This document shows positions 1 to 33,011 of a stretch of 33,011 nucleotides of DNA, in pieces; the stretch's first letter is position 1; each line of letters starts with the position of its first letter. The stretch comes from a virus, in the IMG/VR virus record IMGVR_UViG_3300048028_000012, positions 1 through 33,011 of that record. The stretch is one strand, 5' to 3'. Below the pieces are notes generated by a model. That model was not told the DNA's origin. It saw only the letters and a list, made by a program, of their open reading frames with translations, and searched no databases. The position numbers and the translations under genes are program-made.

Positions 1-2030
1 GTCCTGCCGATACTCTTTTTGGTGCAAACGTAGTGCATAATATAGGTAGATACCCAACTGGGTCAACTTATGTAGATTTATATATGTCTGAATTAAATTT
101 TGTAGATGGTTTAGCATTAGATGCTAGTTATTTTGGAGAAACAAAAAATGGTGTCTGGATACCAAAAGAGCCTGATGTAAGTGAATATGGAACTAACGGC
201 TTCAGATTAAAGTTTGACCAAGTAGGTGTAGGTACTGCATCAACATCAACAATAGGTGCTGATACAAGTGGTAAGACAAATCATTTTACATCTAGTGGTA
301 TAGTCGCATCTGATTGTGCAATGCCTGATAGTCCAGAGAATAACTTCTGCACCCTAAACCCTAATGCGAGAGGAACAACAAATGTTGCCTTGTCTGAAGG
401 TAATTTAAAATTTGTTAAATCAGGTGCTAACTTTGGAAATGTGTTAGGTACAATGCCTTTGTTTAGTGGCAAATGGTATTGTGAAGCATACATCACTTCA
501 TCTAATTTAACTCAAGTTGGAGTACAAGAAGTTACAAATAATATTTATACTAGCTCAGGTGATTTTGGAGCTAATACGGATTTAGGTATGTGGGATAGTA
601 GAGGTTATTATTATGATGAAGGTACAGCAGGAGGTTCACCTCCAACTTATACAACTGGAGATATAATTAATATTGCATTTGACGTTGACGCAGGGAAAAT
701 ATGGTTTGGTAAAAATAATACTTATAATCATAGTGGTGACCCTGCTAATGGCACAAATCAAACTACTGGTTCAACTAATGATTTATCTTCTATAGGTGTA
801 ACTATAGCTGGTAATGGTGAGAGTGGAGGAACTGCTGTTTATAATTGTGGACAAGATGGTTCTTTTGCAGGAAATAAAACAGCACAAGGAAACACAGATG
901 ATAACGATATAGGTGACTTCTACTATGCTCCACCATCAGGCTTTCTAGCATTATGTTCAGCTAACCTACCAGAACCAACCATAAGTCCTAATGCTGATAC
1001 ACAAGCTGATGACCATTTTAATACAGTTCTTTATAGTGGTACTGGCTCATCACAAGCAATTACTGGAGTTGGATTTCAACCAGATTGGGTTTGGACTAAA
1101 GGTCGTTCTGTAGCATATAGTCATTATTTATTTGATTCTTCAAGAGGTGTGCAAAAACGTCTGATGGCTAATAGCACAAATGCAGAAGATACTTTATCAA
1201 ATGGTCTAACAGCATTTGGTACTGATGGCTTTACACACGGTGGTGAAGCAGGAATGGGCAATAATGGTGATACATTTGTTGCTTGGAACTGGAAAGCAAA
1301 TGGTGGCACAACAACTACTAATGATGCAAGTGCAACTAGTATAGGCTCACAAGATAGTGTTTATCAAGCAAACACAACAGCAGGATTTAGCATTGTAACT
1401 TATACTGGTACTGGTTCAAATGATACTTTTGCTCATGGAGTACAAGTTAATGGTGTAGCTACAGCACCTAAGTTTATTATATTTAAAAGGACAGATTCTG
1501 CTCAACAATGGGTTATATATCACGAAGTAGGAACTGGAAACACAAGGTCAATGCTATTTAATACAGATGCACCAAATAGTGCTTCAGCAGTTAATTTTAA
1601 TAATACATCACCTACATCAACTGTTTTTTCATTAGGTACAGATGCTTATGCAAATGGTAGTGGTGGTACTTATGTAGCCTATTGTTTTGCAGAGGTAGAG
1701 GGATATAGTAAAATTGGTAAATTCATTGGAGGTGGTGGTACAGATGGCACATTTATCTTTACTGGATTCCAACCTCAATACTTACTGTTTACTAACCATA
1801 CGTCAGGATATAATTGGGTCGTAAAAGATGGTGTAACCTCACCAATAAATGTGCGAAATCATCATTTAGTACCTGATTTACCTCAAGTTGAGGGAACATT
1901 TCCAGTTGCAGATTTTGTGTCTAATGGTTTTAAAATGAGACATCCTGATAGATATTTTAATGGAAGTGGTGAAACATATCAATTTTTAGCGATTGGTGGA
2001 AATCCTTTTAAATATGGAAATGCAATATAG
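1..2030 (+). CDS. Receptor-binding tail fibre, C-terminal part (gene continues from 32445-33011)
   Basis: This is the 3' part of a gene whose start lies at 32445. Joining 33011 to base 135 gives one frame of about 820 codons, so the first in-frame ATG here (33) is internal. The piece begins at the end of a LamG/concanavalin-like domain. A SPRY-like beta-sandwich segment follows, with the phrase DSPENNFCTLNPN that often precedes it in marine phage fibres. Then come two related beta-rich modules, each containing TGxGFQP/TGFQP followed by aromatic residues, and ending near LAIGGNPFKYG. The composition (Gly, Thr, Asn, Ser; almost no Cys) fits an extended trimeric fibre. Its place right after the T7-type fibre gene suggests it is the distal, host-binding fibre. 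The role is inferred from position and fold-like patterns. Confidence 0.8.
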   Translation, partial: PADTLFGANVVHNIGRYPTGSTYVDLYMSELNFVDGLALDASYFGETKNGVWIPKEPDVSEYGTNGFRLKFDQVGVGTASTSTIGADTSGKTNHFTSSGIVASDCAMPDSPENNFCTLNPNARGTTNVALSEGNLKFVKSGANFGNVLGTMPLFSGKWYCEAYITSSNLTQVGVQEVTNNIYTSSGDFGANTDLGMWDSRGYYYDEGTAGGSPPTYTTGDIINIAFDVDAGKIWFGKNNTYNHSGDPANGTNQTTGSTNDLSSIGVTIAGNGESGGTAVYNCGQDGSFAGNKTAQGNTDDNDIGDFYYAPPSGFLALCSANLPEPTISPNADTQADDHFNTVLYSGTGSSQAITGVGFQPDWVWTKGRSVAYSHYLFDSSRGVQKRLMANSTNAEDTLSNGLTAFGTDGFTHGGEAGMGNNGDTFVAWNWKANGGTTTTNDASATSIGSQDSVYQANTTAGFSIVTYTGTGSNDTFAHGVQVNGVATAPKFIIFKRTDSAQQWVIYHEVGTGNTRSMLFNTDAPNSASAVNFNNTSPTSTVFSLGTDAYANGSGGTYVAYCFAEVEGYSKIGKFIGGGGTDGTFIFTGFQPQYLLFTNHTSGYNWVVKDGVTSPINVRNHHLVPDLPQVEGTFPVADFVSNGFKMRHPDRYFNGSGETYQFLAIGGNPFKYGNAI
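9..134. repeat. Left copy of 126-bp terminal direct repeat
   Basis: Bases 9-134 are identical to 32886-33011. Bases 1-8 differ from the sequence preceding the right copy, but keep frame (Pro-Ala-Asp against Ala-Ala-Asp). The repeat lies inside the fibre gene, so it is most simply the overlap of a circular or circularly permuted assembly rather than a biological terminal repeat. Confidence 0.95.
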
Positions 2031-2039
2031 GAGAAAATA

Positions 2040-2594
2040 ATGGCTTATAAATACAAAGAAAGATACCTCAAAGTTGGTAAGGCATGGCAAGATGATGATG
2101 GGTTTAAGCACCCTTATAACTGGTCAAGTTCTTGGTCTGCTGATGATTTAAAAAAGTGGGGTGTAACTGTAGAAGCTGATGTTGATACAAGTTATGACGA
2201 TAGATTTTATTGGGCAAAAGGTATTGAACGTAAACTAGCAGATGAGAATGTAGTTGATGATGATGGCAAAGCAGTCATTGATATAAGAACTGGAAAGCAA
2301 ATGGTTCAATTAGGTCTTAAATCTATATGGGTTGCTAAGACCAAAACAACTGCAAATAGCCTTATGTCATCTAGCGATTGGTATGTAACAAGAAAGTCTG
2401 AAAGTGATGTAGCAATACCATCAGACATAAGAAAATACAGAACAGATGTTAGAACTGCTACAAAAACTATAGAAGATAAGATCAATGGTTGTGCAGACTT
2501 AGATGCTTTCAAGGCATTGTTTGTAGTGCCAACTGATAGTGATGGCAATCCTACTGGTAACAGTCCAATAACAGATTTCCCTGATGAGGTGTAA
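2040..2594 (+). CDS. Tail-fibre assembly-like / phage structural accessory protein
   Basis: A 184-aa protein starting 9 bases after the fibre gene, with the ribosome-binding sequence TAGGAGA ahead of its ATG. The middle carries SSDWYVTRKSESD followed by IPSDIRKYRTDVR. This 'tDWyvtR.sE...iP..i..yR..vR' pattern is common in small proteins encoded directly behind phage tail-fibre genes and in tail-fibre assembly-like proteins. There is no signal peptide or membrane segment, and the protein is acidic. Position between the fibre and lysis genes supports a chaperone or accessory role for the fibre. An alternative is a minor virion component. Function is inferred. Confidence 0.65.
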   Translation: MAYKYKERYLKVGKAWQDDDGFKHPYNWSSSWSADDLKKWGVTVEADVDTSYDDRFYWAKGIERKLADENVVDDDGKAVIDIRTGKQMVQLGLKSIWVAKTKTTANSLMSSSDWYVTRKSESDVAIPSDIRKYRTDVRTATKTIEDKINGCADLDAFKALFVVPTDSDGNPTGNSPITDFPDEV

Positions 2595-2756
2595 ATGGTA
2601 AAAGCAAGTGAAGTGAAAGCACAGATAGACACACATGAAGCAGTATGTGCTGAGAGATGGAAAGAGACTATACTTCGCATCAAGAGAATAGAAACTATTA
2701 TGATTGGTACAGCAGGCACAATGATATTAATGATGGCAGGCTTACTACTGAGGTGA
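2595..2756 (+). CDS. Small XhlA-like membrane protein (lysis cassette)
   Basis: A 53-aa protein starting immediately after the previous stop codon (TAA then ATG). Residues 1-34 are charged and probably helical, with the phrase ERWKETILRIKRIET. Residues 36-52 form one hydrophobic membrane segment. A charged helix followed by a single C-terminal membrane span resembles the hemolysin XhlA family that often accompanies holins. It begins a chain of four tightly packed genes ending in the peptidoglycan peptidase, so it probably helps in lysis. The family match is by pattern only. Confidence 0.6.
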   Translation: MVKASEVKAQIDTHEAVCAERWKETILRIKRIETIMIGTAGTMILMMAGLLLR

Positions 2757-2760
2757 CACT

Positions 2761-3231
2761 ATGCTTGAAATGCTAATGGTTGCGAATAGTGCCTTTGCTG
2801 TCATCAAACAAACAATAGAAAATGGTCGTGATCTTTCAAGTGCAGGTGCTGCAATCGGCAAATTCGTAGGTGCTGAAGACCAACTCCAACAAGACTTACA
2901 TAAAAAAAAGAGTAGTATCTGGACTAACTTTCTTGGCAAGACAGACAATGACTTGGAAGAGTTCATGGCATTGGAACAGATACGAGTTAAGAAAGATCAA
3001 CTTCGTGAGTTCATGCAACTTTATGGCAGAGCTAATCTATACAATGACTACATACAATACTGTGCTGATGCAAGAAAGCAACGCAAAGAAGCACGCATCA
3101 AAGCACAAAAACGTAAGCAACATATACAAGATATGATTCTCAAAATTATATTAGGCATACTAATAGCAACTGTATTGACTGGTGTCATTGGTGTTCTAAT
3201 TATAATAGCTAAAAAGAAAGGTATAATATAA
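2761..3231 (+). CDS. Lysis-region membrane protein of unknown function
   Basis: A 156-aa protein. The N-terminal part is amphipathic, with small residues around 24-38. The middle (about 60-125) is strongly charged and probably coiled coil. A single C-terminal hydrophobic span (about 127-149) ends in the basic tail AKKKGII. The stop codon overlaps the next ATG (TAATG), so translation is likely coupled to the holin. I do not recognise a named family; similar small membrane proteins sit beside GTA-type holins in marine phages. It could be a second holin, an antiholin or a spanin-like factor. An out-of-frame reading at 2870-3136 is a shadow. Confidence 0.7.
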   Translation: MLEMLMVANSAFAVIKQTIENGRDLSSAGAAIGKFVGAEDQLQQDLHKKKSSIWTNFLGKTDNDLEEFMALEQIRVKKDQLREFMQLYGRANLYNDYIQYCADARKQRKEARIKAQKRKQHIQDMILKIILGILIATVLTGVIGVLIIIAKKKGII

Positions 3232-3605
3232 TGATTACAGCTTTAATCCCTGCAGTTACAGGCATACTTGATAAGTTCATTCCTGATGCAGATACAAAAC
3301 AAAAGTTAAGCCATGAGATTTCTACCATGGCAGAGAAGCACGCACAAGAAATTGCATTGGCACAGATCAAAGTGAATGAGGCTGAGGCCAAAGGTAATTG
3401 GTTTCAATCATCATGGCGACCTGCTACTGCGTGGGTATGCGTACTTGGATTCCTTGTTAATTTTTTAGTATCGCCATTGTGTGCAGGATTTGGTATTGAT
3501 ATACCACAAGCAGACACGGCAACCATGTTACCTGTGCTTATGGGTATGCTTGGATTGGGTGGCATGCGTACACTCGAACGATTAAAAGGTAAGGATAGAA
3601 AATAA
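3231..3605 (+). CDS. Holin of the 3-TM / gene-transfer-agent type
   Basis: A 124-aa protein with the hallmark order of the GTA_holin_3TM family: a short N-terminal hydrophobic stretch, then the conserved FIPD segment, a charged helix with EAEAKGNWFQSSWRP (about 55-69), and two hydrophobic spans (about 71-90 and 99-116) separated by a short loop. It would form pores in the inner membrane that time lysis and let the peptidase out. It overlaps both neighbours by a base or two (TAATG type), which supports a translationally coupled lysis cassette. The family assignment is confident from the motif pattern. Confidence 0.85.
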   Translation: MITALIPAVTGILDKFIPDADTKQKLSHEISTMAEKHAQEIALAQIKVNEAEAKGNWFQSSWRPATAWVCVLGFLVNFLVSPLCAGFGIDIPQADTATMLPVLMGMLGLGGMRTLERLKGKDRK

Positions 3606-4054
3606 TGGTTATGTTATCAAAGAACTTTTCATTAAATGAAATGCTTAAGAGTCAGACTGCAGAACGTTTAGGTATAGATAATAGTCCTGATGCAGATGCT
3701 ATATATAACTTGGGTAGATTAGCAGAGAATGTACTACAACCATTGCGTAATGAGTATGGTGCGTTCATGGTATCAAGTGGATTTCGTTCCGTTGAATTAT
3801 GTGAAGCTATCGGTAGCTCTAGTAATAGTCAACATGCTAAAGGGGAAGCAGCCGACTTTGAGATATGTGGTATATCTAACTTTGATTTAGCTGAATGGAT
3901 TAGCGATAACCTTGAGTATGATCAACTGATACTTGAGTGCTATAAAGGAGGCAATACTGGGTGGGTGCATTGCTCCTATGTACCAAACGGCAGAAAGGAG
4001 AATCTTACCTATGACCGGACCAAAGGTTATCGCAAAGGATTACTGGAGGAGTAA
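3605..4054 (+). CDS. M15-type zinc peptidase, endolysin
   Basis: A 149-aa protein of the peptidase M15 (D-Ala-D-Ala carboxypeptidase-like) family that cuts peptidoglycan cross-links. The zinc-binding signature SxHxxGxAxD is present, with His77 and Asp84 as ligands, and WVHCSY supplies the third ligand His122. GFRS at about 60-63 is the usual preceding motif. There is no signal peptide, so release depends on the adjacent holin. The start overlaps the holin stop; a second in-frame ATG follows two codons later and could be used instead. It is the last rightward gene, only two bases from the stop of the leftward block. Confidence 0.9.
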   Translation: MVMLSKNFSLNEMLKSQTAERLGIDNSPDADAIYNLGRLAENVLQPLRNEYGAFMVSSGFRSVELCEAIGSSSNSQHAKGEAADFEICGISNFDLAEWISDNLEYDQLILECYKGGNTGWVHCSYVPNGRKENLTYDRTKGYRKGLLEE

Positions 4055-4057
4055 TCC
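4037..4057. terminator. Candidate bidirectional terminator between convergent genes
   Basis: GGATTAC and GTAATCC form a 7-bp stem with loop TGGAGGA. The stem contains the stop codon of the rightward peptidase gene and touches the stop of the leftward DUF3310 gene. A short T-rich run (TATTTGTT) follows on the + strand and TTTG on the - strand. The U tract is weak, so efficiency is uncertain. Confidence 0.5.
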
Positions 4058-4254
4058 TATTTGTTACGTTTGATTAGTTCTTTTATATACCACTGTGCTT
4101 TATACAAATCTTCTATTCCGTTTTTGTCTTTGTAACGCATGATGTACTTGATGATGTTGCCTTGGCAATAGTCTAGTTTGTTTTGCGTTATAAATTTAAT
4201 TGGTTCTATTTTGTATTTGTTATAATGTTTTGGCGATATGTTGTTCTTGTTCAT
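4057..4254 (-). CDS. DUF3310 family small protein
   Basis: A 65-aa protein with the complete DUF3310 signature: SPKHYNKYKIEPIKFI near the N-terminus, then YCQGNIIKYIMRYKDKNGI and EDLYKAQWYIKELI. The family is widespread in phages; its core also occurs in the T7 gene 1.7 nucleotide kinase, but isolated short versions like this have no proven activity. It is the last gene of the leftward block, 27 bases beyond the zinc-ribbon gene, and was probably acquired as a nucleotide-metabolism helper. Confidence 0.85.
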   Translation of the reverse strand: MNKNNISPKHYNKYKIEPIKFITQNKLDYCQGNIIKYIMRYKDKNGIEDLYKAQWYIKELIKRNK

Positions 4255-4281
4255 GGCAATAACTTTCGTAACCGAAAGTCA

Positions 4282-4533
4282 TTAGAACCTATGATGGCGT
4301 AGCATTGCATCGTCTGTTGTTGTAACATTCTGATCTCCCCAGTCTTCTTTTTCTTCTTGTGGTTTCTTTTTTAATTGTTGAAATATTTGCCTGAGTTCAT
4401 GGTTGCCTGCTCTCCTGTCAAACTTACACTCTGGACATAGCTTTGCGTATGGCCGTTTGAATGTGACAGGTGGCATGAGTACACCACACTCAGCACAGTT
4501 CTTCTTATCAAATTTTATTATTGGTCGTGCCAT
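4282..4533 (-). CDS. Small zinc-ribbon protein
   Basis: An 83-aa protein. I chose the ATG at 4533 (MARPIIKF) because AAGGAG sits 7 bases ahead; the longer reading from 4575 adds 14 residues that run into the inverted repeat upstream. Two cysteine pairs, CAEC at about 13-16 and CPEC at about 33-36, form a probable zinc ribbon. A basic and acidic tail ends in RHHRF. This is likely a nucleic-acid-binding accessory protein, but no named family is recognised. Confidence 0.7.
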   Translation of the reverse strand: MARPIIKFDKKNCAECGVLMPPVTFKRPYAKLCPECKFDRRAGNHELRQIFQQLKKKPQEEKEDWGDQNVTTTDDAMLRHHRF

Positions 4534-4568
4534 TATATTTCTCCTTAAATAATGTTTATTAGTATAAC

Positions 4569-4656
4569 TATACACACAACACCAAGTACATATACTTTAT
4601 AAGATAACTTAATTTTCTTTTTAGTATTGTACCTAGTTAGTATAGTTGTGTGTATA
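4569..4656. repeat. 12-bp inverted repeat in promoter region of the zinc-ribbon gene
   Basis: TATACACACAAC (4569-4580) is perfectly complementary to GTTGTGTGTATA (4645-4656), with 64 AT-rich bases between. AGTATA lies next to each arm. The repeat occupies the only sizeable gap in the distal part of the leftward block, directly ahead of the zinc-ribbon gene. It may be a paired operator (DNA looping) or an RNA stem closing the leader. Confidence 0.6.
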
Positions 4657-4683
4657 TACCTAGATAGATGTGATAGACCCATA

Positions 4684-4872
4684 TCAACTCCTTAGTTTAC
4701 GTAAGAATTTTTCATATGATTTTTGCTCAAGTCTCCACTGATGTCCAACTTTAATGTATGGAATCTTATGAAGCTTCATTAGCTTCTTAACTTTACCGAC
4801 TGATGTCTGCAATGAACCTGCAACAACATCAATCGACTCAGTATTGTGTAGATTAAAAAGGGACTTCGTCAC
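4684..4872 (-). CDS. Excisionase-like helix-turn-helix protein
   Basis: A 62-aa protein starting with GTG; GGAGG lies 6 bases ahead. It resembles the MerR/excisionase-type HTH_17 domain: an N-terminal helix pair (VAGSLQTSVGKVKKLMK) followed by IPYIKVGHQWRLEQKSYEKFL, matching the usual 'iPyikvGr.wrf....ve.wl' wing and helix. It is probably a DNA-binding regulator or architectural protein. No integrase is present in the closed genome, so a true excision role is unlikely. The start overlaps the end of the upstream gene by 20 bases, giving coupled translation. Confidence 0.75.
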   Translation of the reverse strand: MTKSLFNLHNTESIDVVAGSLQTSVGKVKKLMKLHKIPYIKVGHQWRLEQKSYEKFLRKLRS

Positions 4873-5293
4873 CGAATGCCTCCAATCCTACGTTGCTGAC
4901 TTGGTCTAATGTCTTAGCACCACTTGTCACCTGCTGATACTCGTTAGGCCCATCAGTGACAGGCTGAGAGCCTTGCATGGATGTCTTGTCGCTGATCTTA
5001 GCATCCATATAATCCTTACCACCTTGTGATGTAGCAAACCATATGGCTAATCGTCTGTCTTCATAGTCACCTGATAGGTGTGGTGCTTTAGGATTCTGAC
5101 TGTCGTTCTCAAACAACACACCAACTTTTTTGTATACTTCACGTATAACTTTACCTGATGGTAGTGTAGCCTTGACAATAACATGATACTCTTCTGCACC
5201 ATTGTTGTTTAGTTTACCTTGTCCAACTAGGACATTGTTCTCACGAGGTGCAAACATTGCACCTCTATCTGTGTCGTCGTACTGTTGATCCAT
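4853..5293 (-). CDS. DUF736-like protein, possible ssDNA-binding accessory
   Basis: A 146-aa protein with GGAGG 7 bases ahead of its ATG. Its core runs GQGKLNNNGAEEYHVIV, then APHLSGDYEDRRLAIWF and GKDYMDAKISD. This arrangement of short beta strands around 'rrlaiWfa....GkdYm.akIsd' is close to the DUF736 pattern and to small OB-fold-like proteins. It lies directly behind the annealing protein gene (stop and start adjacent), in the place where other recombination modules carry a single-strand binding protein. That role is an inference; the C-terminus (GDEVPF) is acidic as in many SSBs. Confidence 0.6.
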   Translation of the reverse strand: MDQQYDDTDRGAMFAPRENNVLVGQGKLNNNGAEEYHVIVKATLPSGKVIREVYKKVGVLFENDSQNPKAPHLSGDYEDRRLAIWFATSQGGKDYMDAKISDKTSMQGSQPVTDGPNEYQQVTSGAKTLDQVSNVGLEAFGDEVPF

Positions 5294-5887
5294 TTAGAAT
5301 CCTCCTCTACTTGATTTAGCGTCTGATGTTTTGGTACTGATTGGTGGCAACTTAGGTCCGGTATTACCTGCAGCTCTATTGCCATCGTCATCTTCTGTTG
5401 CCAACCCGTACACTGCCTGCAATGCGTATCTCTTAACGTATGTGATGGCACTGCCCATTGCTTGTGGGTCTGCTTTTTTATTATCAGGAATGATAATAGG
5501 TATGCGACTAGTAAGAGTCTTTGTATCTACGTCGTGTGTCACTACTGTCTCGACATAGAAATCTCTATGCATAAACTGCGAGTGCTCACCATCAGTTAGT
5601 ATGGTGTTGTCGTAGTTTACTATCTGTGTAAACGACAAGCCAAACTGTGTGGCTTCTCCAACTGCACCAATGACTGCACTGAGATCAGCGTAGGTACTCT
5701 TGAAGAATGGATTGCTACTATCTTTAGTAGCTTTGACTGCAAGTTGTTGGAACTTTGTCATAGCTTCGTTAAGTGTTTTACAAGTACCAACTTTTTTGTT
5801 AGGTTGAGTTGTCATGTGTTCTCCATGCTTGACATCAGGGGTTGACTTTGTTGTGGGGTTGACCCCATTTTTATTTTGATTAGACAA
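5294..5887 (-). CDS. erf: Erf-family single-strand annealing recombinase
   Basis: A 197-aa protein starting with TTG; AAAGGAG lies 6 bases ahead. After a low-complexity start, residues 36-150 carry the ERF-superfamily core: LNEAMTKFQQLAVKATKDS, then NPFFKSTYADLSAVIGAV, GLSFTQIV, and GSAITYVKRYALQAVYGLATEDDDG. The family binds single-stranded DNA and pairs complementary strands. With the YqaJ-type exonuclease upstream it forms a Red-like two-component system that probably drives recombination-dependent replication and concatemer formation. The C-terminal tail is basic and glycine-rich. The symbol denotes the family. Confidence 0.9.
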   Translation of the reverse strand: MSNQNKNGVNPTTKSTPDVKHGEHMTTQPNKKVGTCKTLNEAMTKFQQLAVKATKDSSNPFFKSTYADLSAVIGAVGEATQFGLSFTQIVNYDNTILTDGEHSQFMHRDFYVETVVTHDVDTKTLTSRIPIIIPDNKKADPQAMGSAITYVKRYALQAVYGLATEDDDGNRAAGNTGPKLPPISTKTSDAKSSRGGF

Positions 5888-6173
5888 GTGTCTCTCCTTT
5901 CATTGGTTTAGTTTTAAAGAATCCTTTATGTGCAGGATTGTCGTGCATAAATAGCCTAGAGTAAAAGGCTATGTAATCGTTGCTTATCTTAAAGTCTGCA
6001 TCTGTAGTAGTGATGGCTGTCTCCCATCTGATACGACCTATGATTAACCATGGTGAACATTTCTTTGCACCACTGCTAATTGCTTGTAATGTATACTTAG
6101 TAAAGTAGTTGTATACATGTGGGTTATCTCTGTGATACTCCCACCATTTCTTTTTCTTTTCTAGGAATGTCAT
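5880..6173 (-). CDS. Conserved phage protein of unknown function
   Basis: A 97-aa protein. The ATG at 6173 follows AAAGGAGGAAGACG, an excellent ribosome-binding site; a longer reading from 6218 is only the end of the upstream small gene out of frame. It contains WWEYHRDNPHVYNYFTKYTL, then KKCSPWLIIGRIRWET, DFKISNDYIAFYSRLFM and HKGFFKTK. I recognise this as a recurrent small protein in phage replication regions, rich in aromatic and basic residues, but without an assigned activity. It overlaps the recombinase start by 8 bases and sits between the exonuclease and annealing genes, so a DNA-metabolism role is likely. Confidence 0.75.
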   Translation of the reverse strand: MTFLEKKKKWWEYHRDNPHVYNYFTKYTLQAISSGAKKCSPWLIIGRIRWETAITTTDADFKISNDYIAFYSRLFMHDNPAHKGFFKTKPMKGETLV

Positions 6174-6346
6174 TCGTCTTCCTCCTTTAATGGTTCTTTG
6201 AAGAATAGTACACTGCAATAGATTGCATCATCTCTTTTGTACTCAACCATCTCTTTTACTTTTATTGTGTCTCTGTATTTCCAATTAGTATGACCGAGCA
6301 TATTCATACACGCTTCATCTAAGTCATCGCTTTTATATTTACTCAT
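6170..6346 (-). CDS. Small acidic hypothetical protein
   Basis: A 58-aa reading frame fitted exactly between its neighbours: the ATG overlaps the exonuclease stop (ATGAGTAA), and its stop overlaps the next start (ATGA). AAGGAGATAAACG precedes the ATG. The protein begins MSKYKSDDLDEACMNMLGH and ends EPLKEEDE; there is no cysteine cluster or membrane segment. The overlaps and the ribosome site make it a credible gene even though it is short. Function unknown. Confidence 0.65.
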   Translation of the reverse strand: MSKYKSDDLDEACMNMLGHTNWKYRDTIKVKEMVEYKRDDAIYCSVLFFKEPLKEEDE

Positions 6347-7181
6347 CGTTTATCTCCTTGATATGTATGGTCAATGCACCACGTTTGTTGCGTTTGATTG
6401 ATATCTTGTCGGTGTAAACCTCACGTTCATTAGATTCTACAAGAGACTTGAGTTCTTTCTTAGCATTCTCAAATATTTTTGTGTCATCATAGTGAGCAAT
6501 GTAATGATGTTGTAACTCTATGAAGAAGTTATCTTGACTAGCATCACGAGTAACCATGTTATCCAATGTCATGTGCTGAACACCTGTTGGTAATTCGTTA
6601 GGCATATCAGCAGTAGGTGCTTGCTTGTTGACAACATGTGACCAGAAGTCACGTAGTATTGGTAGCATACGCAACCACTCAGCTTCGTCTTGACTAACTA
6701 GCTTGCACTCCCATTGGTTACCAAAGATAACAGACAGATACATATGCTTGAGGTCTGCGACTTTCATATACAACTGTATCTGTGGTGAGTAGTACGCAAG
6801 TATATCATCAAACTTTTTGAATGAACTTGTGTGCTTACACTCGATACCAATGTGCTCGCCTTTGTTTTCCGGGTCTATCATGATGCCATCAAGCGTAGCT
6901 TTGAATGGAATACCATCGATAGTTTTCTTAGCCTCGTGTTGATAGCCAAGAACATGGACATTGTACTCTTGTTCAAACCATGCGAGGTTGAAGTCTTCTG
7001 TAAATGTACCAAGTTGTACGTTGAATAGATGTGATAGATCAGCAGGTTGACTTTGACCTGTCTTCTCTAGCCATAGTGGATGCCAGTCACCACTCATAAT
7101 CTTGACTGCATCTGACCCACCAATGAATCCCATTCTCCATTTTGGATCACGGACAGGTGGTTTTAAGTTTACTACATTCAT
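6339..7181 (-). CDS. YqaJ/lambda-exonuclease-type viral recombinase nuclease
   Basis: A 280-aa protein. The ATG at 7181 is chosen because AAAGGAG lies 7 bases ahead; an upstream in-frame start at 7223 lies inside the leader hairpin. The YqaJ-family PD-(D/E)XK nuclease motifs are all visible: GGSDA near residue 21, Glu62 in GTFTEDF, Asp98 in ATLDG, Glu114 and Lys116 in IECKH, and the YSPQIQLYM helix. The family digests one strand of duplex DNA 5' to 3', leaving 3' tails for the annealing protein encoded just downstream. Its own structured leader (7182-7302) suggests separate regulation. Confidence 0.9.
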   Translation of the reverse strand: MNVVNLKPPVRDPKWRMGFIGGSDAVKIMSGDWHPLWLEKTGQSQPADLSHLFNVQLGTFTEDFNLAWFEQEYNVHVLGYQHEAKKTIDGIPFKATLDGIMIDPENKGEHIGIECKHTSSFKKFDDILAYYSPQIQLYMKVADLKHMYLSVIFGNQWECKLVSQDEAEWLRMLPILRDFWSHVVNKQAPTADMPNELPTGVQHMTLDNMVTRDASQDNFFIELQHHYIAHYDDTKIFENAKKELKSLVESNEREVYTDKISIKRNKRGALTIHIKEINDE

Positions 7182-7302
7182 TGTGTTCTCCTTTGTTGTT
7201 GATAGATAGTGAAAGGTATCCACTAACTATGGTACTGCGACCATGGACAGTCCTGAACGAGACACTATCTATCATGATTATATTACTGCATAATTGCAGT
7301 AA
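7182..7302 (-). promoter_or_regulatory. Promoter/operator and hairpin leader of the exonuclease gene
   Basis: Reading leftward: an 8-bp palindromic stem TTACTGCA/TGCAGTAA (7283-7290 with 7295-7302) overlaps a TATAAT-like -10 on the - strand, with a weak TTTACT -35. Just downstream, GATAGATAGTG and CACTATCTATC (7201-7211 with 7263-7273) form an 11-bp stem enclosing two small hairpins (GGAC/GTCC and ATGGT/ACCAT). A TAGTG copy inside the loop can pair with the same CACTA, giving an alternative fold. The stem ends right before AACAACAAAGGAGAACACA and the ATG. Confidence 0.55.
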
Positions 7303-7316
7303 ATACTAGTAGTTTT

Positions 7317-7820
7317 TTATCTTTTTGTTGCGTTTTGTATCATATCGAGTAGCTTTACACGCTTTTGATACCTCCATTCTCCTGCGTCTCTGAACTCAGA
7401 AAGACTAGGGAAGAATGTTTTTGTATGCGAAACGCTTTTGACTGCATACAAAAATATATCAGCAGGATAATCAGACAAGCCACGTGCAATCAGACGTATA
7501 CGCATAGCAATATCTTCTTTGGTTTCTTGCGACGGCTTGACCATGACCATCATACACTTGAGTAACTCCTGCTCCATATGTTCTTGTGGCATGGGTGTCA
7601 TGGCAAAGGCCATAACATTCAAAGCTTTCTCTAGTTCATCAGCCTTTGGTTTGCTGACAAGCTTGTATCCACGCACACTGAAGTCTGGATTAAGTTCTTC
7701 CTTGTAATTTAGAATTGATTCCAAAGAAGAAAGAACTCTTGCCTCTACTTCCCTTGGACTGGTTGTTGTTAGACTTTGTAAAGCCTGTGCTTTTTTGTTC
7801 TTGCTTAACTGTAACTGCAT
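7317..7820 (-). CDS. Putative replication accessory (lambda P-like helicase-loader position)
   Basis: A 167-aa helical protein. The C-terminal half has YPADIFLYAVKSVSHTKTFF followed by PSLSEF and a basic helix. The 'yPad....av......kfFPslaE' pattern recurs in phage replication accessory proteins encoded directly after an O-like initiator. No Walker motif is seen. The frame overlaps the upstream gene by 131 bases, which is long, so the real start may lie further in. No better ribosome site is evident, so the ATG at 7820 is kept. Loading a host helicase is an inference from position. Confidence 0.6.
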   Translation of the reverse strand: MQLQLSKNKKAQALQSLTTTSPREVEARVLSSLESILNYKEELNPDFSVRGYKLVSKPKADELEKALNVMAFAMTPMPQEHMEQELLKCMMVMVKPSQETKEDIAMRIRLIARGLSDYPADIFLYAVKSVSHTKTFFPSLSEFRDAGEWRYQKRVKLLDMIQNATKR

Positions 7821-8178
7821 TTGTCTTGCCTACTTTGTTAGATGGTTTGTTAGTTATAGGTTCGTGTGACATACTGACACCCTCCACGTGACACTCTGTC
7901 ACTTCCATAGTGACAGGCTGACACTTCCGTACTCTATATATGTTGACTTGATTCTTACCCTGACGTTTGCGTATTAAATATTTTTTATCTACTAGGTACT
8001 CAAGCTTACGTATAACAGTACGCTCACTGAGGTTACATTTTATAGCAATCGTTTTGATTGAAGGGAAAGCAATCATGGTTTCCTGATTGGCATGATGATT
8101 GATTACCAGTAACACAAGCTTGGCTACTGGATCACCAACATCAGCATCCAAGATACCTTGGATATTACGGAACGACAT
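7690..8178 (-). CDS. Helix-turn-helix replication initiator-like protein (lambda O position)
   Basis: A 162-aa protein from the ATG at 8178, which follows the upstream stop by two bases (TAGGTATG). A TTG start at 8211 with GGAG further ahead is an alternative. Residues 8-83 match the HTH_36 pattern of phage and plasmid replication proteins: DPVAKLVLLVINHHAN, then FPSIKTIAIKCNLSERTV and LEYLVDKKYLIRKRQGK (recognition helix and wing). The C-terminal half is low-complexity and basic. With the following gene it resembles an initiator/loader pair, and it is the best origin-binding candidate in a genome that encodes no polymerase or helicase. Confidence 0.75.
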   Translation of the reverse strand: MSFRNIQGILDADVGDPVAKLVLLVINHHANQETMIAFPSIKTIAIKCNLSERTVIRKLEYLVDKKYLIRKRQGKNQVNIYRVRKCQPVTMEVTECHVEGVSMSHEPITNKPSNKVGKTNAVTVKQEQKSTGFTKSNNNQSKGSRGKSSFFFGINSKLQGRT

Positions 8179-8180
8179 AC

Positions 8181-8384
8181 CTATGCCGTGTCTGCCATGT
8201 ATTGTTTCCAATCTTTTTGTATCTCCATCTCAGTAGGTACTTCTACTAACTTGGCTAGTTTATTAAGTGAACTTTGTCCTGCTGATGACATACGATCATA
8301 CTCCCAAAACAAATCTAGCACATGTCTTTTCACCATCTCTAGTTCTAATTCGTATTCTTGTAGCACTGATTTTTGTAAAGTCAT
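8181..8384 (-). CDS. Small helical hypothetical protein
   Basis: A 67-aa protein. The ATG at 8384 is chosen because GGAG lies 6 bases ahead and it overlaps the nuclease stop as ATGA; upstream in-frame ATGs lie within the nuclease gene. The sequence (MTLQKSVLQEYELELEMVK and onward to WKQYMADTA) is helical and charged with no recognisable domain. It sits between the resolvase-like nuclease and the initiator-like protein in a run of overlapping genes, so it belongs to the replication operon. Function unknown. Confidence 0.6.
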   Translation of the reverse strand: MTLQKSVLQEYELELEMVKRHVLDLFWEYDRMSSAGQSSLNKLAKLVEVPTEMEIQKDWKQYMADTA

Positions 8385-8701
8385 TTCTTTCTCCATAGTT
8401 TCTTGACTGTTTCTTCTGATAAAAACATAACCCATCTTGGTTCTGTATTACCACCTCTCTTATATATAACAGCATCCCGGTTGATCATTGTTGTGAATGG
8501 GGATGGGAAGCTGCTATTCTTACGATACTTTACTTCGACTATTACTTCTTGTCCGTTGAGTTCGACGACGAGGTCGCCTTTATATTCGCCTCCCAACGCT
8601 CCACTAAGAGGCTGACGCTTTGCTTTGATCTTCCAGTCTTTGAAGAGCTTGACAAAGAAGTTCTCATGGTATGTTCCTTTTCTGCTAGACGTGCTTGCCA
8701 A
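8381..8701 (-). CDS. PD-(D/E)XK nuclease, Holliday-junction-resolvase-like
   Basis: A 106-aa protein with a TTG start; AAGGAG lies 8 bases ahead. The early KGTYHENFFVKLFK segment gives the first acidic residue (Glu13). YKGDLVVELNG supplies the Asp and VIVEVKYRK the ExK pair, in the order and spacing typical of Hjc-like and other small PD-(D/E)XK endonucleases. A compact resolvase of this size fits next to an exonuclease/annealing pair, where it would resolve branched DNA before packaging. A general VRR-type nuclease is the alternative. Confident for the fold, less so for the substrate. Confidence 0.8.
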   Translation of the reverse strand: MASTSSRKGTYHENFFVKLFKDWKIKAKRQPLSGALGGEYKGDLVVELNGQEVIVEVKYRKNSSFPSPFTTMINRDAVIYKRGGNTEPRWVMFLSEETVKKLWRKK

Positions 8702-8802
8702 TTTGATTTCTCCTTACAACTAAAGCAGACAAAGAAAGTTCGACTGCCCTTTACTTTCGTAAAGTATTTTGTGTGTGTACTACACACATCGCATTTGATC
8801 AT
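8542..8802 (-). CDS. Zinc-ribbon protein overlapping the nuclease gene
   Basis: An 86-aa frame whose ATG overlaps the preceding stop as ATGA. Residues 1-35 have two cysteine pairs, CDVC and CFSC, separated by about 20 residues: a plausible zinc ribbon. From residue 36 the protein runs through the nuclease gene in another frame and becomes a serine/lysine-rich sequence with no domain features (the overlap is 160 bases). Either the tail is non-functional, or the zinc ribbon is meant to be joined to the nuclease by a frameshift near 8700. The N-terminal half is well supported; the C-terminal half is not. Confidence 0.55.
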   Translation of the reverse strand: MIKCDVCSTHTKYFTKVKGSRTFFVCFSCKEKSNWQARLAEKEHTMRTSLSSSSKTGRSKQSVSLLVERWEANIKATSSSNSTDKK

Positions 8803-9029
8803 TGAACTTTTAGCTTACAATCAAGTGCTTCTATCCAATCTAAAAGCATAAAGCCTGATGGCAAGCGTTCGTATCTTTCCCACTTACCTATTAGGCTATC
8901 AGCACATCCGATCTTGTAAGCTAATGCTTCTTGCGACAGTTGCATTTGGTTACGCTTACTTACTAAAGACGACACCAATTCTTTCCAGTTAGGATTGATT
9001 GGAACTGGAGTCGCTCTGTAGTTGAACAT
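8799..9029 (-). CDS. XRE/Cro-C1-type helix-turn-helix regulator
   Basis: A 76-aa protein from the ATG at 9029; a longer TTG reading from 9065 is possible. Residues 14-70 form a classic five-helix HTH_3 domain: WKELVSSLVSKRNQMQLSQE, ALAYKIGCADSLIGKWERYE, then LPSGFMLLDWIEALDCKL. It is a DNA-binding regulator of the Cro/C1 class and lies in tandem with a second small HTH protein, as in lambdoid control regions. It overlaps that neighbour by about 40 bases. Which promoter it controls cannot be told; the palindrome at 9216-9225 is the nearest candidate operator. Confidence 0.8.
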   Translation of the reverse strand: MFNYRATPVPINPNWKELVSSLVSKRNQMQLSQEALAYKIGCADSLIGKWERYERLPSGFMLLDWIEALDCKLKVQ

Positions 9030-9201
9030 GTCTGAACGCTTTGAGTATTCTTTCTGCTGTATCAAATCTTAAGTCCATCCCATTTATTGCACGATAGTAT
9101 GTACTAGTAGGTACACCTGCAACAATGAACATATCTTTAAGACGTACATCATTCTTAGAAGCTATATCTTGTAGCTGATTTATATACTTGCACAACACCA
9201 T
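8989..9201 (-). CDS. Small HTH regulator, probably translated from a leaderless mRNA
   Basis: A 70-aa protein with a helix-turn-helix segment at about 22-52 (KDMFIVAGVPTSTYYRAING then FDTAERILKAF), resembling short Cro/XRE-type domains. No ribosome-binding sequence precedes the ATG. Instead a TTGATC -35 and a weak TACTAA -10 with 17-base spacing lie so close that transcription would begin at or next to the ATG. Leaderless translation is known for the lambda cI message from pRM. A 10-bp palindrome lies between the promoter boxes, fitting autoregulation by this protein or its neighbour. Confidence 0.65.
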   Translation of the reverse strand: MVLCKYINQLQDIASKNDVRLKDMFIVAGVPTSTYYRAINGMDLRFDTAERILKAFRHVQLQSDSSSNQS

Positions 9202-9207
9202 ATAAAA

Positions 9208-9236
9208 TTAGTACTGCATATATGCTACATGATCAA
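9208..9236 (-). promoter_or_regulatory. Promoter with embedded palindromic operator
   Basis: On the - strand: -35 TTGATC (9231-9236), 17-base spacer, weak -10 TACTAA (9208-9213). The spacer contains GCATATATGC (9216-9225), a perfect 10-bp palindrome. The -10 lies only 6 bases from the ATG at 9201, so the message would be essentially leaderless. Confidence 0.45.
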
Positions 9237-9239
9237 GTA

Positions 9240-9425
9240 TTATTTAGGTTTAAAGCTTCTCATCTTTATATTTTCAAACCTAGCAGGAACTACAAGGGTT
9301 GCGTTACATTTGCTGCAACATCTTCCATCTGCTATTGGTAAAGCATCATTGCCCTGATCCCAATACATAACTCCATCTTCTGTGTATTGTTTTTCTATTT
9401 CTTTTTTACATATTATGCATTGCAT
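9240..9425 (-). CDS. Small zinc-finger phage protein
   Basis: A 61-aa protein. The ATG at 9425 is chosen because GGAG lies 6 bases ahead; the longer frame from 9461 duplicates coding space of the upstream gene. It begins MQCIICKKEIEKQ, continues with WDQGNDALPIADGRCCSKCN and ends ATLVVPARF. This pattern of C-x2-C, W..G..A.P..dGRCC..CN and vv..R is a recurrent small phage protein with one probable zinc site. Activity unknown; a nucleic-acid or transcription role is usual for such proteins. It overlaps the upstream gene by 20 bases. Confidence 0.7.
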   Translation of the reverse strand: MQCIICKKEIEKQYTEDGVMYWDQGNDALPIADGRCCSKCNATLVVPARFENIKMRSFKPK

Positions 9426-9606
9426 TATCTTCTCCATTGTCATTTGCATTCCATTCTTCAACTAAGGTTGCACACGCAAACGCATGCGATGGGCCATACT
9501 CTTTTGCAATAGCAACTATTGCTTGTTGATTTGTCATGCCGTCGTTGGTTAGGTATGCACCAAACTTCTCTTCGACTTCGATGCATTGGTCTTTGTATCT
9601 ACTCAT
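9406..9606 (-). CDS. Small hypothetical protein
   Basis: A 66-aa protein with AAAGGAG 7 bases ahead of its ATG, overlapping both neighbours. It is mostly helical, with MTNQQAIVAIAKEYGPSHAF in the middle and an acidic, asparagine-rich tail. No domain is recognised. It belongs to the early accessory operon between the regulators and the DUF932 gene. Confidence 0.6.
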   Translation of the reverse strand: MSRYKDQCIEVEEKFGAYLTNDGMTNQQAIVAIAKEYGPSHAFACATLVEEWNANDNGEDNAMHNM

Positions 9607-9823
9607 AGCTACACTCCTTTATCTTATCTGTTACACCATAATGTTCTAGCATAGGTTGCTCTTGCCACGTATGCCATTCCTTTTTCGTTTGTTCTACAAA
9701 GCTTGGCTTGTGTAATGACGTTGCAATTTCACACACTGCGTTTGCTATGTTGACTGCATCACACTCCTTGTCACAGGACATGCCAATGAGTGAGCATAGA
9801 TATTGTTGGTATGAATCTACCAT
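9599..9823 (-). CDS. Small hypothetical protein with structured leader
   Basis: A 74-aa protein starting at the ATG at 9823; AAAGGAG lies 7 bases ahead, inside a leader segment identical to that of the exonuclease gene. It has five cysteines (including CSLIGMSCDKEC) and a tryptophan-rich stretch (KEWHTWQEQPM), but no family is recognised. It heads a run of three overlapping small genes. The preceding 145 bases fold into a long branched hairpin, so its expression is probably regulated after transcription. Confidence 0.6.
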   Translation of the reverse strand: MVDSYQQYLCSLIGMSCDKECDAVNIANAVCEIATSLHKPSFVEQTKKEWHTWQEQPMLEHYGVTDKIKECSYE

Positions 9824-9968
9824 TGTGTTCTCCTTTGTTGTTGTGATTAGTCCTTACACATCAAGACTCTTGCTGACAGGAAGCAACTCCTATTGATCTA
9901 TCAAGTGTTGATTCACGTTTACGTACCTCAGACCCGATCTAACCAGTGGTACTCCTTGATGTGTAAGG
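9824..9968 (-). promoter_or_regulatory. Branched hairpin leader upstream of the 74-aa gene
   Basis: CCTTACACATCAAG (9852-9865) and CTTGATGTGTAAGG (9955-9968) form a perfect 14-bp stem closing 89 bases. Inside, read on the - strand, are TTAGA-TCGGG-TCTGA (with one G-U pair), a TTGAT/ATCAA palindrome and TTGCT/AGCAA. This gives a cloverleaf-like multibranch fold. The stem is followed by AACAACAAAGGAGAACACA and the ATG. It resembles a regulatory leader RNA; the signal is unknown. Confidence 0.6.
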
Positions 9969-9983
9969 TATCCCTGCAGGGAA

Positions 9984-10880
9984 TTATGTTAGTACAGCTA
10001 CATCTTGTACCCCGATGCCATCCCACCTGCTAGTCTGTATAGCTTTGGATACCTCACTGTGACGTAGTATCTCTGCTCTGTGTGGATGTGCTGCATCTTG
10101 TGTATGTGATGACCAGTAAGTCATAGCATTATACAATGCCCATTTGTTTTGACCTAGCTTGGTTGTCTCATTGCGATACAAACCCATTAGCTTTTCTAAT
10201 TTAGTTTCATTGACTTTGACCATAGTAGTGTTTGAACTACGCTTACATATGGTAGCCTTGAGGAATGTCTCAGCCTCTAGCATACTTACAGGTTGAGTGG
10301 CATACTTCTGCCAGATACCCTCACTGTCAAAGAACCCGGTGATAGCACGATCAATCTTACCTTGCGTACCTATCAAGCTGAAGCCTGATGTATGCTTGTT
10401 ACGATCGAATGATAATGCTTTTGGACTAGCACATCCATTGCTACACCATAGTCTGTAACCCTCGGCCTTGATCATGATTGACCAAGCACCATCGTATGAG
10501 TTGGTATAGTCTACGTGGAACTTGATATAGTCACCAACTTGAGGTTCAATAACTAGGTCATTGAATGCTATAGTACCACGTAACTTTGCACCATTCTCAT
10601 ATACTCTTTGAGTATGAGTGAAGTCACGAGTGACTCTGTTACTATTACGTGCAGCTTGTTCCATCTTGTCGACGACCTCACCATGCCGTATCATTTGGTA
10701 TGCACCACCATGTGTACCAAGTACTGCACCTGTGTCGGTACGAACGATAGCTTGTTGCATCTTCTTGGGTACTGGATGTTCGATTGCTTTCCATCCATCT
10801 TGAATCTCACGTACTGCTACGAGAGGCACGACCTCCACTGGGAAATCATAAGGTGCTAAGTGTGTTGTTATTCCATCCAT
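9984..10880 (-). CDS. DUF932 domain protein
   Basis: A 298-aa protein with TAGGAG 6 bases ahead of its ATG. It shows the DUF932 (phage/plasmid-like, TIGR03299-type) pattern: an N-terminal VRTDTGAVLGTHGGAYQMI strand-turn region, NGAKLRGTIAF, then EGYRLWCSNGCASPKALSF in the centre and KWALYNAMTYWSSH near residue 250. These proteins are common in phages and plasmids and often sit by recombination genes, but their biochemical role is not established. It follows a well-formed promoter (10919-10947) and is probably among the first genes expressed. Confidence 0.85.
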   Translation of the reverse strand: MDGITTHLAPYDFPVEVVPLVAVREIQDGWKAIEHPVPKKMQQAIVRTDTGAVLGTHGGAYQMIRHGEVVDKMEQAARNSNRVTRDFTHTQRVYENGAKLRGTIAFNDLVIEPQVGDYIKFHVDYTNSYDGAWSIMIKAEGYRLWCSNGCASPKALSFDRNKHTSGFSLIGTQGKIDRAITGFFDSEGIWQKYATQPVSMLEAETFLKATICKRSSNTTMVKVNETKLEKLMGLYRNETTKLGQNKWALYNAMTYWSSHTQDAAHPHRAEILRHSEVSKAIQTSRWDGIGVQDVAVLT

Positions 10881-10918
10881 TGTTATCTCCTATATGTAAA
10901 TGGTTTTGGTTGAAGTGA

Positions 10919-10947
10919 ATTGAATTTCATCATGCAAAAAAAGTCAA
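10919..10947 (-). promoter_or_regulatory. Sigma70-type promoter for the DUF932 gene
   Basis: On the - strand, -35 TTGACT (10942-10947) is separated by exactly 17 bases from -10 TTCAAT (10919-10924). The ATG of the DUF932 gene lies about 40 bases downstream with a good ribosome site. This is one of the better matches to the host consensus that I found in the leftward block. Confidence 0.6.
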
Positions 10948-11106
10948 CACGTTATCACCCCCCATGGGTTGCACGAACGAAGTGAGTGCGACTTATTGGG
11001 TGTTAGGGAAGCGATAAGTGTTAGGGGTTAGTTTGCATATGCTCCTTGTGTTTTGCAATGAGCCTGCGAATGGTACGCAAAACTCCATTGTTGCTGAATT
11101 GAACAA
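10948..11106. other. Intergenic region with repeats and hairpins
   Basis: No gene is visible. There is a direct repeat GTGTTAGGG (from about 11000 and 11019), a stem ACTTAT/ATAAGT (10991-10996 with 11014-11019) and a stem GTTTTGC/GCAAAAC (11050-11056 with 11077-11083). The segment lies between a leftward terminator and a leftward promoter, so it may hold operator sites or a short untranslated RNA. Confidence 0.4.
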
Positions 11107-11139
11107 GAAAAAAGGCAGACTAGGATGAACCTAGCCTGC
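11107..11139 (-). terminator. Rho-independent terminator after the 227-aa gene
   Basis: Read on the - strand: GCAGGCTAGG, loop TTCAT, CCTAGTCTGC, then CTTTTTTC. The 10-bp stem includes one G-U pair that forms only in the leftward transcript. It begins 8 bases after the stop codon. It is a textbook intrinsic terminator and separates the first leftward genes from the DUF932 operon. Confidence 0.85.
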
Positions 11140-11147
11140 AGTTGAAG

Positions 11148-11831
11148 TTACTTGTTCTTTGCTTGAGAGTTGATGAAGTCATTGAGCATAGCCTGACCAT
11201 CTTTCTTAGGCATAGTTGTTAGGTCTTTAGTGAAGCCTGTAACCTTGCTACCATGCTTGTCGATCTGCTCCTGCATTGAAGCCTCAAAGACTTTCTGCTC
11301 TTCAATGGTACGACCTGACTTACGAGCGTGTATTTTAAGCCATACCTGCTCAGTACGTTCTGATGGTGGTGTACCATTGCTTGAACCTAGTGTCTTAGGA
11401 TTGAAAGCCTCGTCAAGCTTAGCTGAGTACGCCTCGCTACCCATCCACTGCTCACCATAGGTAGCCTCGAACAAGTCACGAAAGATAAGGTACTCAGCTT
11501 CGCTATTAGTAATGGCTGACTCAGCACATTCGTAAGCATCCAAGAGTTTCTCGCTACTGTTCTTAGCAAGGCTCTTCTCGATGTTGTCAAGTCTTTCATG
11601 TGACTTGGCAAGCTGTTGCTGTGCTGTCTTACAGTATGCACCATACCTCATTAGTATAGACAATCTCCAGAATGGGTTGTCTTGACCTGAGTCTGTGTGA
11701 TCGTCAACAAACTCTGAGGTATATTTCTTAGAGTACTCAGTCTTCTCTTGTTCACCCATGTCGAAGTTCTCGATCCATGTGTCTGTGATTATAGTGTGTA
11801 CGTCTTGTGTTTTGATTTTTGATTTTGACAT
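11148..11831 (-). CDS. Hypothetical early protein, coiled coil
   Basis: A 227-aa acidic and basic mixed, strongly helical protein; TAGGAG lies 7 bases ahead of the ATG. Residues about 70-105 (QQQLAKSHERLDNIEKSLAK) suggest a coiled coil. No catalytic motif, cysteine pair or membrane segment is seen and I do not recognise the family. It is the second gene of the leftward block, with its own hairpin leader and its own strong terminator, so it forms a separate early unit. Early, highly expressed, unrecognised phage proteins are often host-takeover or DNA-binding factors, but nothing here proves that. Confidence 0.75.
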   Translation of the reverse strand: MSKSKIKTQDVHTIITDTWIENFDMGEQEKTEYSKKYTSEFVDDHTDSGQDNPFWRLSILMRYGAYCKTAQQQLAKSHERLDNIEKSLAKNSSEKLLDAYECAESAITNSEAEYLIFRDLFEATYGEQWMGSEAYSAKLDEAFNPKTLGSSNGTPPSERTEQVWLKIHARKSGRTIEEQKVFEASMQEQIDKHGSKVTGFTKDLTTMPKKDGQAMLNDFINSQAKNK

Positions 11832-11909
11832 TGTGTTCTCCTATGTTTGATTATGTCATATGATTGTGGGCAACATGCCCGGTAGTATGGGTAGCCTTTC
11901 GACTACCCA
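11832..11909 (-). promoter_or_regulatory. Two-hairpin leader of the 227-aa gene
   Basis: TGGGTAG/CTACCCA (11888-11894 with 11903-11909) and GGGCA/TGCCC (11868-11872 with 11876-11880) form two compact hairpins, followed by TAGGAGAACACA and the ATG. The outer hairpin contains the TAG stop of the preceding 66-aa gene. There is no U tract, so these look like processing, stability or translation-control elements rather than a terminator. Confidence 0.5.
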
Positions 11910-12103
11910 ATTTTGTTAGTGTCTAAGTATAAATCCCAATGTGCTATATCAAGTGCCTGCTTGTGGCATTTGGTAATGTTGACTGCATGATTGTATAACT
12001 TCCAAGTCTTGATGTAGTGATCATGTTTCTTGGCAACCTTTAGTAAGTTACTGTATAGTTTTATATCCTTGTCAGTAGCTTTGATGCATATTATTTTAGT
12101 CAT
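11903..12103 (-). CDS. Small basic early protein
   Basis: A 66-aa protein, the first gene of the leftward block; AAGGAGATAGTA stands directly ahead of the ATG. It is rich in Lys, His and Tyr (KVAKKHDHYIKTWKLYNHAV) with no domain recognised. The strong ribosome site and first position make it a real, early-expressed gene. A weak hairpin ATCCC/GGGAT (12123-12127 with 12138-12142) lies in its leader. Function unknown; a nucleic-acid-binding or host-interacting peptide would be typical of the position. Confidence 0.65.
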   Translation of the reverse strand: MTKIICIKATDKDIKLYSNLLKVAKKHDHYIKTWKLYNHAVNITKCHKQALDIAHWDLYLDTNKIG

Positions 12104-12318
12104 TACTATCTCCTTATGTTATATCCCAACACTCACAGGGATGTTTTCCTTTATGATACGGTCTCAACGTTGCTCTCGGAATTAGTCAACATCTTACATT
12201 TCTGACGAAGAGAAAATTCAATAATAACTAATAGTATTTTCTTTAGGAAAAATGTCTGCCCAATAAATGTCCTTACATTTATTTGGATAAGGTGTTTACT
12301 TGTTCGGCCTGTTAGTAA

Positions 12319-12409
12319 GTCTTATAACAAATAGCCAACACAGGTTTGTGTATAGCTTCGGTCTGCTATTTGTTGTTAGAGTTAGTTACAGGTGAGAGTG
12401 ACGTAAGAC
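12319..12409 (+). ncRNA. Structured RNA element A (three-way junction candidate)
   Basis: GTCTTA/TAAGAC (12319-12324 with 12404-12409) encloses two helices: AACAAATAGC/GCTATTTGTT (12326-12335 with 12365-12374), itself capped by a small ACAC/GTGT hairpin, and GTTAC/GTGAC (12385-12389 with 12398-12402). The last helix and the U12325-G12375 extension use G-U pairs in the + strand reading, which favours rightward transcription. There is no coding potential. Confidence 0.5.
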
Positions 12410-12432
12410 CCGTAGGATAATAAAGAAAAACA

Positions 12433-12547
12433 ATCCCTGTGTGTGTTCTCACAGATATGTGAGGAGCAGGCGAGTATGTGCCTGCTCTGAACGAAACAGG
12501 ATAAGCAAAAGTTGTTGCTTGTTTTGTAATCTTTTGCGTCAAAAGAT
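12433..12547 (+). ncRNA. Structured RNA element B (cloverleaf-like)
   Basis: ATCC-TGT pairs with ACAGGAT (12433-12440 with 12496-12502; one bulge). Inside, GTTC/GAAC (12445-12448 with 12489-12492) closes two hairpins: TCACA-GATA-TGTGA (12449-12462) and GAGCAGGC/GCCTGCTC (12464-12471 with 12480-12487). Two more hairpins follow: AAGCAA/TTGCTT (12503-12520) and ATCTTTTG-CGT-CAAAAGAT (12529-12547). The strand cannot be fixed from these stems alone. Confidence 0.5.
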
Positions 12548-12591
12548 GATTGTCCGAAGCCACCTACAGAATAGATATAGATAGCGTAGAA

Positions 12592-12714
12592 CTGCATTAA
12601 CGTCCCTTTTCTGTGTTCTGTTGACGAAAGCTAGGGTAACGTAACGATAGCATGACTAAGAGTCATGTGGTAGTGGATGTTACTCTAGCCTAAAGAAAAG
12701 GAAACGGACTGCAG
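12592..12714 (+). ncRNA. Structured RNA element C (long nested stem)
   Basis: Five helices nest in perfect order: CTGCA/TGCAG (12592-12596 with 12710-12714), GTCC/GGAC (12602-12605 with 12706-12709), CTTTTCT/AGAAAAG (12606-12612 with 12694-12700), GCTAGGGTAAC/GTTACTCTAGC (12630-12640 with 12679-12689) and CATGACT-AAG-AGTCATG (12651-12667). The 11-bp helix contains a G-U pair only when read on the + strand. Thirty-four pairs in 123 bases, nested over the full length, are hard to explain by chance. Confidence 0.65.
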
Positions 12715-12812
12715 GACAATAATTGGATACTGATCGAACCACCTGTGTTAATAAGCTATACAATGTAAGTAGTGTCATGTTATCCATATTAATCTCCATA
12801 TAGCCATTGAAG

Positions 12813-12919
12813 ATACATAGCCATCGTTCTGTTGTCAAAATGCTATATTTACCACATGCGAAGCATGGCGTGTAAATAAGCAATTTATCTCTTTTGACAA
12901 TACGGTTGTGGCTATGTAT
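12813..12919. ncRNA. Structured element D (four nested stems, GCGAAGC tip)
   Basis: ATACATAGCC/GGCTATGTAT (12813-12822 with 12910-12919), TTGTCAAAA/TTTTGACAA (12832-12840 with 12892-12900), TGCT-TATTTAC/GTAAATA-AGCA (12841-12852 with 12872-12882; one bulged A) and ATGC-GAA-GCAT (12856-12866) are nested. The tip GCGAAGC is the unusually stable mini-hairpin known from single-strand replication origins such as that of phiX174. It could be RNA or an extruded DNA structure. Confidence 0.65.
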
Positions 12920-12924
12920 TACCA

Positions 12925-12937
12925 CGTTTGTGCATTG
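12925..12937 (+). promoter_or_regulatory. Copy 1 of the CGTTTGTGCATTG motif
   Basis: CGTTTGTGCATTG lies about 160 bases ahead of the terminase small-subunit gene. The same 13-mer recurs exactly at 13543, and close variants lie at 16390, 19623 and 31160, all on the + strand ahead of rightward genes. No good -10 box follows this copy at 17-18 bases. Confidence 0.6.
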
Positions 12938-12986
12938 ACAGAGGGTACGTAGGGATGTGACAAAAGGGGGGATTACAGGGGGGTTA

Positions 12987-13067
12987 TCTCTAGCGTAGAG
13001 AAGTTTTGATGTTACTTTTTCAAAAGTAACTGGTTTGCTACTTGTCCAACAAGTAGGTCTGAAAGAC
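12987..13067 (+). promoter_or_regulatory. Four tandem hairpins ahead of the terminase small-subunit gene
   Basis: TCTCTA-GCG-TAGAGA (12987-13001), GTTACTTT-TTCA-AAAGTAAC (13011-13030), CTACTTGT-CCA-ACAAGTAG (13038-13056) and GTCT-GAA-AGAC (13057-13067) stand in a row just upstream of the ribosome site. They could be the 3' end of the structured RNA, an attenuator, or recognition sites for terminase (cos/pac), which phages often place next to this gene. Confidence 0.55.
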
Positions 13068-13097
13068 ATTTATCTATGTGATATAGGAGGGATACAT

Positions 13098-13469
13098 ATG
13101 ATTGAGCAACGTAAGTTAACCAAGAGACAAACAGCATTAGTTGATACCATCGTAGCAAGTGGATGTACTGTGAAAGAAGCGTCGGTGCAGGCAGGATATG
13201 CAGATGGTGAATCAGGAAGAGTGACAGCCAGTAAGACTTTGAGACTGCCACATGTACAACAGTATATGATGCAACGTATAAGTGATAGTATAGGATTGAG
13301 TGCTACGACGGCATCGAATAGGATACTGACCCTAGCTAAAGGTGCGAAGAGTGAGTACGTTCAGCTAGAAGCGAGCAAGGACATACTCGATCGTGCAGGG
13401 TTCAAAGCACCAGACAAACACATGCATCTACATGCAGGGGAAATAAAAGTGCAGATAGATTTGACCTAG
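13098..13469 (+). CDS. terS: Terminase small subunit
   Basis: A 123-aa protein. The ATG at 13098 follows AGGAGG by 7 bases; the longer frame from 13035 runs through hairpins and is not used. It matches the Terminase_2 pattern: LTKRQTALVDTIVASGCTVK, EASVQAGYADG, then a basic region TASKTLRLPHVQQYM and a C-terminal LEASKDILDRAGFKAP. It recognises phage DNA and recruits the large subunit for packaging. It is the first rightward gene, immediately behind the structured non-coding region, and is flanked on both sides by G6 tracts that are rare elsewhere in this AT-rich genome. Confidence 0.88.
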   Translation: MIEQRKLTKRQTALVDTIVASGCTVKEASVQAGYADGESGRVTASKTLRLPHVQQYMMQRISDSIGLSATTASNRILTLAKGAKSEYVQLEASKDILDRAGFKAPDKHMHLHAGEIKVQIDLT

Positions 13470-13542
13470 GGGGGTGGGGGTAAAAAGTGCGAGGGGCGAC
13501 TCGACAACATCTCTACAACAAACATTATTTGCTCAAAAGGTT

Positions 13543-13555
13543 CGTTTGTGCATTG
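13543..13555 (+). promoter_or_regulatory. Copy 2 of the CGTTTGTGCATTG motif
   Basis: An exact copy of the 13-mer at 12925, 32 bases ahead of the ATG at 13588. If TTGTGC (13546-13551) acts as a -35, CATAAG (13569-13574) follows at 17 bases as a -10-like box. The short gap 13470-13587 holds nothing else except G-rich tracts. Confidence 0.6.
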
Positions 13556-13587
13556 AGCCATCAAACAACATAAGTGATAACTAAACT

Positions 13588-13884
13588 ATGGCAACACCGG
13601 CATGGACAAGAAAAGCAGGCAAGAATCCCAAGGGTGGATTAAACGCAAAGGGTCGTGCGTCTTATAAGAAAGGCACATTGAAAGCACCTGTTAAGAGTGG
13701 AGACAATCCAAGGCGTGCATCTTTCTTAGCGAGGATGGCAGGCAACAAAGGTCCTGACAGAGATTCCAAAGGTAAACCTACAAGGAAGTTATTATCCCTC
13801 AGAGCATGGGGTGCATCAAGTTCTAGTGATGCAAGAGCAAAGGCTAGGGCAATATCAAAACGAAATAAATCAAAGAAGGGATAA
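13588..13884 (+). CDS. Small basic phage protein (DUF6321-like)
   Basis: A 98-aa, very basic protein that begins MATPAWTRKAGKNPKGGLNA. It continues with KSGDNPRRASFLARMAGNKG and GKPTRKLLSLRAWGASSSSD. This is a highly conserved small protein in marine phages (DUF6321-like; the number is from memory). It is likely nucleic-acid binding and may be a minor virion or packaging-linked protein given its place beside terminase genes. It is preceded by a copy of the repeated GTTTGTGC motif and opens the cluster of tiny basic proteins. The ribosome site is weak. Confidence 0.75.
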   Translation: MATPAWTRKAGKNPKGGLNAKGRASYKKGTLKAPVKSGDNPRRASFLARMAGNKGPDRDSKGKPTRKLLSLRAWGASSSSDARAKARAISKRNKSKKG

Positions 13885-13888
13885 CATT

Positions 13889-14017
13889 ATGCCAATGGGT
13901 AAAGGTACATATGGTTCTACTAAAGGCAGGCCACCAAAGAAGAAAAGTTTATTAACTGGTAAGCAGAAGACATTGCCTGCTGCTTTACAGAAAAAGATTA
14001 TGAAGAAGAAGAAGTAA
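13889..14017 (+). CDS. Tiny lysine-rich protein
   Basis: A 42-aa protein starting at the ATG at 13889, which follows AAGGGAT; the longer frame from 13811 only overlaps the previous gene. It starts MPMGKGTYGSTKGRPPKKK and ends KKIMKKKK; nearly a third of its residues are lysine. Similar 'MPMGKGTYGS..GRPPKK' peptides recur in marine phages near terminase genes. It is probably a DNA-binding or virion peptide. The stop overlaps the next start (TAATG). Confidence 0.7.
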   Translation: MPMGKGTYGSTKGRPPKKKSLLTGKQKTLPAALQKKIMKKKK

Positions 14018-14184
14018 TGGCAGTCAACGAGGCAGGCAACTATACCAAACCTACTATGAGGAAAGCTATCTTCCGTAGGATCAAGGCAGGTGGCAAGGGT
14101 GGTAGACCCGGGCAATGGTCTGCACGAAAAGCACAGATGCTTGCCAAACAATATAAATCAAAGGGTGGGGGTTATACTTCCTGA
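14017..14184 (+). CDS. Small basic protein with GRPGQWSARKAQ motif
   Basis: A 55-aa protein, overlapped on both sides by neighbouring start and stop codons (TAATG before, TGATG after). It contains YTKPTMRKAIFRRIKAGGKG followed by GRPGQWSARKAQMLAKQY and ends KGGGYTS. The 'K.g.kGG.pGqWSarKAQ.lA..Y...gGgY' motif is strongly conserved among small marine-phage proteins. Function is unknown; the charge and place suggest it binds DNA or takes part in head assembly. Confidence 0.7.
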   Translation: MAVNEAGNYTKPTMRKAIFRRIKAGGKGGRPGQWSARKAQMLAKQYKSKGGGYTS

Positions 14185-14312
14185 TGGACTGGATAACAGC
14201 AGACCTAGTCACAGTTTTACATGAGATGTCTTGGTTTGATGGAATCAGTTATATTTTTTTAGGTTTAGGTGTTTATGCAACTGTTAAATGGATTAATAAC
14301 AAATGGCGTTAA
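14184..14312 (+). CDS. Tiny membrane protein
   Basis: A 42-aa frame starting at the ATG that overlaps the previous stop (TGATG) and ending inside the next gene. It has one probable membrane span (about 22-36: ISYIFLGLGVYATVKW) with a basic end (NNKWR). The tight overlaps on both sides support a real gene. It is odd to find a membrane peptide among the basic proteins; a role at the cell membrane during infection is possible but unproven. Confidence 0.55.
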   Translation: MDWITADLVTVLHEMSWFDGISYIFLGLGVYATVKWINNKWR

Positions 14313-14563
14313 AGAAAACACAGAGGTCACTGCGTGCTTGGACTAAACAAAAATGGCGAACCAAAAGTGGTAAACCTAGTACACAAGGGAGTAAAGCAAC
14401 AGGCGAACGTTATCTACCTGAGAAAGCAATTAAAGCTTTATCGGACTCTGAATACAAATCCACTACGGCTGCTAAACGCAGAGCAGTTAGAAGAAATAAA
14501 CAAGTATCTAAACAGCCCAAAAAGATTGCAGGCAAAACGAGAAGCTTTCGCTCTTACACATAG
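14303..14563 (+). CDS. Small basic phage protein (DUF5872-like)
   Basis: An 86-aa basic protein: SLRAWTKQKWRTKSGKPS at the N-terminus, then GERYLPEKAIKALSDSEY, a Lys/Arg-rich stretch and KQPKKIAGKTRSFRSYT. This 'W.kqkWRTkSGkpS ... tgeRYLP..ai..L' pattern is a conserved phage family of unknown role (DUF5872-like; the number is from memory). It is the fifth of five tightly packed small genes. A second frame at 14334-14579 is its shadow. Confidence 0.75.
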   Translation: MALKKTQRSLRAWTKQKWRTKSGKPSTQGSKATGERYLPEKAIKALSDSEYKSTTAAKRRAVRRNKQVSKQPKKIAGKTRSFRSYT

Positions 14564-14571
14564 GATGAACA

Positions 14572-14694
14572 ATGATTAATATTTACTTTGAAACTTTTAG
14601 ATTTTTTAATAAGATAAGCAATTATTTTTATAACAAGTACTGCCGTTGTTTGCAGAAGAAACAGATTGATAATATAACACGAGTTGTTAAATGA
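14572..14694 (+). CDS. Tiny hypothetical protein
   Basis: A 40-aa frame with AGGA 6 bases ahead of the ATG. It begins MINIYFETFRFFNKISNYFY, rich in aromatic residues, and ends in a basic helix. The stop overlaps the next ATG (ATGA), which supports translation as part of the operon. Similar aromatic-basic peptides occur before terminase genes in marine phages. Function unknown. Confidence 0.5.
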   Translation: MINIYFETFRFFNKISNYFYNKYCRCLQKKQIDNITRVVK

Positions 14695-14882
14695 GACTTC
14701 ATAAGATTAACAAAGAAGACAGAGACATACTTCGTATTGTAGTTAAGCAAGTACACTTTAAACATTATCCCGAACAGTTCTGCACTGATTATGAAGCAGA
14801 CAAAATGATTGCAGCAATAGCACCTGATGTTATTGAAAGACTAACTAAAGTCGGCAAGGATATGAGAGTTGACCAACTTTAA
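14691..14882 (+). CDS. Small hypothetical protein upstream of terminase
   Basis: A 63-aa protein overlapping the previous stop by ATGA and running 14 bases into the terminase gene. It is helical (INKEDRDILRIVVKQVHFKH, then MIAAIAPDVIERLTKVG) with no recognised domain. It has no ribosome site of its own and probably depends on coupled translation. Position suggests a link to packaging, but nothing in the sequence shows it. Confidence 0.6.
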   Translation: MRLHKINKEDRDILRIVVKQVHFKHYPEQFCTDYEADKMIAAIAPDVIERLTKVGKDMRVDQL

Positions 14883-16389
14883 ATACAAACCTGATGGAGA
14901 AGTATGTAAGTCTTTTTTAAAGGATGAAACTTTCTTCAGAGGATTAAGAGGGCCAGTTGGCTCAGGTAAATCAGTAGCTTGCTGTGTAGAAGTATTCAGA
15001 CGAGCCTTAATGCAGGAGAAATCACCAGATGGCAAACGCAAAAGTAGGTGGGCGATTATCAGAAACACCAATCCTCAGCTTCGTACTACCACGATTAAAA
15101 CTTGGTTGGACTGGTTTCCGGAAGACGATTGGGGTAGGTTCTCTTGGTCAGTTCCATATACGCACAAAATATCCAAGAGTGATCTGGAGTTGGAGGTTAT
15201 ATTCCTTGCACTCGACAGACCTGAAGACGTTAAGAAACTCCTCTCGTTAGAATTAACTGGCATATGGATTAACGAGGCTAGGGAAATACCTAAGTCAATT
15301 ATTGATGCATGTACTATGCGTGTTGGTAGATACCCATCTATGAGAGATGGAGGTCCGACTTGGACTGGAGTTATTGCAGATACGAACGCTCCTGAGGAAG
15401 ATCATTGGTGGCCAATCATGGCAGGCGAAGTTCCTATACCTGATCATATAAGTTCTGAAGAATCTAGGATGCTTGTTAAGCCTGACAACTGGAAGTTCTA
15501 TACTCAACCCTCAGCTATGTTAGAAGATAAAGATGAAGAGGGATTGATAGTAAAGTATAATCCTAATCCTGTAGCTGAAAACAAAAAACATATGATGGGC
15601 AGTTACTATCCTAACTTGATACAAGGTAAGACTAAGAGTTGGATAGATGTATATGTAATGAACAGACTAGGTCATATCCAAGATGGTAAGCCTGTGTATA
15701 ATATGTTTAGAACAGATGTTCATGTTGCAAACGAAGAGATACCCGTCGCAGATGGTATGCCTTTATTTATTGGATTAGATTTTGGCTTGACCCCTGCTGC
15801 AGTCTTTGGACAAAAGGTAAGAGGTCGTTGGCTTTTACTTCAAGAGATTGTAGCCTTTGATATGGGTATAGTTAGATTTGCTGAGTTACTTAGACAAGAG
15901 ATAGCAATGCGTTATGCTAACTGTGAAGTTAATATATTTGGTGATCCTGCAGGTGACTTTAGAGCACAGACTGATGAGAGTACTCCATTCCAAATACTTA
16001 GAGGTGCAGGTCTAAAAGCTAGACCTACTCATAGTAATGACGTATCTCTTAGACTTGAATCTGTATCTGGGCCATTGCAACGTATGGTTGATGGGCAGTC
16101 AGGTGTACTTATAGATTACAGGTGTAAAGAATTAATCAAAGGGTTTGAGGGTGGCTATCACTATAGACGTATGCAAGTATCAGGTGAACGTTATGAAGAC
16201 AAACCTGCTAAGGATAGATTCTCACATATACATGACGCACTACAATATTTAATGCTAGGCTCAGGTGAGGGCAGACAAGTGATGGGTCAGTTTAAAACTG
16301 TCAGTGCATTCAATGCACGCACAGACTTTGATGTATTTACTAGACAACCTAAGCAACAAAGACGACAAGGACTATGGTCAAGAATGTAA
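14869..16389 (+). CDS. terL: Terminase large subunit (packaging ATPase and nuclease)
   Basis: A 506-aa protein with a TTG start; AAGGA lies 8 bases ahead and the next ATG is far inside. The ATPase domain has Walker A GPVGSGKS (28-35) and a Walker B-like GIWINEAREI with the catalytic Glu136. The RNase-H-like nuclease domain has Asp304 in GLDFGL, Asp359 in FGDPAGD and Asp456 in HIHDAL. It pumps DNA into the prohead and cuts concatemers. Its length and the 'R.pVGSGKS' form match the T7-like/Terminase_6 group of marine podoviruses. It is followed by copy 3 of the GTTTGTGC motif, so transcription is probably boosted again after it. Confidence 0.95.
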   Translation: MTNFKYKPDGEVCKSFLKDETFFRGLRGPVGSGKSVACCVEVFRRALMQEKSPDGKRKSRWAIIRNTNPQLRTTTIKTWLDWFPEDDWGRFSWSVPYTHKISKSDLELEVIFLALDRPEDVKKLLSLELTGIWINEAREIPKSIIDACTMRVGRYPSMRDGGPTWTGVIADTNAPEEDHWWPIMAGEVPIPDHISSEESRMLVKPDNWKFYTQPSAMLEDKDEEGLIVKYNPNPVAENKKHMMGSYYPNLIQGKTKSWIDVYVMNRLGHIQDGKPVYNMFRTDVHVANEEIPVADGMPLFIGLDFGLTPAAVFGQKVRGRWLLLQEIVAFDMGIVRFAELLRQEIAMRYANCEVNIFGDPAGDFRAQTDESTPFQILRGAGLKARPTHSNDVSLRLESVSGPLQRMVDGQSGVLIDYRCKELIKGFEGGYHYRRMQVSGERYEDKPAKDRFSHIHDALQYLMLGSGEGRQVMGQFKTVSAFNARTDFDVFTRQPKQQRRQGLWSRM

Positions 16390-16402
16390 CGTTTGTGCGT
16401 TG
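16390..16402 (+). promoter_or_regulatory. Copy 3 of the repeated motif (CGTTTGTGCGTTG)
   Basis: It begins directly after the terminase stop, 46 bases ahead of the next ATG. TTGTGC (16393-16398) is followed at 18 bases by TATAGT (16417-16422), the best -10 match of the five copies. This supports a promoter role. Confidence 0.65.
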
Positions 16403-16448
16403 CGTTATATTAATGTTATAGTTATGGCTAAAAGAAAAGGAGTTATAT

Positions 16449-16667
16449 ATGTGTCTTCCAAGTAGGTCACCAAGAACACCTGCACCCGATCCTGAGTTAG
16501 AAAAGGAACGTGAGTCTGAGAAAGCTAAAGAGCAAGTAAAGACTTCAGAAATGAAGCAGGAAGCATTAGAAGAAACTGTCTCAAGAAAACGTAAGGGTAC
16601 TGGTAGACGATCATTACTAACTGGCTCAGGTGGTGGTGTAGGATTTTACAATAGGTACGATTCCTAA
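16449..16667 (+). CDS. Small conserved protein between terminase and portal
   Basis: A 72-aa protein with AAGGAG 6 bases ahead of the ATG. A proline-rich start (PSRSPRTPAPDP) is followed by a highly charged helix (about 18-48) and the conserved C-terminal phrase GRRSLLTGSGGGVGFYNRYD. Proteins ending in 'rRSLLt...gg.GfyN.y' regularly sit between terminase and portal genes of T7-like marine podoviruses. It may be a minor head or connector component. The stop overlaps the portal start (TAATG). Confidence 0.7.
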   Translation: MCLPSRSPRTPAPDPELEKERESEKAKEQVKTSEMKQEALEETVSRKRKGTGRRSLLTGSGGGVGFYNRYDS

Positions 16668-18217
16668 TGATTGATTTAGCTCAAAGCTATATGGCCAAAT
16701 ATGAAAAGGCCAAAACAATTAGACGTGAGTTTGAAGAACTCTACGATGAAATCTTTGAGTACTGCCTCCCACAAAGACAAGGGTTTAAGAATTATACTCC
16801 CGGTCAAAGACGTGATGATCGAATCTTTGATGAGACAGCCGTCGTTGGTGTGCAAGAGTTTGCATCAAGACTACAGTCAGGATTAGTTCCTAACTTTGCT
16901 AGATGGGCAGACTTTGTTGCAGGCAGTGAAGTGCCCGAAGAAGAAGCTGATGAGATTAATAACAAGTTAGATAAAGTAACTGAGTATATATTTGAAATAC
17001 TACAGACATCAAACTTTGCTCAAGAGATACATGAATGTTTTATAGACCTTGCTTTAGGTACGGCAGTGCTTGCTGTTACTGAGGGTGATGCTTTGAATCC
17101 TATACGTTTTCATTCTATTCCATTACCACATGTTGTATTAGATGTTGGGCCTGATGGTAGGATAGATCATGTATATAGAGAAAGAGAATTAAAGTTTGAA
17201 GACTTACCTGTGGCATATCCACGTGGTACATTTTCAACTAAGACATTAGAAAAGATACAAAAGTATCCTGATAGTAAATGTAAAATACTAGAAGTATCCT
17301 GTAAGCTATACGATAAACCAAACGAAGAACGATACAGTTATATGGTTATTGAGTGTGGTGATAAACAATTAATACTACAGGAAGAATACTCAGGCGTAGG
17401 TTCTAATCCTTTTATTGCATTTCGTTGGAGTAAAGCCTCTGGTGAAATTTATGGAAGAGGTCCTGCCGTCAATGCGTTAAGTGCTATTAAGTCTGCTAAC
17501 CTTACAATAGAATTAGTTCTTGAGAATGCACAGATGGCTATATCAGGCATCTATCAGATGGATGATGATGGAGTTATTAACGTAGATACAATTAACTTAG
17601 TGCCGGGAACTGTAATACCTAAAGCACCAAACTCCCAAGGACTACAGCCAATAAGAGCAGCAGGTAACTTTGATGTTGCTAATCTAGTTCTTAATGATAT
17701 GCGTAACAATATTAAACGAGCATTGTATAATGACATGCTTGGCGATCCGAACAAAACACCTGCATCAGCTACTGAGGTAGCAGAACGTATGGCTGATTTA
17801 TCTAGGAAGATTGGTTCTGCATTTGGCAGACTACAAGCAGAGATGGTTCAGCCTGTTCTTCAACGTGTGGTTTATCTTTTATCAAAGCAAGGTAGGATAG
17901 AAATACCTACTGTTAATGGTAGAGAAGTAAAGATAAAAAGTGTTTCCCCTCTGGCACAGGCACAATCTAACCAAGACATTGTTTCCCTAGATAGGTTTCT
18001 TGAAATGGTCGCAGGCCGTTTCGGTCCAGAGGTAGTTAATCTCCTTGTCTCCTCAGAGGAAACTGCTATCTATCTAGCCAAGAAATTTGGTGTGCCAGAC
18101 CATTTGATTCGTGATGTAGGTGAGCGTCAGCAGATGGTACAGATGGCACAACAGATGCAACAACAAACAGGAATAGACCCGAATGCAAACCCAAACATCC
18201 AAGCACTTGGGGGTTGA
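16667..18217 (+). CDS. Portal (head-tail connector) protein
   Basis: A 516-aa protein of the T7 gp8-type portal family, which forms the twelve-subunit ring at the capsid vertex used for packaging and tail attachment. The N-terminal FEELYDEIFEYCLPQRQGF, the FDETAVVGVQEFASRLQSGL segment and the later RALYNDMLGDPNKTPASATE and EVAERMADL are typical. The C-terminal region is helical and Gln-rich (QMVQMAQQMQQQTG). Length is close to T7 gp8 (about 535 aa). It is followed directly by a Bbp19-like gene and the scaffold, the standard head-gene order. Confidence 0.93.
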   Translation: MIDLAQSYMAKYEKAKTIRREFEELYDEIFEYCLPQRQGFKNYTPGQRRDDRIFDETAVVGVQEFASRLQSGLVPNFARWADFVAGSEVPEEEADEINNKLDKVTEYIFEILQTSNFAQEIHECFIDLALGTAVLAVTEGDALNPIRFHSIPLPHVVLDVGPDGRIDHVYRERELKFEDLPVAYPRGTFSTKTLEKIQKYPDSKCKILEVSCKLYDKPNEERYSYMVIECGDKQLILQEEYSGVGSNPFIAFRWSKASGEIYGRGPAVNALSAIKSANLTIELVLENAQMAISGIYQMDDDGVINVDTINLVPGTVIPKAPNSQGLQPIRAAGNFDVANLVLNDMRNNIKRALYNDMLGDPNKTPASATEVAERMADLSRKIGSAFGRLQAEMVQPVLQRVVYLLSKQGRIEIPTVNGREVKIKSVSPLAQAQSNQDIVSLDRFLEMVAGRFGPEVVNLLVSSEETAIYLAKKFGVPDHLIRDVGERQQMVQMAQQMQQQTGIDPNANPNIQALGG

Positions 18218-18473
18218 TGGATACCCTCGTTCAAAAGAACAAGACGAAAAGATTTCTCAAGATTTAGCCAGTACCTTTAACTCCCCCAGTGGTCTGGCTA
18301 CTTTACAATATCTAAAGTCCATAACCATAGAAGCAATAACTGGAGCAAACATATCTGCTGAAGAGTTAAGGCATCTTGAAGGACAAAGATACTTAGTGGC
18401 ATTAATTGCCAAACGTGTTCAACATGCAGAGAGGATAAATCATGGAAGAAACATTACTACAAACACAAAGTGA
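18183..18473 (+). CDS. Small head-region protein (Bbp19-like)
   Basis: A 96-aa protein overlapping the end of the portal gene by 35 bases and the start of the scaffold gene by 32. No start codon exists in this frame after the portal stop, so the ATG at 18183 (AGGA about 10 bases ahead) is used. Residues 25-75 (LASTFNSPSGLATLQYLK, then SAEELRHLEGQRYLVALI) match the short Bbp19-type phage domain: 'F.s..G...l..L' followed by 'eGqr.lv..i'. Such proteins are common directly after portal genes; their role is unknown. Confidence 0.65.
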   Translation: MQTQTSKHLGVDGYPRSKEQDEKISQDLASTFNSPSGLATLQYLKSITIEAITGANISAEELRHLEGQRYLVALIAKRVQHAERINHGRNITTNTK

Positions 18474-19188
18474 AGCACCTGCTGAAGCAACAGCAGAAAC
18501 ACCTGCAGTAGAAACTGCACCTACAGAAGTTGCTAGACCTGAATGGTTACCTGAAAAGTTTAGTGACCCTGCTGATATGGCAAAAGCATATGGCGAACTA
18601 GAGGGCAAGCTAGGTAAAGGTGAAGAAGAATTACGTACTAAGCTTATGGAAGAAATGGAAACAGAAGCTTTTGCAGAACGACCTGCGTCAGTAGGTGAGT
18701 ATGTATTACCAGAATCTATAGATGAATCTGAGGCTGTAGATAATGAGTTACTTAACTGGTGGTCTAACTATTCATGGGAGAATGGATTAAGCCAAACAGA
18801 ATTTGCTGAGGGCATTGAAAAGTACGCTAATGCAGTAGGTGGTCAACAGGTTGATCTTGAATCTGTATCAAAAGAATTAGGAGATAACGCAAAAGCTAGA
18901 GTAGAAGCCGTTCAGTTATGGATGAATAAGTTCTTTCCTGATCCTGCTATGCAAGAAGCAGTAGCTACATTAGGTTCAAGTTCTGCAGGTATCAAAGCAT
19001 TGGAACATGTTATCGAACAAACAAAAGGAAGCACTGTATCTCCTACTGGTGTGCCTGCAGGTCAAGTAAGTCAAGCTGATGTTGAAGCTAAGATGAAAGA
19101 CCCAAGATACTGGCAACAGGGTAGACGTGATGAAGCATTTGTTAGGGAGGTAAACAGTGACTGGCAGAGACTTCACGGGGGTAGGTAA
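18442..19188 (+). CDS. Capsid scaffolding protein
   Basis: A 248-aa very acidic protein with AGAGGA ahead of the ATG. The N-terminal third is Glu/Ala/Pro/Thr-rich and unstructured. PEWLPEKFSDPADMAKAYGE follows, the conserved entry of T7 gp9-type scaffolds, then helical segments and a C-terminal YWQQGRRDEAFVREVNSDW helix that should contact the major capsid protein. It guides prohead assembly and is then lost. The position between portal and capsid genes agrees. Length is somewhat below T7 gp9 (about 300 aa). Confidence 0.88.
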   Translation: MEETLLQTQSEAPAEATAETPAVETAPTEVARPEWLPEKFSDPADMAKAYGELEGKLGKGEEELRTKLMEEMETEAFAERPASVGEYVLPESIDESEAVDNELLNWWSNYSWENGLSQTEFAEGIEKYANAVGGQQVDLESVSKELGDNAKARVEAVQLWMNKFFPDPAMQEAVATLGSSSAGIKALEHVIEQTKGSTVSPTGVPAGQVSQADVEAKMKDPRYWQQGRRDEAFVREVNSDWQRLHGGR

Positions 19189-19690
19189 GTATGGCGATGC
19201 CTTTATTGTAAAGTCAAGACCAAGTCATGCTGAAAGACTACAAAGTAATTTAAGATCAACAGATGTAAGAGAGTGTGTGGTTGCAGGCGTGAATCCTTGG
19301 CGTGCATTAATGCAACCATTTCAAGAGGATACGGCTGAAACTTATACTGCTTTGTTAAACGACGAACCTGTTATGATGTTTGGTGTAGTTAAACAACATG
19401 ATCTTGTTGGTAGGATATGGATGCTTTGTAGTAAGGAGGTAGAAAAATATCCAAAAACATTTATGAAATTTTCTCCATCTATAGTTGAGTACTTCCAAAG
19501 TCAATATTATATATTAGAAAATGTATGTCCTGTAGAACATTACAAGACTCTTTCATGGCTTGGCTACCTTGGGTTTGACATACTTCCTGATATAATAATG
19601 CAAAATGGTTTTAAGGTAGTTAGATTTGTGCGTTGTCAGAATAATTATTATATGCCATCCATTGATGATACACGGCCTGTAATAAGCTGA
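19157..19690 (+). CDS. T7 gp13-like / GNAT-like internal protein
   Basis: A 177-aa protein with a GTG start; GGGAGG lies 6 bases ahead, a very strong site, and the gene overlaps the scaffold by 32 bases. The sequence has the Phage_Gp13/DUF2833 pattern, related to the GNAT acetyltransferase fold: RECVVAGVNPWRAL, then PVMMFGVVKQHDLVGRIWML, FMKFSPSIVEYFQ and YKTLSWLGYLGFDI. T7 gp13 is needed for assembly of the internal core. Acetyltransferase activity should not be assumed. A copy of the repeated GTTTGTGC-type motif lies within its 3' end. Confidence 0.75.
   Translation: MTGRDFTGVGKYGDAFIVKSRPSHAERLQSNLRSTDVRECVVAGVNPWRALMQPFQEDTAETYTALLNDEPVMMFGVVKQHDLVGRIWMLCSKEVEKYPKTFMKFSPSIVEYFQSQYYILENVCPVEHYKTLSWLGYLGFDILPDIIMQNGFKVVRFVRCQNNYYMPSIDDTRPVIS
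19623..19635 (+). promoter_or_regulatory. Copy 4 of the repeated motif (GATTTGTGCGTTG)
   Basis: It lies inside the end of the gp13-like gene, about 150 bases ahead of the major capsid gene. TTGTGC (19626-19631) is followed at 17 bases by TATATG (19649-19654). A promoter just ahead of the most highly needed protein is sensible. Confidence 0.5.
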
Positions 19691-19781
19691 TGGCCCTAAC
19701 GGATAACCAGTTGAAGCAAAGAGCAGATAACCGAGAGCAACTTAAACAACAATCTGCTATATGCAGGGAAAGGACTACATA

Positions 19782-20594
19782 ATGGCTAATACAATAGACA
19801 CAGCCTTTATTAAGCAGTTCGAGTCCGAGGTACATTTAGCTTATCAAAGAATGGGTTCCAAGTTAATGAACACTGTTCGTAATGTAAGCAATGTTGCAGG
19901 AAGCGTTGTACGCTTTCAAAAAATCGGTACTGGAACAGCTTCAACTAAATCAAGAAATGGTATGGTAACTCCAATGGAACTAGCACATACTACAGTAGAA
20001 GCAACGTTAGCAGACTACTATGCTGCAGAATACATTGACAAGTTAGACGAACTCAAGACAAACATTGATGAGCGTCAAGCTATTGCAACTTCTGCTGCTG
20101 CTGCATTAGGTCGTAAGACAGACGAGATTCTTGTCACTGCGATGGATGCAGGTGCTAACTCAACTCAATTACATGATACAAGTAGTGCTGTTCAAAAAGC
20201 AGACTTGTTATCTGCATTTGAAACATTTGGTACAGCAAACATTCCAGAAGATGGACAGCGTTATATTGCTATGCATCCTAAAGGTTTTGCTGATCTTTTC
20301 TTAATTGAAGAGTTTGCATCATCAGATTACGTAGGTGATCAGAACTTACCATACGCAGGTGGAATGACCATGAAGAACTTTCTAGGTTTTAACATCATGT
20401 CTACTTCTGCTATTACAGCAGGAAAGAACTTAGCGTATCATACAAGTGCTGTAGGCTTAGGCATTGGTGCTAATGTAACTACTGAGTTAAATTACGTACC
20501 AGAGAAAGTTTCTCACCTTGCAACTTCAATGATGTCCATGGGTGCTAGTGTCATAGATGACAATGGTATTTATGAACTTCTTGACAACAATTAA
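19782..20594 (+). CDS. Major capsid protein
   Basis: A 270-aa protein. The ATG at 19782 (MANTIDTAFIKQFESEV) follows AAAGGA; the frame is open upstream to 19761 but lacks a ribosome site there. It has the compact T7-like HK97-fold capsid pattern found in small marine podoviruses: an N-terminal arm, FQKIGTGTAS, ADYYAAEYIDKLDELKTNID, RYIAMHPKGFADLF and YAGGMTMKNFLGFNIMS. It is shorter than T7 gp10 (about 345 aa). It forms the icosahedral shell on the scaffold encoded two genes upstream. The 91-base gap before it holds no gene. Confidence 0.9.
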   Translation: MANTIDTAFIKQFESEVHLAYQRMGSKLMNTVRNVSNVAGSVVRFQKIGTGTASTKSRNGMVTPMELAHTTVEATLADYYAAEYIDKLDELKTNIDERQAIATSAAAALGRKTDEILVTAMDAGANSTQLHDTSSAVQKADLLSAFETFGTANIPEDGQRYIAMHPKGFADLFLIEEFASSDYVGDQNLPYAGGMTMKNFLGFNIMSTSAITAGKNLAYHTSAVGLGIGANVTTELNYVPEKVSHLATSMMSMGASVIDDNGIYELLDNN

Positions 20595-20606
20595 TAGGAG
20601 GGTTTA

Positions 20607-20870
20607 ATGGCTTATGCAGCAAGTGGTCTTACCAGAATTGGTGGAGATTCAAATGGTAGCTTGTGGAGATATACAACCACAGATGCTATTGCAACTGTTA
20701 ATACAGCGGGTTACTTTAATAGTTCAGCAAATATGTTAGGTGTTCGTGATCTTATAATAGTTCACGACACTAATGTGCCGACTACAAATTTTGTAACTGT
20801 TTTATCCAATACTGGAACAGTAGTTGACGTTTCAGACGGAACTGCTGTAGCAGAAACAGACGGCGACTAA
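20607..20870 (+). CDS. Small beta-rich virion protein next to capsid gene
   Basis: An 87-aa acidic protein with TAGGAGG 6 bases ahead of the ATG, a strong site. It is predicted beta-rich: SNGSLWRYTTTDAIATVNTA, GYFNSSANMLGVRDLIIVHD, then a Val/Thr-rich tail. The 'G..LW.Y.t.D...tV...gYF......l..gD.I.v' pattern is common in proteins encoded directly after phage capsid genes. A capsid decoration or stabilisation role is likely but inferred. Confidence 0.7.
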   Translation: MAYAASGLTRIGGDSNGSLWRYTTTDAIATVNTAGYFNSSANMLGVRDLIIVHDTNVPTTNFVTVLSNTGTVVDVSDGTAVAETDGD

Positions 20871-20875
20871 AATAA

Positions 20876-21463
20876 ATGGCATCAACGGCATCTGATTCAG
20901 CGTTGGATATTGCATCGAGAGCCTTAGTGCTCATCGGTGCAGAGCCAATTACTTCTTTTGAAAGCAGTTCAACTGAAGCATTGGTTGCGTCTAACATGTA
21001 TGAAGATGTCGTTAGGTCATCTTTGTGTGTAGCAAGATGGAGGTTTGCAACAGAGCAAGCAGTGTTAAATCAACTAACAGATACCCCAACTGGTAGATTT
21101 GCTATAGCACATCAACTCCCAAGCAATCTTCTTATGCTTCATGCAGTTACAATTAACGACAACAAAATTATATACACAGTATATGGCGATAAAATATTTT
21201 CAGACTCTACAACAAACGATACGTTAATAGCCGACTATACTTATAGAGCACCTGAGACAGACTTCCCATCTTACTTTTCCTTAGCTGTTCAATATTCATT
21301 GGCATCTGTATTTGCAACTTCAATAGCTAGAGATGATAAGCTTATGGAGATGATGGAAGTAAAGGCAGAAAGGTTAATGGCTAAAGCAAGAAACCTTGAC
21401 AGTCAGCAACAAACATCAAGAGGATTGACAACCACGAGGTTCAGAACAAATAGGTTGAGTTAA
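20876..21463 (+). CDS. Tail tubular protein A-like (head-tail adaptor)
   Basis: A 195-aa protein of the T7 gp11 type, the ring joining the portal to the tail nozzle. Seen: SALDIASRALVLIGAEPITS, then ALVASNMYEDVVRSSL, ARWRFATEQAVLNQL, and the long C-terminal helix from about 130 onward. These are the usual family features. It is only 5 bases after the previous gene and overlaps the next by one base (TAATG), as in other T7-like tail operons. Length agrees with T7 gp11 (196 aa). Confidence 0.9.
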   Translation: MASTASDSALDIASRALVLIGAEPITSFESSSTEALVASNMYEDVVRSSLCVARWRFATEQAVLNQLTDTPTGRFAIAHQLPSNLLMLHAVTINDNKIIYTVYGDKIFSDSTTNDTLIADYTYRAPETDFPSYFSLAVQYSLASVFATSIARDDKLMEMMEVKAERLMAKARNLDSQQQTSRGLTTTRFRTNRLS

Positions 21464-23709
21464 TGGCAAGGATAAGAGTACCTCAAAATAGTTTTCAGTT
21501 TGGTGAGATAAGTCCGTCATTAACCTCAAGAACCGATACGGCTGTTTATAAGAATGCAGCAGAGAAAGTTCGCAACTTCTTTATACGTGGTGAGGGTGGA
21601 GTTACTAAAAGACCGGGAACTAAACGTTGGCATAACTTTGCATCTGCTCCTGCTTATTCATCTGATCTAAGACAGACAGTAAGAATAGAACCATTTATAT
21701 TTTCAGACGATGAACAATATATAATTGCATTTAGTAATACACGCATAGAAGTATTTCAAATCAATCCGTCTAATGGCAACATCAGTTCTATACAGGCCAT
21801 TACATCACAGGCTTGGTTAGTTAATACAACATCTGCACCTTATCTTGAGGAGTATACCTTTGCTCAACAGGGTGACATTATGTTTATTGCTCATCAAACT
21901 GTTGCACCAAGAAAGCTTATTCGTACAGGATTAACTACTTTTACTGTAGAAACATTTGCGTTTGAAGAATCAGTAAATAGTGAGCATGTGTTTCAACCAT
22001 ATTATTCATTCCAAGACTTAGGTGTTACGCTATCATCTAATGCAACAAGTGGCAGTGGTAGAACTCTTACTACATCAGCAGATTATTTTACATCAGATCA
22101 TGTTGGTGTGTATCTTAAGATAGGTCAAGCTGAAGCTAAGATTACTGGATTTACAAATGCCACAACAGTTACAGCAACTATTTATGGAACACTTAGACAA
22201 CAGTTAGATAACGATGCATTAAAAGTTTCTGAGGGAAGTGGCACAATACAAGTGACACATGCATTACATGGTTTAGCAGTTGGTGCTTCTATTGTTATAG
22301 ATAGAGCAGGAACAATAGGTGGTATAGCTATAAGCAATATTAATGGCACAAGGTCTATTACTGCTGTTATTAATGAGAATGTTTATGAATTTACAGCAGG
22401 TGGTAGTGCTACATCTAATGCTTCGGCTGATGGAGGTGGTGCTCCTAGGGTAGCAACAGGTGCAGCGACTACAGAATGGCAAGAGCAAAGTTACTCAGCA
22501 GTACGTGGATTCCCTGCAGCCGTTACCTTTCATCAAAACAGATTATGGTTTGGTGGTACACTAGCACAACCTGATGGTATATGGGGTTCTAAGTCTGGGC
22601 AGTATTATAACTTTGACGTAGGTGATGGTGAAGATAACGATGCACTTGATCTTACTGCAAACGTTGGTGAGATATTTACTATTAGACATTTAGTATCTAA
22701 CAGAGACTTACAGGTCTTTACTACAGGTGCAGAGTTATTTGTTCAAGCACCAACAGACAAACCAGTTACTGCAGCTAATGCACAGATACGCAGACAGACT
22801 CCTTATGGTAGTTCATTTGTTAAGCCTACAGTATTTGATGGTGCTACTTTGTTTATACAGAAAACTGGTAGTGCATTAAGAGAGTTTCTATTTGCTGATT
22901 CAGAAGCATCGTATACATCTGTAGCTGTCTCAGGACTAGCACCACATTTGATAGTTGACCCAGTACAACAAACATCAATCAAGGGTGCGTTAAATAGAAG
23001 TGAGTCATATGCATTCTTACTTAACAGTGATGGTACGTTAGCTGTATTTTATTCTATACGTGGAGAACAAAAACAAGGTTGGTCCTTATGGGATACAACA
23101 GGTAAGTGGCATTCAATATGTTCTATACATGAAAGATTGTTTGTTGTTTGTTCAAGAAATGATGGCTCAGGTACAACCAAGCTATTCTTAGAAGAGTTTC
23201 AAGTAGCTATGCCTATGGATTTCTGTGATGAATTTAGTGCATCAAGTAGTGTGTTTGGTAGTTTAACTTCACACTTTTCTAATGGTGCAGTTGTTAAAGC
23301 AATTAGTGGTAATGATTATCTTGGAGAGTTTACAATCTCTGGAGCACAGATAGATGCATCATTAGCTAAATCAGGTGTGTCCACTGGCTTTATAGGTTAC
23401 GCATTCGTTCCTCTCATCACGACCTTGCCAGTGGATGCAGGTATTATTGGTGGCCCTCTTACTGGAGAACCAAGAAGAATTAGCCGTGTTGTATTAGATT
23501 TACATTCTACCTTAGCCGTATCAGTTAATGATAAAGACTTAGTGTTTAGAAATGTTACTGATGATATGTCAGCAGATAGAGTGGCAGTTACAGGTAAGGA
23601 AGAGTTTAGGGTGCTAGGATACAGTCGTGACCCACGAGTTAATGTATCACAGAGTTATCCTTTTAGTTTAGACTTAAATGGTATGGTAGTGGAGGTAGCG
23701 TTCGGATGA
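21463..23709 (+). CDS. Tail tubular protein B-like (tail nozzle)
   Basis: A 748-aa protein of the T7 gp12 type, forming the tail nozzle through which DNA leaves. The N-terminus carries the hallmark NSFQFGEISPSLTSRTDTAV, followed by VRNFFIRGEGGVTKRPGTKR. Later parts are beta-rich: AVTFHQNRLWFGGTLAQPDG at about 350 and the GSSFVKPTVFDGATLFIQK segment at about 450, as in other family members. Length is near T7 gp12 (794 aa). It overlaps the next gene by 4 bases (ATGA). Confidence 0.92.
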   Translation: MARIRVPQNSFQFGEISPSLTSRTDTAVYKNAAEKVRNFFIRGEGGVTKRPGTKRWHNFASAPAYSSDLRQTVRIEPFIFSDDEQYIIAFSNTRIEVFQINPSNGNISSIQAITSQAWLVNTTSAPYLEEYTFAQQGDIMFIAHQTVAPRKLIRTGLTTFTVETFAFEESVNSEHVFQPYYSFQDLGVTLSSNATSGSGRTLTTSADYFTSDHVGVYLKIGQAEAKITGFTNATTVTATIYGTLRQQLDNDALKVSEGSGTIQVTHALHGLAVGASIVIDRAGTIGGIAISNINGTRSITAVINENVYEFTAGGSATSNASADGGGAPRVATGAATTEWQEQSYSAVRGFPAAVTFHQNRLWFGGTLAQPDGIWGSKSGQYYNFDVGDGEDNDALDLTANVGEIFTIRHLVSNRDLQVFTTGAELFVQAPTDKPVTAANAQIRRQTPYGSSFVKPTVFDGATLFIQKTGSALREFLFADSEASYTSVAVSGLAPHLIVDPVQQTSIKGALNRSESYAFLLNSDGTLAVFYSIRGEQKQGWSLWDTTGKWHSICSIHERLFVVCSRNDGSGTTKLFLEEFQVAMPMDFCDEFSASSSVFGSLTSHFSNGAVVKAISGNDYLGEFTISGAQIDASLAKSGVSTGFIGYAFVPLITTLPVDAGIIGGPLTGEPRRISRVVLDLHSTLAVSVNDKDLVFRNVTDDMSADRVAVTGKEEFRVLGYSRDPRVNVSQSYPFSLDLNGMVVEVAFG

Positions 23710-24182
23710 GTTATTGGATGGTTGCAGGTGCAGTTCTAAGTGCCTATGGTTCAATGCAAGCAGGAAAGGCTAGACGTGCTGAAGCAAGAGCACAGCAAGC
23801 ACAGCTAGAAGAACAGAAGAAAGATGCTAAGGTTACAGCAATGCAAGAGCATAATATACGCATGAGTAATCTTAATACGATGCTAGGTATAAACGAATCT
23901 ATAGCCGGAGTCATGGGTAGAGATGTTGGTAGCGATAGATCATTAAAAGCAATTAGAGAAAGAACTATACGAGAAGCTAGAACCACTGAAGATAGAGCAA
24001 GACTTCAACTTGTTAGCCAACAAAGTCAACGTTCTATGGGCATACAGATTGCAGGCATGAGAGGTCGCAATGCTATGAGAGCAGCAAGATTCCAAGCTAT
24101 GGGAAGCTTATTAAAAGCAGGCAATCAATACTCACAAATAAGTAGTGGTGCAAATACATCTAACACTGGGATATTTTCATAA
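23706..24182 (+). CDS. Internal virion protein B-like (T7 gp14 type)
   Basis: A 158-aa protein with a hydrophobic N-terminal stretch (MSYWMVAGAVLSAYGSMQAG) followed by a long Ala/Arg/Gln-rich helix (about 20-130) and a Ser/Gly tail. This is the typical shape of the smallest T7-like ejection protein, which enters the outer membrane during DNA delivery. The order gp12-like, gp14-like, two very large proteins matches the T7 gene 12-14-15-16 block. The coding frame overlaps both neighbours by one to four bases. Confidence 0.8.
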   Translation: MSYWMVAGAVLSAYGSMQAGKARRAEARAQQAQLEEQKKDAKVTAMQEHNIRMSNLNTMLGINESIAGVMGRDVGSDRSLKAIRERTIREARTTEDRARLQLVSQQSQRSMGIQIAGMRGRNAMRAARFQAMGSLLKAGNQYSQISSGANTSNTGIFS

Positions 24183-27100
24183 TGGCAGAATTTCTTAAAG
24201 CTAAAACATCTACATTTGTTAACAAGCCTATGGGTGTTATAGACACTAGAACAGGTGGAGCAGATGTTGGCAATGCTCTAGCTAATCTAGGCAATCAAAT
24301 ATCACAGATGGCATTTGAAGAAGCTGTTGTAGATCAAGAGCAAGCAGGTAAGGATTATGTTGCATCATTACAAACAAGAAATGATAAAGGTGAATTACAG
24401 TATGTAGAGTTACCAAAGAGTTTGAGTAAAGTTGCAACAAGAGCAGCAACACCACAGCTACGTAAAAGGTATGCAAACGAATTACAGCTTGATACAAGTA
24501 GAAAGCTAACTCAGTTACACACAGAAAACAAAGATAATCCTGTAGAGTTTGACAGGAAGGCTAATCTTTATATTACAGAAACAATTAATACTCTTAAAGA
24601 AAATGGCTATGGTGAAGTAACTGGGCAGTTTGCAACAGATGCTTCGGGTCTTATGGTACAGCATTCTAACAAACTAAAGATGGATGTATATAAGAAACAA
24701 GAAGAAGTTGCTAATGAAAAATCAAGAGTTATTATTAGCGACAATATTACTTCTGCTTATTCACTTAGAGTAGCCGGTAAATCTGAAGATGCTGATAAAT
24801 TAGACACAGCAACTATAGCTATGCTTGACGAACTAATTGAGAACGATGCAGTTAATGCACCTGCTTATCGTGAGCGTAAATCAGAAATAAAAACAAATCG
24901 TAGACAGGCTATTATGGAAGTTGAGTTTAATAAATTCAATGGTAATGCAGCACAGATGGCTGCATATAATCGAAGTCTTACATTAGGAAAGATACAAGGC
25001 TCTGATATAAAGCTATTGCCAAATTTAAATGACGCACACTTTCAAGAGCAACGTAAAGAGTTGAACCCTACTGAGATTAGAAAGCTTACAGCTTGGGCGT
25101 CTACAACCAAGGGTAAGTTTGCAGATGGATATAAAGCTTCTGCTAAGGTAATTGGTTTTAAAAATGCACAGTTTAATTGGACAAATGGAAGAGCAAACAC
25201 AGGCAGTAAATCAGAGAGCGATAACATTGATGGTGCTATAGGTATGTCTCTAGGCATTGGAAGAAAAGTTAATTCAATAGATATGTTAAGTTTATCACCA
25301 GAGAGACTTACAAACGTAAATACAAATCAAAAGATTAACGCTACAGTTGCTTCTTCATTTAAGAATATAGTTAATAATCCTGCTGTAGTAGCTACGCATA
25401 TAGCTAATTTAGAAGAACAAGACAACAATGATGTTGCTGAAAGAGCAGCTAACAATTATGTAAACATTGCATCGGTTGTTTCTGGTAAACTTGGTATACA
25501 AAAAGAAAAAACTGCTAAGGCGATTCAAGTAAAACAATTAATGAGAGATGGTAAGATGAGTGCCGTTGACGCTTTTAAAGCAGTTCATGTTCCACCAGAA
25601 GATGCTAAAGCGATAGCTATGGATGTAAGGGATAAGGTCATAGCTAATGATTCTAGTATTACCGAAGACAATTATAAACAATCAGCTTACATAAAGAATC
25701 AAGTTAAAAAGATTGGCCTTGAATATGAACTAGATACAAAAGAAACTAATACATTAAATATTATTTATCTTAATGCATTAAGGGCTAAAGGTGCTACACC
25801 AGAAAGTGCTAAAGAAGTTGTAGAAGAATTTATAGAAGAAGTTTACAAAGAAGATGAAACAAGTTTTAATCCATTTGAAAAAACTACTGGCACAAGAGAT
25901 ACAGGTTCTGTTTCTGCATATTACAACGATGATGAAAGAGAAAAGGTTATATCTATTTGGCAAACAACAGTTGATCAAGACATAAATCAATATACAGATG
26001 AGGACAGATTAGTAATTGGTGACAATGTATTTCTTATGGCAGACCAAGGTAATGGTAGTACTGGCTATGGTAGATGGACATTAGTTGACGCTGATGGACT
26101 GCCAATCAAAGATGACTTTGGTGTAATAACATTTGATACTGATCAAATAACACAACAGCTACAAGAAGAAATTGAAAATGAAAGAAAAGAAAATGAAGCT
26201 GAAGCAACCCTAAGTAAAGGTTGGTGGCAAGATATAGGTTCTGATTTTATAGGTTGGTACACTGGACAAAAAGGATCAGGTCTCATTAGAATGAAAGATG
26301 GGCCACAAAGTTTGATATCCGGCCAAGACATGACAACTGATTTAGAAATAGCAAACAGAGAACAGACAAGCGTTGATGTGGTAGAAAGCGTTGTTCCTAA
26401 ATCCGATCTTGTCACAGCAACACAGAACGTAGCGTCTGATGTAAGTGGTTTTGTTTCTGATACAGGCGAAAAGTTTGTAAGAAATCTTGAGATTGTATCT
26501 GAGAAAAGCGTAGAGTTACAAAATAAAATATATGATTTATTTAAAAAAGAAGGCTCAGAAGTACTAAGAAGTTCTCCTGAGTTTATACAACTTACATCAT
26601 TGTTAGGGCCTGACCCTATTGATACTATTGTCAATTCTGTTAAAGCAATGAGACCTATTGATGCTCATGTAACAGCAGTTGAGCAGTTAATTGAAGATGA
26701 GGGATTTAGCTCTATACAGTACCCTGATGGTGCAGGTAACTCGGTTGGTTATGGTTTTGCAATTACAAGCCTAGAACCTGATGAGCGTGCACTGTTACCT
26801 GACATTAATAAGGTAACTAAGCCACAAGCTAAAGCAGTCTTAAATCTAAAAGTTAAAAAGATAACTGATAAGTATCGTCGTGACGTACCCGATTGGGATA
26901 CATTATCTGCTAAAAGGCAAGCTGCTTTAATTAACTTTGCATTTCAATTAGGTTACGAAAATGTAACTGCACAAGGTCCTGACCCTACAAGACAATGGCC
27001 AATGTTTTTTGATTTACTTAAGAGAGCAACTAAAGAACCATCAGGTTCTGATTCAAGAAATGAAATGTTTGCTAGAGTAAGAAACAATATGGTTTACAAC

Positions 27101-27190
27101 TATTCTCCACAAGGAAGAACGTATACTACTTGGTTTAATCAAACACCTGATAGAGCAAAGTTAGTAGCACAAAAAGTTAGAGGGTATTAA
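24182..27190 (+). CDS. Internal virion protein with C-terminal lysozyme domain
   Basis: A 1002-aa protein. Residues 1 to about 800 are mostly helical, with many charged repeats, as in T7 gp15-like ejection proteins. From about 828 to the end is a T4/P22-type lysozyme (GH24-like) domain: EQLIEDEGFSSIQYPDGAGN with the catalytic Glu at 838-840 and Asp nearby, SVGYGF, and RQAALINFAFQLGYENV. It would cut peptidoglycan locally while the phage tunnels its DNA in. In T7 the murein-cutting domain is a transglycosylase at the N-terminus of gp16, so this placement and enzyme type differ. Confidence 0.85.
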   Translation: MAEFLKAKTSTFVNKPMGVIDTRTGGADVGNALANLGNQISQMAFEEAVVDQEQAGKDYVASLQTRNDKGELQYVELPKSLSKVATRAATPQLRKRYANELQLDTSRKLTQLHTENKDNPVEFDRKANLYITETINTLKENGYGEVTGQFATDASGLMVQHSNKLKMDVYKKQEEVANEKSRVIISDNITSAYSLRVAGKSEDADKLDTATIAMLDELIENDAVNAPAYRERKSEIKTNRRQAIMEVEFNKFNGNAAQMAAYNRSLTLGKIQGSDIKLLPNLNDAHFQEQRKELNPTEIRKLTAWASTTKGKFADGYKASAKVIGFKNAQFNWTNGRANTGSKSESDNIDGAIGMSLGIGRKVNSIDMLSLSPERLTNVNTNQKINATVASSFKNIVNNPAVVATHIANLEEQDNNDVAERAANNYVNIASVVSGKLGIQKEKTAKAIQVKQLMRDGKMSAVDAFKAVHVPPEDAKAIAMDVRDKVIANDSSITEDNYKQSAYIKNQVKKIGLEYELDTKETNTLNIIYLNALRAKGATPESAKEVVEEFIEEVYKEDETSFNPFEKTTGTRDTGSVSAYYNDDEREKVISIWQTTVDQDINQYTDEDRLVIGDNVFLMADQGNGSTGYGRWTLVDADGLPIKDDFGVITFDTDQITQQLQEEIENERKENEAEATLSKGWWQDIGSDFIGWYTGQKGSGLIRMKDGPQSLISGQDMTTDLEIANREQTSVDVVESVVPKSDLVTATQNVASDVSGFVSDTGEKFVRNLEIVSEKSVELQNKIYDLFKKEGSEVLRSSPEFIQLTSLLGPDPIDTIVNSVKAMRPIDAHVTAVEQLIEDEGFSSIQYPDGAGNSVGYGFAITSLEPDERALLPDINKVTKPQAKAVLNLKVKKITDKYRRDVPDWDTLSAKRQAALINFAFQLGYENVTAQGPDPTRQWPMFFDLLKRATKEPSGSDSRNEMFARVRNNMVYNYSPQGRTYTTWFNQTPDRAKLVAQKVRGY

Positions 27191-30100
27191 TGTCTGAAAT
27201 ATTTTACAGAGATTCTGAATACACAAGCTTTGCACCAAGAAAAAATCCTATAGCAAGACCCGTATTTACTGAGTATCAAAAACATTTAGATGCACCCGAC
27301 CCATCATTTGGAGAAACATTTTCAGCACATCTTGGCTATCAATGGATGCCTGTTACTAATTTTATACAGGAGCAAATTACATTTACAGATCAAGAGAAAG
27401 ACCCAGACTTTAGATGGCAAGACCAAGATGAGACAGATAGCTACTATCAATTTATGAATGAGTTATCTAGGGCAAAGAACAGAGAGCATTATGACTTTAT
27501 TATGTCAGGCATTGATCAGGGTATTAAGCGTAGAGAAACAATGGATAGAGGTGGTTTGTTTCCTGCATTGGTTGCAGGAATAGCAGACCCACTTAACATA
27601 GCATTTGCTATGCCTGTATTTAATATGGGAGTTAAGGCTGCTTGGGCAACAGGCTCTGTGTTTGGCGTAGCTAAAGAAAGTGCTAAGGTTGGCTTTGGTT
27701 TTGGCATAGCGTCTGAATCTATACGTGCTCCTTTTGATCCTATGAATACACCACATGAAGTTGCAATGAACATTGGAGCATCAACTGTAATGACTTCATT
27801 ACTTGGTGGTGGGATGAAAGGTATAGCTAACACATACTCTGGTATGAAGTTGAAGAAGCTTAACAAAGAGATGGCTGATCTAAAAGAGAAAGGTGAGTTC
27901 GTTGGGCCTGAGCCTTTTACTCCTGCGACTCCTGAAGTAAAGCCTGTTACTCCTGAAGCAACAACTACTACACCTAAAGAACAGATTGTTGATCCTGCTA
28001 TAAAGCGTAGGACAATATCTGAAATGTCTGATGAACAATTAGAGATGACTTATGGTAGAGAGTTTAATGTAAAGAAAGTAGTACGTGATCCTAAGATAGT
28101 TGATGATCTTAAAGCAAAGCATGACAAGAAGAATGTGCTAGGCTCACACATACACTCAGATGAGGGTGGCACTATCTTTGTAGATGTTAAAAGAACTAAA
28201 GAAAAGTTTCTAAGATTAAAAGAAAAATCTAAAGACAAACTGAAAGGTTACGCTGAATTAGAAAAACTTAGAGATACTGGTAAGTATACTGATGTAGCAT
28301 ACCATCATTCACGATTTTCGTTTAAGCATATAGATACTTTTAGAGATGAAAATGAATACGTTGACTTTGTTATCTTCCACGAACTAATGCATGGTAAGTT
28401 CCCTAGACTAGCTGATGAAACAAATCTTGCCTATGAGATGCGTGTAAATACAATGGCATTCAAAAGAGCACAAGAAGAACGTCTTAAATCAAGCACAAAG
28501 ACTGGTGCTATTAAGGAAACAATATACTCAAGAATAGGTTTCGTAAGCAAGTTCATACCATCAAGAATAATTAATGAAGCAAAAGATTTAAGCATTCTAA
28601 TCAAAGATGATTACAACAAGATGTCATTCAATGCATCTGTTGCATTAGAGGGCAATCAATATGGTAAAGCATCACAGTCTTTATCAGCAAGAGCAAAGCT
28701 ACATGGTGGTAAAGCATACGCATTAAGAATAAGAATGCGTGAGAAGTACATGAAGTTTATGAAGTCTCGTGTCGGTACAGGTGAGTTTATGGGGTTTGAT
28801 GTAGCCTCTATATCAGTAAGAGCAAACAGATATATGCGTGGAGATACAACTCAAAAGACATACGACGAATGGTTTGATGATTTGGTTATGACACACATCG
28901 ACAATGGCAATCCCGAATGGCATGCAGCTAATTACAAGATGTTGCCCGAAACAATTAAAGAAGCACTAGATGATCTTGATGCTTTGTTCCGTTCTATTGA
29001 TGAGCAGGCTAGAGAAGTTGGTGTACTTGGTGACGATGTAGGTATACGCAATCAATTAAAACAAATAGCAAATGATATAGAGAACAATGAACTTGAACTC
29101 CCTAAGTTAAGAGCAAGCATTAAATCTGTTATGGACAATGCTACTGATCGTGCAATGCGTAGTGGTAGTAAATCAGACAAGCCACAGCTTACAGTCAAGC
29201 AAGCTAAATATATAAGCAGTCTTGAAGCTGATATAGCTATTGCTGAAAAAAGAATTAAGAATGGCAAGTTAAATACCATATGGTTAAATGGTGTGCTTAA
29301 CTCACCAACACGTAAGAACTACAAGTTCCCAATTTACTATGACAAAGCTACATTGTTACAGAGTGCAGAGAAGCGTGAGGCTTTAACTAAAGTATTTGCT
29401 GATCACTTTCTTGAGGAGGGAACATACAAAAAATGGGATGGTGACAAGTGGATAGACGTAGAGATCAGAGGTAAAGCTGACAAAGCAAGAGCAGAAGCAG
29501 AGGCTGTTGTGAATAAGATTCTTGAGATAGGCGATAACTTACATGAGAATGGTGTTGGTATGGGTAAAGGTAAACACCTTATGATACGTGCTACCAACAT
29601 ACCTGAGTGGAAAGTAAAAGACTTTATCATTAGAGACGATCGTGTGATTGAGAACTACTTAGATAAGATGGGATTTAGAATTGAGTGGGCAAGAACATTT
29701 GGTAGACAAACTATTGATGATTTGCTTGAGACACACACAATCATAATGAAGTCTGATGGACTATCAGACAAAAGAATTGCACAGATAAGAACTAACTTCT
29801 TAGCTGACTACGAAAGAGAATCAGGACAGATGATTCGTTCTGCTGACAGGTGGGATAATAAGTACTCAAGACTTACTAAGAAAGTTGCAGGTATGACATA
29901 TCTTACAGGTGCAGGTGTCACATCTATAATTGAAACTGTTGCTATGCCTATATTTGAACATGGCTATGGCCGTGTGTTTAGAACTGCAGTACAGGCTGTT
30001 GATGGTAACTGGGATAATATAAAAGCTAACGTAAAGAATCTTCGTTATGTAAACGAGGGTATGGAGATGGCTAAGTCCATAGCACAGAAACAATTTCTTG

Positions 30101-31161
30101 TAGACTCAGCAAGAGATATGCAACCCGGTCGTCTTGAGCGTGCTGTTGAAGCAATGGAAAAAGGATTTTATATAGGCAATGGCTTATCAATCATTACCAA
30201 GATAGGTAAAGAGATTGATATGGCTATACGCATACCTAAGTTTTACGAGCAGATTAATAATCTCAAAAACAATATTAAGTCTGCAGCTAAAGATGAAGAA
30301 GAACTAAACAGGTATGGTATTACGAGAGATGTAGCTGTGCGTATATCTAACATGCCATGGGAGAAAACAGAATCAGGTATGCCAGTCCTGAATCTAGCTG
30401 AATGGCCTGAAGCAACTGCATTAGATAGAGAACTCAAAAGAACTATGATGACTTATCTTGCATCTGCATCACGTAATACAATCATGCATGCTACTGCATT
30501 TGATAGACCTATGATTATGGATGGCTTTGTTTACGTAAAGCATAAGCCATGGATGAATAGATTAGGAATAACTGTTGATGAAAGAGCAAGTATTAAGGTA
30601 GGCAAGAACATAACGTACCCAATGGCACGAGTTGAATCTGGTGTCATGGCATTTCCTTTTCAGTTCTATAACTTTGCATTTGCAGCAACAAACAGAATTG
30701 CAGCGTCTATGCTAGACCCATCAAGACAACATAGAATGGCAGGTATGTCTGCTCTTATGGCAATGAGTTATGTTACATTACTTATCAAGAAGCCTGATTG
30801 GTGGTTTGAAAACAAGGATATGCCTGAGTTAATGATGCGTAGTTTTGAAATGTCTGGTATCACAGGTATATATTCAGACTTAGCTTATCAAGCATTGCAT
30901 TCTGCAATAGCGACAGGCTTACATAACCCTGATGACTCTTGGTTAAAGGGTAAGTACAAGCCGACAGTTGGCGATCAGTTTGCAGACTTTGCAGGTGCTA
31001 CACCGGGAATGATGAGAGAGTGGGTTCTTGGTGCACACGAACTATTGACAGATCAATCGGCTGAAGGTCTGAAAAGATTCTCGTACAATTTGCCTATAAT
31101 TGGCTTAACACCTTTTGCTGAGGACATGAGAGAACTATCTAGAAGTATTACAAGACAATGA
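27190..31161 (+). CDS. Giant internal virion protein with zincin-like HExxH motif
   Basis: A 1323-aa protein in the T7 gp16 position. The N-terminal 220 residues include a small hydrophobic region (GLFPALVAGIADPLNIAFAM) with GxxxG-like spacing. A Pro/Thr-rich linker (about 235-270) leads to a segment with FHELMHGKF, in which His397, Glu398 and His401 form a zinc-protease HExxH. Glu416 in LAYEMRVN is a possible third ligand. The rest is helical, with a hydrophobic patch (MSYVTLLI) near 1192. It is probably ejected to form the DNA channel. Whether the protease is active is unknown; it could process virion or host envelope proteins. Confidence 0.8.
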   Translation: MSEIFYRDSEYTSFAPRKNPIARPVFTEYQKHLDAPDPSFGETFSAHLGYQWMPVTNFIQEQITFTDQEKDPDFRWQDQDETDSYYQFMNELSRAKNREHYDFIMSGIDQGIKRRETMDRGGLFPALVAGIADPLNIAFAMPVFNMGVKAAWATGSVFGVAKESAKVGFGFGIASESIRAPFDPMNTPHEVAMNIGASTVMTSLLGGGMKGIANTYSGMKLKKLNKEMADLKEKGEFVGPEPFTPATPEVKPVTPEATTTTPKEQIVDPAIKRRTISEMSDEQLEMTYGREFNVKKVVRDPKIVDDLKAKHDKKNVLGSHIHSDEGGTIFVDVKRTKEKFLRLKEKSKDKLKGYAELEKLRDTGKYTDVAYHHSRFSFKHIDTFRDENEYVDFVIFHELMHGKFPRLADETNLAYEMRVNTMAFKRAQEERLKSSTKTGAIKETIYSRIGFVSKFIPSRIINEAKDLSILIKDDYNKMSFNASVALEGNQYGKASQSLSARAKLHGGKAYALRIRMREKYMKFMKSRVGTGEFMGFDVASISVRANRYMRGDTTQKTYDEWFDDLVMTHIDNGNPEWHAANYKMLPETIKEALDDLDALFRSIDEQAREVGVLGDDVGIRNQLKQIANDIENNELELPKLRASIKSVMDNATDRAMRSGSKSDKPQLTVKQAKYISSLEADIAIAEKRIKNGKLNTIWLNGVLNSPTRKNYKFPIYYDKATLLQSAEKREALTKVFADHFLEEGTYKKWDGDKWIDVEIRGKADKARAEAEAVVNKILEIGDNLHENGVGMGKGKHLMIRATNIPEWKVKDFIIRDDRVIENYLDKMGFRIEWARTFGRQTIDDLLETHTIIMKSDGLSDKRIAQIRTNFLADYERESGQMIRSADRWDNKYSRLTKKVAGMTYLTGAGVTSIIETVAMPIFEHGYGRVFRTAVQAVDGNWDNIKANVKNLRYVNEGMEMAKSIAQKQFLVDSARDMQPGRLERAVEAMEKGFYIGNGLSIITKIGKEIDMAIRIPKFYEQINNLKNNIKSAAKDEEELNRYGITRDVAVRISNMPWEKTESGMPVLNLAEWPEATALDRELKRTMMTYLASASRNTIMHATAFDRPMIMDGFVYVKHKPWMNRLGITVDERASIKVGKNITYPMARVESGVMAFPFQFYNFAFAATNRIAASMLDPSRQHRMAGMSALMAMSYVTLLIKKPDWWFENKDMPELMMRSFEMSGITGIYSDLAYQALHSAIATGLHNPDDSWLKGKYKPTVGDQFADFAGATPGMMREWVLGAHELLTDQSAEGLKRFSYNLPIIGLTPFAEDMRELSRSITRQ

Positions 31162-31172
31162 TTTGTGCGTTG
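31160..31172 (+). promoter_or_regulatory. Copy 5 of the repeated motif (GATTTGTGCGTTG)
   Basis: It overlaps the stop of the giant internal protein and lies 32 bases ahead of the tail-fibre ATG at 31205. No clear -10 box follows. The motif continues into a small TTGTG/CACAA inverted repeat. Confidence 0.55.
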
Positions 31173-31204
31173 CACACAACATTAACAACAAATAGGGTGC
31201 GAGT

Positions 31205-32440
31205 ATGACTATTACATTAAGCGATCATTCACCAAGAGAATCTTACACTGTAGCACAGGGTGTAACACAGACGGCATTTACTGTACCGTTTGAATTTTTT
31301 GATGATGCTGATTTAAATTTTTATGTTGATGGTACGGTTAAGACATTAACAACACATTACACAGTATCAGGTGGTGATGGTGCAAATGGCACAATCAATA
31401 CAACATCAGGTAATTCTGTTGTAGGTATAACAGGTGGGTCTACTGTAGTAATTACAAGATCGATAGCTTTAAATAGAACAACAGACTTCCCATCATCAGG
31501 TGCGTTTGATGTTGCAAAATTAAATACAGAGTTAGATAGATTTACTGCAATAGCAGACGATATAACTGATACTGTTACTAGATCATTGCAACTTGCAGAC
31601 GAAGATGCAACAGCAACAATGACTCTACCTGTAAAAGCAGATAGAGTTGGTAAAGTTTTAGGATTTAATGCTAGTTCTGGTAATGCTGAGGTTGTTGGAC
31701 AGCTTACTTCTGCTGCAGTTACAGTATCTACTGTTGGTGTAGGTGGTAGTGCAACAGCATCTGTTTCAACATCTGGCAATACAGCGACATTTGCACTTGG
31801 GATTCCTACTGGTGCTACTGGTGCAACTGGTGCTACTGGTGCTCAAACTGAAATAACATTAACGGCAGACAGTGGAACAAATCAAACATTAGCACATACG
31901 AATACTTTAGATATAGCAGGTGGAACTGGTATAGCAACTGTTGTTGGTGCAACGGATACTGTAACTATTAATGGTACAGACGCAACAACATCAGCTAAAG
32001 GTATAGCTTCTTTTGCATCTGCTGATTTTACAGTATCAAGTGGTGCAGTTAGTTTAGAATCTGCTGTTGTTAAAACAGACGAGCAGAATACATTTACAAA
32101 AGCACAACTTGCATCAACTTATACAGCAGCTTTATCAGCTACATCAGGTGTTCTTGATTATGATACATATCAAAACTTTATAATAACTCTAGCTAGTGGA
32201 TCAAACACATTAGCAGCACCTACAACAGAAGCGTCACAAGTAGGTCAAACTGGTTTTATAATATTTATACAGCCAAGCAGTAGTAGTGCAGGAACAATAA
32301 GTTTACATGGTGACTATGAAACTGCTGAAGCAGCAGGTCTTACATTGTCTTCTGCAAACAATGATTATGATGTAGTTCCCTATATAGTAAAGGCTGATAA
32401 CAGTATATTGCTAGGTGCTGCTCAACTTAACTTTGGGTGA
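31205..32440 (+). CDS. Tail fibre with T7 gp17-type N-terminal domain
   Basis: A 411-aa protein. Residues 1-150 match the T7 tail-fibre N-terminal attachment domain: SPRESYTVAQGVTQTAFTVP, FEFFDDADLNFYVDGT, then NRTTDFPSSGAFDVAKLNTE and a helical stretch. A short collagen-like run (GATGATGATGAQ, near 210-221) leads into Thr/Ser/Ala-rich beta repeats. It should bind the tail through its N-terminus. The lack of a large receptor domain and the second fibre gene directly after it suggest a two-part fibre: this one proximal, the next distal. Confidence 0.88.
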   Translation: MTITLSDHSPRESYTVAQGVTQTAFTVPFEFFDDADLNFYVDGTVKTLTTHYTVSGGDGANGTINTTSGNSVVGITGGSTVVITRSIALNRTTDFPSSGAFDVAKLNTELDRFTAIADDITDTVTRSLQLADEDATATMTLPVKADRVGKVLGFNASSGNAEVVGQLTSAAVTVSTVGVGGSATASVSTSGNTATFALGIPTGATGATGATGAQTEITLTADSGTNQTLAHTNTLDIAGGTGIATVVGATDTVTINGTDATTSAKGIASFASADFTVSSGAVSLESAVVKTDEQNTFTKAQLASTYTAALSATSGVLDYDTYQNFIITLASGSNTLAAPTTEASQVGQTGFIIFIQPSSSSAGTISLHGDYETAEAAGLTLSSANNDYDVVPYIVKADNSILLGAAQLNFG

Positions 32441-32444
32441 TTAG

Positions 32445-33011
32445 ATGTTTAGTTCAGAAGCATGGTTAGCAAATCCTGGTGCAGGTTTCTATAATGGTGT
32501 TGCTACACAGTCATTAAGGTTTGATGATGGTAGTAGTCCATATCTAACTAAAACATTCGGCTCTGATGGAACTGGTAGTGGTGCAACTTGCACAATTTCT
32601 TGCTGGGTTAAAAGGGCAAATATATCTAATAATGACCAATGGTTTTTTACTGCTGGTGCATCAAGTCCTGCTTGGCTACTAGGGTTTAGAACTGCTGATA
32701 CTTTAGCTTTTGGTGATGATGATGGCAACCCTACTGTTACAGTAACTGATAGGGTTTTTAGAGATACTTCAGCTTGGTATCATATTGTATTAAGAGTAAA
32801 AACTTCTGAATCTGCCAATGCTGATAAATACAAAATATATGTCAATGGTGAATTACAAGCTACAACTTTTAGTGGTACTGCAGCAGATACTCTTTTTGGT
32901 GCAAACGTAGTGCATAATATAGGTAGATACCCAACTGGGTCAACTTATGTAGATTTATATATGTCTGAATTAAATTTTGTAGATGGTTTAGCATTAGATG
33001 CTAGTTATTTT
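32445..33011 (+). CDS. Receptor-binding tail fibre, N-terminal part (continues at 135-2030)
   Basis: The first 189 codons of the distal fibre. GGTGA stands a few bases ahead of the ATG at 32445. The protein begins MFSSEAWLANPGAGFYNG and contains a LamG/concanavalin-like jelly-roll domain: QSLRFDDGSSPYLTKTF, TISCWVKRAN, WYHIVLRVKTSE, YKIYVNGEL and MSELNFVDGLALDASYF. These domains bind carbohydrate or protein surfaces, which fits host recognition. The frame is open to the window end and matches the frame entering at base 9, so the gene crosses the circle junction and encodes about 820 aa in all. Confidence 0.85.
   Translation, partial: MFSSEAWLANPGAGFYNGVATQSLRFDDGSSPYLTKTFGSDGTGSGATCTISCWVKRANISNNDQWFFTAGASSPAWLLGFRTADTLAFGDDDGNPTVTVTDRVFRDTSAWYHIVLRVKTSESANADKYKIYVNGELQATTFSGTAADTLFGANVVHNIGRYPTGSTYVDLYMSELNFVDGLALDASYF
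32886..33011. repeat. Right copy of 126-bp terminal direct repeat
   Basis: Identical to bases 9-134. Upstream of the match, the right end reads Thr-Ala-Ala-Asp, whereas the left end has Pro-Ala-Asp with a synonymous Ala codon. The eight extra bases at the left end therefore look like they come from a closely related strain or read-end error. Confidence 0.95.

Follow-up and report, generated by a model that had tools for sequence, protein, structure and literature searches.

A probable large structured RNA with replaceable arms upstream of the terminase small-subunit gene in marine phages

Few giant phage RNAs are known, and none has a settled function. GOLLD and ROOL are large phage RNAs of unknown function that are often found near tRNA islands and form RNA-only nanocages (PMC12286853). 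Other structured RNAs bear comparison on grounds of context. The packaging RNA (pRNA) of phage phi29 is about 174 nt long, and RNAs of its type serve a motor that has no small terminase. The put antiterminator RNAs of phage HK022 are short paired stem-loops that lie upstream of operons and act in cis. RNA II of ColE1 is a long structured transcript that primes replication and carries G tracts near its 3' end.

Here we describe a gene-free region in a 33,011-base virus record (the window, meaning the whole stretch of DNA analysed), whose nearest isolate by large terminase (TerL) is Pelagibacter phage EXVC031P Hodr (66% identical). The region, 12104-13097, is bounded by a leftward 66-aa gene (11903-12103) and the gene for the terminase small subunit (TerS; 13098-13469), and the two gene sets of the genome diverge from it: leftward genes at about 4-12 kb encode ERF and RecE-like recombination proteins and a helix-turn-helix protein, and the rightward virion genes encode TerS, TerL, portal and major head protein. 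A first-pass annotation, made by reading the letters, had called this the sole long non-coding stretch of the genome and placed about 1 kb of gene-free sequence just before TerS. The former claim held in part, as this is the longest gap and other non-coding gaps exist; the latter held, but the conserved unit spans only about 12110-12935, and 12991-13097 proved to be an insertion confined to the nearest relatives. No tRNA (0) or tmRNA gene was detected in the window. The window's ends (1-134 and 32878-33011) have 130 of 134 bases in common, so the record probably represents a whole genome that is circular or terminally redundant. Between TerS and TerL, 13588-13884 and 14303-14563 encode proteins of 98 and 86 aa, both small and very basic, which might bind nucleic acid and could conceivably be partners of the RNA. 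The features referred to below are as follows, all on the + strand.

12110-12935, +: the whole non-coding RNA unit (beginning at about 12110, with its structured body ending near 12920), defined by an identity jump, structure, covariation and G-U versus A-C counts
12123-12142, +: small hairpin ATCCC...GGGAT at the 5' end, next to where the leftward gene starts, from the alignment, with equivalents in relatives (e.g. CCTA/TAGG in L092)
12142-12432, +: domain A, long and multi-branched, 106 consensus pairs, 50 with compensatory change
12200-12254, +: replaceable outer arm of domain A, with L082 and L172 carrying different versions
12519-12562, +: hairpin GTTTTGTAA(T)CTTTTGC..CAAAAGAT preceding the core, from RNAalifold helices
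12549-12564, +: 5' half of the core, stem1 ATTGTCC plus loop strand GAAGCCACC, with stem1 covariation in 22 distinct sequences
12628-12692, +: domain B, GCTAGGGTAAC...GTTACTCTAGC, an internal loop and hairpin, supported by covariation and by covariance model R1, which finds distant members
12705-12720, +: 3' half of the core, loop strand CGGACTGCA plus stem1' GGACAAT, supported by stem1 covariation
12814-12919, +: domain C, a long hairpin arm, 18/31 pairs with compensatory change
12832-12905, +: replaceable outer arm of domain C, seen as an identity drop between the window and L176 and between L092 and L175
12935-12940, +: TTGACA, the -35-like box of a putative TerS or late promoter, present in most relatives, including those without a recognisable RNA
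12966-12983, +: double G tract GGGGGGATTACAGGGGGG, its second tract placed in relatives like the ribosome-binding site of TerS
12991-13097, +: insertion of about 107 nt shared by the window, L173 and L176, which forms three hairpins, supplies a new ribosome-binding site and lies outside the RNA family
13098-13469, +: TerS (phrog_2538, PF03592), the constant downstream neighbour

Selection on an RNA fold

In near relatives, identity jumps from about 50% to at least 95% at 12110, adjoining the start of the leftward gene, which sets the 5' edge of a unit about 820 nt long. In many relatives (e.g. L116, L123 and L092), the sequence complementary to the ribosome-binding site of the first leftward gene is followed by a small hairpin, which might either stabilise the early mRNA at its 5' end or be the opening hairpin of the rightward RNA.

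The + strand of the region folds at -330.6 kcal/mol, compared with -253.1 +/- 7.2 for shuffled sequence (z -10.7), and the - strand also folds well (z -8.9). In 87 relatives, the median z over the 405 nt preceding TerS was -5.6, against -0.4 for 60 control windows downstream of TerS, none of which fell below -4. These z values rest on 12 shuffles each, and single values are hence noisy; the window's own 405 nt reached just -0.9, a stretch partly made of its insertion. The + strand was the more stable in 79/87 relatives, which is weak evidence of strand because the controls lean likewise (41/60).

Stronger evidence comes from comparison. RNAalifold, applied to the + strand of 10 representative relatives, predicted 200 pairs, 80 of them covarying, which confirms the nested stems and junctions that the first-pass annotation had proposed. 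Alignments of nine to eleven diverged sequences per domain then allowed each domain to be scored. In domain A, 92.6% of cells pair and 50/106 pairs show changes on both sides, with a covariation of 0.363 (0.146 +/- 0.011 shuffled, at most 0.077 when slid); domain B is 99% paired with a covariation of 0.259 (0.157 +/- 0.015 shuffled); and domain C, with compensatory change in 18/31 pairs, reaches 0.511 (0.191 +/- 0.022 shuffled). The structures were derived from the same alignments on which they were scored, giving them an advantage over slid versions, but this does not account for the number of both-sided changes. A covariation search without the nesting requirement mainly recovered known helices and did not establish pseudoknots. 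Long-range pairing of the region's two ends, suggested by the single-sequence fold, was rejected as partly an artefact: the ribosome-binding sites of two divergent genes are inverted repeats by nature and make up part of it, the window-specific insertion also contributes, and its outermost pairs show no covariation in the 10-relative RNAalifold analysis.

Pairs predicted on both strands distinguish the strands directly, since G-U cells number 35 (28+7) and A-C cells only 7 (5+2); the functional strand is therefore +, and the RNA reads rightward. The first-pass annotation had noted such G-U pairs at three positions, and the effect is stronger than it stated. The same counts bear on the view that the region is a DNA-level element only, with hairpins serving replication, packaging or recombination and no RNA involved. 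Its intergenic position between divergent operons and the good folding of both strands would suit that view, but a preponderance of G-U over A-C is not expected of a DNA element, and we regard the view as very unlikely. Selection acts on the fold at the RNA level.

Hidden protein genes were considered and rejected. Open reading frames within the region (65-129 aa) lie on the minus strand; the longest (129 aa) bears stops in most diverged relatives, the remainder are interrupted, weakly similar or short there, and no reading frame conserved across relatives was found. Absent covariation and a conserved coding frame, either of which the first-pass annotation had said would refute an RNA, were thus both examined, and neither did so. 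Its reading of a large structured phage RNA is supported by covariation in all domains and by the lack of a conserved frame, in the absence of transcript data, and the region very likely does encode a large structured RNA, of a family that Rfam 15 lacks.

Core loop, replaceable arms and fixed position

The core of the unit consists of a conserved internal loop (GAAGCnACG / CGGACTGnA) enclosed by a stem that covaries. Its order is the stem, GAAGCnACG, an insert of about 43-172 nt that contains domain B in most members, (C/A)GGACTG(G/C)A, and the other half of the stem. Among 22 distinct sequences, stem1 shows both-sided changes in 8/8 pairs, with a covariation of 0.626 (0.225 +/- 0.036 shuffled, at most 0.21 slid). 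The loop letters were themselves the search pattern, so their near-invariance is partly a matter of selection; the stem was not in the pattern.

Homologues were found in about 50 related marine phage contigs, some of them cut before TerS. Relatives had been gathered by TerS and TerL scans. A motif scan blind to TerS added 12 further new contigs, all homologues, and a scan of 2.9 million viral contigs with the loop strands only gave matches of two kinds, near TerS and elsewhere. Matches near TerS mostly pair at 6-7 of 7 flanking positions, compared with 1-4 for matches elsewhere; TerS-linked members that pair poorly at the core stem are L186, L190 and L030 (2/7) and L166 and L170 (4/7). The members near TerS lie about 95-300 nt upstream of it on the same strand, and include phages whose TerS is 33-39% and TerL 55-58% identical. 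In the context-blind scans, all true members with downstream sequence present sit upstream of TerS. The fixed place just upstream of TerS is thus shown.

Covariance model R1 of domain B, built from close relatives, independently recovers L133 (E 5e-7), L097 (2e-4) and the distant L179, L181, L193 and L196 (E about 4e-5). A third, cross-clade model was omitted because its alignment had the domain B stem out of register. Direct similarity searches of phage records yielded only a chance 35-nt match, and the DNA of two distant members was also unmatched there. The core scan of 84,980 bacterial and archaeal genomes gave 34 matches, none with a convincing stem; occurrence in bacterial hosts or prophages was rejected, all 34 being chance by the stem test. 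The distant members have TerS proteins with only about one-third identity, which makes this an old family, probably common in marine phages.

Not every relative carries this RNA. In Hodr (L177, 5594-5930), the sequence between the divergent genes ahead of TerS forms, for the most part, a single long and almost unbroken hairpin (z -5.0), shorter than the window's RNA and unrelated to it in sequence, and many relatives have short or different structures there; the family is therefore not essential to the whole phage group. Upstream of TerS in L101, L112, L123, L072 and L147, 405 nt fold into extremely stable structures of -188 to -236 kcal/mol in which the core cannot be recognised; these may be additional large RNAs, unrelated to this one, that occupy an equivalent site. 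L030 and L135 share an alternative 3' domain (CAAGAGGGGAAGAGGTTGGGC..TATCCGTTGCACAG...CTGATGCCTTAGGTTG) where domain C would be.

Between otherwise near-identical copies, two outer arms, in domains A and C, are replaced wholesale. The window and L176 are 88-100% identical (mostly 95-100%) over most of the RNA, compared with 45-59% over 12832-12911; L092 and L175 fall to 42-56% in the same domain C arm and are about 90-100% identical elsewhere in the RNA; and L082 and L172, 93-100% identical in the rest of the RNA, diverge over 12192-12271 in the arm of domain A. In both domains the replaced arms retain pairing. A search for one arm type found it only within this RNA, upstream of TerS. These swaps suggest that RNA modules are exchanged much like tail-fibre genes.

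Promoter-like module and possible functions

The structured body ends before the conserved TTGACA, which is followed after 17-18 nt by a weak -10-like hexamer. Hodr has TTGACA-N17-TATACT at the corresponding place, a good sigma70-type promoter by sequence. TerS is therefore likely to have its own promoter downstream of the RNA and to be transcribable without it, an inference from sequence with no transcript data behind it. After TTGACA, most relatives, even diverged phages, have the double G tract, in which a few bases separate two runs of 5-7 G, and it occurs also in relatives without a recognisable RNA. The tracts could mark a transcription start and a ribosome-binding site, or be a regulatory or packaging site. 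At the RNA's own edges, we found no promoter position common to relatives on the 5' side and no terminator on the 3' side or between RNA and TerS.

Our leading reading, inferred only and in our judgement no surer than its opposite, is a free-standing RNA that acts in trans; it is favoured because the promoter-like TerS site lies downstream of the structured body. Such an RNA would be its own rightward transcript of about 820 nt, made during infection. The partner bound by its core loop would be one conserved among these phages or among their hosts, and specificity would reside in the replaceable arms, which phages would exchange by recombination. The identity of the partner and the role (assembly, packaging or host control) are not shown. 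Against this reading stand the lack of a consistent 5'-edge promoter and of a 3'-edge terminator, and the unvarying position before TerS would also suit a cis-acting element.

That alternative, which remains possible, is a leader: the RNA would form the start of a long transcript that continues into TerS, and would control the late genes, for instance as an antiterminator in the way of the put RNAs or as an attenuator. The constant spacing and strand relative to TerS, kept even at 33-39% TerS identity, and the missing terminator between the two favour it. The promoter-like TTGACA between RNA body and TerS counts against it, as do the many relatives with short or different structures before TerS. 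Known phage antiterminator RNAs are, moreover, far smaller than about 820 nt with replaceable arms.

The first-pass annotation had raised packaging, an idea that our results leave neither demonstrated nor ruled out; the location before TerS on which it leaned is strictly conserved. An RNA that takes part in DNA packaging or virion assembly, acting together with TerS, TerL or the portal as pRNA does in phi29, would fit the constant neighbourhood with terminase genes, and variable arms around a conserved core loop would befit a machine part made for a particular partner. We nevertheless hold it unlikely, as phi29-type motors lack a small terminase, both TerS and TerL were detected here, and no match to the Rfam pRNA model was found. 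Equally doubtful is an origin transcript that primes replication at the 3' G tracts, as in ColE1 RNA II. Leftward and rightward genes diverge here, the cumulative GC skew begins to rise at about 10.5-12 kb, and G tracts follow the RNA; but the tracts also occur without a recognisable RNA and are placed like the ribosome-binding site of TerS, the skew also tracks gene direction, and no iterons were found.

A bolder reading, which we consider improbable, sees here a kind of giant phage RNA not described before, in which a conserved core serves as recognition loop and interchangeable arm cassettes recombine between phages; it would act with the terminase or late machinery as an RNA component of assembly. 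Were it true, the arms would set specificity between competing phages.

Comparison with known RNAs

Searches of Rfam 15 at gathering and loose thresholds gave no credible match, in the window (11800-13110, E<=10) or in 17 related loci (E<=1). The candidate classes of the first-pass annotation, GOLLD, ROOL and pRNA, therefore failed: GOLLD had no match at either threshold, ROOL no covariance-model match in the window or its 17 relatives, and the pRNA model no match in phages that have TerS and TerL. In open-licence PMC papers, the only literature covered (no subscription journals or preprints), nothing on such an RNA was found.

This RNA is a separate family whose function is made testable by an unusually clear anatomy: its edges are defined, the conserved core motif is small, arm-swap variants occur naturally and the neighbouring gene is constant. 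It resembles the put RNAs of HK022 as a phage RNA structure upstream of an operon, but is more than ten times larger and is separated from TerS by a promoter-like site. With ColE1 RNA II it shares length, structure, G tracts near the 3' end and a possible origin site; it differs in having no sequence or Rfam match and in that its G tracts are not tied to the RNA's presence, and origin function was untested. Like phi29 pRNA it is a phage RNA, in a suggestive packaging-gene context, but it is about 820 nt long and belongs to phages with a classical TerS/TerL pair.

By homology the RNA is neither GOLLD nor ROOL, although these are nearest to it in kind. ROOL is likewise a large phage or prophage RNA with a complex fold and unknown function (PMC12286853); the two differ in location. 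GOLLD is often, though not universally, near tRNA islands (PMC12286853), whereas the present RNA precedes TerS in a window with no tRNA gene. The two are nonetheless similar. GOLLD too is an ornate, phage-encoded RNA of at least 800 nt whose function is unknown; it has a conserved part and a variable one and, like the present RNA, is known from marine samples (PMC12286853).
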